64,000 bases of DNA from an uncultured Bacteroidota bacterium (GTDB taxonomy: Bacteria; Bacteroidota; Bacteroidia; Chitinophagales; Chitinophagaceae), in NCBI GenBank assembly GCA_903906365.1, contig CAIVKC010000061.1:38147-102146 (forward strand), given 5' to 3'. Position 1 is the stretch's first letter. Each line of letters begins with the position of its first letter. The notes under the pieces were generated by a model that saw only the letters and a list, made by a program, of their open reading frames with translations, did not search any database and had not been told where the DNA came from. Both the position numbers and the translations under genes were made by a program. Below are positions 1-64,000 of the stretch, one piece after another.

Positions 1-642
1 CAGGGAAATGCCAAATACTCTTTTTCACACAGCGGCTTCTATTTTCTGAATTCATCGTTGAATTTTTCCCATCAGGTTCAACAGGCCCGCATGCAGATTA
101 ACCCGCGGTTTGCCCAAAGCCTGTCGCTGAACTACCGAAAGACCCTAACTACCCTGGAAGCCAGCCAGTTCCTTGCCTCCGGTTATCTGTACCTTCCAGG
201 GGTGGTATCCACCCATAGTTTGGTACTGGCAGCCGCCTTCCAGCAACGGGACAGCCTGCACCAGTATGGTTTTTCCAATTCTTTCCCTTTTTCCCGCGGA
301 TACAGCGGGGTGGATTTTTTCAGGATGTACCGATTGGCAGGGAACTACCATTTCCCCTTGCTTTATCCCGATTGGGGCCTTGGCAGCGTCATTTATTTTT
401 TGCGCATTCGATCCAATTTGTTTTTTGATTATACCAGGGTCTTTGATTTTTATTCCGACGGCAGCAGGGTGCCGCCGCAATACAGGTCTTTTGGGGCAGA
501 AATCTTCTTTGATACCAAATGGTGGAACCAGCTCCCGGTCAATTTCGGAATTCGCTACAGCCGCCTGATGGACCGTGATTTTGAGGGTCGTGGTCCCAAC
601 CAGTGGGAATTCATCCTTCCCGTGAACCTGCTTTCAAGATGA
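1..642 (+). CDS. C-terminal part of a large outer-membrane/beta-barrel-like protein (truncated by window start)
   Basis: Frame is open from base 1 to the stop at 642 with no start inside the window; alternating aromatic/polar strand-like segments ending in an amphipathic strand. Confidence 0.6.
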   Translation, partial: QGNAKYSFSHSGFYFLNSSLNFSHQVQQARMQINPRFAQSLSLNYRKTLTTLEASQFLASGYLYLPGVVSTHSLVLAAAFQQRDSLHQYGFSNSFPFSRGYSGVDFFRMYRLAGNYHFPLLYPDWGLGSVIYFLRIRSNLFFDYTRVFDFYSDGSRVPPQYRSFGAEIFFDTKWWNQLPVNFGIRYSRLMDRDFEGRGPNQWEFILPVNLLSR

Positions 643-649
643 TTCCTGC

Positions 650-1252
650 TCAATACCACACAAAGGCTTTCCGGCCGGGGCGCGGTTGGAACAGCCATTG
701 GTTGACCCTGCGGCAAAGCAAGGCACTTCCGGTGCCAATGAGTGCGCCTGCCAACACGTCGGTGGGGTAATGGACCCCCAGGTACATACGTGAAAAACCG
801 ACCGTACCGGCCCACAGAAAGGAGGGAACAATGACATACCATTTGGGGCATGCCAGGCTCATGGCCATGGCTGAGGAAAAGGCCAGGGAACTATGTCCGG
901 ATGGAAAAGAGGGGCTCCCCATATCGCTGAGGGGGATGATCAGGCTATCCCGGGCAGATGGCCTGGGACGATTGACAATGTATTTGAGTACCAGGGCAAA
1001 GCCGCCACCCACCGCCATGGTCTCCAGCACATACAGGGACTTTTGCCGTCCTACCGGGTCGTGCTCACAAACTGAAACCACCCACATACCAGCGGGCATG
1101 GCCAGGCTCACAACGGTAGTTGAATTGGAAACCCCCTGCATAAAGCTGGTCATACCCGCAGACCGGTTGCGGGTAAGGTGTTCAAGAAACCGCTGTTCGG
1201 CGTTTTGCGCACCCGCTTCCTGCCAGCAGAACAGAAAAATAAATGGAATCAT
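650..1252 (-). CDS. PAP2-superfamily (phosphatidic acid phosphatase-like) membrane/secreted phosphatase
   Basis: PSGHSSLAFSSAMAMS and SRMYLGVHYPTDVLAGALIG match PAP2 motifs. The internal ATG at 1252 (MIPFIFLFCWQEAGAQ, signal peptide) is preferred over 1390, which overlaps valS. Confidence 0.85.
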   Translation of the reverse strand: MIPFIFLFCWQEAGAQNAEQRFLEHLTRNRSAGMTSFMQGVSNSTTVVSLAMPAGMWVVSVCEHDPVGRQKSLYVLETMAVGGGFALVLKYIVNRPRPSARDSLIIPLSDMGSPSFPSGHSSLAFSSAMAMSLACPKWYVIVPSFLWAGTVGFSRMYLGVHYPTDVLAGALIGTGSALLCRRVNQWLFQPRPGRKAFVWY

Positions 1253-1283
1253 CCACCCATTAGACAGCTTCCTTATTGGCCTA

Positions 1284-3926
1284 TCAGGACAATTGGGCCA
1301 GACTTTCTTCAATGACCTGAATCTTGGCTTCTGCATCGGCTTTCTTTTTTTGCTCCAGGGCAAGCACGTCGGGCTTGGCGTTTTGGACAAAACGTTCGTT
1401 GTTTAGTTTGTTGTTCACCGGGACCAGAAATCCTTTCAGGTAGGCCAATTCCTTTTGAAGGGCCTGCCGCTGGCTTTCCACGTTAACCGGCGCTTCCGAC
1501 CTGATATAAATCTGATCATTACCGCAAAGTAAGCCAATGGAATGGTCTATTGGCTGGCTGATATAGGAGAGTTGGGATGCGTTGACCTGTTTGCAAAGGA
1601 TTTTTTCGATTTCCCGGTATTGGGACGGGTTAGATGTCTGTACAAAAAGATCGATGGTTTCTTTGGGTTTCAACTGATGCTTGTTGCGGGCATCCCGGAT
1701 GGCTGTGATGACCTCTTTGAGCAGTTCTCCCCTTTGGAGGAGCGGGTCTTCTGGTGAGGGAAACTGGCTGTTAAACTGGGATACGCACAAATCATCCTGC
1801 CTGTCCTGGGAAAGGTGATACAACTCTTCGGTAATGAAAGGCATAAAGGGGTGAAGGAGCTGCAGCAAACGGTCAAAAAATTCCAGTGTTTTTTTGTAAA
1901 CCATACCATCTACCGGCTGTTCAAATCCCGGTTTGATCCATTCCAGGTACCAGCTGCAGAAATCATCCCAGATCAGGGAATAAATGGTCTTGAGGGCCTC
2001 GCTGAGTTTAAAATTTTTCAGCTGTTCCTCCACCTCCCGGCTAACCTGGTTTATCCTGTTTTCAAACCATTGCAGGGCAAAACGGTCCTGATCCCCCTCC
2101 GCTATGGGCTGTACCCTTTCCTCCCACATCCTGATCAGCTTCAGGGCATTCCATAATTTATTATTGAAATTCCTGCCCTGTTCCAGGGAGCTTTCATCAA
2201 AAAGCAGGTCATTTCCGGCCGGCGAGGAAATCATGATTCCAAAGCGGACGGCATCCGCCCCGTACTTATCAATAAGTTCCAGCAGATCAGGGGAATTTCC
2301 CAAGCTCTTGCTCATTTTCCTTCCCTGTTTATCACGCACCATTCCGGTGAAATAGACATCGCTGAATGGTTTTTCTCCCCGGAAGGCATAACCTGCCATG
2401 ATCATCCTGGCAACCCAGAAAAAAATGATGTCCTGGCCGGTAACAAGTACTGATGTAGGGTAGTAATAATTGATATCGGCATTGGCGGGTTCCGTAATCC
2501 CACGGAAAACCTCCATCGGCCAGAGCCAGGAAGAAAACCAGGTATCCAGCACATCCTGGTCCTGCGTAAGGGCTTGGCTTCCATCTGCCAACTCAGGGGC
2601 AGGCTGTTTTGCGGACCACTGCGCCAGGGCATCCTGGTAGGTTTCAGCTACATAAACATTACCCTCCTTGTCATACCAGGCGGGAATCTGCTGCCCCCAC
2701 CATAACTGACGGCTGATGCACCAGTCCTTTACATTTTCCAGCCAATATCTGTAAGTAGCCAGGAATTTTTCCCCGGGATGGATCTTGATATCGCCACCCA
2801 CCACTGCCTGCAGCGCCGGCTCTCCCAACTCCTTCATTCGTACAAACCACTGGGTGGAAATCCTGGGTTCAATGACCGTATCCGGATTGCGCTGGCTGAA
2901 CCCCAGTCGGGTCGTATATTCCTCTTCCTTGAGCAGCAACCCTTTCTCGCGGAGTGCATCCACGACTTTACGGCGGGCTTCAAATCGGTCCAGGCCTACA
3001 AAAACCTGGGCCTTATCAGAGAGGGTTCCATCCTCGTTGAGGGTATCAATGATCTCCAGGCCATGTTTGAGACCCAGGTTATAGTCGTTGATGTCGTGGG
3101 CAGGGGTTACCTTCAGGGCTCCGGTACCGAAAGCAGGATCCACGTATTGGTCAAAGATGATGTCCACGGCCCGGTTTACCAGGGGCACAATGACTTTTTT
3201 TCCTTTCAGATGGGCATATCGTTCATCGGAGGGATGGACGCAGAGGGCAGAATCCCCCATGATGGTTTCCGGACGTTGGGTGGCCACGGAAATGAATTCA
3301 TCAGATCCGGAGACCTGGTATTTTACATAGTACAATGTACCCTGCAGGTCCTTATATTCCACTTCCTCATCGCTCAGGGCAGTTCTCGCCTTGGGGTCCC
3401 AGTTAATCATCCTGGCTCCCCTGTAAATCAATCCCCTCTGGAATAGCTCTACAAAGACTTTCAGGACGGCCTTGTAATAATGGTCATCCATGGTAAAGCT
3501 TACCCGGCTCCAGTCCACACTACAGCCCAGTTTCTCGATCTGGCTGTAAATGATATTACCATATTTCTCCTTCCATTCAAAGGCATATTTCAGAAACTCC
3601 TCCCTGGTAAGATCCGCTTTGCGGATTCCTTTTTCTTTTTCAAGCATCTGCACCACCTTGGATTCTGTGGCAATGGACGCATGGTCGCTTCCGGGTACCC
3701 AGCAGGCATTATATCCGCTCATGCGGGCCCTCCTGACCAGGATATCCTGAACGGTCTCATTGAGGGTATGGCCCATATGCAGGACCCCTGTGACATTGGG
3801 CGGGGGAATGACGACCGTATAAGCCTTTCTGGTGTCCGGGGTGCTGCGGAAATATCCCTTGTCCATCCAATGTTTGTACCACCGATCCTCTACCGACGCC
3901 GGGTTGTAATTCTTACTCAATTCCAT
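1284..3926 (-). CDS. valS: Valyl-tRNA synthetase
   Basis: 880 aa; PPPNVTGVLHMGHTLN (HIGH), GRKMSKSLGNSPD (KMSKS), ARMIMAGYAF, C-terminal coiled coil. Confidence 0.98.
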   Translation of the reverse strand: MELSKNYNPASVEDRWYKHWMDKGYFRSTPDTRKAYTVVIPPPNVTGVLHMGHTLNETVQDILVRRARMSGYNACWVPGSDHASIATESKVVQMLEKEKGIRKADLTREEFLKYAFEWKEKYGNIIYSQIEKLGCSVDWSRVSFTMDDHYYKAVLKVFVELFQRGLIYRGARMINWDPKARTALSDEEVEYKDLQGTLYYVKYQVSGSDEFISVATQRPETIMGDSALCVHPSDERYAHLKGKKVIVPLVNRAVDIIFDQYVDPAFGTGALKVTPAHDINDYNLGLKHGLEIIDTLNEDGTLSDKAQVFVGLDRFEARRKVVDALREKGLLLKEEEYTTRLGFSQRNPDTVIEPRISTQWFVRMKELGEPALQAVVGGDIKIHPGEKFLATYRYWLENVKDWCISRQLWWGQQIPAWYDKEGNVYVAETYQDALAQWSAKQPAPELADGSQALTQDQDVLDTWFSSWLWPMEVFRGITEPANADINYYYPTSVLVTGQDIIFFWVARMIMAGYAFRGEKPFSDVYFTGMVRDKQGRKMSKSLGNSPDLLELIDKYGADAVRFGIMISSPAGNDLLFDESSLEQGRNFNNKLWNALKLIRMWEERVQPIAEGDQDRFALQWFENRINQVSREVEEQLKNFKLSEALKTIYSLIWDDFCSWYLEWIKPGFEQPVDGMVYKKTLEFFDRLLQLLHPFMPFITEELYHLSQDRQDDLCVSQFNSQFPSPEDPLLQRGELLKEVITAIRDARNKHQLKPKETIDLFVQTSNPSQYREIEKILCKQVNASQLSYISQPIDHSIGLLCGNDQIYIRSEAPVNVESQRQALQKELAYLKGFLVPVNNKLNNERFVQNAKPDVLALEQKKKADAEAKIQVIEESLAQLS

Positions 3927-4021
3927 AGCAGAAGCTTAAAATATTGCTTGTTTTTATTGGATGGCAAAGGTAAGAATTGTTAACCAAGCTTTTGGTAGTA
4001 AGGAAGGGAAGGAAAATAAAT

Positions 4022-4043
4022 AAAAAATCCCCTGTAACAGGGG
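4022..4043 (-). terminator. Intrinsic terminator for the 37-aa ORF at 4137-4250
   Basis: CCCCTG-TAA-CAGGGG stem with an A6 run on + (T6 on -) on the downstream side. Confidence 0.75.
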
Positions 4044-4136
4044 ACTCATATAATTTGATGAAAAAAAATACCCAGCCCTTCTGCTATTCAAATCAAGCAG
4101 GGCCATAATATCCTTTTTTCAAGTAAACGCTTGTTC

Positions 4137-4250
4137 TCAGGCAAACCAGTAGAGGTAGGACAGGAACATTACCAAGCCCAGAAATCCAACTGCGAGTAAT
4201 GCTGTTTGCAGGTTTTCGCCGAGGTGAAGCGAATGCATCATTTTTTTCAT
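4137..4250 (-). CDS. 37-aa single-TM microprotein (copy A), below the supplied ORF length threshold
   Basis: MKKMMHSLHLGENLQTALLAVGFLGLVMFLSYLYWFA*; same length, N-terminus and architecture as 4521-4634; CTAAAATT exactly 7 nt before ATG; terminator downstream. Confidence 0.65.
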   Translation of the reverse strand: MKKMMHSLHLGENLQTALLAVGFLGLVMFLSYLYWFA

Positions 4251-4467
4251 ACTGAACAATTTTAGAGGTGAAACCATGTTGATAAAAAATGGAGTTCAAA
4301 GGGGACGATTGATAATCAACAATTTAACGGGTTTCTTCTACGATCTTGGATGAGATCCATTCAACAGATAAGGAAGGGGCTAAAGCAATAATTCTAATAT
4401 AAATATACAAATATTTTTCCCGAAAGCGCCAAATCTTTCCGGAAAAATCTTTTTTTCTGGATAAAAA

Positions 4468-4494
4468 CGAAAACTCCGGCTTGAGGGCCGGAGT
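4468..4494 (-). terminator. Intrinsic terminator for the 37-aa ORF at 4521-4634
   Basis: ACTCCGGC/GCCGGAGT 8-bp stem followed on the minus strand by TTTTCGTTTTT. Confidence 0.75.
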
Positions 4495-4520
4495 CAAATA
4501 GCTTATTAAAACCCAAGGTT

Positions 4521-4634
4521 TTAGGACAGGGTAAATACATACGCAAAAAGCAAAATGGCGCAGAAGTACAGTACGGCTGTTATGGCAGCTAATGCTGTGT
4601 GTTCCCCTGGCTGGGTGGTGTCCATTTTTTTCAT
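4521..4634 (-). CDS. 37-aa single-TM microprotein (copy B)
   Basis: MKKMDTTQPGEHTALAAITAVLYFCAILLFAYVFTLS*; in frame with the supplied 81-aa ORF but starting at the ATG at 4634, 7 nt after a CTAAAATT motif shared with copy A. Confidence 0.65.
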   Translation of the reverse strand: MKKMDTTQPGEHTALAAITAVLYFCAILLFAYVFTLS

Positions 4635-4662
4635 GGCATTGAATTTTAGGGTTAATAAATTG

Positions 4663-4678
4663 CAGGAACAGGTTCCTG
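4663..4678. promoter_or_regulatory. Perfect inverted repeat upstream of microprotein copy B (operator-like)
   Basis: CAGGAAC-AG-GTTCCTG, 7-bp arms with 2-nt spacer, 28 nt upstream of the copy B start codon. Confidence 0.35.
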
Positions 4679-4802
4679 TTGGAATTGCTTTCAGAGGGGA
4701 TGAGCGGATTGGACGTACATTCAGGTGGCCTTTAGGCCTTCTGAATAATAGGATGTTAACCACCAAATCTCTATATCTTTATTGTCCTATTAATGGATTC
4801 AT

Positions 4803-6221
4803 TTGCTTTACGCTATCGTCGATATAGAGACCACGGGGGGTTATGCAGCTAATAACGCCATAACGGAAGTGGCTATTGTGCTTCATAATGGTAAACATGA
4901 ATTAAAAAGGTTTCAAACCCTTGTTAACCCGCATATTTCCATTCCCAGGTACGTTCAATCGCTGACGGGAATAACCGACGATATGGTGGCTGATGCACCC
5001 GGCTTCCAGGAACTGGCCCCCACCATACATGAATGGCTCAGGGAAGCTGTTTTTGTGGCCCACAATGTGAATTTCGATTACTCTTTTTTAAAGCACCAGC
5101 TAAAAGCCGCCGGATATGAGCTCAACTGCAAAAAATTATGTACCGTCAGGCTGGGCCGCAAGGTTTTCCCCGGTCTGCCGAGTTACAGCCTTGGCAAACT
5201 CTGCAGGGAACTAGGCATTGAGGTTTCCAACCGGCATCGGGCAGGAGGTGATGCAGATGCAACAGTCCGTTTGTTCGAAATGATCCTGGAAAAGGATACC
5301 CAGGGACATATGCAGGCGATGCTGAAAGGGAGGAACAAGGAACAATACGTACCCATCCATTTGCCGGTGGAACAGATCGAGGCACTGCCCATGGTAGCCG
5401 GAGTATATTATTTCCATGACCAAAAGGGAAAGGTCATTTATGTCGGAAAGGCCAACAACATTCGCCAGCGTGTCTGCAGCCATTTTTCCAACAACAAGCC
5501 CGGTAAACAAAAACAGGAGTTTTTGAGGAATATCTATTCGGTTTCTCACCAAAGAACCGGAACCGAACTGATGGCATTTTTGCTGGAATGTGTTGAAATC
5601 AAGAAGCTCTGGCCCCTGTATAACCGCAGCCTTAAAAAATTTGAGCAGGCCTATGGGATGTATGTATATACAGACCGTAACGGATACCTCCGGCTGATCA
5701 TTGAAAAAAGGAAGAAGCAACTCCGGCCAATCTATACCTTTTCCTGGCTGATGGAGGGACAAAACATGCTCAGAAAGCTGGTTCGCAGCTTTGGATTATG
5801 CCCTAAACTATGTTTCATCCAAAAGGGAGATGGCCCCTGTGAAGGGGTCCGTGAGAAATATTGTACTGGCGCCTGTGAAAAACAGGAAGGACCGGGGCCT
5901 TATAATGAGCGTGTGGAGCGGGCCCTGGAATCCCTTCACCGGGAGCTGCCTACCTTTACCCTTATTGACCAGGGGCGCCACGCCGAAGAGCAAAGCTGTA
6001 TCCTGGTGGAGGAAGGCCGTTTTTATGGGATGGGATACCTTCCGGCAGACGCCGTGATCCCGGGCTTTACTGGGCTTAAGGAGTATATTCAGCCATATCC
6101 CGAAAACGATTATATGCGGGGACTGATTTATCAGTATGCTGCCCGCTGGCCTTCCAAAAAAATTACCCTGCAGCCCGATAACCTCAGTGCAGAGCCAAAA
6201 ATCAATAAATTCCTTTCATGA
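4803..6221 (+). CDS. DnaQ-like 3'-5' exonuclease fused to a GIY-YIG (UvrC/Cho-type) nuclease domain
   Basis: N-terminal YAIVDIETTG, AHNVNFDYSFL and HRAGGDADAT exonuclease motifs; then MVAGVYYFHDQKGKVIYVGKANNIRQRV (GIY-YIG). Confidence 0.92.
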   Translation: MLYAIVDIETTGGYAANNAITEVAIVLHNGKHELKRFQTLVNPHISIPRYVQSLTGITDDMVADAPGFQELAPTIHEWLREAVFVAHNVNFDYSFLKHQLKAAGYELNCKKLCTVRLGRKVFPGLPSYSLGKLCRELGIEVSNRHRAGGDADATVRLFEMILEKDTQGHMQAMLKGRNKEQYVPIHLPVEQIEALPMVAGVYYFHDQKGKVIYVGKANNIRQRVCSHFSNNKPGKQKQEFLRNIYSVSHQRTGTELMAFLLECVEIKKLWPLYNRSLKKFEQAYGMYVYTDRNGYLRLIIEKRKKQLRPIYTFSWLMEGQNMLRKLVRSFGLCPKLCFIQKGDGPCEGVREKYCTGACEKQEGPGPYNERVERALESLHRELPTFTLIDQGRHAEEQSCILVEEGRFYGMGYLPADAVIPGFTGLKEYIQPYPENDYMRGLIYQYAARWPSKKITLQPDNLSAEPKINKFLS

Positions 6222-6733
6222 ATAAAGTGACCAATGGCAAGATTGCCATGATTATGCTTTTAAATGCCTGGCTGCTGATTGCATGCGGGTGCGGGCGGGG
6301 AAAATCAGAGACAGCGGGAGGCGGGACCGACACGGGTTCAGGCAATACGGTTCTCATTCAACCTGCTGAACTAATCCCTGCCCTGAGGAAAAAAACCAGC
6401 CCTGATCCGATTTGCCAGTACCGCGAGAAAACGGATAATCCCCTCAACGACTGGTATTTTTCAGTGGCGCTATTTGAAACACCCCGTACTTTTGATTACC
6501 TGCTCAAAATGCAGTTTGAAGAAGTTACGGGGCAAGACACCATCCGGCTGCCTAATTTCGGTTTTCTGCCACAGCCATCCATCCAGAAAGGTAAGGACAA
6601 GTACTCCTGCATCATTGGTTTCATGGATGCAAACCATCAGTTCCGGGAATATAAACTGGTGCATGTGGTGGGGGGCAGGGAGCTTAAGTTAACCACCCTT
6701 AAACGTTATTCGGTGGCAACCTATACCAAATAA
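6218..6733 (+). CDS. Hypothetical lipoprotein
   Basis: Lipobox-like LLIAC after a hydrophobic N-terminus; ATGA overlap with the preceding gene. Confidence 0.6.
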   Translation: MNKVTNGKIAMIMLLNAWLLIACGCGRGKSETAGGGTDTGSGNTVLIQPAELIPALRKKTSPDPICQYREKTDNPLNDWYFSVALFETPRTFDYLLKMQFEEVTGQDTIRLPNFGFLPQPSIQKGKDKYSCIIGFMDANHQFREYKLVHVVGGRELKLTTLKRYSVATYTK

Positions 6734-6778
6734 GAGCTGCCAGGTCCGGTTGAATTTCTTTTCATCAAATAAGTAATT

Positions 6779-7510
6779 ATGCAACCTGAGGTTACGTCCT
6801 GGTTCAGTCCCAGCCTGCAAAAGGAAATGCCGGTGGCAGTGTATGGCTATTATGGATTTGCCCTGCTGATGATTCCTACCGCAGCCGCCGATTAACTGGA
6901 ATACGGCCGGTTCGGCCTGATTGATTGCATTGCCCCCTTTATTGAACAGGGTAAGGTAAAAGTATTTTCCATCAACAGTATCAATAATGAAAGCTGGATG
7001 AATAATGAGATGGAGCCAAGACACAAGGCCATCCGCCATCAACAGTTCAATGATTATGTATTCAATGAGGTCGTTCCTTTTATCAGGAGCCAGACCAGTC
7101 CGGAAACCCCCGTTATTACCTGCGGCGCCTCCTTTGGAGCGCTCCACAGTGCCAATCTTTTCTTCAAAAGGCCGGAGCTGATCAGCGGCTGTATTGCCAT
7201 GAGCGGGGTATATGATCTCACAGAATACACCAAGGGCTATTTCGACCAGGATGTCTATTACAACAGTCCCATGCATTACCTTCCCAATCTGAGCGATCCT
7301 ACTATTTTACAGCAAATAGGCAGTTCCGGACATATCCACCTGGTCACAGGCAGCGGTGAATATGAGGATCCCCAAGCCAACCGGCGCTTTGCCGGTGTAT
7401 TACAGGAAAAGGGCATTCCCTATGAACTGGATATCTGGGGGACCGATATTCGACACGACTGGCCTACCTGGCGCCGCATGTTGCCCCATTACCTGGGCAC
7501 TCGTTTTTAA
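6779..7510 (+). pseudogene. Esterase-like alpha/beta hydrolase interrupted by an in-frame TAA at 6893-6895
   Basis: ATG 6779 and stop 7508-7510 are in the same frame (244 codons); MQPEVTSW..AVYGYYGFALLMIPTAAAD*LEYGRFGLIDCIAPF..CGASFGALHSANLFFKRPELI. Confidence 0.75.
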
Positions 7511-7520
7511 ATGGCTGCGG

Positions 7521-8186
7521 TCATCCCGGGGTGGACGGTTCCTTTAGGTACCTTCCGAGCAAGGCTAGGAATTGCTTTCTTTCAATCATGACCGCCCCCA
7601 GGCTTTCCAGGTGCTCGGTATAGACCTGGCAGTCAATCAGCTGGACCTTCTCATCCCGTAAGCGGCTTGCGTAACTGATAAAGGCATATTTGGAGGCATT
7701 GGACATGGTACTGAACATGCTTTCACCGAAAAACACCTGACCCATGCGGATGCCATACAAACCTCCTACGAGTTCACCCTGGTACCAGGCTTCGGCACTG
7801 TGTGCATAGCCGCAGCGGTGCAGTTGGTTATAGGCTGCTTCCACCGCATCTGTAATCCAGGTGCCGGGCTGGTCCTTTCGTTTGGTGGTTTTGCACTGGT
7901 GGATAACCCTGGCAAAAGCCTGGTTGACTGTGAATTCAAAGGCATTCCTGCGCAGGAGCTGCTGCATGCTTTTGGAAATCTTTAAATCTTGCGGGAAAAG
8001 CACGAAGCGTGGATCCGGGCACCACCAAAGAATATCCTTTCCCTGGTACCAGGGGAAAATACCGCTTTCATAGGCCAGCAGCAGCCGCTCCATGGAAAGA
8101 TCCCCGCCAAAGGCCAGCAGGCCGTCGGGTTCAGCCAGGTGTACCGGCGGGAAAATCAGTTCATTATCCAGCGCAAATAAAGGCAT
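7521..8186 (-). CDS. aat: Leucyl/phenylalanyl-tRNA--protein transferase
   Basis: GLLAFGGDLSMERLLLAYESGIFPW, WWCPDPRFVLFP, SAEAWYQGELVGGLYGIRMGQVFFGESMFS are diagnostic. Confidence 0.97.
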   Translation of the reverse strand: MPLFALDNELIFPPVHLAEPDGLLAFGGDLSMERLLLAYESGIFPWYQGKDILWWCPDPRFVLFPQDLKISKSMQQLLRRNAFEFTVNQAFARVIHQCKTTKRKDQPGTWITDAVEAAYNQLHRCGYAHSAEAWYQGELVGGLYGIRMGQVFFGESMFSTMSNASKYAFISYASRLRDEKVQLIDCQVYTEHLESLGAVMIERKQFLALLGRYLKEPSTPG

Positions 8187-8271
8187 ATTGTGAAATTCGT
8201 GATTAGGGCCGGGTGACCCAAAAAATATTTCGGCTATCCGGAGAACCTCCCCGTTTCAATGGCCGACAGAC

Positions 8272-8586
8272 TCAGTAAGAGGAGGAGGGGACCTCGATGG
8301 TGGCACCTATCTGGCGCTCGGTAATGGCATCCCTCATGGGCTTGAGCTCATCATAGGAGCCGGTTTTAACCGCGTATTTTCCCTGTGAGTGTATAATCAT
8401 GGCGCATTGTTCAGCCTGTTCAGGGGTATGCCCGCAAACTGCTACAAGGGTCTCGATGACCCATTCAAAGGTATTGACTTCATCGTTCCATACAATCAGG
8501 TTACAGGGCGCTTCATGGAGAGTGAGGGTATCACTATCCGCCTGCTCTGTTTCGTAAGGCCGCGTGTGGTTAAACTTCGTGTCCAT
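8272..8586 (-). CDS. clpS: ATP-dependent Clp protease adaptor ClpS
   Basis: LIVWNDEVNTFEWVIETLVAVCGHTPEQAEQCAMIIHSQGKYAVKTGSYDELKPM. Confidence 0.95.
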   Translation of the reverse strand: MDTKFNHTRPYETEQADSDTLTLHEAPCNLIVWNDEVNTFEWVIETLVAVCGHTPEQAEQCAMIIHSQGKYAVKTGSYDELKPMRDAITERQIGATIEVPSSSY

Positions 8587-8884
8587 GTATCCCTTTTTGC
8601 AAAATTACACATTTATGGACGCCTTGCAATAGTGCCCGGGAAGCCTTTTGGAATTGGAAGCCTCTATGCTGACGGGCACCGGAGTTGGGGGCGGATCACC
8701 GGTCATGGATGGGATTTTATGCCAGGAGGGCACGACTTCTGACTTCCGGGATTATTCATTAGTGGTATTTTGGGTCCACTATACAGGTGGTTACCGAGAT
8801 TTGACCAAAACCCCTTCCGGAAGGGGCTTATTTACAGCTAAAAGCCGGCTGCCATACAATTTTTAAAACAGCAGGGGCGTTTCT

Positions 8885-9181
8885 TTGATGATTCGCCCGT
8901 TTTATCTAAATCCAATACCAAACCTCATGAAAAACTCCATCGAAAATACCCAGCATTACCTGGCTAAAAAATTCATACAGACTGATAATCAGCTGATCCA
9001 GGAAAGTAAGATTGCTTATTTAAAAGTCCAGAGCTGGCAATTTGCGGTTAAAACCCCCGAAATTGGCAAGGTTTACCTGACAGAGGCCGCGGCTATGATC
9101 AAAAGGTCCTTGCTCTGCTTTGTCCCCAATAGTTTTGTATTGAGCGAGGAAGGGTATTATTGTTACCCGGTTGAAAATTGA
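8885..9181 (+). CDS. Hypothetical protein
   Basis: Short ORF in otherwise empty sequence; likely starts at the internal MKNSIENTQ. No family recognised. Confidence 0.4.
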   Translation: MMIRPFYLNPIPNLMKNSIENTQHYLAKKFIQTDNQLIQESKIAYLKVQSWQFAVKTPEIGKVYLTEAAAMIKRSLLCFVPNSFVLSEEGYYCYPVEN

Positions 9182-9199
9182 TATAATGTCAGATTGGCA

Positions 9200-9232
9200 A
9201 AAAAAACCCGGATAACAAGGTTGCTATCCGGG
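9200..9232 (-). terminator. Intrinsic terminator downstream of the 9258 gene
   Basis: CCCGGATA..TATCCGGG stem; A-run on + gives a T-run on -. Confidence 0.75.
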
Positions 9233-9257
9233 CTCTCCGTGTAGGAGCGGTTATTTA

Positions 9258-9923
9258 CTACACTTTATCAAAACTGATGCATTCCTTTAATTCCTTTTCG
9301 GTATAGGCCAGATTGTACTGTTTTAGTACATCGGCAGGAACTCCATTCCACTGGTTGGGTGTGTTTCCCAGATAGCCCACATCTTTGATTCCCATTTCTG
9401 TTGTATAAAAGCCACTGGCCGTCAGATTGCGCATCAGGCTGAAAAAAGCCACACCCTGCTTCATTTCAGGCTTGGCCTTTTTGGGATAGGCGATTTCATC
9501 CACTATTTCCAATTGCTGCTGCTGGCTGCAGTTCTTGAAAGGCTTTTCAAATCGGGTTAAACACTGGATATCCAGCCAGCGCAGACCGCCACGCATGGGT
9601 GTTTGATGCTCGGGCATATCTTTGACGATGAATTCAATGAAATCGGGGACCTTGGCATCACTTGCACTCCCACTGATCTCGTCTTTTGGAATGATGATAT
9701 CTGCCAGCAGGGTAATGGTGGCCATCTCTTCGGGTGTAAAAAAGGTCTTTGACAATAATTCCTTTTCATACTCCTGTTCTTCTTTCATCCGGTTGATACC
9801 AGATAGGGTAGAGGCCGGATTTTCCATGACAGCCTTCTTTTCTTCCCTGTTGCAGGCCTCAACCAGGACGCCTGCCGATACGGAGCCAAGAATCAGGGCT
9901 TTAATGGATTTTCTTCTGTCCAT
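9258..9923 (-). CDS. Gluconate 2-dehydrogenase subunit 3 family protein
   Basis: MDRRKSIKALILGSVSAGVLVEAC leader; FTPEEMATITLLADIIIPKDEISGSASDAKVPDFIEF; paired with a GMC oxidoreductase. Confidence 0.88.
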   Translation of the reverse strand: MDRRKSIKALILGSVSAGVLVEACNREEKKAVMENPASTLSGINRMKEEQEYEKELLSKTFFTPEEMATITLLADIIIPKDEISGSASDAKVPDFIEFIVKDMPEHQTPMRGGLRWLDIQCLTRFEKPFKNCSQQQQLEIVDEIAYPKKAKPEMKQGVAFFSLMRNLTASGFYTTEMGIKDVGYLGNTPNQWNGVPADVLKQYNLAYTEKELKECISFDKV

Positions 9924-9973
9924 GTAATTGTTTTTTATGCCCGGATTAGCAACCATCCCGGCGTATGAATAAA

Positions 9974-11713
9974 TTAAAGATTTTGTTTTTTCATTTGGTC
10001 TACGATGTATTCACTGGTGCGCATCGAGAGCGCCAGAATGGTCCAGGTGATATTTTTGTCAGCCTGGGACACAAAGGGCCCGCCGTCCACACAAAAAAGG
10101 TTCTTAACATCATGTGCCTGGCTCCATTTATTGAGGGGAGCACGTCTTGGATCATTGCCCATACGTACCGTTCCGGCTTCATGGATGATATTGCCTGGAG
10201 CATGAAGGCCATAATTATTATGGGGACCGTCATCTCCGCCCCAGGTGGTTACGGCACCCATGGAATGGAGTATTTCAGCAAATGTTTCCTTCATATGCTT
10301 GGCCTGCTTTATTTCATAATCCGTATAACTGGTATTGAACCGAAGTACAGGAATGCCGTATTTATCCACCACGGAAGGGTCTATTTCACAATAACTGTCC
10401 TCCCGGGCAATGGCTTCTCCACGGCCTGCCATGCCTACATGGGCCCCAAAGAAATATCGGTAATCTTCCTTTAGTGAAGCACCATATCCACCGGCTTCCT
10501 TTTGTTTCCCCCGAATCTTGTAATTGCCGTTCAGATTCTCAATATCCCAGTTGAAACCATAAACAGGCTGGCCAAAACCTCCGCCATATTCAATGTGGTA
10601 GCCTCTTGGAAAATCCAGTTTCTTATTATCGAGCCACCAGGGAGTATATACATGCATGCCGCCTACACCGTCCTCATTATATCTTTTGCGATCAAACAAT
10701 TCGGGGATAATGCCCCCCATATCAGCACCGGTGGAATCATGCAGGTATTTTCCTACCACATTGCTGTTATTGGCCAGTCCGTTGGGATGGCGCTGGGATT
10801 TTGAATTGAGTAACAGGCGAGCGCTCTCGCAGGCGCTGGCTGCCAGCACCACGGTTTTTCCAAAAACCTGGTATTCCTGCAGATCATCCTTATTCACATA
10901 GGAAACACCGGTGGCCAGCCCTTCGCTGTTGGTAAGAACTTCCCGGGCCATTGCATTTGTCACCAGGTCAATATTACCCGTTTTAAGGGCCGGAATCACC
11001 AGGCAGGAGGAAGCGGAGAAATCGCCATAAACCTTGCAGGAACGACCACACTGGGCGCAAAAAAAGCATTGCCCGCGCTCCTTGTTGATTTGTTTGGTGA
11101 GGATGGACAGCCTCGAAGGTATTACTGGGATTCCTATATTGGTCGCTGCCTTCTTGATGAATAGTTCATGCAAGCGGGGTTTGGGAGGTGGTAAGAAAAT
11201 ACCGTCCGGATCATTGGGCAACCCTTCATTGGTGCCAAAAACACCCAGCATCCTGTCAATTTTATCATAATAGGGCTTGATGTCTTCATATCCGATGGGC
11301 CAGTCATCCCCCAGCCCGTCAATACTCCTTCTTTTGAAATCCTTGGGACCAAAACGGAGGGAAATCCTGCCCCAGTGATTGGTTCTTCCACCCAGCATCC
11401 GGGCACGCCACCATTCCCATTTGGTATCCCCTACATGGGTGTACGGCTCCCCATCAATTTCCCAGCCCCAGTAACAACCGTCAAAATCGCCAAAAGGCCT
11501 GAATTTAGTGCTGGCTCCCCTGCGCGGGGACTCCCAGGGATTCTTCAGTTGGTTGGAATCGGTCTTGGGATCGAACATGGGCCCGGCCTCGATAAGGCAA
11601 ACTTTCAGGCCAGCATTAGCCAATACATAAGCTGCCATGCCTCCGCCTGCACCGGAACCTACAATAACTGCATCATACTTTTTAGGTTGTTTTTTGACCT
11701 GAAGATCTCCCAT
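9974..11713 (-). CDS. GMC family FAD-dependent oxidoreductase
   Basis: YDAVIVGSGAGGGMAAYVLANAGLKVCLIEAG; C-terminal HEAGTVRMGNDP..NLFCVDGGPFVSQADKNITWTILAL. Confidence 0.93.
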   Translation of the reverse strand: MGDLQVKKQPKKYDAVIVGSGAGGGMAAYVLANAGLKVCLIEAGPMFDPKTDSNQLKNPWESPRRGASTKFRPFGDFDGCYWGWEIDGEPYTHVGDTKWEWWRARMLGGRTNHWGRISLRFGPKDFKRRSIDGLGDDWPIGYEDIKPYYDKIDRMLGVFGTNEGLPNDPDGIFLPPPKPRLHELFIKKAATNIGIPVIPSRLSILTKQINKERGQCFFCAQCGRSCKVYGDFSASSCLVIPALKTGNIDLVTNAMAREVLTNSEGLATGVSYVNKDDLQEYQVFGKTVVLAASACESARLLLNSKSQRHPNGLANNSNVVGKYLHDSTGADMGGIIPELFDRKRYNEDGVGGMHVYTPWWLDNKKLDFPRGYHIEYGGGFGQPVYGFNWDIENLNGNYKIRGKQKEAGGYGASLKEDYRYFFGAHVGMAGRGEAIAREDSYCEIDPSVVDKYGIPVLRFNTSYTDYEIKQAKHMKETFAEILHSMGAVTTWGGDDGPHNNYGLHAPGNIIHEAGTVRMGNDPRRAPLNKWSQAHDVKNLFCVDGGPFVSQADKNITWTILALSMRTSEYIVDQMKKQNL

Positions 11714-12135
11714 TATGACAATTTGAAAAATGAAAAAATGAAAAGCTAAATTTAAAGGATTTGAAGCCTTGGGAGCAAATATTTTTTAAATAATCTAAGG
11801 AAATGTGCCAGGTACCTTTAGGACTTGTATTATTTTTTCCATTTCCCTTCATTTTTGACAGGGTGGAAACGATGGGGACATGACCTGAACAACTGTTTTC
11901 CCCGGATGAGTTGCTTTAAAGCCATAAACTGCCGGCGCTGGGGAAGGGGGTGCAGTTCAGGAGGCCGGGCCGGGACAGCCTTTCCAGAATAAGGTGCCTT
12001 TTTTTCTGCATCGGGACATCCACCTATTATAAAATAGCCCCGGATGTTAAGTGTTTGTTTAAAATTAGTGATTACTTTCGCGCCCGGAAACAATTTTACT
12101 CTTTTACCTGTTTACTCCCCCGGAGAGCTAGCATT

Positions 12136-12894
12136 ATGGTCATTATTTTGGTTTTTTTTATTGCGCACTGGTATTTGTCCTTATTTTCCCAAACATTCTT
12201 CCAGCATCGTTACGCCGCTCACGGCGCTTTTTCCATGAGCCCGCGATGGGAGCGTTTTTTTTACCTTTTTGCCTATATCACCCAGGGATCTTCCTTTATG
12301 AGCCCCCGGGCATACGCCATCATGCACCGGATGCACCATGCCTACACCGATACAGATAAGGATCCGCATTCTCCATCCTATGATGACAATGTGTTTTCGA
12401 TGATGTGGCACACCAAAAATATATACACTGATATCCTGCATGGGAAAATACCCATAGAGGAGCGCTTCCTGAAAAACGTTCCCAACTGGGTGGCTCTTGA
12501 AAAAATAGGACATTTATGGTTTTTACGGCTCTTGTGGGTCTTATTTTATGTTGCCTTTTACTGGTATTTTGCACCCTCCTACTGGTATTTCCTGCTGCTC
12601 CCGGTTCATATCCTGATGGGCCCCATACACGGAGCCATCATTAACTGGTTTGCGCACAAGTATACCTATGTGAATTTTAAACTAACCAACACTTCTAAGA
12701 ACCTTTTCCCGGTAGATGTATTCATGCTTGGCGAAGGATATCACAACAACCATCACAAGTTTCCCAGCCGGGTCAATTTTGGTTATCGCTGGCATGAAAT
12801 TGACCCCATCTATCCGGTAATTCTGTTTTTTAACAAAATCGGGATACTTAAAATCAATAAACTCTCTCCCCAGGCTGCGACGCAGGAATTTTAA
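12136..12894 (+). CDS. Fatty acid / acyl-CoA desaturase
   Basis: HRYAAH, HRMHHAYTD and EGYHNNHHKFP histidine boxes; start chosen at the internal ATG (MVIILVFFIAHWYLSLF). Confidence 0.88.
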   Translation: MVIILVFFIAHWYLSLFSQTFFQHRYAAHGAFSMSPRWERFFYLFAYITQGSSFMSPRAYAIMHRMHHAYTDTDKDPHSPSYDDNVFSMMWHTKNIYTDILHGKIPIEERFLKNVPNWVALEKIGHLWFLRLLWVLFYVAFYWYFAPSYWYFLLLPVHILMGPIHGAIINWFAHKYTYVNFKLTNTSKNLFPVDVFMLGEGYHNNHHKFPSRVNFGYRWHEIDPIYPVILFFNKIGILKINKLSPQAATQEF

Positions 12895-13168
12895 TGTCTT
12901 AATGCGTTTCTTTCCTCTTTGTTAGCGGATAGCATTTGTAGTGCACTGATTTTTTCAGTGTTGAGGTCCTGAATTGCTGGGTGGTCCGGCGGCTGCACTG
13001 CAAAATGGCCATCCCGGGCCCTGGCCGGTCACCTAATCCCTTTATTTACCGGCCTTTCCCCGGGAGGAGAGGAGTCCTGATTTTCCGCGGGCTTTCCCGG
13101 GCACTTTATGCAACCATTTACAAAGGAAAGCCATATGCACCTGGCCCCATCCCCCTGACCTGGCAAAC

Positions 13169-13200
13169 AAAAACCCCCGCCACACGAAGGCGGCAGGGGG
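13169..13200 (-). terminator. Intrinsic terminator for the T9SS gene at 13231-15657
   Basis: CCCCCGCC..GGCGG-CA-GGGGG stem with an A-rich + flank. Confidence 0.7.
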
Positions 13201-13230
13201 GTAAACCATAGACAAATCAGGTTTAAAATA

Positions 13231-15657
13231 CTAGTGCTTTATAATCTTTTGGACATATTTGGAGTTATCCGCTGTGATGAGTTCCAGTACATAAATGCCT
13301 GGCCTCAGGGTGGACACCTGGTCAACGGCCAGGAGGTTGTCCCCGCTTTGCAGAGTAACAGGCTGATTGGTAACCTGCTGACCGGACATATTGGTGATAA
13401 TAAGGGTGGCATGACCTGCATTGGACTGCTTGATGCTCACCTTTAGGTCAGACACAAAGGGGTTGGGATATACAGAGAAGCTGGCTGAGGACTCCGTTCC
13501 ATCCAGGTGCAGGGCGATTACCTTGCTATAGCTGCTGTTACCGTCTATATCCACATCCATCAGCCTGTAGTATACGATGCCACTCAGTCCGCCTATCTGA
13601 TCATCGTATTCATAATTGTGGGTAAGGCTGGTTGTTCCATTGCCTGCAATGGTGGCTATATTTTCAAAGTTGACTCCGTTGGTGCTTCTTTCAACCACCA
13701 TGTGGTCGTTGTTGAGTTCACTCTGTGTTGTCCAGCGAATTTGTGCATCGCTGCCGGCCTTGGTCACCGTAAAGGAACTCAGTTTGATGGGCAGGGAGTT
13801 GACCGGGCTGATTACCGCAGTGGACTGATTGGTTATGGTAGCTGAGGATGCTCCGGCCTGTGAACCTGTTCCTGTAATATAGGCTGTATTGGAGACCGTT
13901 ATCAGTGAATTGGTATTGTTGGGTGTGGTAACAAGGAACTTGACCTGATACTGGCTGCCTGCTCCCAGCACGCCGCCGACGCTGGCTGTTGCTCCGGTAC
14001 CCACATAGAAGGTCAGGTATTGCCTGCCGCCTGGTGCCGTTGCAATAAAAGCATTATCATCACCGGCATTGTCTGTTTGGGCAACAGGGGTACCGGCCGG
14101 GTTACTGTAAATCTGCATGGAACCCGGTACATAGGTTACCCCGACAGGCAGTGAATCCACAATGGTGGCATTGGAAAGGTCGCCCAGGCCGGTATTTTGT
14201 CCGGCAATAGTGTAGGTGAGCGTTTCATTGGCAACAATCGAATTTTTTGGCAGCAATGAACCGGTAACTGTTTTATTGATGGTAACCAGGGGATCCTTCA
14301 TGCGGATGCTGAAGGCGAATACGCTCGGATAGTACTGATCCTGTTCGGTGCCGAAGGTTACATCCACAGAAGTTGCATTGGGGTTGATGCCATAGCCTGT
14401 ACCGACATTGATCTGGTCCAGGTCGATACCCATCTGGTTTTTGAAATTCGGGTTGGTGGTTGTTACAAAGTTTCCATTATTGGAGATGGTACCATTCCAC
14501 ATGTTATTGGCGGGATTGACAGCGTCACTATAGGTATTGCCATTGATCTGCAGGTAATCGCCGGCTGAATTGCCTGAAGAAGAGGCAATATTGGCGTCCC
14601 CTTCCCAGGCGAAAGTGGTCAGGTATGCATCTGTGGAGGCCAGGGTGTTACCGGGGGCGTTCAGGTTGGTTAAGGTTACCGTCTGGGCTGAACCACCGGA
14701 AGCAATCCTGAGGAAGGCATCATAGATTCGAACACTATAATAGGGCAGGGCAGTATTTTCGTAGGCTACCACTATGGTCCATCCGCCATAGGTGCCTCCC
14801 TCTGACTGGGATCCTACAGTGGCGGGAATATTACCAATAGTATAGGTTCCTGTACCGTTGTTTTGAAGGAAGCTGGTTACGTCTGCATAAGACTGGTAAA
14901 TCATCGTGCTGCTGCCGCTGGCTACCGGGAAAGCGGATACCTGTGAAGCAGGGATGGTTACATTCTGGTAAGAAGCATTGTTATAACGGATCTTTACGGT
15001 GGTGAGGTTGGCTGCTGCAAAATCAGTGCCGGTTAAGTGACCGCCCCAGTAAAGACGGGCGTATTTAATGGTATTGGTTCCTGCAGGTAAAACCAGGTCC
15101 GCTGAAGTAGCATTGGACAGTGTGGATGAACCGCCGTCTATATTCAGAAACTGCATATTGCTGTTATCATTACCATAGGTGCTGGTCGTTCCATCGGAGG
15201 CGATGCTGAACGTGTTCATTGCGGCAGTATTGACCGCACTGCCATTGTATAATGCCATGACAGTATTGCCAAACATGGTATGACCTCCCCGAATATTGGC
15301 TGCATATACCGGGCTGCCATATGTTCTGGTGCCACTTGCAACGACATTAACGGTATCATTGGATGAAACGGAAGTAGTTCCTACAGTAACGTTGACCGTG
15401 ATGATATAAGTTCCCACCGTGGAAAAGGTAATCGATTTGGTAGAAGTTCCGCTGCTGCCTATGGTAACTCCTGTATTCGGGTTGGAGGACCAGCTATAGG
15501 CTTTGGTTCCGGTGGGGAAAGAGGCGGCATTTGCTTTGAGGCTGACCGAGTTGCCCGCTGAAAGGGTGACCGGTGAAGGGCTGAGACTTACAGTCTGAGC
15601 TTCTAATTTGGTTGCCGAAAGGACGGCAAGGGTGATAAAGAGTAGATACGTTTTCAT
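13231..15657 (-). CDS. Large secreted cell-surface protein with DUF11-like repeat region and T9SS type A C-terminal sorting domain
   Basis: Signal peptide; Ig/PKD-like N-terminus; TNATIVDSLPVGVTYVPGSMQ; FSVYPNPFVSDLKVS..GIYVLELITADNSKYVQKIIKH. Confidence 0.88.
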   Translation of the reverse strand: MKTYLLFITLAVLSATKLEAQTVSLSPSPVTLSAGNSVSLKANAASFPTGTKAYSWSSNPNTGVTIGSSGTSTKSITFSTVGTYIITVNVTVGTTSVSSNDTVNVVASGTRTYGSPVYAANIRGGHTMFGNTVMALYNGSAVNTAAMNTFSIASDGTTSTYGNDNSNMQFLNIDGGSSTLSNATSADLVLPAGTNTIKYARLYWGGHLTGTDFAAANLTTVKIRYNNASYQNVTIPASQVSAFPVASGSSTMIYQSYADVTSFLQNNGTGTYTIGNIPATVGSQSEGGTYGGWTIVVAYENTALPYYSVRIYDAFLRIASGGSAQTVTLTNLNAPGNTLASTDAYLTTFAWEGDANIASSSGNSAGDYLQINGNTYSDAVNPANNMWNGTISNNGNFVTTTNPNFKNQMGIDLDQINVGTGYGINPNATSVDVTFGTEQDQYYPSVFAFSIRMKDPLVTINKTVTGSLLPKNSIVANETLTYTIAGQNTGLGDLSNATIVDSLPVGVTYVPGSMQIYSNPAGTPVAQTDNAGDDNAFIATAPGGRQYLTFYVGTGATASVGGVLGAGSQYQVKFLVTTPNNTNSLITVSNTAYITGTGSQAGASSATITNQSTAVISPVNSLPIKLSSFTVTKAGSDAQIRWTTQSELNNDHMVVERSTNGVNFENIATIAGNGTTSLTHNYEYDDQIGGLSGIVYYRLMDVDIDGNSSYSKVIALHLDGTESSASFSVYPNPFVSDLKVSIKQSNAGHATLIITNMSGQQVTNQPVTLQSGDNLLAVDQVSTLRPGIYVLELITADNSKYVQKIIKH

Positions 15658-16139
15658 GTTGGGTACTTTTTAGTTTTATAATAGAGGTGCGAAAACACAT
15701 GGTATTCCTGGCACGAAACCGGGATGGTTTTGAGGAGAGTGGAATGATGGGTTTAAACAGGAAATGTGGTGTTTACCGGGTTTTCAACATGAACACGTGG
15801 ATGGGAAGCGTCATGGCGGACATGACAGGTCATTCAGGGTAGGTATGGGAATTTTTACACGATCAACTAAAAATCCTTTCAGGATTTTCTCAACAGTGAA
15901 CAACAAAATACTTAAATAACTCGCTTGATTGTTAAACGGGCCTTTCGAGGATGAAACGGCATTTCAGGAGGGTATAGGGTTACGATCTGAGCATAAAAAT
16001 AATATGCGTTTTTAGTTTATGCAATAGTGGGGCAGAAGTTTTTGAAAAAAAAATCTAATATAATTTAGCAAAATAATATAAAATGTTGACTAGTAAATAG
16101 TTATATGAAATGCCCCTTGTGGCTTCCCTGGCAAAAAAC

Positions 16140-17018
16140 TCACCCTTCGTTGAGTAGGCTGGAGAGCATCAGCAGTTCCTTTTGTTTATACTGGTTTTTT
16201 TCATCTTCAAAACAGCGGCTGAATTCCTCCAGCATCAGCTGGATAATCCTTGTATGTGAAATGGGCTTGAAATAGGCGTTGACCGGCGGCACGGAAATAC
16301 GTTTGAAGTAATTTTCTACATCCTTATGGGTAAAAACGTGGCCGCTCATGGGATCTATGAAAAATTCGATGCGGTTAACAGGCAATTCATGGGAAAAACT
16401 GTCCTCTCCATATTCTGGCTTGATATAGGCCAATACAAACTGTTTGGGAATGTTGATGGCCCTTACCGGAATGTCCAGTAATTCTCCCAGTAACAGGTAT
16501 AGTACCCCGTTCATGATGGCATTTCCCCGTTTGGTTTCTATGACCTTATTGATCAGGAACTCTTCAGGGTGCTGGTAACCTACTTCCACTCCCTTGAGTC
16601 CATAATAATTATACAGGATGCTGGTCAATACGTTGACCTGCTCCAGGGGCGTGAGATAATTATTGAGCTCCAGCCAGATATTGCGACGAAGTTTTTCGAC
16701 TTCCTGTAGTACCTGGGTGGAATTCAGTTCAGGATACTGGAATCTGGAAACAAGCAGGGATGCCGTTAATAGATCATGATAGCTGCTCCCTTTCCAGTGC
16801 AGGAATTCTTCTGTCAGGTCCGAATAATGTAATTTATGGATGAGCAGTTCAATGCGCTCCTGCACTTCTTCGCTGATGGTATTCTCCCAGAGGTTTTCCA
16901 GGTTGGGGATGATGCCCCTTCCGTAGGTGACTATGCGTTCGCTCACAGAAGAAAATACCTCTGCATCCGGATCATCTATGAGATGGAATAGGGCTTTGAT
17001 TTCCTTGTTTTCCTGCAT
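16140..17018 (-). CDS. Transglutaminase-like (SirB1-type) protein
   Basis: RRNIWLELNNYLTPLEQVNVLTSILYNYYGLKGVE, KRGNAIMNGVLYLLLGELLDIPVRAINIPKQFVLAY; start at MQENKEIKALFHLIDD. Confidence 0.75.
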   Translation of the reverse strand: MQENKEIKALFHLIDDPDAEVFSSVSERIVTYGRGIIPNLENLWENTISEEVQERIELLIHKLHYSDLTEEFLHWKGSSYHDLLTASLLVSRFQYPELNSTQVLQEVEKLRRNIWLELNNYLTPLEQVNVLTSILYNYYGLKGVEVGYQHPEEFLINKVIETKRGNAIMNGVLYLLLGELLDIPVRAINIPKQFVLAYIKPEYGEDSFSHELPVNRIEFFIDPMSGHVFTHKDVENYFKRISVPPVNAYFKPISHTRIIQLMLEEFSRCFEDEKNQYKQKELLMLSSLLNEG

Positions 17019-17246
17019 GGGTATGTGGGTTTTAGGGTAATGCACGGTTGTCATAACCAGGGTCAAGTTCGGAGAACTTGCAAACACTCCTGTGACAATG
17101 TTTTCCACAAATCCACAACATAACAGCCTGTCTGTGGTGACGGGGTCGGCCAAAGGCAAACCGCTGAAGGGACCTTGCCTTTTTATAACGGTCCGGAGGG
17201 GATATATCTTGTGCTGTCTTTGTTAAATGAATCAGGCGGGAAAGTT

Positions 17247-19592
17247 TCAGCCTTTCTTGCGCTTGGGGATTCTTTTGGGCGGGTTTGCCTTCACCTCCTC
17301 AATGATGGCTTTTACTTCCTCCAGGGTCAGGTCAGCGGCATTTTCCTGTTTTTCCTTGGGAAGCTTGTAATTACGTAGTCCCTGTTTGATATATGGGCCA
17401 TAGGGCCCCCTGAGCAGTTGAATCTTTTCTTTTTCAAATACCTTGATGGTTCGCTCTTCTTTGGCTGCCCTTTTTTCCACTATAATGGGTGTGGCTTCTT
17501 CCAGGCTGATGGCATAAGGATCAAATTCCTTGGCCAGGGAATAGAATTTCTTATCATGTGCAATATAAGGCCCGAACCGGCCAATATTAATGACCACATC
17601 TGATCCTTCAAATTGACCAAGGACCCGGGGTAGCCGAAACAACTCCATGGCGTCCTCAAAAGAGATGGTTTCTATGCTTTGCGTATTCTTCAGTTTGGCG
17701 AACCGGGGTTTTTCTTCCTCATTGGAGGAGTCCCCGATCTGAACCATGGGCCCATAACGACCCATGCGGACGATGACCTTTTTGCCGGTAGTAGCATCAA
17801 ATCCCAGTTCCCTTTCCCCACTGATCCGTTCCGCATTTTCAATGGTACTTTCCACATCCTTTTTAAAGGGCGTGTAGAAATCGTCGATCATTTTGTTCCA
17901 CTGCATCTTGCCCTGCGCCACTTCATCAAATTCTTCCTCTATACGTGCCGTGAAGTTATAATCCATGATGTCATCAAAATACAATTTGAGGAAGTCGGTA
18001 ACCACCAGACCCAGGTCTGTGGGAAATAACTTGGATTTTTCAGCCCCCGTATTTTCCAACTCCGTCTGCTTGGTGACCTGGTCATTTTTCAAATGCAGGA
18101 TCCGGAACTCCCTTTTTACGCCTTCCTTGTCCCTTTTTTCCACATAACCCCTTTTCTGGATGGTGGATATGGTAGGAGCGTAGGTGGATGGGCGGCCGAT
18201 GCCGAGTTCCTCCAGTTTCTTTACCAGGGAGGCTTCCGTATACCTGGGCAGGGGCCGGCTGAATCTTTCCGTGGCCTTCATTTCCTGGAAGGGAAGTACC
18301 TGATTGACCGCAAGCGGGGGCAGCATACCTTCCTGCTGTTCCTCTTCGGTGATGTCCTCGTCATCTTTATCCTCCATATAGGCTTTGAGGAAACCGTCAA
18401 ACTTAAGAACCTCACCGCTGGCAGATAATTCCTCCTTATTGGTAGAAATCTGGATCTTGGCGGTTGTCTTTTCCAGTTCGGCATCCGCCATCTGGCAGGC
18501 GATGGTCCTTTTCCAGATCAGTTCGTATAAACGCCTGGAATCGGCATCCTCTGAGGTGGAATGCTCCATATAGGTAGGACGAATGGCCTCATGCGCTTCC
18601 TGGGCCGATTCGTTTTTGTTCTTGAATTTCCTGACCTGAATGTATTGTTTGCCATATTGGGCGGAAATCTGTTTTTTTATCTCCTCCATGGCCGTTTCAC
18701 TCAGGTTCACACTGTCGGTTCGCATGTAGGTGATCTTACCGCTTTCATACAGTTTTTGCGCCAGTACCATGGTCCTGCTGACAGAATAGCCGAGTTTTCT
18801 GCTGGCTTCCTGCTGCAGGGTGGAGGTGGTAAAGGGGGCAGGAGGGGTCTTTTTGGCCGGTTTTACAACGATGTCACTGACGGTATATTTGGCGCCGATG
18901 CAACTGTTCAGGAAGGCTTCCGCCCCTTCGGGACTGGAGAATTTCTTGCCTTCCGCACTAAAGGTTACATTCTTTCCCGAAATATCCCTGGCGGTAAAGA
19001 CAGCCTCCACACGAAAGGTGCTGACGGGTGTGAATGCGTTTATTTCCCTTTCCCTTTCTGCAATGATACGCACTGCCACACTTTGGACCCTGCCGGCGCT
19101 CAGGTTGTTTTTCATGCTCATTTTGCGCCATAACACCGGGCTGAGTTCAAAACCCACAATCCTGTCCAGGATTCGCCTGGCCTGCTGTGCATTGACCAAA
19201 TTCATGTCAACTGTACGGGGATGGGTAATAGAAGCCTGTATGGCTGGCTTTGTAATTTCATGAAAAACAATGCGTTTGGTGGTCTTTGGATCCAATCCAA
19301 GCACCTCACATAAATGCCAGCTGATGGCTTCTCCTTCGCGGTCCTCATCCGTTGCAAGCCATACTTCGCCTGATTTTTTGGACAGGCTTTTGAGCTCTTT
19401 GACCACTTTTTCCTTGTCTTCGGGAACAATATAGGTTGGCTTGTATTTATTCTTAACATCTATGCCCATGTCGCCTTTCGCCAGGTCGCGGATATGGCCA
19501 TAACAGCTCTTTACCTCGAAATCTTCTCCCAAAATCTTCTCAATGGTCTTGGCTTTCGCAGGGGACTCCACAATCAATAGGTTCTTTGCCAT
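17247..19592 (-). CDS. topA: DNA topoisomerase I
   Basis: MAKNLLIVESPAKAKTIEKIL, TDEDREGEAISWHL, KITYMRTDSVNLS, Lys-rich C-terminus. Confidence 0.98.
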   Translation of the reverse strand: MAKNLLIVESPAKAKTIEKILGEDFEVKSCYGHIRDLAKGDMGIDVKNKYKPTYIVPEDKEKVVKELKSLSKKSGEVWLATDEDREGEAISWHLCEVLGLDPKTTKRIVFHEITKPAIQASITHPRTVDMNLVNAQQARRILDRIVGFELSPVLWRKMSMKNNLSAGRVQSVAVRIIAEREREINAFTPVSTFRVEAVFTARDISGKNVTFSAEGKKFSSPEGAEAFLNSCIGAKYTVSDIVVKPAKKTPPAPFTTSTLQQEASRKLGYSVSRTMVLAQKLYESGKITYMRTDSVNLSETAMEEIKKQISAQYGKQYIQVRKFKNKNESAQEAHEAIRPTYMEHSTSEDADSRRLYELIWKRTIACQMADAELEKTTAKIQISTNKEELSASGEVLKFDGFLKAYMEDKDDEDITEEEQQEGMLPPLAVNQVLPFQEMKATERFSRPLPRYTEASLVKKLEELGIGRPSTYAPTISTIQKRGYVEKRDKEGVKREFRILHLKNDQVTKQTELENTGAEKSKLFPTDLGLVVTDFLKLYFDDIMDYNFTARIEEEFDEVAQGKMQWNKMIDDFYTPFKKDVESTIENAERISGERELGFDATTGKKVIVRMGRYGPMVQIGDSSNEEEKPRFAKLKNTQSIETISFEDAMELFRLPRVLGQFEGSDVVINIGRFGPYIAHDKKFYSLAKEFDPYAISLEEATPIIVEKRAAKEERTIKVFEKEKIQLLRGPYGPYIKQGLRNYKLPKEKQENAADLTLEEVKAIIEEVKANPPKRIPKRKKG

Positions 19593-19864
19593 ACGTAACA
19601 ATAACAGGTTTTAAACGGGTCAGTCGGGATGCAAGTTTACAGTATAACGGTGGAAATAAAAAATCAGGGCTGGCTGTCCGGGCCGCCAAAAGCCCAAATC
19701 CATGTCAGTTTGACCCGGTTTTGCAGCCCTACCGCAAACCCTGTGGGAGCCATTTCGCGGCGGTAACCTGCCTGTTGGCAGAGGGGTGAATGGCAAGACG
19801 CTGCCAGCCGGGCGGGCGAGGAAAAAATATCTGCTTGCCGAGCCGCCCGGGGACAGCCTATCTT

Positions 19865-20428
19865 TTACTGCAACACAGGCATGGTCAGGACATTTTCTCT
19901 GGGGCCGCCTGCTGAGATAAGTTCCCTAAGCTCCTCCAGGCTGCAATTGACCCTCCTGGAACTGATGATAATGGGCGTACCAAATTTCCTGGTATAGGCC
20001 CTGAGCAGCCGGTGCTTCCATTTTTTCTGCCGTCCAATAATAATGTCGGGAGAGGCGACCTTAATTAACAAAAATTTGGTTCTCAATGCTCTAAATAGGA
20101 TTACACAATGACCTTCCGCCAATTCTGACCAGCCGAGCTTACCGCAGGAAAACAAGCTGAGCCTCTCATCGAGCCCGTCCGGGGAAATGGTCAAAGAGAC
20201 CTCCCTGTCAAAAAGCGTTCTGAAATAGTCGGCTGCAGCAAGGACACTATAATATAACATGACCCCCCAAAAAAACAGCAGGTAAACAAACAAATAATCG
20301 ACACTGAAATCAGCGGAACGGATCATTTTTATCAGGGCGTACATGGATAAGCCGCAAAATATCAGGCCAAGCAGCAGTACCGAAGGTATCCTGGAACGGT
20401 TTGGCGAAATAATATGGACATCCTGCAT
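19865..20428 (-). CDS. Hypothetical membrane protein (two TM segments plus soluble domain)
   Basis: VLLLGLIFCGLSMYALIKMI and YLFVYLLFFWGVMLYYSVLAAADYF hydrophobic segments. Confidence 0.6.
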   Translation of the reverse strand: MQDVHIISPNRSRIPSVLLLGLIFCGLSMYALIKMIRSADFSVDYLFVYLLFFWGVMLYYSVLAAADYFRTLFDREVSLTISPDGLDERLSLFSCGKLGWSELAEGHCVILFRALRTKFLLIKVASPDIIIGRQKKWKHRLLRAYTRKFGTPIIISSRRVNCSLEELRELISAGGPRENVLTMPVLQ

Positions 20429-20767
20429 GGTGCTTATTTTTTTAATTGACTTTCAGATGGCCAGGAAAGAATCAAAACCATCCAACCTATTTACCGGAGT
20501 CCGGGGGGAATCGCGGCATCGACATGCTAATAAACCGGGCATGGAAAACAATGGCCTGCGGTTACCAGCCTGTTTATGGATAATAAGTTAACCCAATCGG
20601 CTAACATACATAATTAAAAAATAATATGTTATATAGAAAATGGTGCTTTCAAAGATTCACGCAAAAAACATATATTTTAATAGGATTCTTATATTTTTTT
20701 ATACACAATAGTATTACATTAACGTTTTATAATATAGGCGAAATTTACCTTTGTTTTACAAAGACTT

Positions 20768-21385
20768 ATGTATAAATATTTTCTTTTTTTCCTTCCATCT
20801 GTCCTGCTGCCCTTTTGTATGGCGGTGGCCCAAAACGGCTGGGAGCTGAAAAAGGACAAGGACAGCATACGGGTTTTTACCAGGACCTCAGAGACTTCAA
20901 AGTTTAACGAATTAAAGGTGGAGTTCAGTCTGAGGGGCTCGTACGGACAGCTTCGTGCGATCCTGGAGGATGTTGAAAACTACAAAAGCTGGGTATATGC
21001 TACCAAAACAAGCAACCTGGTAGAAAAAAAAGGCACCGGTGACCTGATTTATTATTCAGAAATTGCCGCTCCCTGGCCCATTTCAAACCGTGATTTCTAC
21101 AGTAACACCCGGATATGGATCGATTCTTCGCAGGGGGCGCTGCATATTACCTCACGCAATGTCTCTGACAGCTATCCCCATATCGGCCATATTGTTCGCA
21201 TCCCTTACCTCAAAGCCGACTGGTCGGTTTCTGTTTTATCCCCGGGATGGCTCAGGATTGAATACACCCTGGGATGGAATCCGGGTGGCAGTATCCCGGC
21301 CTGGGTAGCCAACATGTTTTCAACCAATGGACCCTTTCAGTCTTTCAGCCAGTTGAAAAAGAAAATGGCCGAACTCAATCCCTGA
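20768..21385 (+). CDS. START-domain (lipid-binding-like) secreted protein
   Basis: AQNGWELKKDKDSIRVFTRTSETSKFNELKVE.., AAPWPISNRDFYSNTRIW..; TACCTTTG (TAnnTTTG) motif just upstream. Confidence 0.82.
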   Translation: MYKYFLFFLPSVLLPFCMAVAQNGWELKKDKDSIRVFTRTSETSKFNELKVEFSLRGSYGQLRAILEDVENYKSWVYATKTSNLVEKKGTGDLIYYSEIAAPWPISNRDFYSNTRIWIDSSQGALHITSRNVSDSYPHIGHIVRIPYLKADWSVSVLSPGWLRIEYTLGWNPGGSIPAWVANMFSTNGPFQSFSQLKKKMAELNP

Positions 21386-21476
21386 TACAGGGAAAAGGGC
21401 TTTTAACAAATGTGCAGGCTGATTTGACCAAAAAACTTTACCTTGATTCCATTATTGAATTAAATCGTTCCGGAAT

Positions 21477-22205
21477 TTGAAAATCTTTCCGCTTGGCGAT
21501 TCCGCTGTAACCATAGACCTGGGAAACCTTATCAGCGAAGCCCTGAACCTGAAAATTCTGGCCATGAGCCAATGGATCTTGGAAAGGCCGGTCCATGGCC
21601 TCCGGGATGTCATTACAGCCTACAGTTCCCTTACCCTGTTATATAACCCCCTGGAGGTAACAAGCAAACAGTATTCCCATTCGACCGCCTATGAAATCAT
21701 GCGATCATTGCTGGAACAGGCTTACCGGGAGGCTCCTGCAAAGATTACCCAAGCGGGGGAGCCCAAACAAATACCGGTATGTTATGATGAGTCATTTGGG
21801 CCGGATCTGCAGCGGATATCTGAAGAAAAGCAGTTATCCAGGCAGGCGATTATTCAATTACACAGTGAACGAACCTACCGTGTTTATATGATTGGTTTTT
21901 TGCCCGGATTTGCCTACATGGGGGAGACCAATGCGCTGTTGCACATGCCCAGAAAATCCAGGCCGCTCCCGGTAATGGCCGGCAGCATCGGCATAACCGG
22001 CAAACAAACCGGAATTTACCCGCTGGATTCACCGGGTGGATGGCATATTATTGGCAGGACCCCGGTTAAACAGTTCGATCCGATGGCTGAGGCACCCGTA
22101 ATGCTTCAGCCCGGGGATTTAGTCAGATTCTACCCCATTACCTCGGAAGCATTTTATCAGGGGCCATGGAAAAAGCACCGGGATCCCTGCAATGGTGCGG
22201 ATTAA
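21477..22205 (+). CDS. pxpB: 5-oxoprolinase subunit PxpB (KipI/Allophanate hydrolase subunit 1 family); TTG start
   Basis: KIFPLGDSAVTIDLGN, GFLPGFAYMG, GSIGITGKQTGIYPLDSPGGWHIIGRTP. No ATG precedes the conserved N-terminus. Confidence 0.93.
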   Translation: MKIFPLGDSAVTIDLGNLISEALNLKILAMSQWILERPVHGLRDVITAYSSLTLLYNPLEVTSKQYSHSTAYEIMRSLLEQAYREAPAKITQAGEPKQIPVCYDESFGPDLQRISEEKQLSRQAIIQLHSERTYRVYMIGFLPGFAYMGETNALLHMPRKSRPLPVMAGSIGITGKQTGIYPLDSPGGWHIIGRTPVKQFDPMAEAPVMLQPGDLVRFYPITSEAFYQGPWKKHRDPCNGAD

Positions 22206-22234
22206 ATAATAATAATACCCAAACATCGCAAACC

Positions 22235-23227
22235 ATGTCAATTTCAGTGGTAAAGGCCGGACTGCTTGATTCCATCCAGGACATGGGTCGCTATGGCTAT
22301 GGTAAGTGGGGCATCAATGCCGGTGGAGTCATGGATGCGTTTGCGGCCAGGGTTGCCAATATGCTGGTAGGCAACTGCTCTGGGGAACCCCTGCTGGAGA
22401 TTCATTTCCCGGGTCCGCAAATTCTGTTTGAACAAAACGCCCTGGTATCCATATGCGGAGCTGATTTTTCCCCCATGGTCAATGATGAATATATTCCCCT
22501 CTGGAAGCCGGTGGTGGTAAGAAGAAACACGGTGCTTCATTTTCCCAAACTTAACCGGGGAGCCAGGTGCTATCTGGCGGTTCACGGAGGCTTTTGTGTG
22601 GATCAGTGGCTGGGCAGCGGCGGCACCCATCTCAGGGCAGGGGCAGGGGGGTGGAAGGGGAGGCCCCTCAAAAAGGGGGATGAGCTATCCTTTAAGGAAA
22701 ATACCGTCTATTTTTCAGGGCTCCTCAAGGAAGACCGGATTGTACGGGCACTGCCCTGGCGGGCGGACATAAAAAATACCTACCATCATGCCCATGAAGT
22801 CTTCGTATTGCCGGGAAATGAATGGGATGTGTTGAGCCTGCCGTCCAAAAGTCATTTTCTGGAAAACAACTTCATGATTCATCCCTCCTCGGACCGAATG
22901 GGATATCATCTCAAGGGCCTGCCCCTTGCTATGGATCATGAACTGGAACTGGTCTCTTCCGGCGTAGAATATGGAACCATCCAATTGCTGCCGGACCGGC
23001 AACTGATCGTACTGATGGCCGACCATCAGACCACCGGGGGCTATCCCCGGGTAGCACATGTCATCAGCGCCCATCTGCCCAAGCTGGCACAGCTTCGTCC
23101 CAGTGAATGCATACGGTTCATTATGACCGATATGGTAACCGCCGAAAGACTGCTGGCTGAACAGCACAGGGAGCTGCAGGTTCTTCAGCGGGCCTGCCTG
23201 GACCATTTAAATGAGCTGGTATGCTGA
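22235..23227 (+). CDS. pxpC: 5-oxoprolinase subunit PxpC (KipA/biotin-dependent carboxyltransferase family)
   Basis: VVKAGLLDSIQDMGRYGYGKWGINAGGVMDAFAARVANMLVGN; GSGGTHLRAGAGGWKGRPLKKGD; SDRMGYHLKG. Confidence 0.93.
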   Translation: MSISVVKAGLLDSIQDMGRYGYGKWGINAGGVMDAFAARVANMLVGNCSGEPLLEIHFPGPQILFEQNALVSICGADFSPMVNDEYIPLWKPVVVRRNTVLHFPKLNRGARCYLAVHGGFCVDQWLGSGGTHLRAGAGGWKGRPLKKGDELSFKENTVYFSGLLKEDRIVRALPWRADIKNTYHHAHEVFVLPGNEWDVLSLPSKSHFLENNFMIHPSSDRMGYHLKGLPLAMDHELELVSSGVEYGTIQLLPDRQLIVLMADHQTTGGYPRVAHVISAHLPKLAQLRPSECIRFIMTDMVTAERLLAEQHRELQVLQRACLDHLNELVC

Positions 23228-23985
23228 ACATTGATCTCAATTGCGACATGGGGGAAGGTTTTTCCAGCGATGAAGACCTCATGCCCCTGATCAGTTCGGT
23301 CAATATAGCCTGCGGCTACCATGCAGGCGATGCCTATATCATGGAAAAGACCGTAACGGCTGCACTGAATTTCGGGGTTTCCATCGGCGCCCACCCTTCT
23401 TTTAGGGACCGGGAACATTTTGGGCGCATCAACCAATTGCTTCCCCCGGAGCAGGTTTATGAACTGGTAGCCCATCAGTTAAATGTCCTGGGTAACATAT
23501 GCAGTCGCCTGGGAACCAGCATGGCCCACCTGAAACCACATGGGGCCCTCTATAACATGGCGGCCGCAGATACCCAAATGGCTTCAGCCATCTGCAGGGC
23601 TGCCCTGGATTTTGACCCCGATCTCATCATATATGGCCTTTCGGGAAGCAGGCTGCCGGAGACAGCCCGGGAAATGGGGCTGACCGCATGCAGTGAGGCT
23701 TTTGCAGACAGAACCTACCAGGAGGATGGGAGCCTGACCCCCCGATGGCATGAAAACGCCCTGCTGGAGGATCCAGACGACTGTGCCAGCCAGGTCCTGC
23801 AGATGGTTACCAACCGGTCCGTCCTGGCTGTAACAGGCCTGCCAGTACCCATAGAAGCCCAATCCATTTGTATTCACGGCGATAACCCGCATGCGCTGGA
23901 ATTTGCCCGTAGGATACGCGAGGTGCTTCTGAAAGCGGAAATAGGGATTAGGCCACCCTTGCAAAACAGGTCCCGCTTTTTTTAA
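23221..23985 (+). CDS. pxpA: 5-oxoprolinase subunit PxpA (LamB/YcsF family)
   Basis: IDLNCDMGEGFSSDEDLMPLISSVNIACGYHAGD; HLKPHGALYN; EAFADRTYQEDGSLTPR; ICIHGDNPHALEFA. Confidence 0.95.
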   Translation: MLNIDLNCDMGEGFSSDEDLMPLISSVNIACGYHAGDAYIMEKTVTAALNFGVSIGAHPSFRDREHFGRINQLLPPEQVYELVAHQLNVLGNICSRLGTSMAHLKPHGALYNMAAADTQMASAICRAALDFDPDLIIYGLSGSRLPETAREMGLTACSEAFADRTYQEDGSLTPRWHENALLEDPDDCASQVLQMVTNRSVLAVTGLPVPIEAQSICIHGDNPHALEFARRIREVLLKAEIGIRPPLQNRSRFF

Positions 23986-24094
23986 AGGCTTTAGCTTTTC
24001 TTTTGCAATTTCTCCGGATTTTACCCGTTCTTTACCCTGTTCCCACTCCAACCCGCATTCAACCCATCTATTCAATTACTGTAATTAGAAAATT

Positions 24095-25351
24095 ATGGCT
24101 GCATCATCCAATGGCCAGACCCATGGCCTGTATTCGTACGACTCCTTTGGTACCCAAAAAAGCAATCATGAATCGCATTTCCTATGGTGGTGCGCGGGAA
24201 CACACCAGCCGCTGTTGAGGAAATTTCCTTCCGAACACAGTAAATACGCTGGACTGGGCGGGGTCATCCTGGCCACTTTTGTCCTGGCTGCCCTTTCCTC
24301 CGGGTATGCCATATACAGTGTTTTTGACAGCTGGGCCTGGGCCCTGGCATTTTCGGTGGTCTGGGGGCTTATCATTTTTAATTTTGACCGGTTCCTGGTC
24401 TCCACCATGCGAAAATACGGGGTCAGGGCTTCCAGGCAGCTTTGGATGGCCATTCCAAGAATGACCCTGGCCCTGTTGATAGGGATTACCATTGCCAGGC
24501 CCCTGGAACTAAAGATTTTTGAGAAGGAAATAGATGTGCAGGTACTGGAAAACCGCCATAAGAAAATACTGCTCAATGACAGTCTGCTGCAGGCGGAAAA
24601 CAAAGCAGTACAGTTGGCCGCAAGCCAGGAGCGTGGCCGGCTCGTGGAAAGAAGGGCGGGGCTGGAGGATACACTCCGGCGTTTACAGCAGGCCTATGTA
24701 CAGGAAGCCGATGGTACGGGCGGCTCCTTGCACAGGGGGATTGAGAAACTGACCCTGCTCAAACAACAGGCCTACGAACAGTTTCGCCTGCAGGCCACAC
24801 CCGAATTGGGCCGGATCAACCAACAGATCGGTTACCAGGACAGTATTTTGAACCACGCGGCGGCCGAAAATGAAATCAAGCGTCAGCGCTACGAGGCAGA
24901 ACTCACCACAAAAGTGGGTTTTTTGGAGCGCAATAAAGCCCTTTCCGATATCTCAGGCAGGGAAAGCAGCGTGTTTTGGGCGAATTTCTTCATTTCCCTG
25001 CTCATTATTTTGATTGAAATCGGCCCGGTACTTTCCAAACTCATCATGAGTGTCGGCCCTTATGACCTGGCACTGGCCAAGGAGGAATTGCTTCAGATGG
25101 CCACTTCGGAAAACGAAATGAGAAGGGATAAGGAACTGCTCTTCGACAAATTACAGGGAATCTATGACAGCAAAAAAAAGACCTCCGGAGAACTGACCGA
25201 AAAGCTGAGTGCCCTGCAGAAAAAACACATCCATCAGGAAATTGATAACTGGGAACGGGGTGGAAAAAGCCAGGAAAGCCGGATTCCAATCAATGATTTG
25301 ATTAAAAAAATCAAGGAGGATTATGATTATTCAGAGGATCATGTCCTTTAA
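24095..25351 (+). CDS. DUF4407 domain-containing membrane protein
   Basis: GVILATFVLAALSSGYAIYSVFDSWAWALAFSVVWGLIIFNFDRFLVSTMRK; long coiled coil then a second TM pair (NFFISLLIILIEIGPVLSKLIM). Confidence 0.8.
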   Translation: MAASSNGQTHGLYSYDSFGTQKSNHESHFLWWCAGTHQPLLRKFPSEHSKYAGLGGVILATFVLAALSSGYAIYSVFDSWAWALAFSVVWGLIIFNFDRFLVSTMRKYGVRASRQLWMAIPRMTLALLIGITIARPLELKIFEKEIDVQVLENRHKKILLNDSLLQAENKAVQLAASQERGRLVERRAGLEDTLRRLQQAYVQEADGTGGSLHRGIEKLTLLKQQAYEQFRLQATPELGRINQQIGYQDSILNHAAAENEIKRQRYEAELTTKVGFLERNKALSDISGRESSVFWANFFISLLIILIEIGPVLSKLIMSVGPYDLALAKEELLQMATSENEMRRDKELLFDKLQGIYDSKKKTSGELTEKLSALQKKHIHQEIDNWERGGKSQESRIPINDLIKKIKEDYDYSEDHVL

Positions 25352-25360
25352 CCCCGCATA

Positions 25361-25398
25361 AAAAAAGAAGCGTCCTCCGCTAGGAGGACGCTTCTTTT
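25361..25398. terminator. Bidirectional intrinsic terminator between convergent genes
   Basis: GAAGCGTCCTCC-gcta-GGAGGACGCTTC, perfect 12-bp stem flanked by A-run and T-run. Confidence 0.9.
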
Positions 25399-25436
25399 TC
25401 CATTAAAGGAGGGGGGACAGAATCCCTTTATCCAAT

Positions 25437-28184
25437 TTATTGCTGGGCACCCTGCATACCGCCCTGCATGCTGTCCATTTCACCTTTCAGGTTTTTACGT
25501 TTAAACAGGGATGCGTCGAATTTGCCAAATCGGTAATTGAACTGCAGCCGGAAAAACTGCGGATCCCTGCGGCGTACGATTTCCTGGGTAAAATACGGAG
25601 ACATGGTGTATACGTCATTGATCCTGGTCCGCAGGATATCCCCTACGCTTAGGGTAATGGAGGCTGCCTTGTTTTTGAGGAATTCATATTTCAGGGATGC
25701 ATCCATTCCGCCGGATGGTTTGGAATATCCCTGTGCACTTCCGCTTACCGTAGATCCAAATCCGCGGCCGCTGGTGTTGCTGGAAGTACCTGCAGAACCT
25801 CCGGGGGGCAGCACGGTTTTCGAAGTGTAGTCTCCGGTAATTTGAAGGGTTAGTTTTTTGGAGAGCTTAAAGGTATTGTTGATTTTACCAAACCAGCTGT
25901 AAGTCTCACCCACGGCGGAAACAGCACTGTCTGATGAATTGATTTTGGAGGTGAAAATGTTAATATTACTGGTTATATCCCACCATTTGGTGATCGTATT
26001 TCGGCTGATGATTTCAAAACCACCCACAAAACTGGAATTGGCATTGATAAAGGTGCTGATAAATACCGAAGAATCATTGAGCGGGTTGATTCCATGGGAC
26101 TGAACCCTGGTGATCAGGTCCGTGGTATGTTTATAATATATGGAAGTAATCAGGGTATTGTTTTTGGGAAAGGTCTTCTGGAAGGTTACTTCAAAGGAAT
26201 TGGTGAACTGCGGCCTCAGGTTGGGGTTACCCCGGCTGAGGTTCAAAGAGTCCGAATAATCGGTAAACGGAAACAGCTGGAAGAAACTGGGGCGATCAAT
26301 CCTCCGGGTATAATTTAGTTGCAGTTCCTGGTCACCGCCCAGTTTCTGCGACAGGAACACGCTTGGGAACAGACTGATGGGATAGGAATTGCTGAAATTT
26401 CCCTGGGTAGGAATAAGGGGCCCATTGATACTGTCTTTGGTGGTATAGTTGGAATTGCCTTTGTAATCCGAACTTTCTGCCCTTAACCCCAGCATGTATC
26501 CAAAACTCTTTATGGCGTTGGAATAGGTTGCATACCCTGCATAGACGTGGTCATGATAGGCATAAGAAGAAGAAAGCAGGGGCAATGGAATCAACGCGCC
26601 TCCTGGTTCGGCGATGGCAATATCATTCACACTGCTGATATTCCTCACCGTTATCCTGGCTCCGGCTTCCACTTTTGATTTGTCATTTATGGGGTTGCTG
26701 AAATCGGTTTGGGCCGTAATATATTCATTGGTTCCCGAGCCCATCTGCTGCTGGCTGTAAAGCGGGAAAAGCAGCGATCCCCCTTTTTCATTGAAAATGG
26801 AAGAAGTGACATTGTTTTGGTTACCATTGGATCCTTTGCTGTAATTGGCATTGGCTGTAAGCTCCTCGCCCGCTTTGGGAAAGGTATGTTTGAAAGAGAG
26901 CATACCGCCCTTATTGTCAAAATGCGCGTTGGTCTGGGAGCTCCTGTTGGTAAAGGAAGAGGTGGTCAGGGTTGGAAACAGGGTGTCGATGTAAATGTCA
27001 CTTTGGATGGTAGGTTTGAAACTGCCATGGACAATATTACCTGATGCCGACAGGGTATTACGGTTATCCAGGAAGTAATCGAGCCCAAAGCGCGTGAACA
27101 GAAAATATCCCTGGTTTATGCTGTTGTCATACTGGGTAAGGTCTGTGGAAGGGGTGGTAAAAAATGTATTTCTGGTGGTTGTCCCGGGCGAAATGGATTT
27201 CCGCTGGCCGAAATTGCCACTGGCAAATACATTGACTTTTCCCTGTTTGACATTGAGGTCACCGCCAATATTGACCTTTCCCCGCTGATCCACACCTGCC
27301 CGCACTCCGCCGTTGTATCCTGCCTTTCGGTTCTTTTTCAGCACGATATTGAGAATGCCCGATGTTCCCCCGGAGGCATCGTATTTGGCTCCCGGGTTGG
27401 TGATGATTTCAACGCTCTGTATGGCATCCGCCGGGATCTGGTCCAGGGTCAGGGTAGTGGGCAGCCCATCTACAAAAATGGTCGGGGTACTGTTGCGCAG
27501 GGTCACATTGCCATCAATGTCGACCTGGAGGGAAGGCACATTTTTCATGACATCCACCCCCGTGCCGCCTGTGGCAGAAATGTCTTTTTCGACATTATAT
27601 ACCTTTTTGTCAATTCCAAGGGAAATAAGGGGTTTGGAGGCCGTCACAGTAACCTGGGCAAGGGTCTGGGCATCGGCTTCAATCTTTATATTTCCAAGGT
27701 CTTTGTCCACGCCGGCCAGGGCCTGCTGCATATCAAAACCCTCCTGTCCGGGCCCTTTGCCGAATTTGAGGTCAAAAGCAACCTTCATATCCACGTTTTT
27801 ATAACCTATGGCTGTGATTTTCAACCGGTAAGAACCGAAAATGGGCAGATTCTCAAAACTGAAATTTCCCTTTTGGGTAATGGCTCCGGCAATGGCGCTA
27901 TCCCTTACCTTGCGGGTGGCTGTATCAAATTTTCCCCTAACCAGCTGGACGGAAACACCATCTATGCCTTTGTTGGTCCTGGAATCCACGATTTTGCCGT
28001 AAAAATGTCCGATGCTGGGAATTTGTCCTCCGCCACGGCCCTGGCCTCCCATGCCTCCCGGAATCTGGGAAATAACCTCCTGGCACCCTAGGAGCGCAAC
28101 AAACATTAGCAAAAAATTTCTCATATGTAACATTTTCAAATTATTGGCGAAGTTCTGTTCAAAAAGCGAGCTTATAGAATTCAT
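25437..28184 (-). CDS. TonB-dependent-receptor-like outer membrane beta-barrel protein with carboxypeptidase-regulatory-like N-domain (paralog of 49484-52102)
   Basis: GGGQIPSIGHFYGKIVDSRTNKGIDGVSVQLV; YNVEKDISATGGTGVDVMKNVPSLQVDIDGNVTLRNSTPTIFVDGLPTTLTLDQIPADAIQSVEIITNPGAKYDASG; LFKRKNLKG C-terminus. Confidence 0.9.
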   Translation of the reverse strand: MNSISSLFEQNFANNLKMLHMRNFLLMFVALLGCQEVISQIPGGMGGQGRGGGQIPSIGHFYGKIVDSRTNKGIDGVSVQLVRGKFDTATRKVRDSAIAGAITQKGNFSFENLPIFGSYRLKITAIGYKNVDMKVAFDLKFGKGPGQEGFDMQQALAGVDKDLGNIKIEADAQTLAQVTVTASKPLISLGIDKKVYNVEKDISATGGTGVDVMKNVPSLQVDIDGNVTLRNSTPTIFVDGLPTTLTLDQIPADAIQSVEIITNPGAKYDASGGTSGILNIVLKKNRKAGYNGGVRAGVDQRGKVNIGGDLNVKQGKVNVFASGNFGQRKSISPGTTTRNTFFTTPSTDLTQYDNSINQGYFLFTRFGLDYFLDNRNTLSASGNIVHGSFKPTIQSDIYIDTLFPTLTTSSFTNRSSQTNAHFDNKGGMLSFKHTFPKAGEELTANANYSKGSNGNQNNVTSSIFNEKGGSLLFPLYSQQQMGSGTNEYITAQTDFSNPINDKSKVEAGARITVRNISSVNDIAIAEPGGALIPLPLLSSSYAYHDHVYAGYATYSNAIKSFGYMLGLRAESSDYKGNSNYTTKDSINGPLIPTQGNFSNSYPISLFPSVFLSQKLGGDQELQLNYTRRIDRPSFFQLFPFTDYSDSLNLSRGNPNLRPQFTNSFEVTFQKTFPKNNTLITSIYYKHTTDLITRVQSHGINPLNDSSVFISTFINANSSFVGGFEIISRNTITKWWDITSNINIFTSKINSSDSAVSAVGETYSWFGKINNTFKLSKKLTLQITGDYTSKTVLPPGGSAGTSSNTSGRGFGSTVSGSAQGYSKPSGGMDASLKYEFLKNKAASITLSVGDILRTRINDVYTMSPYFTQEIVRRRDPQFFRLQFNYRFGKFDASLFKRKNLKGEMDSMQGGMQGAQQ

Positions 28185-28237
28185 AATTTATAAACGGTAT
28201 AAAAATCAATATGGAAGGGGTAATTGGAGCCGGCAGC

Positions 28238-28843
28238 CTATTTAATGAGCAATGTGAGGAAGATCTGCAGCAGACCGATGAAAAATCCCAAGGCGGCCCC
28301 AATGATTTCAACGAACCTGAACTCCTTGGTTAATATCTGATTAAGCATAATTTCCAGTTTCTCCGAGGAGAAGTTGGCAATCTTGTCGGTTACTATCTTT
28401 TCCAGGTCGAGGTCATTTTTAATATGTCCCACATAATTTTTCATGATTACCGGAAAGAGTGTTTCCAGTTCGTCCATAAAGACCGATTTGAGCTGGGTAA
28501 TGGTCTTATCGCCGATAAACATGCCTACAACGGGCATGCTTTGCTTGAGCTTATGGCGCAGGAAATGATCGATATGCTCCTCGGCCAGTGGTAGTATTTT
28601 GCCAATATTGTCCGGGTGGGTAATGGTTTTTTCAATGTCACCAAAAGACAATAACTCCTGTCCGACAATCCTGCCCAGGTTCTCAGCAATTTGCTTCTGC
28701 CGCTTGGGAAACACACCATGCAGGGTAAAGCCCAGTATGTTTCGGGGCTGCCGGGGATGGAATAGCAGTTTGAGTGCCATCCAAATGGTCAGCCAGTGAA
28801 TAAATGCAGAGATAAAGGGTATTGTATATAGCCACCAGGTCAT
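28238..28843 (-). CDS. DUF445 family membrane protein
   Basis: HWLTIWMALKLLFHPRQP.., LGFTLHGVFPKRQKQIAENLGRIVGQELL; C-terminal TM. Confidence 0.85.
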   Translation of the reverse strand: MTWWLYTIPFISAFIHWLTIWMALKLLFHPRQPRNILGFTLHGVFPKRQKQIAENLGRIVGQELLSFGDIEKTITHPDNIGKILPLAEEHIDHFLRHKLKQSMPVVGMFIGDKTITQLKSVFMDELETLFPVIMKNYVGHIKNDLDLEKIVTDKIANFSSEKLEIMLNQILTKEFRFVEIIGAALGFFIGLLQIFLTLLIK

Positions 28844-28918
28844 GCTTCAAGGACGTTGATAAAGGCAGCAAAGAAACAGTAAAAATGGGGGCTTTGGAAA
28901 AAATATGCACATTGTTTT

Positions 28919-28948
28919 TTGAAGGAAACCATAATTCAATTAGTTTTG
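28919..28948 (+). promoter_or_regulatory. Bacteroidota-type promoter of tRNA-His
   Basis: TTG at 28919-28921, 19-nt spacer, TAGTTTTG (TAnnTTTG) at 28941-28948, just upstream of the tRNA. Confidence 0.65.
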
Positions 28949-28960
28949 TGCCTTCAAACG

Positions 28961-29034
28961 GTGGTTGTAGCTCAGTTGGTTAGAGCATCAGATTGTGGTT
29001 CTGAGGGTCGTGGGTTCGAGACCCATCATCCACC
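28961..29034 (+). tRNA. tRNA-His (anticodon GTG)
   Basis: GTGGTTG-TA-GCTCAGTTGGTTAGAGC-A-TCAGA-TTGTGGT-TCTGA-GGGTC-GTGGG-TTCGAGA-CCCAT-CATCCAC-C; G-1 encoded at 28960; complete cloverleaf with one T:T mismatch at 5:68. Confidence 0.95.
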
Positions 29035-29041
29035 CTTGCAG

Positions 29042-29070
29042 ATCCCGGGATATACTCCCGGGATTTTTTG
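29042..29070 (+). terminator. Intrinsic terminator after tRNA-His
   Basis: ATCCCGGGA-tatac-TCCCGGGAT followed by TTTTT. Confidence 0.85.
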
Positions 29071-29187
29071 TGTTACCGCCTTAAGGACCGGATGTTTTCC
29101 GTTTATGTAATTTTATATAAAAGCGATTGTTAATATTGGGCGGATTATGCAACATACCGTCCTTTTAATCGTTATTTTTGATTCAGT

Positions 29188-31344
29188 ATGTTTAAAAAAG
29201 TATTTACAAATATGATCAGTAAAAGAAATTTGCCCATTGTCATACTGGTATTGGGTTGTGGGATTTTTGTGGCATTTCGCAGTCTTGGTTTTGGGGAAAC
29301 TCCTCCTTCCAGATATGAAAAGATTCTCCGAAACGTGGGCCAGATGCTGGAAGAAATTCATTACAGCCCCAAAGACATCAACGATGATTTTTCCAAGGTG
29401 ATTTTCAAAAAATACCTTGCCGAAGTGGATGTGGAAAAGGATGTTTTCCTGAAAAGTGATGTGGAGGAACTGAGGTCCAGATACGAAACCCGGATTGATG
29501 ATGAAATACTGGGTAAAACCAGTGTGCAGTTTGTTCCGGCTGTGGTGGAAATCCTGAAGAAAAGGCTGCCGGAAACCGAGGCGATCTACAAAGAGATCCT
29601 TTCTCAACCCTTTGATTATACCAAAGATGAGTCGATCAACCTGGATTTCGATAAGGCTGAATTTCCCCGCAATGAGGCTGCCAGAAAGGAAGCCTGGCGC
29701 AAAAGGCTGAAATACCTGGCCCTGGAAAGATACAATGACCTGCTGGAGCAGCAGGAAAACAATAAGGCCAAGCCGGATGCCAAGCCTAAGAGCAAGGAAG
29801 AACTCGAAAAAGAGGCTCGCGACAAGGTCATGAAAGTCATGACCCGTTATTACGAGCGGTTAAATTCCAAGGCCAATACGGAAGATGAAAAGTTTACCGC
29901 ATTCGTGGAAACCATCGTGCAGTCCATGGATCCCCACACAGACTATTTCCCCCCGGTGGATAAAAGGTATTTTGATGAACAGATGAGTGGCCGGTTTTTT
30001 GGTATAGGCGCCTCCCTCCGGGAAGAAGACGGTAATATCAAAATAGCTACCCTGATTACCGGCAGCCCGGCCTGGAAATCCGGCCAGGTCAACGTTGGAG
30101 ACATCATTTTGAAGGTGGCCCAGGGCAGCCAGGAACCTGTTGATCTGACAGGATTTACCATTGAAGATGCTGTAAAACTCATCCGTGGCACCAAGGGCAC
30201 AGAAGTGAGACTGACGGCCAAGAAGGCCGATGGCTCCGTCAAAGTGATCACCCTCATCCGCGATGAGATTGTACAGGACGAAACCTTTGCCCGCAGCGTA
30301 ATCGTAAATAATGAGAAAGGTAAAATTGGTTATATTTTCCTGCCGGAATTCTATGCAGATTTCGATAATCCCAAGGGAAACCGCTGCTCCCTGGATGTGG
30401 CCAAAGAAGTCATGAAACTCAAGGAACAGAAGGTGGATGGCATCGTCATTGATCTGCGGTATAACGGAGGAGGATCCCTCTATGATGTGGTGCAGATGGT
30501 TGGTCTTTTCATTGATCAGGGTCCGGTGGTGCAGGTCAAGGACCGGGAAGGCAAGGCCCAGATTCTGCGTGATAATGATAAGTCCGTCTTATATGACGGC
30601 CCACTGGCGGTGATGGTCAATGAATACAGTGCTTCTGCATCGGAAATTTTTGCAGCGGCCATACAGGATTACAAAAGGGGGGTTATCATTGGCAGTACCT
30701 CCACCTATGGGAAGGGGACCGTTCAACGAAATATCGGGCTGGATAAGACAGGCAGCTTCATGGAATCAAACAGCGACCTGGGCACCGTAAAACTCACACT
30801 CCAGAAATTCTACCGTATCAACGGAGGGTCCACCCAGTTGCGTGGGGTGTCCTCTGATGTGGTTTTGCCCGATTTGTCGGAATACACAAAGATTCGCGAG
30901 AAGGACAATCCCGATGCCTTACCCTGGGATGAAATCCAGAAGGCGGATTATAACACCTGGAAATACGCCTATGACCTGACTGCCATCAAGAGTGCCAGCG
31001 ATACCCGGATAAAAAACAGCACGGCTTTTACTACCATCAGCAAGGATGCTGAATTTCTGAATAAACAAAACGATAAATCCTATTCCCTGAACCTTGAAAA
31101 GTACAGGCAGGAGCAAAAGGAACTCAAAGCAACCTATAAGCAAATTGAATCAGTGGCCAAACTGCCTGTTGAATTGAAAATCGAATCCCTTCCCCAGGAC
31201 AGCGTAAAGTATGCGGTTGATTCTGACAAGGCGGAGCGGTACAAGCAATGGCTTAAAAACCTCAAGACAGATATTTACCTGGATGAGGCGGTTAAAGTGG
31301 TAGATGATATGGTGGCCACTAAAAACCTGGTATATAATAAATAA
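29188..31344 (+). CDS. Carboxy-terminal processing (tail-specific) protease with PDZ domain, S41 family
   Basis: MDPHTDYFPP.., PDZ FFGIGASLREEDGNIKIATLITGSPAWKSGQVNVGD, GIVIDLRYNGGGSLYDVVQMVGLFI, VNEYSASASEIFAAAIQDY, GKGTVQ. Confidence 0.93.
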   Translation: MFKKVFTNMISKRNLPIVILVLGCGIFVAFRSLGFGETPPSRYEKILRNVGQMLEEIHYSPKDINDDFSKVIFKKYLAEVDVEKDVFLKSDVEELRSRYETRIDDEILGKTSVQFVPAVVEILKKRLPETEAIYKEILSQPFDYTKDESINLDFDKAEFPRNEAARKEAWRKRLKYLALERYNDLLEQQENNKAKPDAKPKSKEELEKEARDKVMKVMTRYYERLNSKANTEDEKFTAFVETIVQSMDPHTDYFPPVDKRYFDEQMSGRFFGIGASLREEDGNIKIATLITGSPAWKSGQVNVGDIILKVAQGSQEPVDLTGFTIEDAVKLIRGTKGTEVRLTAKKADGSVKVITLIRDEIVQDETFARSVIVNNEKGKIGYIFLPEFYADFDNPKGNRCSLDVAKEVMKLKEQKVDGIVIDLRYNGGGSLYDVVQMVGLFIDQGPVVQVKDREGKAQILRDNDKSVLYDGPLAVMVNEYSASASEIFAAAIQDYKRGVIIGSTSTYGKGTVQRNIGLDKTGSFMESNSDLGTVKLTLQKFYRINGGSTQLRGVSSDVVLPDLSEYTKIREKDNPDALPWDEIQKADYNTWKYAYDLTAIKSASDTRIKNSTAFTTISKDAEFLNKQNDKSYSLNLEKYRQEQKELKATYKQIESVAKLPVELKIESLPQDSVKYAVDSDKAERYKQWLKNLKTDIYLDEAVKVVDDMVATKNLVYNK

Positions 31345-31385
31345 ATAATTAAGGCTGCCCTTGTTGGGTCGCAGCAGCATTTCAA

Positions 31386-31435
31386 AAGGAGGAAGGGTTG
31401 TCCATTGATGGGAAAACCTTTCCTCCTTCTTCTTT
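31386..31435 (+). terminator. Intrinsic terminator after the S41 protease gene
   Basis: AGGAGGAAGGGTT..AACCTTTCCTCCT stem followed by a T-rich tail. Confidence 0.7.
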
Positions 31436-31545
31436 AAACCGTCATGCCGATTATAGCAGCTGCAGGACGTTCCAAGGGGGGCCGGGTTAAAGGTTTCCAT
31501 TCTTATTCACGGGATCATTTTACCCCCCGGCTACCCGGTCCTATG

Positions 31546-32055
31546 TTAAAGGTATCTTTCCCGAAGTATTTGGAGGTGATGCTGCACATGGCCGGCAGTG
31601 ATATATCCCAGGGCCAGCACATTGATTTCATGCCCGCTGGCTATACCCTTGCTGAGGAATTCTTCCTCATTGAAGGAGGCGAACAGGTATTCTGTAGCGC
31701 TTCTCAGTGCTTTGAATTCTCCAACCAGGTCTTTCCAGCTGCGTTCGGAGGCCCTGGCATGCTGAGCCCAGGAATTTTCGTCAAAGCCAGATAGGGGAGC
31801 GGCGTCTTTTCTGGCAAATCGCAGGGCCCGGTAACAAAAGACCCTTTCTGCATCAATGATATGCTGAAGCAATTCCTTAATGGTCCACTTGCCTTCGGCA
31901 TAGGCATAGTTGTATTTTTTACCGGGAACCTTTTCCAGTAATTTGATAAAAGCCCGGGTATTCTTACCTATGGCCTTTAAGACCTGTTCATCGGGGGCTG
32001 TTCCGATATAGGCCCGGAAGAATTCAGCCGCAACGACATTTTTCTTGGTTAACAT
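31546..32055 (-). CDS. DinB family protein
   Basis: YAEGKWTIKELLQHIIDAERVFCYRALRFARKD, GHVQHHLQILRERYL; start at MLTKKNVVAAEFF. Confidence 0.85.
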   Translation of the reverse strand: MLTKKNVVAAEFFRAYIGTAPDEQVLKAIGKNTRAFIKLLEKVPGKKYNYAYAEGKWTIKELLQHIIDAERVFCYRALRFARKDAAPLSGFDENSWAQHARASERSWKDLVGEFKALRSATEYLFASFNEEEFLSKGIASGHEINVLALGYITAGHVQHHLQILRERYL

Positions 32056-32077
32056 GTTATTTTTTGACCTAAATATA

Positions 32078-32106
32078 AAAAACAAAGCCGGACCAAAGCC
32101 CGGCAC
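32078..32106 (-). terminator. Intrinsic terminator after the S8 peptidase gene
   Basis: GCCGG..CCGGC stem with + strand A-rich flank. Confidence 0.6.
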
Positions 32107-32131
32107 TGTTGAAATATTAAGTTATACCTGA

Positions 32132-33844
32132 TCAGCCCTTTTTGTTTTCCAGGGTTGATTTGGGGAGCATTTCTTTTTGTTTGTTTTCTTCACTGAGCTG
32201 GGCAGCCAGTTTTATGGCCCCGTAGGCATTGATGATTCCCCCGGATTTACAGAGTTCCGAAAGGCTTACCATCTCATTGTCAGAGCCCGGTTTCCGGACC
32301 TTGATTGCAGGGGCCACCGCTGATTTTTCAATGCACAGTTTTACCTGCTCAGCCGTTAGGGTGGGGAAGTACTCCATGATCAGTGCGGCCACCCCGGTTA
32401 CTACGGGTGCCGCCATGCTGGTCCCACTCAGGTTGCCATACTGGTTTCCTCCAGGAAGGGTGGAATAGATCTTGGCGCCCGGGGCAAATACATCCACCGT
32501 ATGCTTGCCGTAATTTGAAAAGTAAGCCGTCAGGCTTTTGAACCGGGCATCAGCCAGGGGATCAGAGCTGGCTCCTACTGTGATCCAGTTGGTAGCCTTT
32601 AATTTGCTGTCCTTAAACTGGGGATTGGGAAAAACATCCACCGAGTCCGTGTTTTCATTGTCATTGCCGGCAGCTTCCACCAGCAATACCCCCTTGCTTT
32701 GTGCGTATTTTACAGCATCATCCACCCATTTCTTATAGGGGGAGAAATGTTTGCCGAAACTCATGTTGACGACGCGTGCCCCGTTATCAACGGCATACCG
32801 GATTCCCAGTGCGATGTCCTTATCATGTTCATCACCGTTGGGAACTGCCCGGATCATCATAATCCGCACGTTGTCGGCTATGCCGTCGATTCCCTTGCCG
32901 TTGTTTCTCTGGGCCCCAATAATGCCGGCCACATGGGTTCCATGCATGGGATCTGCGGCCATGATATCGTTATTTCCGTAAGACCTGTCGTTGATGTCCT
33001 CTTCGTTGTCCCCGACAATTTCCTTTCTGATGTCCTTGGGGGCGGTATTTTTTGCTTCCTCTTTTCTTTCCTCTTCCTTGACCAGTTCACTAAAATCTGA
33101 AAGAAAACTCTTATTGGTTACATCCATCAGGTTATCTGCCTTAAATAAATACAGCAGGGCTGCTTTGGCCCTCTTGGTCTCATAGCTTTTGGTCTCAAAG
33201 GAGTCAAGGTCATTGCCGGTATATTCGGTTTTGCCCATTTCCTTCTGCAGCAGGGAATCCCCATTTTGGGCAGAAATCAGCACCCGTTTGAGGAAGACCA
33301 CGTCAATATTATTTTCGGGCCCTTCGCCTATAATTCTTTTTTTGGCCCGGACCCACATGCTGTAACGATCCTGTTCCTCCCCGCTGAGATTTGCGGGATT
33401 GAATCCGGGGGCTTCAAATTTATTTTTATCACGATAATAGACCCTGGCATCTTCTCCGGAATCATCGGTGACACTCTTGCCGTCCTTACCGCCCAGAAAA
33501 TTCCAGCCATGTATGTCGTCGACGTACCCATTGTGATCATCATCCAGACCGTTGCCGGCTATTTCCCGGGGATTGGTCCACAGCAAATTTTTCAGGTCCT
33601 CTTGCAGGGTGTCAATGCCGCCATCGATGATGGCCACGATAACCGGTTTGCTTTTTAAATTTTTTGACTGCAGCCATTGATAGGCCTTGTCCAGACTGAT
33701 GCCGTAGAATCCGTCTTTTTCCTTGTCCATTAAATGCCATCCGCGGGGTAATTCCTCCCGGACCGCACTACCCTGTGCAAACATTCCCAAAGACATCATC
33801 AGGATCACCAGGGTACCGAAACATCTTTTCAACTTGAACTGCAT
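32132..33844 (-). CDS. S8 family serine peptidase (subtilase)
   Basis: VIVAIIDGGIDTLQEDLK (Asp), DPMHGTHVAGIIGA (His), LSGTSMAAPVVTGVAALI (Ser); signal peptide. Confidence 0.95.
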   Translation of the reverse strand: MQFKLKRCFGTLVILMMSLGMFAQGSAVREELPRGWHLMDKEKDGFYGISLDKAYQWLQSKNLKSKPVIVAIIDGGIDTLQEDLKNLLWTNPREIAGNGLDDDHNGYVDDIHGWNFLGGKDGKSVTDDSGEDARVYYRDKNKFEAPGFNPANLSGEEQDRYSMWVRAKKRIIGEGPENNIDVVFLKRVLISAQNGDSLLQKEMGKTEYTGNDLDSFETKSYETKRAKAALLYLFKADNLMDVTNKSFLSDFSELVKEEERKEEAKNTAPKDIRKEIVGDNEEDINDRSYGNNDIMAADPMHGTHVAGIIGAQRNNGKGIDGIADNVRIMMIRAVPNGDEHDKDIALGIRYAVDNGARVVNMSFGKHFSPYKKWVDDAVKYAQSKGVLLVEAAGNDNENTDSVDVFPNPQFKDSKLKATNWITVGASSDPLADARFKSLTAYFSNYGKHTVDVFAPGAKIYSTLPGGNQYGNLSGTSMAAPVVTGVAALIMEYFPTLTAEQVKLCIEKSAVAPAIKVRKPGSDNEMVSLSELCKSGGIINAYGAIKLAAQLSEENKQKEMLPKSTLENKKG

Positions 33845-33926
33845 TTTCTCTTGTTTATGAAAGTTGGTGGCTGGTTGTAATTAAACGTCCATTTCCTTTT
33901 TAATAGTTGCTAAAAATAATAAAAGG

Positions 33927-33963
33927 AAGGCTATCACAGGTAAAAATTTACATGGATAGCCTT
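33927..33963 (-). terminator. Terminator-like hairpin downstream of the OmpA/TSP3 gene
   Basis: AAGGCTATC..GATAGCCTT 9-bp stem with a T-rich minus-strand tail. Confidence 0.5.
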
Positions 33964-34015
33964 ATAGAGAAGTTAAAATTTCAGGTTAATTGATTGCCAT
34001 CAAGCCCACGGCAGT

Positions 34016-35467
34016 TTACTGGGTGGTAAGTTTTAGCTCCACCCGGCGGTTTTTGGCTTTTCCTTTCTCCGTATTATTATTGGCAATGGGGTGACTCATG
34101 CCCATACCCATTGCAGTAAGCCTTTTTTCCTCTATCCCCTGTCCCAGCAGGTAATTGCGCACGGCATCCGCCCTTCGCTGGGAAAGGTCCAGATTGTGTT
34201 CTGCTGTTCCGACGCTGTCGGTATGACCTTCAATGGTCAGGTGCAGTTCAGGATGCTTTTTAAGGAGGGCAGCCAGTTCATTGAGTCCGGCATGGGAGGA
34301 GGGAGAAATACCATCGCTTTTGGTGGCAAACTCGATATTGCGTGCAACAAATCGGACCCTTTCCCTGATTTCCTTTTTCACCGGCGGGCACCCATTATTT
34401 TCAGCCACCCCTTTGACGTCGGGGCATTTGTCTTCTTCGTCATTGATTCCGTCACCGTCCCGGTCAGGGATGGGGCATCCGTTGTACCTGGCCACCCCCG
34501 GGATGGTCTTGCAGGAATCGTGTTCGTCATCGATTCCATCGTGATCTGTATCAGGGACGGGGCATCCGTTGTACCTGGCCACCCCAGGGATGGTCCTGCA
34601 GGAATCGTGCTCGTCATCGATTCCATCGTTATCGGTATCAGGGATGGGGCATCCGTTGTATTTTTTAAGTCCGGGCTTGGTGGGACATAAGTCCGATTCA
34701 TCGGGTATACCATCTTTATCGGTATCTATGATGGTGGTGACTGCAGGAGCCGCTGACCGTCCCAGCCAGATGCCAAGGGTTGCCCCTATGGCCCGGTGGT
34801 GAAAGGTGGAACTATAGGGGGCCGTATAGAAATTGCCGAGTCCCTGGCTGAAGTATCCGCTGAGCATTACATTCCCCAGTTCAAATCCCGCCTTGGCATT
34901 TACCCCGTAATCAAAGGTCTTGTATTTATTCACCGCATTTCCCACCAGCAAATCATCACTTCCTTTTGCATATTGCTGGGAAGTATCGCTGGTTTTGACC
35001 AGGCTCTGGTTGTTCTGGGTTGCCTTGAGAATGAACCCGAAATAGGGGCCTGCCCCGAGGAAAAAATGGCTTTTATGAGTGGAGGTGAGGGGTATTTTGT
35101 AAGTAAAATAAAACGGGATTTCCATGTAGCCCAGATTCAGGGTGGATTTGGCATATACGGTATCGGTGGCAGCGGTTCCTGCCGCATCGTAGGTTTTGGC
35201 GTACTGTCGTCCCTTGGAAGTATAGTTCAGGCCGGGCTGCAGAAAAAAACGGTTACTCAGGGGAATCTCCACTATAATTCCGGCATGGATGCCTGACTTT
35301 GAGCCATAGAATTTACTGGTGGAAGTATCCCAGCCTGGAAGGCTGTTTTTTTCAATGACACTGGCAGCATGGAAACCGATTTCCCCTCCCAGCTTAACCT
35401 GTGCCTGGATGGCGGAACATACTAGGATACAAATGGATAGTAAAAGTATTTGTTTGTTCATAAGCAT
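34016..35467 (-). CDS. OmpA family outer-membrane protein with porin-like barrel, four thrombospondin type-3-like repeats and OmpA peptidoglycan-binding domain
   Basis: PDTDNDGIDDEHDSCRTIPGVARYNGCPVP repeats; LHLTIEGHTDSVGTAEHNLDLSQRRADAVRNYLL..NRRVELKLTTQ. Confidence 0.93.
   Translation of the reverse strand: MLMNKQILLLSICILVCSAIQAQVKLGGEIGFHAASVIEKNSLPGWDTSTSKFYGSKSGIHAGIIVEIPLSNRFFLQPGLNYTSKGRQYAKTYDAAGTAATDTVYAKSTLNLGYMEIPFYFTYKIPLTSTHKSHFFLGAGPYFGFILKATQNNQSLVKTSDTSQQYAKGSDDLLVGNAVNKYKTFDYGVNAKAGFELGNVMLSGYFSQGLGNFYTAPYSSTFHHRAIGATLGIWLGRSAAPAVTTIIDTDKDGIPDESDLCPTKPGLKKYNGCPIPDTDNDGIDDEHDSCRTIPGVARYNGCPVPDTDHDGIDDEHDSCKTIPGVARYNGCPIPDRDGDGINDEEDKCPDVKGVAENNGCPPVKKEIRERVRFVARNIEFATKSDGISPSSHAGLNELAALLKKHPELHLTIEGHTDSVGTAEHNLDLSQRRADAVRNYLLGQGIEEKRLTAMGMGMSHPIANNNTEKGKAKNRRVELKLTTQ
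34387..34732 (-). repeat. Four tandem 87-bp (29-aa) TSP3-type coding repeats
   Basis: The ggcatccgttgtacctggcc unit recurs exactly 87 bp apart (34474 and 34561); the central two copies are nearly identical, the outer two diverged. Confidence 0.85.
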
Positions 35468-35564
35468 ACCGGCTACAAGGCCAAAAGAGCCCTGTAATCC
35501 GGTTATAACGCTTGAACAGAGGGATTATTTTGACAACGTGAACTTTAAAATGGGGTCCTCCGGC

Positions 35565-37088
35565 TCATATATCAAATTTAATTCCCTGTGCCAGTGGGAG
35601 TTTGGGGGAATAGTTGATGGTATTGGTCTGCCGGCGCATATACACTTTCCAGGCATCACTGCCGCTTTCCCTGCCCCCCCCGGTTTCTTTTTCTCCCCCA
35701 AAGGCCCCGCCGATCTCGGCACCGGAGGTTCCGATATTGACGTTGGCGATGCCGCAATCACTGCCGGCCGCAGAAAGAAACTGTTCGGCTTCCCGTAGGT
35801 TCAGGGTCATAATAGAGGAGGAAAGGCCCTGCGGAACGCCGTTTTGTATCCTAATGGCCTGCTCCAGGGTGGAATAGGTAAGCAAATACAGGATAGGGGC
35901 AAAGGTTTCATGCTGGACGATGGAATAGTGCGGTTCTGCCTCAGCAATGCAGGGTTTTACGTAGCAGCCCCCTTCAAAACCGGGTCCCTGCAGCACCCCT
36001 CCCTCCACCAGGAAAATGCCTCCTTCATTCTTACAGGCGGCTATGGCCTGCAGGTACATGGATACGGCTGCCTGGTCAATCAATGGGCCTACATGATTAT
36101 TTTCATCGAGTGGATCCCCGATACGAAGCTGCCCATAGGCTTTGACCAGGCGTAGCTTTACCTTGTCATAAATACTTTCATGGACTATGAGCCGCCGGGT
36201 GCTGGTACAGCGCTGTCCGGCAGTACCCACTGCCCCGAATACCGCCCCCAGAATGGCAATGTCCAGATCCGCCTCCTGACTGATGATAATGGCATTGTTG
36301 CCGCCCAGTTCCAGCAGGGATCTGCCCAGTCTGGCTGCTACCGAAGTGGCGACTGCCTTGCCCATCCGGGTGGATCCGGTGGCCGAAACCAGCGGAATCC
36401 GGTTGTCGGAAGCCATCCATTCTCCCACCATTCTTTCGCCCACCACCAGCCCGCTTACACCTTCGGGTACATTGTTTTTGGCAAAAACTTCTGAAACGAT
36501 ATGCTGGCAGGCCAGGGCGCAAAGGGGTGTTTTTTCGGAAGGTTTCCAAACGCAGACATCACCACAGACCCAGGACAGCATAGAGTTCCAGCTCCATACG
36601 GCAACCGGGAAATTAAAGGCTGAAATTACTCCCACTATGCCCAGTGGATGCCACTGTTCGTACATGCGATGGGAGGGCCGTTCACTGTGCATGGTAAGCC
36701 CGTGAAGCTGCCGGGAAAGGCCCACGGCAAAATCGCAGATGTCGATCATCTCCTGCACTTCGCCCAGTCCCTCCTGCAGGCTCTTGCCCATCTCATAAGA
36801 AACCAGTTTTCCCAGGGGGGCTTTGTATGACCGGAGCGCCTCGCCGATCTGGCGTACTATGTCCCCTCTTTTGGGGGCAGGCCACTGCCTCCATATCAGA
36901 AAGGCTTCCTCAGCCGCTTTGATCACGGCCTCATAACTTTCCCGGTCGGTGGAGGTTACTGTGGCTATCGGTTTGCCATTGACGGGGGATACTGATTGAA
37001 GGGCTGTACCGGTGGAGTCAATCCAGCGGGTGCCGGTTGAGGTACCGGCGTTATTTGCCGAAAGGTGTAATAGTTTGAGAAATTCCAT
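35565..37088 (-). CDS. Aldehyde dehydrogenase family protein (ALDH7 / alpha-aminoadipic semialdehyde dehydrogenase-like)
   Basis: LLELGGNNAIIISQEADLDIA, GAVGTAGQRCTSTRRLIVH, NVNIGTSGAEIGGAFGGEKETGGGRESGSDAWKVYMRRQTNTINY. Confidence 0.92.
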   Translation of the reverse strand: MEFLKLLHLSANNAGTSTGTRWIDSTGTALQSVSPVNGKPIATVTSTDRESYEAVIKAAEEAFLIWRQWPAPKRGDIVRQIGEALRSYKAPLGKLVSYEMGKSLQEGLGEVQEMIDICDFAVGLSRQLHGLTMHSERPSHRMYEQWHPLGIVGVISAFNFPVAVWSWNSMLSWVCGDVCVWKPSEKTPLCALACQHIVSEVFAKNNVPEGVSGLVVGERMVGEWMASDNRIPLVSATGSTRMGKAVATSVAARLGRSLLELGGNNAIIISQEADLDIAILGAVFGAVGTAGQRCTSTRRLIVHESIYDKVKLRLVKAYGQLRIGDPLDENNHVGPLIDQAAVSMYLQAIAACKNEGGIFLVEGGVLQGPGFEGGCYVKPCIAEAEPHYSIVQHETFAPILYLLTYSTLEQAIRIQNGVPQGLSSSIMTLNLREAEQFLSAAGSDCGIANVNIGTSGAEIGGAFGGEKETGGGRESGSDAWKVYMRRQTNTINYSPKLPLAQGIKFDI

Positions 37089-37120
37089 AAAAAAGCTTGC
37101 GATTTAGAAAAACCGCAAGC
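37089..37120 (-). promoter_or_regulatory. Terminator/attenuator-like hairpin whose T6 tract directly abuts the ALDH start codon
   Basis: Minus strand: GCTTGCG-GTTTTTCTAAAT-CGCAAGC-TTTTTT-ATG. Confidence 0.55.
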
Positions 37121-37297
37121 AAGTTAGGAATTAACTATCAAACAGCCCCCTAACTTCAACTTAAAACCTACCAATGAAAAAAGCTCCTTGTATAGGAGTT
37201 ACGCAGAATACATGCCACGGTTGCCATTGCCCGGGGAATTTTTTGGATTGCCTGCAACCCATCCGGTATGGCTATTGCTGAGCGTGGAATGACCGAT

Positions 37298-37996
37298 TCA
37301 GTTCATTTTGCTGTCCATGGCTGCAAAAAAAGAGTCAGAATAGCTGGTCCCGATGGGTATGTCCTTGTCAGCGACCCGGATTTTGGTTCTGCTGACGTTT
37401 TCAATTTTTGTAATCGGCACTATATAGGACCTGTGCACCCGCAGGAATTCTTTAGGCGGAAGTTTCTGGGCAATGGTTTTGAGTGTCATCAGCGTGAGGA
37501 CGGGCCGGTGGGGAAGGTAGATTTTTATATAATCATCCAGCCCCTCGATATAGAGAATGTCCTTAAGATTAATTTTTACCATTTGGTAATCTGACTTGAC
37601 GAATATATATCCGTCCTGCAGTTCCTGGTTCGAAAGGTAATCGGTATACTCTTTAGCCTTGTAGGTGGCCTTCAGGAAGCGGTCGTATTCAATGGGTTTT
37701 AGCAGGTAGTCTATCGCATCCACATTGAATCCCTCCACGGCGTATTCACTGTGGGCGGTTGTGAATATGACGGCGGTATTTTTTTTGTTTATGATCCTGG
37801 ATAATTCAATGCCATTAATGTCGGGCATCTGAATGTCCAGGAAAACAAGGTCAACAGGGCTTTCATCCAGCATTTTTTTCGCCTCAAAGGCATCTGTAAA
37901 AGTTCCTTTCAGGTCCAGGAAATAGATTTTGGCAATATACTTCTTGAGTATTTCCAACGCCAGTGGTTCGTCATCTATGGCTATACAGGTAATCAT
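37298..37996 (-). CDS. LytTR family response regulator
   Basis: MITCIAIDDEPLALEILKKYI, DLVFLDIQMPDINGIEL, LytTR domain LYIEGLDDYIKIYL..FLRVHRSYIVPI. Confidence 0.95.
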   Translation of the reverse strand: MITCIAIDDEPLALEILKKYIAKIYFLDLKGTFTDAFEAKKMLDESPVDLVFLDIQMPDINGIELSRIINKKNTAVIFTTAHSEYAVEGFNVDAIDYLLKPIEYDRFLKATYKAKEYTDYLSNQELQDGYIFVKSDYQMVKINLKDILYIEGLDDYIKIYLPHRPVLTLMTLKTIAQKLPPKEFLRVHRSYIVPITKIENVSRTKIRVADKDIPIGTSYSDSFFAAMDSKMN

Positions 37997-39108
37997 TTTG
38001 AGTGGATTGTAAGTTGTACAGAAAAACTGGAGGGATCCTCGGTTATTTGAAGTTGGTAGTTATGGTTATATAACAGGTCCAGCCTTCGTTTGGCGTTTAT
38101 TATTCCTATCCCCGTATTTTCAGTTGATTTCATGGATCCCCCCGGATGCTTTTTATTGTGTACGCTGAAACTGATGGAAGGGTTCCCAATTTGGAGCATG
38201 ATAAGCACCGGGGAGGCTTCACGGGTGCTTATTCCGTATTTGAAGGCGTTTTCCACAAAAGGCAGAAAAAGGAGGGGAGAGATCATTTTGCCGGTGGGAT
38301 CGCCCTGGATCTGGAAATCCACCGTTGACTTATCGGTGAGGCGCAGCTTCTGCAATTCAATATAATGGCTTACAAAGAGTATCTCCTTTTCCAGGGGGAC
38401 AAAGTCATTTTTAACCTCAGTCAGTACATAACGCATAATGCTGGACAGTTTCATGACGGCCTCGGCTGTTTTTTCTGACTGTACGGAAGCCAGCGAATAG
38501 ATATTGTTGAGCGTGTTGAATAGGAAATGGGGGTTGATCTGGGATTTAAGGAAGGAGAGTTCCGTATTGAGTTTTTCATTTTCCACTTCCTTATTGCGTT
38601 TTTCGGACTGGAACCACTGTCCGATTACCCGCAGGCCGGTACTGATCACGAAAACCAATAAAAAGATGGCTATGGGACCCGGCGAAAGCAGGGGACGGTT
38701 CCAAAGGGGGCGTGGCCGGTTTAACCGCCAGGGTGAAGGGGGGAGTTTCAAAAAACTATCGGAGAGTGCATCATAGATCCGAGGAAAAGTGCCAAAAAAA
38801 ATGAGCAGTAGCAATACGATCAGGGTGTATAGGACTATTTTTTTCCTGGCCAGCAGCCTGGGAACCAGGAAATAACCGTTCAGATAATAAAAACCGATGA
38901 AACAGACATTGCTCAAAATGAAATAAAGGGAAATGGGCTGGTCCGGTATCAGGGAGGAATCCTTCGGCCTTGAGAAAAACACGAAGGGCAGCATCAGAAA
39001 ACAGGCCCATGCCGCGACGTTGATGATAACCTGTGCGATTTTCTTATTCAAAGTGCTGGCGGATTTGAAATGGCTTAATTTTTTCAAAGCTATTGAAGAA
39101 CTGACCAC
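37993..39108 (-). CDS. LytS-type sensor histidine kinase (His_kinase domain)
   Basis: LSFLKSQINPHFLFNTLNNIYSLA; FVENAFKYGIS; TGIGIINAKRRLDLLY; overlaps the regulator by 4 nt. Confidence 0.95.
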   Translation of the reverse strand: MVSSSIALKKLSHFKSASTLNKKIAQVIINVAAWACFLMLPFVFFSRPKDSSLIPDQPISLYFILSNVCFIGFYYLNGYFLVPRLLARKKIVLYTLIVLLLLIFFGTFPRIYDALSDSFLKLPPSPWRLNRPRPLWNRPLLSPGPIAIFLLVFVISTGLRVIGQWFQSEKRNKEVENEKLNTELSFLKSQINPHFLFNTLNNIYSLASVQSEKTAEAVMKLSSIMRYVLTEVKNDFVPLEKEILFVSHYIELQKLRLTDKSTVDFQIQGDPTGKMISPLLFLPFVENAFKYGISTREASPVLIMLQIGNPSISFSVHNKKHPGGSMKSTENTGIGIINAKRRLDLLYNHNYQLQITEDPSSFSVQLTIHSK

Positions 39109-39167
39109 CGAGTATCAAAAATTAGATAAACGATCACGATTAATCGGTGAATGGTAGCACCTGTCTT

Positions 39168-39202
39168 AAAAAAGGGAACCAGGCATGATATGCCTGGTTC
39201 CC
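39168..39202 (-). terminator. Intrinsic terminator for the TonB-dependent receptor gene
   Basis: GGGAACCAGGCA-tgata-TGCCTGGTTCCC perfect 12-bp stem with an A6 + flank. Confidence 0.9.
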
Positions 39203-39225
39203 CCTCTGTATGGACCTTACTTCTT

Positions 39226-42114
39226 TTAGAAATTAAAGGCAAATTTGGTAAATAACCTGGTCCCGTTAAAACCCATCTGGACCGCATCAAAAGGACCGCC
39301 CGATTCGCTGTCATAGGAATAGCCCCTGGCAGCAGGAATGACGGTCTGGTCAGGATGTACATTGAACAGGTTGTCGACACCCACCACCCAGCTGATATGT
39401 TTGTTAAACTTATAGGATACATAAATATCGGTGGTGATCTTGCCGTGGAAGACAAAAATTTCCGGTACTGATCCCTGGCCGTTATCAAGGGGCACGTAGG
39501 GAGAGATTCCTACGCCCAGACCGGATACATTGGGATCACCTGCCTGCCCGGTATTGAGCAGGCTGTCGATGCCAGCCTGTGCGCCGTAGCCCTGTGTGGT
39601 CAGTCTGCCGAAATAGGTCAGGTGGGTACCTACGGCAAATTTATCGATTCCATATTCCAGGTTCAGGGAAAACTTTGCCGTAGGGGCGGATGATTTCAGG
39701 AAAGTAGCTTCACGGGTACTGAAAAAAGTCTCCCGGTCGACGTAATTGTCGTTGAGTGGTCCAGGAATATTGATCTTGTCAATATTAATGTGCTGGATGT
39801 TTCCTGCCAGCAGGAATTTAAAATTGTTCTTGCCCCATTTCTTGTTATAATCCAGGACAATGTCAATGCCCGTATTGGTGGTGTTAACCGCATTGGCAAA
39901 GAAATTGACATTGCTGACATTGTACTGCGTCAAATATGGCTGAATCGCCGCGATATTAGATCCGAAATTACCAGAGATTACGACCCTGTTTTTAAGCTGA
40001 ACCCAGTATCCGTCCACGGTGAGGGTAAGATTGCGCATGGGCTTCCAGGAAAACCCGAGGCTTCCGTTGGTAGAGGTTTCCTGGGTAAGTTTGGGAACTC
40101 CTGCCGCCTGGGTAATCGGACTGTTATTGGGGGACAGTTTGGAATATACCAGGGTGGCAATCCCGTTCACATTGACAATATTGGTGTTGGTATTACTGAA
40201 ATAGATCTGTTGGAGGGAAGGAGCCCGGAATCCGGTTGAAATGGACCCCCTCAAATTGAAATCCGAACTCAGTTTGTAGCGGGTGGCCAGCTTGTAGGTA
40301 TTTACAAAACCAAAATCGGAATAGTTTTCAAACCGGGCGGCCACATCCAACAGCCAGTTTTTGGTAACATCCAGGGACAGGTCCACATAACCGCCCAGAT
40401 TGGTGCGGCTGGCCTTCACCTCATCACTGGGCTGGTACCCGGGATAGCCCTGGGAACCGGAGGATTTGAAAGTGGTATCCCCGCCCTGTACAAAATAGGC
40501 GCCTCCATTGAGGTAAGAATCGGGTTCTCCTGCATAGATCTGGTACCTTTCATAGCGGAACTCAGCTCCCATGGACAGGGTCAGGCCCTGGGCAACATTG
40601 CTGAAATGCTTGCTGAGATCCAGGTTAGCCGTATTCTGGAGGAAATTGAAACCTCCGTCATCAAAGGATGTTTTGGTGGACTGCAGGGGCTGGGGCAGTG
40701 AGGCATTGAAGGTCTTATAACCATGGTAGTGAAAATCATTATACCCGGTAACATTGCTCAGATCCCAGTCCCAGCCTCCTCCCAGCGTCCCCCTGAAACC
40801 AAGGGCAAAGGAACCGTCTTTGATATATACGTTTTCCTGCGGATTGTAATACACGTTGGCCGTATCCAGTTGGCCTGGTGTGGGGTCCGATATGCGCATG
40901 ATGTCCGGATTGAAGATCAGGTTACCCTGTGCATCGGTCGGGAATTTTTGGGGGGCCCCTGAAAAGTTCCGTGTATAAGCGTACACATTGGAATGTTTAT
41001 AATTGTAGCCACCAAAAAAATAAAAAGTGGTCTTTGTTCCGGCCAGCGGAATCTCTGAATTGAGCATTACCCCGCCAGATGTTACCGCCCCATCCCCAAA
41101 TGCCCTTCTGACATAATTGATGCCCAATGCTTTGGGATTGGTGGTCACATTGGTATCGGGAATCTCCCGGTAGGTCTTCCCCTGGGAGAAGAAATTGCCC
41201 GCCACATTGAGGAATCCGCCGCTCTTGCCTATCGGTATGCCATAATCCATGCCGAGGGTAAAGGACTTCCCGTCAAACCAGGGGCCGGTATAGTACTGGC
41301 TGGGGTCCACATTGTTTTTTGCATTGTACTTATGATCATAATACCCGCTGCCACCGGTAGTGAGGCTGAAATGCTTGACATCTTTTTTAAGGATGATATT
41401 GATTACCCCGGCAATGGCATCGGATCCATATTGGGCCGAGGCTCCATCACGAAGAATTTCTATGCGGTCAATGGAAGCCTCCGGAATGGCGTTGAGGTCT
41501 GTCCCGGAATTACCGCGGCCCCGGGTTCCCAATTCGTTGACGAAGGCAGACAAATGTCTTCTTTTTCCGTTGATCAGTACCAGGGTCTGGTCGAAGCCCA
41601 GGCCGCGCAAACTGGCAAAATCAATGGCATCTGATCCGTCTCCACCGCTCTGCTTATTATAGTTAAAGGAAGGAACGGCCATATTGAGCTGGGACATCAG
41701 GTCAGGTTTGGCAGTATTTTCACCAATCTGGTTCACCTTAATGACGTCCACGGGTACCGGACTTTCTGTCCTTACCCGGGGAGCACCCCTGCTTCCAACC
41801 ACCACGACCTCGCCCAGGTCGGTGGAAACTGCCTCCAGTTGGGCCAGTATCTCTGTTTGTCCATTGACCGGTACGGTCAGTTTACCAAATCCGATGCTGC
41901 TGATTTCCAGGATATCTTTGGAGGCCGCCTGTATGGTAAACGAGCCTTGACTGTTGGTTTGGGTTCCTTTGCCGGTGGATTTTACCTTGACGCTGGCTCC
42001 GGAAACAGGGTTGCCGGTCTTGCGGTCAGTCACTTTTCCGGTAACGGTCTGCTGGGCAAAAAGGCAGCCCGAAGTACTGATAATTATGCCCAATAAAATG
42101 ACCAATCTTCTCAT
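39226..42114 (-). CDS. TonB-dependent receptor with carboxypeptidase-regulatory-like N-domain
   Basis: QQTVTGKVTDRKTGNPVSGASVKVKSTGKGTQTNSQGSFTI; plug GEVVVVGSRGAPRVRTESPVPVDVI; RIEILRDGASAQYGSDAIAGVINIILKK; terminal FAFNF. Confidence 0.95.
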   Translation of the reverse strand: MRRLVILLGIIISTSGCLFAQQTVTGKVTDRKTGNPVSGASVKVKSTGKGTQTNSQGSFTIQAASKDILEISSIGFGKLTVPVNGQTEILAQLEAVSTDLGEVVVVGSRGAPRVRTESPVPVDVIKVNQIGENTAKPDLMSQLNMAVPSFNYNKQSGGDGSDAIDFASLRGLGFDQTLVLINGKRRHLSAFVNELGTRGRGNSGTDLNAIPEASIDRIEILRDGASAQYGSDAIAGVINIILKKDVKHFSLTTGGSGYYDHKYNAKNNVDPSQYYTGPWFDGKSFTLGMDYGIPIGKSGGFLNVAGNFFSQGKTYREIPDTNVTTNPKALGINYVRRAFGDGAVTSGGVMLNSEIPLAGTKTTFYFFGGYNYKHSNVYAYTRNFSGAPQKFPTDAQGNLIFNPDIMRISDPTPGQLDTANVYYNPQENVYIKDGSFALGFRGTLGGGWDWDLSNVTGYNDFHYHGYKTFNASLPQPLQSTKTSFDDGGFNFLQNTANLDLSKHFSNVAQGLTLSMGAEFRYERYQIYAGEPDSYLNGGAYFVQGGDTTFKSSGSQGYPGYQPSDEVKASRTNLGGYVDLSLDVTKNWLLDVAARFENYSDFGFVNTYKLATRYKLSSDFNLRGSISTGFRAPSLQQIYFSNTNTNIVNVNGIATLVYSKLSPNNSPITQAAGVPKLTQETSTNGSLGFSWKPMRNLTLTVDGYWVQLKNRVVISGNFGSNIAAIQPYLTQYNVSNVNFFANAVNTTNTGIDIVLDYNKKWGKNNFKFLLAGNIQHINIDKINIPGPLNDNYVDRETFFSTREATFLKSSAPTAKFSLNLEYGIDKFAVGTHLTYFGRLTTQGYGAQAGIDSLLNTGQAGDPNVSGLGVGISPYVPLDNGQGSVPEIFVFHGKITTDIYVSYKFNKHISWVVGVDNLFNVHPDQTVIPAARGYSYDSESGGPFDAVQMGFNGTRLFTKFAFNF

Positions 42115-42497
42115 AATAATAGTTTTGTTACATGCCTAAATTAGGAATTCTCACCCAAAAACAGGTGTTATTACCAGAAAAAGGCCGTATTAACAATATT
42201 ATATATATGTATATATCTTCTTATATACTCCCAAACAACCTGTAACACAGTTAAAAAACAATATATTATGAATATGTGTTCATTGATATTTCAAATGAAA
42301 TAAAAATTACGTTCCATATGAATTTCAGGGCGTAATTTTGAATTACGGAATATTTTTTCATTCTTTGCGACCTCTTCCACACTTAGATGTCTGCCTCTGT
42401 ATTCTGTTTACTGGCAGATCAAAAGTACATATCCTTTAAAATACTCTATTTTACCAATTCCCGTTTATTATACAGGCTTGCCTCGCTTTAAATTGTA

Positions 42498-42962
42498 TTG
42501 ATGGTTAGAATTTTACGTAAACCCCTTTTACTGGCCTGCCTGCTATTATCCGGCTTGTTCTCCTGGACGGGCTTTCAGGCTATCGGTAAATCCGCATACC
42601 ACCTGGCGGCAGGGAGGGCTTTACCCATCAGGATCCTGGATACAGCCGTGGGAATTCAGAAAAAATACGTGAAGATTTGCTCCTGCCAGATTCTGGAGCT
42701 GAAGAGCAATAACCGGTTGCATAAAAATATAGCCCTTTTTGCAGAAAAATCAAACGGACGCAACCTGGTATCTGATATGCGCCGGGTAACCAGGGTACTG
42801 GAAAAAGAAAAAATCCACATGCAATCCCTGTTCTATGACAAGCTGACCGTCGTGAATGCCTTTACTGAGTCCACCGATTGTCACACCCTGTATGTCCGGC
42901 TTAAAAAGAAAAATAAATACCTGATCCTTTATGATATACTGGACGCCGATATCAGGAAATAG
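42498..42962 (+). CDS. Hypothetical secreted/membrane-anchored protein
   Basis: Hydrophobic N-terminus (LLLACLLLSGLFSWTGF); no recognised family. Confidence 0.55.
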   Translation: MMVRILRKPLLLACLLLSGLFSWTGFQAIGKSAYHLAAGRALPIRILDTAVGIQKKYVKICSCQILELKSNNRLHKNIALFAEKSNGRNLVSDMRRVTRVLEKEKIHMQSLFYDKLTVVNAFTESTDCHTLYVRLKKKNKYLILYDILDADIRK

Positions 42963-42979
42963 GCAGCAGGGTCGGGGAA

Positions 42980-43795
42980 TCAGTATTGTTCGAGCTCACT
43001 GGGGAAATCCCTTGATTTGACATCCTGAATATATTGCTGCACCGCACCGGTAACCAGTTCGTTCATGTTGAGGTATTGGCGAAGGAACCGTGGTTTGAAC
43101 TCCGTATTGATGCCCAGCATATCATGCATAACCAGGACCTGGCCGTCCGTATATTTTCCGGCACCAATCCCGATGGTGGGTATATGAAGGCTTTCTGAAA
43201 CCTCCCTGGCCAGGGTGGCGGGGATTTTTTCCAGCACGATTCCAAAACATCCGGCTTCCTGCAGCTGCATGGCATCCCTTTTTAGTTTTTCGGCTTCCGC
43301 CTCTTCTCGGGCCCTGACCGTATAGGTGCCAAATTTATAGATGGATTGGGGAGTCAGTCCCAGGTGACCCATAACCGGTACCCCTGCAGCGATGATCCTT
43401 TTGACCGATTCCAGAACCTCTTCTCCTCCCTCCAGTTTAACGGCATGGGCCCCGGTTTCCTTCATAATGCGGAATGCAGAGACGAGGGCCTCCTTGGAAT
43501 TGGACTGGTAGGATCCAAACGGCATATCTACCACCACCAGGCTGCGGCTTACTCCCCGGATTACGGAAGCGGCATGGTAAATCATCTGGTCCAGGGTGAT
43601 GGGAAGTGTCGTTTCATGACCGGCCATCACATTGGAGGCTGAATCACCCACCAGTATTACATCGATGCCTGCCGCGTCAAAAATCCGCGCGAAGGAATAA
43701 TCATAGGCGGTAATCATGGAAATCTTTTCCCCCTTTTGTTTCATCTTTTCCAGGGTATGGGTGGTTACCTTCTTTATATCGGTATGAATGGACAT
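42980..43795 (-). CDS. panB: 3-methyl-2-oxobutanoate hydroxymethyltransferase
   Basis: [82 protein letters not shown]. Confidence 0.97.
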
Positions 43796-43968
43796 GGCGG
43801 GACATCTTTATTTGGGTAAAATAAACAGGAAGCGACTCAGAAGAGAATATGGCTCTGCATTAGAATAAAACATACCCGGTATCTCCGCGCCTTTCAGGAG
43901 AACCTTTTGGACAGCTAAGGTAAGCAATCCGGGAAATAATCAACAACCCGGCCTGGGGGCGGCCGCAT

Positions 43969-44892
43969 TCAGGCCCTGTCCGCAAGGAGGGAAGGATCCT
44001 TTTTTTTCAGTTCTTCGTACAGGTTCTGGATCAGTCCGTCGGCAAGGCCTATTTTCGGAACAAATATTTCATTGGCATTGGCCCATCTCATTACGTTGAT
44101 GTATATGAGGAGGGCGGGCACGATTACATCCGCCCTGTCTTCGCGCATTTTATAAGCGCGCATTCTTTCTTCCACCGAAAAGCTGCCTAGTTCCTTGTGG
44201 TAGTCCTTGAGCAGGTCAAGCGGCAGGCTTTTACCATCCTTTCTTTTGGAAAGGGAAAAAACCTTGTTAATGTTTCCGCCTGAACCAATGGCTACCATAT
44301 CGTTGTAATGCCCTTTGGTTTCCCGCTTAATGTATTCTTTCATCAACAGCCATTGTTCCTCTTTGACCTGGTTTTTGAGCAGGCGGATGGTGCCAATATT
44401 GAAGGACTCCTTGAAAATGAGCTTGTTTTCTGCAAAAAAGGTGAGTTCGGTGCTTCCACCCCCGACGTCAATGTATAGATAGGAGTTGGATTTATCCAAA
44501 TTTTCGGCAATGTGATTTTCATATATAAACGCCGCTTCCTCTCCACCGCTGATGACTTCGATCTGAATGCCCGTTTCCTCCCTGACATGGTCTATGATAT
44601 ATTGGGCATTGACGGCATCCCGCATGGCGGAAGTAGCCGCGGCCTTCAGGTATTTAACCTCATAGGCATCCAACAGGCAGCGGTAGGCTTTGATGGTATT
44701 AACGATCATCCGTGTTTTGCGCGGGGATATTTCCTTTTGATCGAACACCTCGAAACCAAGCCGGAGGGGGACACGCACCAGGTTCACCTTATTGAATTCG
44801 GTTCGACCGTTGTTTTCAGTCACATCGGAAATCAGCAGTCGGGCGGCGTTACTTCCAATATCAATAGCTCCAAGTCTCATGTGTGGGTTCAT
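43969..44892 (-). CDS. Ppx/GppA family exopolyphosphatase
   Basis: LGAIDIGSNAARLLISDV, EEAAFIYENHI, YIDVGGGSTELTFF. Confidence 0.92.
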   Translation of the reverse strand: MNPHMRLGAIDIGSNAARLLISDVTENNGRTEFNKVNLVRVPLRLGFEVFDQKEISPRKTRMIVNTIKAYRCLLDAYEVKYLKAAATSAMRDAVNAQYIIDHVREETGIQIEVISGGEEAAFIYENHIAENLDKSNSYLYIDVGGGSTELTFFAENKLIFKESFNIGTIRLLKNQVKEEQWLLMKEYIKRETKGHYNDMVAIGSGGNINKVFSLSKRKDGKSLPLDLLKDYHKELGSFSVEERMRAYKMREDRADVIVPALLIYINVMRWANANEIFVPKIGLADGLIQNLYEELKKKDPSLLADRA

Positions 44893-44900
44893 TTTTAAGC

Positions 44901-47045
44901 CTAGACCCCCGGACTCACTTCCTGACCCAATTCAACCATGGGAGCGGCTGGTACAAGTGTATCCGCGGTCCTTGCGTTTTTTTGACTCAGGTAATGGTAG
45001 ATTTCGATCTGGGACCTGATTTTCCGTTGGGTATGATCCCGTTTATAAAAATTGCTTAAATCGTTGTCAAGCCAGCGGGCCTTGACATTATCGGCAAACT
45101 GAATCCGCAGGATTTCCTTTAATTCCTGTTGAATGGAAGGATCCAGCACCGGACAGGTCACTTCCACACGATGATCCAGGTTCCTGACCATCCAGTCGGC
45201 CGAAGATATATAAACTTTTTCTTTACCGCAGTTATGAAAGATAAATACCCTGGCATGTTCCAGGTATTCGTCCAGGATGCTGATGGCCTCTATGGGTTTG
45301 ACAAATTTCTTGTTGTCAGAGAGCAGGCAGTAGATCCCGCGGACAACCAGTTTAATTTCCACCCCCGCGGTGGCCGCATCGTATAATTTGTAGATGAGCT
45401 CCTCATCGCTGATAGAATTCATTTTGAGCGTAATGGAGGCTGGCTTGCCGAGTTTGGCATACTTTATTTCACGGGTGATCATTTTGAGCAATTCCCTGCG
45501 CAACAGGATGGGGCAGGGGATTAGGGTCTTACATGCTTTGAGCTGGGATGGTCCTTCTTTCCATTTTTCCAGGTAATTGAAAATCCGGTTCACATCTGCC
45601 ATGATATTTCTGTTGGAAGTAAGCAGGCAGTGGTCTCCGTAAACGGTGGCCGTCTTTTCATTGAGATTGCCCGTACTGACAAATCCATAATGGATCGTTC
45701 GGTTATTGAGCCTTTTTTTGATCAGACAAATCTTGGCATGGACCTTTGTGTTTGGAATTCCAATCAGCACCTTGACTCCCTCGTCTTCCAGCCTTTCCTT
45801 CCATTCCAGATTGGCTTCCTCGTCAAAACGGGCCCTCAATTCAAGCATAACGGTGACGTGTTTGCCATTGCGCACCGCATTGATGAGTGCATTGATGACT
45901 TTGGAATTGGAAGCGATCCGGTAGGCGGTTACCTTGATGGCAGTCACATTGGGGTCGATGGCCGCTTCCCGCAACAAATCTATCACCGGATTAAAGGAAT
46001 GGTAGGGAAAATGCAACATGACATCCTGGTCGAGCACCACATCGGTGACCCGGGGCGCCTTCAGCAGCAGAGGATGAACAAAGGGTTTTTTGCGTTGCCC
46101 TTTTCGGGAAAACACGTCCGGAAAATCCATGAAATGCCTGAAGTTATGAATGCGTCCGCCCGGGATCAGATTTCCCTTCTTGGTTAAACTCAGCCTCCTG
46201 ATCAGGTATTCCAGCAGACCGGCATCCATTTCCTTGTCATATACGAACCTGACGGGTTTACCCCGGCGACGGTTTTTCAGCCCCTTCTCGATTTTCTGAA
46301 TCAGGGTGGTGGAGATATCATTGTCTATGTCAATTTCAGCGTCCCTGGTTACCTTAAAAATCCAGGATTCGTATTTGTCATAACCAAAATAGGCAAAAAT
46401 GCTGCGTAGGTTATAACGAATGATGTCTTCCAGCAGCAGGATATGTTGCTCCCCGGGTTTAACCGCAGGAAGCTGCGTAAACCGCCCCAGGGCCTTGCTG
46501 GGTACTTCGATCAGGGCGTATTTGCGTTTCATTGATCCGTCCCGGCGGGATAGGACCACCCCCAGATAAATGGATTTATCCCTCAGGAAGGGGAATTGCG
46601 GAATGCTTTCAATCATCAAGGGGATGATATGTGAGCGGACCTCCTCCTCAAAGTAATTTTGAACGAATTTTTGTTCTTCCTTGCTGAGCTGCCTTTCGTT
46701 GACCAAGAATACTTTCTCCTTTTCCAGATCCCTGCGTATTCCCTCCCAGATGGCATTGAATTCCCCCTGCTGCTGAAGCACAATGGATTGAATTTCATCC
46801 AGTATCTTTGCGGGAGCCAGCTCCAGATGCATATTGATCTTTGATTTTCCGCTGTATTCCATCATCCTTTTTAGGGTGGCGACCCGGACCCTGAAAAATT
46901 CATCCATATTGTTGGAAAAAATTCCCAGGAAACGAATTCTTTCCCGGAGTGGCACGGTGGGGTCTGCAGCTTCCTGGAGAACACGGGCGTTGAAAGATAA
47001 CCAGCTGATATCCCGGACGATGGTTCTGCGTTTCATATCTACCAT
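44901..47045 (-). CDS. ppk1: Polyphosphate kinase 1
   Basis: ISWLSFNARVLQEAADPTVPLRERIRFLGIFSNNMDEFFRVRVATLK; DVMLHFPYHSFNPVIDLLREAA; HAKICLIKK; YISSADWMVRNLDHRVEV. Confidence 0.97.
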   Translation of the reverse strand: MVDMKRRTIVRDISWLSFNARVLQEAADPTVPLRERIRFLGIFSNNMDEFFRVRVATLKRMMEYSGKSKINMHLELAPAKILDEIQSIVLQQQGEFNAIWEGIRRDLEKEKVFLVNERQLSKEEQKFVQNYFEEEVRSHIIPLMIESIPQFPFLRDKSIYLGVVLSRRDGSMKRKYALIEVPSKALGRFTQLPAVKPGEQHILLLEDIIRYNLRSIFAYFGYDKYESWIFKVTRDAEIDIDNDISTTLIQKIEKGLKNRRRGKPVRFVYDKEMDAGLLEYLIRRLSLTKKGNLIPGGRIHNFRHFMDFPDVFSRKGQRKKPFVHPLLLKAPRVTDVVLDQDVMLHFPYHSFNPVIDLLREAAIDPNVTAIKVTAYRIASNSKVINALINAVRNGKHVTVMLELRARFDEEANLEWKERLEDEGVKVLIGIPNTKVHAKICLIKKRLNNRTIHYGFVSTGNLNEKTATVYGDHCLLTSNRNIMADVNRIFNYLEKWKEGPSQLKACKTLIPCPILLRRELLKMITREIKYAKLGKPASITLKMNSISDEELIYKLYDAATAGVEIKLVVRGIYCLLSDNKKFVKPIEAISILDEYLEHARVFIFHNCGKEKVYISSADWMVRNLDHRVEVTCPVLDPSIQQELKEILRIQFADNVKARWLDNDLSNFYKRDHTQRKIRSQIEIYHYLSQKNARTADTLVPAAPMVELGQEVSPGV

Positions 47046-47389
47046 TTATACCCAGTTTGGCACAAAGTAAACTAAGTGGTTGGGAACGTTAAATTATGAA
47101 ATTATTACCAAGGGTCCGCTTTCGGTTGCCCTGGTTGGCCCGAAATGGGGCCAGCCAGGAGGGGCCCGGGCTTTAACCGGCTGGTACTTTTCCCTTTCGA
47201 TCGGATTTATACCTTCGGAAGGCTGGAATAATGGGGGGAACCGGGGAAATCCGGGCTTTCCGGGAACCCAAAAGGGGCCAAGATGTGCCATAATTCACAA
47301 TTGTGAACAAGCTTCCTTAAAAAACTTTGAATTCTTTTTGCTAATTCAATGGATTTAACGACCTTTGCCGTCCTAAATTTTCACCAATC

Positions 47390-47626
47390 ATGGCCAGAGT
47401 ATGTCAGATAACAGGTAAGCATCCGGTGTCGGGAAACAGTGTTTCTCACTCCAATATCAAGACCAAACGGAGGTTCTTACCCAATTTGCAGACAAAACGT
47501 TTTTTTCTCGCCGAGGAAGACAAGTGGATAACCCTTAAAGTTTCCACTGAAGGACTGCGCACCATCAACAAAAATGGTCTCATGAGCGTAGTTAAGCAAT
47601 TAAGGGCAGAAGGCGAAAAAATTTAA
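47390..47626 (+). CDS. rpmB: 50S ribosomal protein L28
   Basis: [39 protein letters not shown]. Confidence 0.97.
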
Positions 47627-47648
47627 TTTATTCTAAACCATCCATATT

Positions 47649-47831
47649 ATGGCAAAGAAAGGCAGCAGGGTTCAAGTAATTCTGGAATGTACAGAGCACA
47701 AAGCGAGCGGTAAACCCGGCACCAGCCGATATATTACCACCAAGAACAAGAAGAACACTCCCGAAAGACTGGAGCTGAAGAAACTGAACCCGATCTTAAA
47801 AAGAGTGACAGTTCATAAAGAAATCAAGTAA
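47649..47831 (+). CDS. rpmG: 50S ribosomal protein L33
   Basis: [60 protein letters not shown]. Confidence 0.97.
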
Positions 47832-47919
47832 TGTGCCAACCGGCCGGTACCCGTGGGCAACAGCCTGCTTAGGTTTCCGGAACAGAAGGTACACTTTTTA
47901 ACATTTTCAAATCATTCTC

Positions 47920-48090
47920 ATGGCAAAGCAAGCGAAAACCGCTATCAAAAAAGACGCAAAAGCTGCCGCTGATGCTAAAAACTGGACTAAAGTGATCAGG
48001 GCTGTACGCAGTCCCAAAACAGGCGCCTATACTTTCAAGGAGGCCATTGTACACAAAGACAAGATCAAGGACTTTTTGGCTCAAAAATAA
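47920..48090 (+). CDS. DUF4295 small basic ribosome-associated-type protein (56 aa), absent from the supplied ORF track
   Basis: MAKQAKTAIKKDAKAAADAKNWTKVIRAVRSPKTGAYTFKEAIVHKDKIKDFLAQK*, directly after rpmG and before ftsY. Confidence 0.92.
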   Translation: MAKQAKTAIKKDAKAAADAKNWTKVIRAVRSPKTGAYTFKEAIVHKDKIKDFLAQK

Positions 48091-48228
48091 TCCATTGGGT
48101 ATGTAAGATATAAGAGCTGTCTCCGCAAGAGGCAGCTTTTGTTGTTTACCGCCTGGTTTTATGCGGTTTGAATTTGAGTACATGCATCATTTTTTTCACC
48201 TAAAATTGACCTGATCAAGGTTAAACAT

Positions 48229-49197
48229 ATGGGAATCTTCGATAAGATATTTGGAAAAAAAGAAAAGGAAAGCCTTGACCAGGGATTACAAAAGACCAAA
48301 GAGGGTTTTTTGTCTAAGATTGCCAAAGCCATTGCCGGAAAAAGCACCGTGGATGAAGAAGTACTGGATTCCCTGGAGGAGGCACTGGTAGGCGCGGATG
48401 TGGGTATAGAAACCACGGTCAGTATCATCGAGCGAATTGAAAAGCGGGTGGCCCGGGATAAATACATGCACACTGCTGACCTCAACAGAATCCTGCAGGA
48501 AGAAATGGAAGCCATGCTGACGGAGGCACCTGAGAAATCATACCGGAATTTTGAAATTCCCTCCGGGGCAAAACCCTATGTGATCCTGGTGGTGGGTGTC
48601 AATGGGGTGGGGAAAACCACTACCATCGGTAAACTGGCCTACAATTTCAAAAAAGCAGGCAAGTCGGTACTGCTCGGGGCAGCGGATACCTTCCGTGCCG
48701 CGGCTGTCGATCAGCTCACCATCTGGAGTGACAGGGTGGGGGTACCCATCGTGAAACAGGGCATGGGGGCCGACCCCGGCGCGGTGGCCTTTGATACCGT
48801 TCAAAGCGGAATATCCCGGGGGGTGGATGTGGTAATTATTGACACGGCAGGCCGCCTGCACAATAAGGCCTACCTGATGGAAGAACTGAGTAAAATCAAC
48901 CGGGTTATAAAAAAACTCATGCCGGAGGCGCCACAGGAAGTGCTGCTGGTGCTGGACGGCTCCACTGGCCAGAATGCCCTGGAGCAGGCCAGGCAGTTTA
49001 CGGCTGCCACCCAGGTGACCGCCCTGGCAATTACCAAACTGGACGGAACGGCCAAAGGGGGCGTGGTCATAGCGATCGCCAACCAGTTCCATATTCCGGT
49101 AAAATTCATCGGGGTAGGAGAGCAAATGGAAAACCTGCTTGTTTTTGATAAACATGAATTTGTGGAAAGTCTCTTCAGCCTGGAGAAAAAACCCTAG
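48229..49197 (+). CDS. ftsY: Signal recognition particle receptor FtsY
   Basis: GVNGVGKTTTIGKLAYNFKKAGKSVLLGAADTFRAAAVDQL; VIIDTAGRLHNKAYLMEEL; TKLDGTAKGGVVIAI. Confidence 0.98.
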   Translation: MGIFDKIFGKKEKESLDQGLQKTKEGFLSKIAKAIAGKSTVDEEVLDSLEEALVGADVGIETTVSIIERIEKRVARDKYMHTADLNRILQEEMEAMLTEAPEKSYRNFEIPSGAKPYVILVVGVNGVGKTTTIGKLAYNFKKAGKSVLLGAADTFRAAAVDQLTIWSDRVGVPIVKQGMGADPGAVAFDTVQSGISRGVDVVIIDTAGRLHNKAYLMEELSKINRVIKKLMPEAPQEVLLVLDGSTGQNALEQARQFTAATQVTALAITKLDGTAKGGVVIAIANQFHIPVKFIGVGEQMENLLVFDKHEFVESLFSLEKKP

Positions 49198-49483
49198 ATA
49201 CTTTTCGCCTGCCCTGAAGACCGGCCATTCTGTCCGTGCTGTCAATGCAGCTTATAACAGGAGGGCTCTTTATTGAAAAGGGCTTAATCTGCCCCCCCTT
49301 AGGAGGTTCCTTTGCTGTTAAATTACCTTCGACACTTCCCCTGTTAATCAACCCACACCATTACCGCCTGCAGACCGGCCCTGTCATAGCGGTATGTTCG
49401 TCGCATCATTTCGGAGTATGGTCTCATTTACCGGTTTGTTTCGGATTTCACGGACTAGTTTTGATCCCTGACAAACAAAATGT

Positions 49484-52102
49484 ATGAAAAAGATTTTCTT
49501 TCTTTCCCCGATTCTACTGTTATGCATGGCCCTTTCAGCGCAACCTCCCGGCCCTATGCCCGGGTCTGCGGGCGGCCCGGGTGGGTCCATGGCCAATATC
49601 GGTCATCTCTTTGGTAAGATTACCGATACGGCAGGCAGACCGATGGCAGATGTAAGTGTCCTGCTGATGCAGTCCAAAGCCGATACCGTCACACACCGGA
49701 AAAAAGAGATTCTGCTCAAGGGTATGACCACCAAGGCAAACGGAGAGTTCAGCTTTGAGGATCTTCCCCTTTTTGGACCGCTCAAGCTAAAGATATCCTC
49801 TTCCGGCTACAATCCCCTTGACCTGTCAGTGGGTTTTGTTTCCGCAATGCCCGGTGGTAAAACAGCCCGCCCCGGATCGGCTGCCATGCCCTCTGCAGAC
49901 AAGGACCTGGGTAATATCCGCCTTTCAGCCAGCGTAATGCAACTGCAGACTGTCACCGTAACGGCCAGCAAGCCAACCCTTAGGATGGACATCGATAAAA
50001 AAGTATATAACGTGGAGAAAGATATCGTCAATGCAGGCGGAACCGCACTGGATGTCATGAAAAATGTACCTTCCGTGAATGTGGATATTGACGGAAATGT
50101 TACCCTTCGCAATGCAGCTCCGCAACTCTATGTGGACGGAAGGCCTACTACCCTGACCCTTGACCAGATACCGGCAGATGCCATTGAAACGGTGGAAGTG
50201 ATCACCAACCCTTCGGCCAAATATGATGCCTCCGGGGGAGGGGCAGGTATACTCAACATCGTTTTGAAGAAAAACCGCAAAACCGGCTATAACGGCAGTG
50301 TCCGTGCCGGAGTGGATAAATACGGCGCCCTGAATGGCGGCGGTGATTTCAGCGTACGGCAGGGTAAATTCAATGTAACGGCAAGTGCTAATTTGAACCA
50401 GATGAACGGAAAGACGAACGGGGTCACCGACCGGCTCAACCTGACGGAGACCCCCGAAACTTCCATTCACCAGACCAATTACGACCGAAATAAAGGGGAG
50501 TTTATTTTTGGCAGATTCGGGGTTGATTATTTTGCTACCAACCGAAACACTTTTTCTCTGACCGGTTTTAAGGTTCACGGGGAATTCAAACCGACCTCCA
50601 TGCTGGATATTACCACCGACAGCCTGTTCAGCAATTCGGTGACCTCCGCCTTCAGCCAGCGCAATACCCTCACCAACCGGGTCTTCAACGGAGGAGGTTT
50701 TACTGCCGGGTTCAAACACATTTTCCCCAAAAAAGGGGAGGAACTTACAGCAGATGCGTCCTTTTTCCAGGGGAAAAGCGACAACAATTCCCTGTATACC
50801 ACCCATTATTTTTCAAACGGTCCGCAGAGCAGCATTTCGGGTACGGGGCTCCAGCAGATTATTGGATATGGAAGCGACAAGAACCTGGTCATGCAGGCCG
50901 ATTACACCAACCCGCTCAGTGCGAACACCAAACTGGAAGCCGGTATCAGGTCTGCCATCCGCAGCAGGGTAACCAATAACGATAATTACCTCTTTAATGA
51001 TTCCAGCGGAGCTTATCTCCTGGTCCCAGCCGCTTCCACCAATTACTCCAACAATGATAACGTATATGCGGCTTACGCGAGCCTGAGCAGTTCCATTCGC
51101 CAATTTGGTTACAAACTGGGTCTGCGTGCGGAAAGTTCCAACTATTCCGGTCAGCTGGCCGAAGTGAAGACTCCCTTCCACAACAGCTACCCGGTCAGTT
51201 TATTCCCTTCGGTCTTTCTCAGCCAGAAACTGGCTTCACGCCAGGAGCTCCAGCTCAGCCTGACCCGAAGAATCAACCGGCCGAATTTTTTCCAGCTCAT
51301 CCCTTACACAGATTACTCAGACAGCCTCAATATCACCAGGGGCAATCCGGCGCTGGTGCCCGAATTTACCTGGTCGGCGGAATTTTCCTACCTGAAGACC
51401 TTCAGCGGCAACAATACTTTCCTGGCTTCCGCTTACTATAAAAGGACGGATAACCTGATCACCCGGTATCTGGATACGGCCTATAATGCGGTTTCCGGTA
51501 AACAGGATTTTATCAATACCTATGAAAATGCACTAAGCAGTACAACCATGGGGGCGGAGCTCACTTCCCAGAACAGCCTGGCCAGCTGGCTGGATATCAG
51601 CACCAATATCAATGTTTATAATTCGAGGATCAATACATCCAATATAAGCGGGCAGTCGCAGCAACCGCTCTGGAGCTGGTTTGGAAAGTTCAACAGCACC
51701 TTTAAGCTGCCCGCCAAATTTACCCTGCAGCTGACAGCCCTCTACCAGTCAAAGACAAACCTGCCGGTCAGCAATGGGGGCGGGGGAATGGGCGGACCTC
51801 CCAATATGCAGAGCCAGAGTGCCTCCCAGGGATACATCAGGTCCTTTTACGGGGTTGATATCGCTGTTAAAAAGACCTTCCTCAAAAATGATGCGGCCTC
51901 TGTTTCCTTGAGTGTGGGCGATCTGTTCCGGACCCGCAAATCTGACCAGTATTCCTACAGCAGCTTCTTCATACAGGATTACAGCCGGCTGCGTGATCCG
52001 CAGATGGTCAGACTCAATGTTGCTTACCGGTTTGGAAAGATGGATGTGAATTTATTCAAACGCAAAAGTCAGGGAACCGGGGAAAACGGCGCGGATATGT
52101 AA
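49484..52102 (+). CDS. TonB-dependent-receptor-like outer membrane beta-barrel protein (paralog of 25437-28184)
   Basis: GGSMANIGHLFGKITDTAGRPMADVSVLLM; YNVEKDIVNAGGTALDVMKNVPSVNVDIDGNVTLRNAAPQLYVDGRPTTLTLDQIPADAIETVEVITNPSAKYDASG. Confidence 0.9.
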   Translation: MKKIFFLSPILLLCMALSAQPPGPMPGSAGGPGGSMANIGHLFGKITDTAGRPMADVSVLLMQSKADTVTHRKKEILLKGMTTKANGEFSFEDLPLFGPLKLKISSSGYNPLDLSVGFVSAMPGGKTARPGSAAMPSADKDLGNIRLSASVMQLQTVTVTASKPTLRMDIDKKVYNVEKDIVNAGGTALDVMKNVPSVNVDIDGNVTLRNAAPQLYVDGRPTTLTLDQIPADAIETVEVITNPSAKYDASGGGAGILNIVLKKNRKTGYNGSVRAGVDKYGALNGGGDFSVRQGKFNVTASANLNQMNGKTNGVTDRLNLTETPETSIHQTNYDRNKGEFIFGRFGVDYFATNRNTFSLTGFKVHGEFKPTSMLDITTDSLFSNSVTSAFSQRNTLTNRVFNGGGFTAGFKHIFPKKGEELTADASFFQGKSDNNSLYTTHYFSNGPQSSISGTGLQQIIGYGSDKNLVMQADYTNPLSANTKLEAGIRSAIRSRVTNNDNYLFNDSSGAYLLVPAASTNYSNNDNVYAAYASLSSSIRQFGYKLGLRAESSNYSGQLAEVKTPFHNSYPVSLFPSVFLSQKLASRQELQLSLTRRINRPNFFQLIPYTDYSDSLNITRGNPALVPEFTWSAEFSYLKTFSGNNTFLASAYYKRTDNLITRYLDTAYNAVSGKQDFINTYENALSSTTMGAELTSQNSLASWLDISTNINVYNSRINTSNISGQSQQPLWSWFGKFNSTFKLPAKFTLQLTALYQSKTNLPVSNGGGGMGGPPNMQSQSASQGYIRSFYGVDIAVKKTFLKNDAASVSLSVGDLFRTRKSDQYSYSSFFIQDYSRLRDPQMVRLNVAYRFGKMDVNLFKRKSQGTGENGADM

Positions 52103-52140
52103 GCATTCCCGGATAGAAAACAGGCGCCGCTTTGATGGCA

Positions 52141-54372
52141 CTACATATTCAGCCAGTAGTTCAGTTTAAATACAATGGCCCGGTTTTTATTCTGCAGAAA
52201 AGGGGTGGTAAAATAGTTGTCGGTATAGACTAAAAAAAGATCACTCATCGGCCGGTAACGGTATTGAAAGCGGCTGTTGATATTATAATTGTTTTGTTGG
52301 GTATTATACTGCAGGAAAGTGGTCCAGAACACTTTAGTACTGAAATTGATTTCCACCTTGGGGGATATCAGGAACAGCTCGGTTGATCCGTAGGCACCCG
52401 GAAATTGAAGTTTGTCGTATTCGGCCTGGATGGATAGATTCACATGGGGCTGGCTTCGCCAGATGACGCCGCCGGAATAACTCTGCAGATTACCGTTGTA
52501 AAAACCGCCTGCATTTAACCGTACGTTGAAACTAAAAGGTTTTCTTACATCGGTGTTAAAGCCGAGTCCTCCCTGGGCATAACTATAGTGTCCTTTGGGA
52601 AGGGGCACCCCCGAGGTGAATGAAGTGGGATAAAGCAGGTTGAGCTCGTCGGTTGACCCAAAAAGAGTGAAAAAGGAAGTGTTATTGAACAGTACCGTAA
52701 AATTGAGGGAATTATCCGTTTCATTGAGGGTATTGTCCAGGTTAAACACGGTGAAATTGCTTGCCTCAATATTGTATTGCCCCACTTTACCTTTTTTGGG
52801 GAGTATCTTATAGGTAAAGTCAGTGTATGCCTGCTGAAAACCTACCCGGATGGAAGTGTCCCGCTGGGCGTCATAATTGCTGATACGCTGCACATAGCCC
52901 ATATCGGTATAATAATTGGTACCCATATGCAATAAGTCGATGGTAGCATTGAAATGCGGATTGGAGTAGGTACCCCCGCCCTCCATGTATTTATCATCGC
53001 CATGGACCCCGGGCTTAAAGGACTGGTGGGCGGAGGCCCAGCCTTTGAGGCTACCGGACTGGTTATTGAAATCAAATTCCAGACCTGCGTTCCTGCCCCA
53101 TTTGCTTAACGGATCGGCGATCTTGGCAGACAGGGGCTCAAAATTTTCCCGATTGAGAAAATACCCCTTAACCACCGATCGTTTCAGCACCTGCTGATGG
53201 ATGGAAACTGCCGTAAAATTTTCGCCGTAATAGCTTCCTTTGCTGGCAGTTTGCATATTCATGATACCAATCCGGGTTGTTTTGGTGATGTCCCCCGACA
53301 GTCGGGCTCCCGCCAGAATGGGGATTCGGTTTCCGTTTTTGTCCAATCCGATGGACCGGGAATAAAATGGGCTGATCAGACCCGGTATTCCATAGCCGCC
53401 GAAGAGATCTCCGTTTTCCAGGAAAAAAGATCTTTTTTCAGGCAGGAAAATATCATAGCGGGTCAGGTTGGTTACCTGCTGGTCTACTTCAACCTGGGAA
53501 AAATCCGGATTCAGGGTCAGGTCGAGGTTTAACGATGAGGTGACAGCCATCTTGGCGTCAAAACCGGCATTGAAGGTGCCTTTGGTCGGGAGGCTGTTTT
53601 CCTTGTCCTGGCTGATACCGCCGGTAGTATAAGGGATCAGTACTATGTTTTTCCCTGGTTTGGGTGGCGGTTCACTCCACAGCATCGCCCCATCGCCGGT
53701 CAGATCGTAGGAATGAAGGAAAACCGGGAGGTGTGTCCAGGTGGAATATTCGAAGGATTTTTGGTCAATACGAACAAAATTGATTCCCCAGACCAGGTTA
53801 TTGCTTGAGTAACGCAGGGTTTTAAAGGGTATGGCAATTTCAGCCGTCCAACGGTCCGAATATCTTTTGGTGGCGGAAAGCCATTTATTGTCCCAGCTGT
53901 AAGTAGGCTCGGTTCCATAATGGAGCTGGTCCTCGGACTGGGCATTGAAAGCATTTAGGACGAAAAAAAATCCGTTCAGCCGCTGGTTCTGCGGATCCAG
54001 GACAATGGCCACCCCGTCGTTGCCATCATGGCCTATATCCCTTTTGAGGCTCTGAATTACAACATGGCCGGAGTCGTAGGCTGTAAAGGCAAAATAGATG
54101 AAGTTATCATCAAAGAGCACCTTTACCTCCGTTTTCCGGGCTGCCTTACCATTGTTGTTGGGAAATTTTCGCCAGAAATCCCCTGCATTGTCTGCCTTAC
54201 CCCAGGCTGCTTCATTGAACTCCCCATCTATAACAATGGGTTCGCTGGTCCGGTTAATATGCAACTGATATTCTTTTTGAAATGGGTTGGCATCCTGGGT
54301 TTGTGCCTTCAGGCCAAAGGAAATAAGTACGCAAGCGGCAGTTGTAATCAGTGTCCTGATGATAAGATACAC
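52141..54372 (-). CDS. DUF5916 domain-containing protein with CBM9-like N-domain and outer-membrane barrel C-region
   Basis: EPIVIDGEFNEAAWGKADNAGDFWRKFPNNNGKAARKTEVKVLFDDNFIYFAFTAYDS; SFEYSTWTHLPVFL; DIFLPEKRSFFLENGDLF. Confidence 0.9.
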   Translation of the reverse strand: MYLIIRTLITTAACVLISFGLKAQTQDANPFQKEYQLHINRTSEPIVIDGEFNEAAWGKADNAGDFWRKFPNNNGKAARKTEVKVLFDDNFIYFAFTAYDSGHVVIQSLKRDIGHDGNDGVAIVLDPQNQRLNGFFFVLNAFNAQSEDQLHYGTEPTYSWDNKWLSATKRYSDRWTAEIAIPFKTLRYSSNNLVWGINFVRIDQKSFEYSTWTHLPVFLHSYDLTGDGAMLWSEPPPKPGKNIVLIPYTTGGISQDKENSLPTKGTFNAGFDAKMAVTSSLNLDLTLNPDFSQVEVDQQVTNLTRYDIFLPEKRSFFLENGDLFGGYGIPGLISPFYSRSIGLDKNGNRIPILAGARLSGDITKTTRIGIMNMQTASKGSYYGENFTAVSIHQQVLKRSVVKGYFLNRENFEPLSAKIADPLSKWGRNAGLEFDFNNQSGSLKGWASAHQSFKPGVHGDDKYMEGGGTYSNPHFNATIDLLHMGTNYYTDMGYVQRISNYDAQRDTSIRVGFQQAYTDFTYKILPKKGKVGQYNIEASNFTVFNLDNTLNETDNSLNFTVLFNNTSFFTLFGSTDELNLLYPTSFTSGVPLPKGHYSYAQGGLGFNTDVRKPFSFNVRLNAGGFYNGNLQSYSGGVIWRSQPHVNLSIQAEYDKLQFPGAYGSTELFLISPKVEINFSTKVFWTTFLQYNTQQNNYNINSRFQYRYRPMSDLFLVYTDNYFTTPFLQNKNRAIVFKLNYWLNM

Positions 54373-54590
54373 TATGGGTGTTTGGTTAGCGGTTATAAAA
54401 AATTAAAAATAATAATATATACAAGTCATGAGATTGCCGCTTATATAAATTATAAATATTTTATAATGAATTCAGACTTTGTTGGGATCGGCTAACAATA
54501 AGGGCTGAACCGGGGGGAGGGTGCCGGGGGCGGACCAGAGTTTTGCCAACGGAAAAAACGGCCAAAGATGTTGGGGGGAAAGTATTTGGT

Positions 54591-55304
54591 TCAGGAGGAT
54601 CCGTATTTTCCGGTAAGGGCCATAACAGCCTCCCTGTAATTATCACCCACCGGAAGTTCCAGCAGACCCAGGAAAATGCTGTTTTTCCTGATGGCGGTTA
54701 CATAACTGATGGAAACAATATAGGATTTATGGATGCGAACAAACTGCTTGGAGGGCAGGAGTTCCTCCATATTTTTCATACTCATACGCGTAATGATTGG
54801 TTTGGAGGAATTCTTCAGGTGAATACGGATATAATCTTTGAGCCCTTCCATGTAGCTGATATCGGCATAATTAATCTTCAGCATGCTGTAATCCACGCTG
54901 ACAAAAAAGTAATCAGCCTCCGGCTGCCCCGGCCTGCCGGGATGACTGCGGAGCTGGTGGATCTCCAGGGCTTTGTTGCAGGCCCTGATGAAACGGTCCA
55001 GGGAAACGGGCTTGACCAGGTAATCGGTTACATCCAGGTTAAATCCCTCCAGGGCAAATTTTTCGTAGGCGGTCACCAGAATGATCAAGGGTTTTTGGGG
55101 CAGGCTTTGAATGAACTGCAGGCCGGTGAGTCCGGGCATTTGTATATCCAAAAAGATCAGGTCCACCGGATTGGAGGCCAGCCATCCCATGGCATCCATG
55201 GCATTGTTGAATTTGGCTGCCAGCTGCAGGTAAGGCACTCTGCTGATATTATCTTCCAGCAGCTCCAGCGCCAGGGGCTCGTCATCAATGGCAATACATC
55301 GCAT
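54591..55304 (-). CDS. LytTR family response regulator
   Basis: MRCIAIDDEPLALELLEDNI, DLIFLDIQMPGLTGLQF, ISYMEGLKDYIRIHL..FVRIHKSYIVSI. Confidence 0.95.
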   Translation of the reverse strand: MRCIAIDDEPLALELLEDNISRVPYLQLAAKFNNAMDAMGWLASNPVDLIFLDIQMPGLTGLQFIQSLPQKPLIILVTAYEKFALEGFNLDVTDYLVKPVSLDRFIRACNKALEIHQLRSHPGRPGQPEADYFFVSVDYSMLKINYADISYMEGLKDYIRIHLKNSSKPIITRMSMKNMEELLPSKQFVRIHKSYIVSISYVTAIRKNSIFLGLLELPVGDNYREAVMALTGKYGSS

Positions 55305-55306
55305 AA

Positions 55307-56350
55307 TCAGTGTAGATTTAGTTGCAGGGAAATCATGAACCAGTCCTCGTTTTTATTGATAAGCAGGGTGTGGTTGCCGCCATACAATAAATTCAGGCGC
55401 CTTTTCACATTGGTCAGCCCGATACCGGAGGTCTTGTCCCTGATTTCCAGGGAACCGGGGTTATAGCGGTTTCTGACCGAAAATTGAAGCTGGGCATTCC
55501 TGGCCCTTAATTCGATATGTATCTGGGCATTTTCCAGCATGCCTGTGCCGTGTTTGAAAGCGTTTTCCACAAACGGGATGAGGAGCATCGGTTCGATCTG
55601 GTAACTGCCGTCCGGCTCTTCTGCGAGAAATTCAATGGAAAGCTGGCTCCCAAAGCGCTGTTTTTGGAGGTCAATATAACTTTGCAGGTACTCGCATTCC
55701 CTTTCCAGGGGAACCTTTTCCTCATCTGCTTCGTAGAGCATGTACCTCATCAGGGAAGACAGTTTGATTAAGGAAGGCTCCAGGATATCAGATTTCTTGC
55801 GTGCCAGCGACACCATATTGTTCAAAACATTGAACATGAAATGGGGACTAACCTGGGAGCGCAAAAAGGAAAGCTCGGTTTTGAGGTTTTCATTTTCCTT
55901 TTCCTTGGCCAGTTTGTCAAACCTGACCCGGTCGCTGATCAACTGGTAGGCCATGCTCATGGAGAATATAAACAGATAGATAAAAAAGTTAAACATCACG
56001 GACCTTGAATGGAAATGAGATTCCCCAAAGACAAAATAGGAAACCAGGTATAACTGCAACATCAGCCATCCAAGCACCAGCAGCTGGATCAGGGCGAATT
56101 GCCAGTATTTTTTTCGGTAAATGTAGGATGGAACCAGCAGCAGGGCATTAAAATAGAAATACAAGACCCAGGTAGCATTCATGATGATGGTAAAGTAGAT
56201 GCTGTGCCTGGAATCGGCCGAGTTTTCATGGGGCGCCCTTTTGTTGTCATGGGCCGAATCAAGCAGGTAGGGCAGAGAAAACAGCAGCGTCCATGCGGCC
56301 AGGTGCAGCAGCACGGTAACCCATCTTTTCGCATACCAGGATTGTTTCAT
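55307..56350 (-). CDS. LytS-type sensor histidine kinase
   Basis: LSFLRSQVSPHFMFNVLNNMVSLARKK; FVENAFKHGTGM; SGIGLTNVKRRLNLLYGG. Confidence 0.95.
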   Translation of the reverse strand: MKQSWYAKRWVTVLLHLAAWTLLFSLPYLLDSAHDNKRAPHENSADSRHSIYFTIIMNATWVLYFYFNALLLVPSYIYRKKYWQFALIQLLVLGWLMLQLYLVSYFVFGESHFHSRSVMFNFFIYLFIFSMSMAYQLISDRVRFDKLAKEKENENLKTELSFLRSQVSPHFMFNVLNNMVSLARKKSDILEPSLIKLSSLMRYMLYEADEEKVPLERECEYLQSYIDLQKQRFGSQLSIEFLAEEPDGSYQIEPMLLIPFVENAFKHGTGMLENAQIHIELRARNAQLQFSVRNRYNPGSLEIRDKTSGIGLTNVKRRLNLLYGGNHTLLINKNEDWFMISLQLNLH

Positions 56351-56722
56351 CCTGCTAAAATAAGACCTTGGACAGACTTATTGGATTATCAGGGTAAACT
56401 TGAGATGAATCTCGCATTTTCTGAGACCAAATCATGTGGGACTATCGGGAATGGTCCTGCCCGGTCATGAAAAGTGGGCAACCGTTCCCTGGGGCCTGGA
56501 ATCCCTGAGGGTATTTCCAGAGGCCTGCCGACACCCAGGGAAACACCTCTGCCCATGGACGCTATTGAGTTTCAAATATGCACATATCAACTAATATTTA
56601 TTAGTTGGGAAAGGATACACAGTTAATTGGACCAGGATATATATTAACTACTAATTCAGGCCCTTGGGATACAGTTACCTAAGAATGGTCGTTTTCGGGT
56701 AAGATCAAAGGAACTGACCCAG

Positions 56723-57897
56723 ATGATTCCAAGCCTGGACCAAATTGGCGGTAAAATACCCGGACTGGTGCTAAAATCCCTGCCGGTTTTTTTATCTCAG
56801 CCTGCCTGGCCGCCACATCAGCCATCGGACAATGCGTTAATAGCATTGGCCCCAACAACCCTTTCTCTGCCAGGGACCAGCCCTTTTCGGGGAGTAATTT
56901 TGCATTCCTCAATCCTGCCAATGTATTGGTGTCAGATGGCAGTAATACCAGCTCAACTGCCCTGCTGACGCTTCTTATGCTCAGTGGCAAGACGGATTAC
57001 CTGATGGCCACTCATTTCAATATGGGGTTGCCGGTTACCGCTGCGGTTTGCGGAATTTCCGTTTCAGTGCAAAAAAGTGCTTCCAACATACTGGGCCTGG
57101 TTTCCACAGTCCAGGATTATCAGGTATACCTGTTGAAAAATGGTATCCCGGTGGGTACCAATAAAGCCAGCCCTGCAGCCTGGACTTCCGCTTCCTCCTG
57201 GTATAGCTATGGCGCATTGGGAGATAACTGGGGAACCTCCTGGAGTGTCTCGGAAATCAATGCTGCCAATTTCGGGGTGGCGATTTCAGCCACCATGACC
57301 GGTCTGGTAACGCTTGCTCCCAGTGCTTTGATTGATAATATACGATTGACCGTTTATTATGATAATTCCTCCCTGTTGGGTCTGGCCATCCCGGATTTTT
57401 GCCTCAATACCCAGGGGGATTCGGCGGTACAGCTACACTGGATGATGGCTTCAGGGCACCTAGCCAGTTATTATCTGGTTCAAAGATCCAGCGATGGGAC
57501 AGCCTGGGAGACATTGGATAGCCTCTTGTACAATCCGCTTACCTCTATGACCCCTTCGCTGGAATTTCAGGACGCTCATCCCCTGGAAGGAAAATCCTAT
57601 TACCGGATTGCCTTATCGGACCCCGATAAGGGTTTGCAATTTTCCCGGGTTGCCTCTGCGGTTCTGCCAATTTCCCCAATCCAAGTGGTATACCCTAACC
57701 CGGCTTCCCGTTTTGTGATGGTAAGGAACCCGGGAAGCAATCCCGGCGTACGTGTTTGCGACGCTTCCGGAAGGTATTTTCCGGTGCAGGTCATGAGATT
57801 GGATGCCCGAACCCTTTGGGTGGGACTGGAGTCACTGCAGCCCGGCATTTATTTCCTGTCCGTGCAGGGAAGGATGTATACCGTCCTTAAAAAATAA
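56723..57897 (+). pseudogene. T9SS cargo surface protein with apparent -1 frameshift at the T7 tract 56787-56793
   Basis: C-terminal sorting domain VVYPNPASRFVMVRNPG..GIYFLSVQGRMYTVLKK. The gene frame runs upstream without an ATG to a TAA at 56751-56753; adding one T joins it to MIPSLDQIGGKIPGLVLKSLPVF-FISACLAATSAIGQC, a plausible signal peptide. Confidence 0.55.
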
Positions 57898-57920
57898 CAG
57901 CTGCCAGGACCGGGCAAAAA

Positions 57921-57946
57921 AAGGCCGTAAGTTGTCTTACGGCCTT
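57921..57946 (+). terminator. Intrinsic terminator after the T9SS cargo gene
   Basis: GGCCGTAAG-ttgt-CTTACGGCC followed by TTGTC. Confidence 0.65.
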
Positions 57947-58451
57947 GTCAATATTAAGCATTACCGTCCATTTGGCACTGATTGTGTTCCTGGTCTTTTT
58001 CCTGAAGATATCCAATTGAAAGAATTCCTGTTAACCAGGTCCCGCTACCCATTAAAGCCACTGAAATCAGGTCTGGGAGCCCTGGCCCATAGATATGTTG
58101 AATCATTCATCCACCTGGTAAATCAGGGCCATCGCCCTGGGTGGAAGTTTATATGGCAGCAATGGTTGAATTCATTGTCTATCAAAAGGTGGTGATGGAG
58201 TTCCCGGGAGTATTGGATGGTGCCCAAAGATAAAACCCCCTTTTTAGCAATCCAATATTTATGGCCCGGAAAGCTGCTTTATAAATAATCACTCTTAGAT
58301 ATTGGCTAGCCACATCCCATTACGGGGTACCCTAACCATGGGCGTTGATAAGCAAATGGGCGGACTTTGCTTTAAATGGTTGTCTGATCGACCCTAGCTG
58401 TCTGTAAGCGGATTGGCGATGGTCGCAACAGGCCAGGCAGCCTTTAAAACG

Positions 58452-58482
58452 ATAAAGCCGCTTTCTAAAGAAGCGGCTTTAT
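58452..58482 (-). terminator. Intrinsic terminator for the 58503 gene
   Basis: ATAAAGCCGCTT..AAGCGGCTTTAT stem. Confidence 0.7.
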
Positions 58483-58502
58483 GTTGGTAACAGGGTGGGT
58501 TA

Positions 58503-58838
58503 TTAATGCCTGTGTATTTGCCGGCTTACATGATTTTCCTGGTGGTTAAGTACTTTTTGTTCGCCTTTGGTGATATGTCCATGGTTCTGTGCAGCCATGT
58601 CCCGCTCTTCCTGGCGGATCTGGTGATCTTCCTTGTGTAATTTGGCGGCTTCCTTCCGGCTCATTTTGCCATCAGCTACTTTGTCTTTGATCCGCGCATT
58701 CTGATTCTTCAGGCGGTTATTGACTTCTTCCCGGCGGGGGTGGTTCTGCTGCCATTTGGTGTCTGTCTGCGCAAAACTGGCCTGGCTTAAAGCCAACAGA
58801 AGGATCATTGTGCTGCTTAATAAGATTACTTTTTTCAT
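58503..58838 (-). CDS. Small secreted, charged, His-rich hypothetical protein
   Basis: Clear signal peptide MKKVILLSSTMILLLALSQASFAQ; EVNNRLKNQNARIKDKVADGKMSRKEAAKLHKEDHQIRQEER..HRH. Confidence 0.75.
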   Translation of the reverse strand: MKKVILLSSTMILLLALSQASFAQTDTKWQQNHPRREEVNNRLKNQNARIKDKVADGKMSRKEAAKLHKEDHQIRQEERDMAAQNHGHITKGEQKVLNHQENHVSRQIHRH

Positions 58839-59003
58839 GTGGTTTAAATTTAATAGATAAATAGATTGATTAGGATAAACCTTACAGATAATAGACCGGC
58901 GCTATTTTAAAAGGTTTAATCACCCATACCGGTCGGCCCAGCGCCATTTAAAAAATGGGCTGTTTCCTAAAAAACGGGTAAAACCAGCATTTGGTATAGG
59001 ATC

Positions 59004-60392
59004 TTACTGGTTTTTCTGTAGCGCCTGGATCAGCAATCCGTCCAGGTATTTTCGATCAAAGCATTTGCCCCTCAGCCATACGGCGCTGATTTTTTTTGTA
59101 TTGCCGATACGCACCAACGGATCCGCATCCAGCAATACCAGGTTGGCCAGGAAGCCCTTGCCTATATTGCCTTCCTGGCTGGCCGTATGCAGGAAAATAG
59201 CCGGGTTCAGGGTAGCAGTCTGCAGGGCTTTTAAGGGGGAAAGACCGGCTTTCACCAAAAGGCCCAGTTCATCATGCAGGCTAAATCCCGGAAAGCAATA
59301 AGGATTCAGGGCATCTGTCCCGGCCAGTATGCCAACGCCGGCGCGGGACATGGCCCTGACCAGCCCCTCGAGATAATGATAATTTTTTCGTTGTTCCATA
59401 TAATCCTGCTGGCTCCAGTCCCTGTGTTCCGGATCGTTTTGCGGCAACCAGCTCTCAGCAAGTTCCCTGGAGAAATAACGTAGCCGGGAATCGCGCTGAA
59501 AGACCGTGTCATTTAAATGATTGGCTGCATAGCTGAGTACCAGGGTGGGGACCTGCCAGGTTTTGTTTTTTACCAGGACTCCGAATAGATGAGCGGCTTT
59601 ATGGGGATCATAACTCTCATAGATCTGCGGGATCAGGGTTTTGTATTCATCCCAGGTATTGAGCAGTCTCCCCTTTTGGGTGATGGTCGCTTCCCTGGAG
59701 GAACAGGCAAGGCCCAACCCATACAAATGTTCAAAGCTGGCCTGTCCTGCCTCCGAAGCATCCAGGGCGCTTACCGCATAAGGCAGATGCCCGGCAAAGG
59801 GAATTTTTACTAATCTGCATTCTTCCGCTATGGCGAAAAATTCATACTTATTAATCTTATTGTATATTTTAATGAAATCCGATCCCCTTACTTTTTGGCT
59901 GTCTACAAAAAGCCTTGCCTCCTCCGGGGAACGGATGAAGGTAAATGCATCATTATAGGGAGGGCCTCCTTCCAGCACGGGACTTCCGATAATGACCCTG
60001 GGACAAAGGGAATCCCCTTCATAAACGCGCCTGGCTGCCGCAGCGTCTGGCGGCCCTTCCATCAGCCGCACCCCAGTTACCCCGTTTACCAGGTATAGGG
60101 GCAGTTCGTCCCTGCTCTCGATATGCACATGCATATCCCATAAGCCAGGAATGAGAAATTGGTGCCTGGCGTTGATGACCCTGGTTTTTTTCGGAAAATG
60201 CCCGGTCCGGTCCGGATAAATTTCCATGATCCGGTTACTGTCTATAAGAACCGTTTGATTGGGCAATCTGGTACCCATGGCTACATTGATGATGGTCACA
60301 TGGACAATCGCATAGTCGGGTTGCCGGGTCTGTTGGGCCGAAAGATCCGAAAGAAAATATAACAGAAAAAGCCAGGACTGCAGGAGTTTCAA
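59004..60392 (-). CDS. Amidohydrolase family protein (secreted)
   Basis: FLIPGLWDMHVHIESRDELPLYLVNGVTGVRLMEG; AGHLPYAV; GILAGTDALNPYCFPGFSLHDELGLLVKAGLSPLKALQTAT; NLVLLDADPL. Confidence 0.93.
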   Translation of the reverse strand: MKLLQSWLFLLYFLSDLSAQQTRQPDYAIVHVTIINVAMGTRLPNQTVLIDSNRIMEIYPDRTGHFPKKTRVINARHQFLIPGLWDMHVHIESRDELPLYLVNGVTGVRLMEGPPDAAAARRVYEGDSLCPRVIIGSPVLEGGPPYNDAFTFIRSPEEARLFVDSQKVRGSDFIKIYNKINKYEFFAIAEECRLVKIPFAGHLPYAVSALDASEAGQASFEHLYGLGLACSSREATITQKGRLLNTWDEYKTLIPQIYESYDPHKAAHLFGVLVKNKTWQVPTLVLSYAANHLNDTVFQRDSRLRYFSRELAESWLPQNDPEHRDWSQQDYMEQRKNYHYLEGLVRAMSRAGVGILAGTDALNPYCFPGFSLHDELGLLVKAGLSPLKALQTATLNPAIFLHTASQEGNIGKGFLANLVLLDADPLVRIGNTKKISAVWLRGKCFDRKYLDGLLIQALQKNQ

Positions 60393-60499
60393 GCTTGCTA
60401 TTTTGACCTAAAATTATCCTTTATACCGCAAACCGTCCCGCCTCTTATGATCCTGAGACCATTTTTGATCCCCTGGTGTCCAGACGGAGAAGGCAGGGG

Positions 60500-60919
60500 A
60501 TAAGAAAATTTGTTTTTTCATTTATCCTGGGGCGGACTTAGGACTACCGCAGTTGTTTCCCCCTGCAGCCGGGCTGGATCCTCAATACATACGGCAATCT
60601 GAGGCCTATCTGGACAGGACCGGCAGGGACAATAAGGCACGCGGGGGCGCCTGGAATACCCTTTCCTGGTATAATCCGGGTGTGATCCGGGCTGGTTAAA
60701 TATTTTGCAGCGCCTGCTGACCTGCAGGAGGTCAGGGGCATTGCCGGGAAAGACCCGGAGCCGGGTTTTGATCCAATGGCCCGGATTGACCGGGGGCCGT
60801 CAATGGCTGGAGCAGAGCATACCGGATCATATCAGCCACTTAATACCGGGGGCGCAATGGGTGTTTTCCTGGATCCTACTGACCCTGATAATGCCGCCCA
60901 CACAGAAATGGACAATTGA
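60500..60919 (+). pseudogene. Degraded coding region of unknown family (two open frames joined by one frameshift near 60698)
   Basis: YPGADLGLPQLFPPAAGLDPQYIRQSEAYLDRTGRDNKARGGAWNTLSWYNPGVIRAG* then, in another frame, VKYFAAPADLQEVRGIAGKDPEPGFDPMARIDRGPSMAGAEHTGSYQPLNTGGAMGVFLDPTDPDNAAHTEMDN*. Confidence 0.35.
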
Positions 60920-61000
60920 ATCATTCCCGTCCTCTCAGATCCTGAAACTGAGCGGATTTTTCCTATATTCATTTTTTAACCGGGAACATTAATTATAAAG

Positions 61001-61870
61001 ATGAAGACTGCCCATTATTTTTTCAAACTATATGTATGTGCCCTGTTTGTCCAAATACTCCTGGGTGTTGGATGGGCACAGCCCAAGGGGCCTTCTTTTC
61101 AGGTCATTGGCTTTTATTCAGGCAACCTGCGAAATGACAGGGCTCATGTGAGCTTTGTGAATGAGGCAAACAAATGGTTCCGTGAAATGGGGCTTACCCA
61201 CGGATTCAGGTATGATTCAACACAAAATTGGAATAACCTCAATGATTCTTTTTTGCGTTCCTATCAGGTGGTGATTTTTTTGGATTCCAGACCAGATTCT
61301 CCTTCACAGCGCAGGGCGTTCCAGCATTATATGGAAGAGGGCGGGGGGTGGATGGGATTCCATTTTGCCGGTTTTTCATTAACCCCTTCTGAGGTTCCGG
61401 CAAACTGGAACTGGTACCACAACGAATTCCTGGGTTCAGGCCAGTGGGAGGGCAATACCTGGAGACCGGTTTCAGCCACACTTCGGGTGGAAAATCAGCA
61501 TCATATGGCCACCCTTCATCTGCCGCCGACCTTCCGGTCAGCGCCCAGTGAGTGGTACAAATGGGAACATGATCTCCGGCACAACCCGGATATCCAAATA
61601 CTGCTCTCTGTCGACTCTTCGAGCTTCCCGCTCGGCACAGGACCCAAGCCGCATGAAATATGGCACAGCGGATACTACCCGATTGTATGGACCAATACAA
61701 ATTATAGGATGATCTATTTTAATATGGGACATAATGACATCGATTATGAGGGCGGCAGTTTCAGGGAACTTTCCAGTTCATTTTCCAGTGAATACCAAAA
61801 TACGCTGATACTGGACGCACTGCTTTGGCTGGGGAAGGGTAAAAAAGGCAGTGTCCGCGGGGCCCACTAA
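61001..61870 (+). CDS. ThuA-like domain secreted protein
   Basis: VIGFYSGNLRNDRAHVSFVNEANKWFRE; YQVVIFLDSRP; RAFQHYMEEGGGWMGFHFAGF; PIVWTNTNYRMIYFNMGHNDIDY. Confidence 0.85.
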   Translation: MKTAHYFFKLYVCALFVQILLGVGWAQPKGPSFQVIGFYSGNLRNDRAHVSFVNEANKWFREMGLTHGFRYDSTQNWNNLNDSFLRSYQVVIFLDSRPDSPSQRRAFQHYMEEGGGWMGFHFAGFSLTPSEVPANWNWYHNEFLGSGQWEGNTWRPVSATLRVENQHHMATLHLPPTFRSAPSEWYKWEHDLRHNPDIQILLSVDSSSFPLGTGPKPHEIWHSGYYPIVWTNTNYRMIYFNMGHNDIDYEGGSFRELSSSFSSEYQNTLILDALLWLGKGKKGSVRGAH

Positions 61871-62082
61871 GGGTCTTCATGATCCAAAAAAGCGTATTCA
61901 GCGCGTGTAGCATATTTCTGCCGGCCTGTATCCAGGCGTTTCATTCGAATCGGAAAGGATACTGTGTGCAAAGGATCTTACCCTCTTTTTATAATGATTT
62001 TCATACTGTCATCGGGGCGGTTGGCTATGGGGCGGAGGTTATCATGTCCCCAGGGGAAATGATGCCATCCTTTCCGCTGCTT

Positions 62083-62128
62083 TGGGACTGCTAATCGAGG
62101 GTCGTTGGTTCAAGTCAGGCAAGGGAGC
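62083..62128 (+). other. tRNA 3'-half-like remnant (anticodon loop through acceptor 3' strand); candidate attachment-site relic
   Basis: tGGGACTGCTAATCgaGGGTCGTTGGTTCAAGTCaggcAAGGGAGC resembles anticodon loop + T-arm + acceptor 3' strand; no D-arm or matching 5' acceptor strand upstream. Confidence 0.4.
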
Positions 62129-62141
62129 ATTAATACAAATA

Positions 62142-62176
62142 AAAGGGTTATAGTTTTATAGCCTAACCCTTTTTGA
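62142..62176. terminator. Bidirectional terminator-like hairpin
   Basis: AAAAGGGTTA..TAACCCTTTTT. Confidence 0.65.
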
Positions 62177-62189
62177 TAGTATAAACTTT

Positions 62190-62760
62190 TACTTTAATAA
62201 TTGCCGCAGTTTGTTTACTGTTTGAATTAGTCCATTTTTTTGTAAAGTTTCTAACACTTGTTCTTCCTTCCGGGGTGGATTATTTGAATTTTCAACTCGC
62301 TTTTGGAAGGCATGCAACGCCACTTTTCCATTTTGGTCTATTAGGTTAGAAATGAAAAGTCCGGGCTTTGTGCTTAAATGTTAAATCGCTCGACAAATTG
62401 CTCCGGAAAATCATTCCTATTTAAAGTCACTATTACATCAGAATTGTCTTTAAATAACAGCTGCCAATGCATGTCGGTCATTCTTATCTGGGAGTTCAAG
62501 AGATTCAATTAGGGTAGAATAATTTGTTGTATTCGCATCAGGAAAAGCTTCATTCATCGCAGATACAGCACCCTTCAGGCTTTCTTCCTTTAAATCTGTC
62601 CGATTCAATAAAAATTACTAAGCCATTCATTATGTATTTCCTCTGTCCAAATAGGTTTATACAAATCTGAATCTGCCAACCATAATAAAAGATCAGATAT
62701 GGGTGGGGGATATAAGACGCATGCGTCTAAGATGGTTTTAAGCTTTCCTGAATAAATCAT
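62190..62760 (-). pseudogene. PIN-domain-type toxin gene, degraded by about three frameshifts plus a nonsense codon
   Basis: Reconstructed across frames: MIYSGKLKTILDACVLYPPPISDLLLWLADSDLYKPIWTEEIHNEWLSNF / LLNRTDLKEESLKGAVSAMNEAFPDANTTNYSTLIESLELPDKNDRHALAAVI / KDNSDVIVTLNRNDFPEQFVERFNI*AQSPD / FISNLIDQNGKVALHAFQKRVENSNNPPRKEEQVLETLQKNGLIQTVNKLRQLLK*. ATGA overlap with the upstream HTH gene. Confidence 0.8.
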
Positions 62761-63020
62761 TCGTATCCAAGATTTAAGCCTTGAGCTTGTTTATTCAAGA
62801 AGGAAAGCCTTTCCGACCTTGTTTTCCTTAAGTCCTTATCATATTTCTCCAGGTCCTCAAATAGGATTCTTCTATGGCCTCCTATTTTCCGATAGGGTAT
62901 CTTGCCTTGCTCCAACAATTTTACCAAATGAGGGCGAGAAACACCCAACATGTCTGCAGCCTGTTGCGTACTTAATTCAGAATCGGATGGGATAAAAGTG
63001 ATGGCCTTTCTCTTTGACAT
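62757..63020 (-). CDS. Excisionase/MerR-like helix-turn-helix DNA-binding protein (antitoxin-type partner of the PIN gene)
   Basis: ELSTQQAADMLGVSRPHLVKLLEQGKIPYRKIGGHRRILFEDLEKYDKDLRKTR; its TGA overlaps the PIN pseudogene ATG. Confidence 0.88.
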   Translation of the reverse strand: MSKRKAITFIPSDSELSTQQAADMLGVSRPHLVKLLEQGKIPYRKIGGHRRILFEDLEKYDKDLRKTRSERLSFLNKQAQGLNLGYE

Positions 63021-63104
63021 ATATTGAAGTATTTCATTTAATAGGCGTTTGGCACCATCAGGTAGTTCCGCACTCTTTTTAGTCTCTTAAATACAGACAA
63101 TTCA

Positions 63105-63905
63105 CTACTTGGGTTTAACACAGATCACCGATTGAGGCACATATGTTCTTCCACTCAAAATGGACATTACTTTTGATTCAAACCCACCGTCATTGTAATC
63201 AATAGTAACTGCTCCGAGATGTTCAAAGTGGCTTTTATATTTCCTAACATTCTGTATATCAGCCAAAACAATTACCCCTCCAGGCTTCAAAACACGATAC
63301 ATTTCATCAAGTGATTTTAATTGTTCATTTTCTGATTCAATATTGTGAACGACCCAATGTGACATTACTAAATCTATTGTTTCATTTTCAAAAGGTAATT
63401 GCCGCGCATCAGCCGTTTGTATTTTAATTTTTTCTGATACCCCTTCTATTTCAGCGTTATGGAAGGTTGCGTTTTCATTATTATTGGATTGGTCTTTGGC
63501 ATTCCAAATGTCAATTCCTATTGATATACCTACACGTATTCTTTTAGCAGCACCGATTAATAATAGCCCCTTCCCGCATCCAATATCCAAGGATTGTTTA
63601 ACGACTTCCCATTTGAGGTATTTACCTGCTCCATCCAATAAAAAATCTCTCGTTTTTAATTTGCCAATTTTTGAACTATAGGTCATATAGCCTGCCATAA
63701 ATGTGCCATATAAAGTAAGGATTGTTCCCAATAAGATTAGGACAAATGAAACCGTTTGTAACCCTTTTAACCAACCTGAACGCCCCAATATGGTCAGATA
63801 TATTATGGTCAATCCGGCTATTGAAATTAAACACATACCCATTCTTATACCTGGGGCATCAATTCCATAGTCTAGTTTTTTTCTTTCATTTAAATGAGAA
63901 ACCAT
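63105..63905 (-). CDS. Class I SAM-dependent methyltransferase with N-terminal TM segments
   Basis: LDIGCGKGLLLIGAAKRI, NETIDLVMSHWVVHNIESENEQLKSLDEMYRVLKPGGVIVLADIQN; hydrophobic N-terminus. Confidence 0.88.
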   Translation of the reverse strand: MVSHLNERKKLDYGIDAPGIRMGMCLISIAGLTIIYLTILGRSGWLKGLQTVSFVLILLGTILTLYGTFMAGYMTYSSKIGKLKTRDFLLDGAGKYLKWEVVKQSLDIGCGKGLLLIGAAKRIRVGISIGIDIWNAKDQSNNNENATFHNAEIEGVSEKIKIQTADARQLPFENETIDLVMSHWVVHNIESENEQLKSLDEMYRVLKPGGVIVLADIQNVRKYKSHFEHLGAVTIDYNDGGFESKVMSILSGRTYVPQSVICVKPK

Positions 63906-64000
63906 ATCACTACCGTCTCGTTTAAACTACCAGATTTTCAATTGATTATATAAAAGTTCTTTGACATCTTGATTGCTTGTTTTCTTAAGTAACTGGTTTA

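Follow-up and report, generated by a model that had tools for sequence, protein, structure and literature searches.

Two small genes, here called A and B, are, as judged by comparison among genomes, kept adjacent upstream of valS by strong selection across many soil Chitinophagaceae. They would encode related, vertically inherited, single-pass microproteins of the inner membrane with an accessory or regulatory role, a predicted function that we consider the probable one, if by no wide measure. Both lie in the window (the whole 64,000-nt stretch of DNA that was analysed), which comes from a host genome of 4.66 Mb that is 99.9% complete. The first-pass annotation had described two minus-strand reading frames of 37 residues here, and translation returned both peptides letter for letter (Table 1). 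The shared length holds for the pair in the window (37/37) and is not strict beyond it, with orthologues of ~35–43 residues. What this means more broadly is that, even in well-sampled soil Bacteroidota, entire families of membrane microproteins under selection still lack family models. A and B also offer a testable pair, as they combine a fixed locus, a clear start and clear terminators with a conserved noncoding leader.

Table 1. Features of the A/B locus, in window coordinates and in the order B, A, valS
Feature	Position	Strand	Sequence	Remarks
DnaQ-type exonuclease (RNase_T) + GIY-YIG gene	4803..6221	+		Divergent; Pfam on locus homologue; divergent in 29/29 assembled loci
B leader block (putative)	4688..4705	-	CTCATCCCCTCTGAAAGC	Resembles CCC.TTTGAA block of A leader
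Initiation element before B	4642..4649	-	CTAAAATT	AAAA at -13..-10; generic
Gene B	4521..4634	-	MKKMDTTQPGEHTALAAITAVLYFCAILLFAYVFTLS	37 codons + stop; orthologues, dN/dS, AF2 helix
Intrinsic terminator after B	4472..4495	-	GACTCCGGC...GCCGGAGTT + T run	Terminator-like site in 18/29 B orthologues
Putative -7 promoter box of A	4400..4407	-	TATATTTA	About -150; one mismatch to TAnnTTTG in own genome
A leader core	4262..4343	-	GAAACC..GTTGATT..CCCCTTTGAA..ATCAAC..GGTTTCACC	Possible hairpin; model R1 match E 1.7e-10
Initiation element before A	4258..4265	-	CTAAAATT	AAAA at -13..-10; generic
Gene A	4137..4250	-	MKKMMHSLHLGENLQTALLAVGFLGLVMFLSYLYWFA	37 codons + stop; orthologues, dN/dS, AF2 helix
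Intrinsic terminator after A	4025..4047	-	GAGTCCCCTGTTACAGGGGATTT + T run	Terminator-like site in 28/31 A orthologues
Promoter box of valS	3965..3972	-	TACCTTTG	3' of A terminator
valS	1284..3926	-		First gene 3' of A, same strand; same place in 31/31 loci

Three checks had been set beforehand, namely conservation of the peptides in related genomes, a codon-position bias among their substitutions and synteny with valS. Among 60 sampled relatives, A was found in 31, of which 30 were Puia-like (counting the window's own genome) and one belonged to another genus; B was found in 29, all Puia-like. The nearest orthologues belong to Puia-like Chitinophagaceae, with Puia dinghuensis among the named relatives. 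Differences between the Puia-like orthologues, counted at codon positions 1/2/3, were 27/14/60% for A and 35/16/49% for B, a third-position excess in both genes. Median dN/dS was ~0.12 for A and ~0.22 for B, ratios that are rough as synonymous sites are near saturation, though clear in direction. This pattern of substitution marks A and B as real protein-coding genes under purifying selection, and we infer their expression from selection together with the signals described below.

The synteny check gave valS directly 3' of A in 31/31 loci. The gene order was invariant, with the dnaQ/GIY-YIG gene pointing away from B, A and valS wherever it was assembled (29/29), and the same order was also seen in other genera. 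Comparison of the loci thus places A and B as vertically inherited in Chitinophagaceae, fixed between a dnaQ-like gene and valS. In a wider sample of the family, A occurred in several further genera, mostly but not always with B upstream, and diverged A-like reading frames lay directly upstream of valS in four genomes (G081, G193, G095 and G085). In a search of 388 genomes of the class, no strong match fell outside Chitinophagaceae. Several Chitinophagaceae genera have no recognisable A at the valS locus, which indicates that A is dispensable. Within the same genus, A was absent from G003, G005 and G016; this is best read as incompleteness, since a valS match was likewise absent there.

AlphaFold2 predicted one helix in each peptide (residues 6–36 of A, mean pLDDT 84; residues 9–36 of B, mean pLDDT 83), and the hydrophobic stretch reaches the C-terminus in all orthologues. 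The best reading of these models is a single-pass inner-membrane microprotein with a short, positively charged N-terminus on the inside and a helix running to the C-terminus, the localisation being predicted. Some helix residues are invariant or nearly so (L30, F23 and V27 in A; Y23, F24 and Y32 in B), which suggests specific packing. A and B are probably paralogous. Profile comparison (hhalign) gave a probability of 91% and E 1e-6, a score that the single-TM composition of short helices can inflate, and phmmer cross-matches reached only ~E 0.005 and weaker. No Pfam or NCBIfam family matched the window's peptides, PHROG, PADLOC and PDB gave no match for either, and a literature search returned no report of such a gene near valS. 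A and B belong to no named family and were probably overlooked because the genes are tiny.

The claim that each gene has its own terminator was strengthened, in that the two strongest minus-strand terminator-like sites between 3000 and 6000 sit 3' of A and B. Stem sequences of the A terminators vary between orthologues. For promoters we used the consensus box TAnnTTTG (PMC7366714), which was found at -135 to about -195 before A in most orthologues. Unlike A and valS, B showed no such box within 300 nt upstream in any of its orthologues, so the B promoter would be of another kind or unrecognised. As a side observation, the region upstream of B (4635–4802, minus strand) may be read by another sigma factor.

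The first-pass annotation had also pointed to matching leaders, with CTAAAATT exactly 7 nt upstream of both ATGs. The spacing and the identity of the octamer before the window's A and B were as described. Its accompanying caution, that a TAAAATT-like leader may be partly generic for the phylum, proved apt: AAAA at -13 to -10 falls on a known phylum-wide determinant of initiation, which A-12 and A-13 stimulate in Flavobacterium johnsoniae (PMC6847099). TAAA is enriched about twofold before other ORFs of the window, and B orthologues usually carry TAAATCC, not TAAAATT. Considering all of this, the octamer common to A and B is mainly generic. Elsewhere in the window, TCACCTAAAATT (48200–48228, plus strand), which precedes an ORF at 48229, looks like the last part of the A leader and is probably a generic initiation element.

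A longer part of the A leader is conserved. Measured against shuffled alignments, the alignment score was 6.5 sd higher for positions -90..-1 and 8.4 sd higher for the coding region; the excess was 1.2 sd over the adjoining 90 nt farther upstream and 0.6 sd on the 3' side. The conserved blocks were GAAACC, CCCCTTTGAA and GGTTTCACC. A covariance model of this leader (R1) found a convincing match only at the A leader, once per genome, and nothing convincing outside the valS locus; other genera are without it, and their A leaders differ. By these alignments and searches, the 90-nt leader is almost as conserved as the A coding region and unique to the valS locus in Puia-like genomes. In its outer stem, GAAACC/GGTTTC, pairing reaches 93%, but the complementary arms are invariant and so yield no covariation signal. 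The inner helix has modest support (permutation p 0.035), and RNAalifold returned no consensus structure for the leader alignment. With hairpin evidence this modest, RNA structure in the leader is plausible, not shown, and the conserved stretch could instead be a DNA site.

The CCC.TTTGAA block was also considered as the mark of a regulon in 19 genomes. Of 12 such sites inspected away from the A/B loci, many fall in long open frames, and none was followed by a small membrane gene that could be recognised. Rfam gave sub-threshold matches only, among them FopS, a Bacteroides sRNA family (32 bits vs a gathering score of 56). The FopS match lies at 4618–4694 on the plus strand, antisense to the B leader, and is probably due to chance. 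In other genera (loci L087–L100), a different conserved leader stands directly before the A start (CCTGTGAAAACCGATT..GATCGTACTACG..CGTAG) and may be an inverted repeat or a promoter of the ECF type.

The function that we favour is that of accessory or regulatory subunits: A and B would each pack a single helix onto a larger membrane protein, a role proposed because most characterised bacterial microproteins of the same build work in this way. AcrZ, MgtS and KdpF are characterised bacterial small membrane proteins of the regulatory type. A and B resemble them in having fewer than ~50 residues, one helix, a short charged N-terminus and their own transcription unit or leader; they differ in being two related tandem copies with a conserved leader, in having no Pfam, NCBIfam or PDB match and in having no linked partner. 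A would be transcribed from a housekeeping-type promoter of its own, with a leader of roughly 140 nt, the conserved last 90 nt of which probably tune its translation. A, B and the A-like copies found elsewhere may serve related but distinct partners. No partner gene was found linked to A and B: their neighbours valS and dnaQ are housekeeping genes, and the A-like copies lie at other loci. The peptides may also act on the membrane with no protein partner. More speculatively, A and B could be the first members of a new microprotein family under an unusual layer of control. This doubtful extension would comprise a lineage-specific, structured 5' leader RNA of A (or a second regulatory DNA element) nearly as conserved as the protein, a CCC.TTTGAA block common to the B leader, and joint expression of two helices that act together on an envelope complex.

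Two other functions had been suggested by the first-pass annotation, and neither fared well. As type I toxin-like peptides, A and B would be kept silent by a long structured leader that blocks their translation, and an antisense or trans RNA would serve as the antitoxin. They do share with the type I toxin class (Hok, Ldr, TisB, Fst) a short, hydrophobic, single-helix build, tandem copies and a long leader, here roughly 140 nt, conserved and perhaps able to fold, given the permutation value of its inner helix. However, no conserved antisense TAnnTTTG box (CAAAnnTA) was found over A or B in a search that covered that promoter type, and both genes are kept at one chromosomal locus across genera under the strong purifying selection described above (dN/dS 0.12 and 0.22). 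Neither peptide had a Pfam match above noise or any PADLOC or PHROG match, and the searches made of viral contigs and plasmids turned up no copies. Given the selection, the vertical inheritance, the missing antisense box and the lack of mobile copies found, we regard a type I toxin as unlikely. The other suggestion, small subunits of a respiratory complex like CcoQ or CydX, agrees with the size and single-TM build of the peptides and with a marginal COX7a match of one B member (E 0.056). Unlike CcoQ and CydX, A and B lie outside any oxidase operon, are unlinked to oxidase genes and have no PDB sequence match. We compared the occurrence of A with that of cbb3 (FixO) and bd (CydA). Genomes that lack full-length FixO (G028, G136 and G230) retain A, as do genomes that lack CydA (G000, G011, G021 and G028). 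An obligate cbb3 or bd subunit is therefore not supported, and a respiratory subunit of either kind seems quite improbable.

In every locus (31/31), A immediately precedes valS on its strand, with a terminator between the two, which could also suggest a leader peptide, or peptides, controlling valS by attenuation. Against this, selection acts at the amino-acid level, Val codons are few and form no run (A has two, not adjacent), and A-like copies exist away from valS. Attenuation is thus very improbable. Furthermore, valS has its own TAnnTTTG box 16–54 nt before its start in 27/30 genomes; this ruled out a valS leader peptide as a candidate and makes A a separate unit.

Many Puia-like genomes carry the more distant A-like copies away from valS, frequently with a GH92 gene on one side and a dus gene on the other. 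In nine such loci (L060–L063, L065, L069, L071, L072 and L075), the A-like gene lies 3' of a GH92 gene and often adjoins dus, near position 5000 of the locus or, in L062, at 2262. These GH92-linked genes carry a different conserved short promoter/leader.
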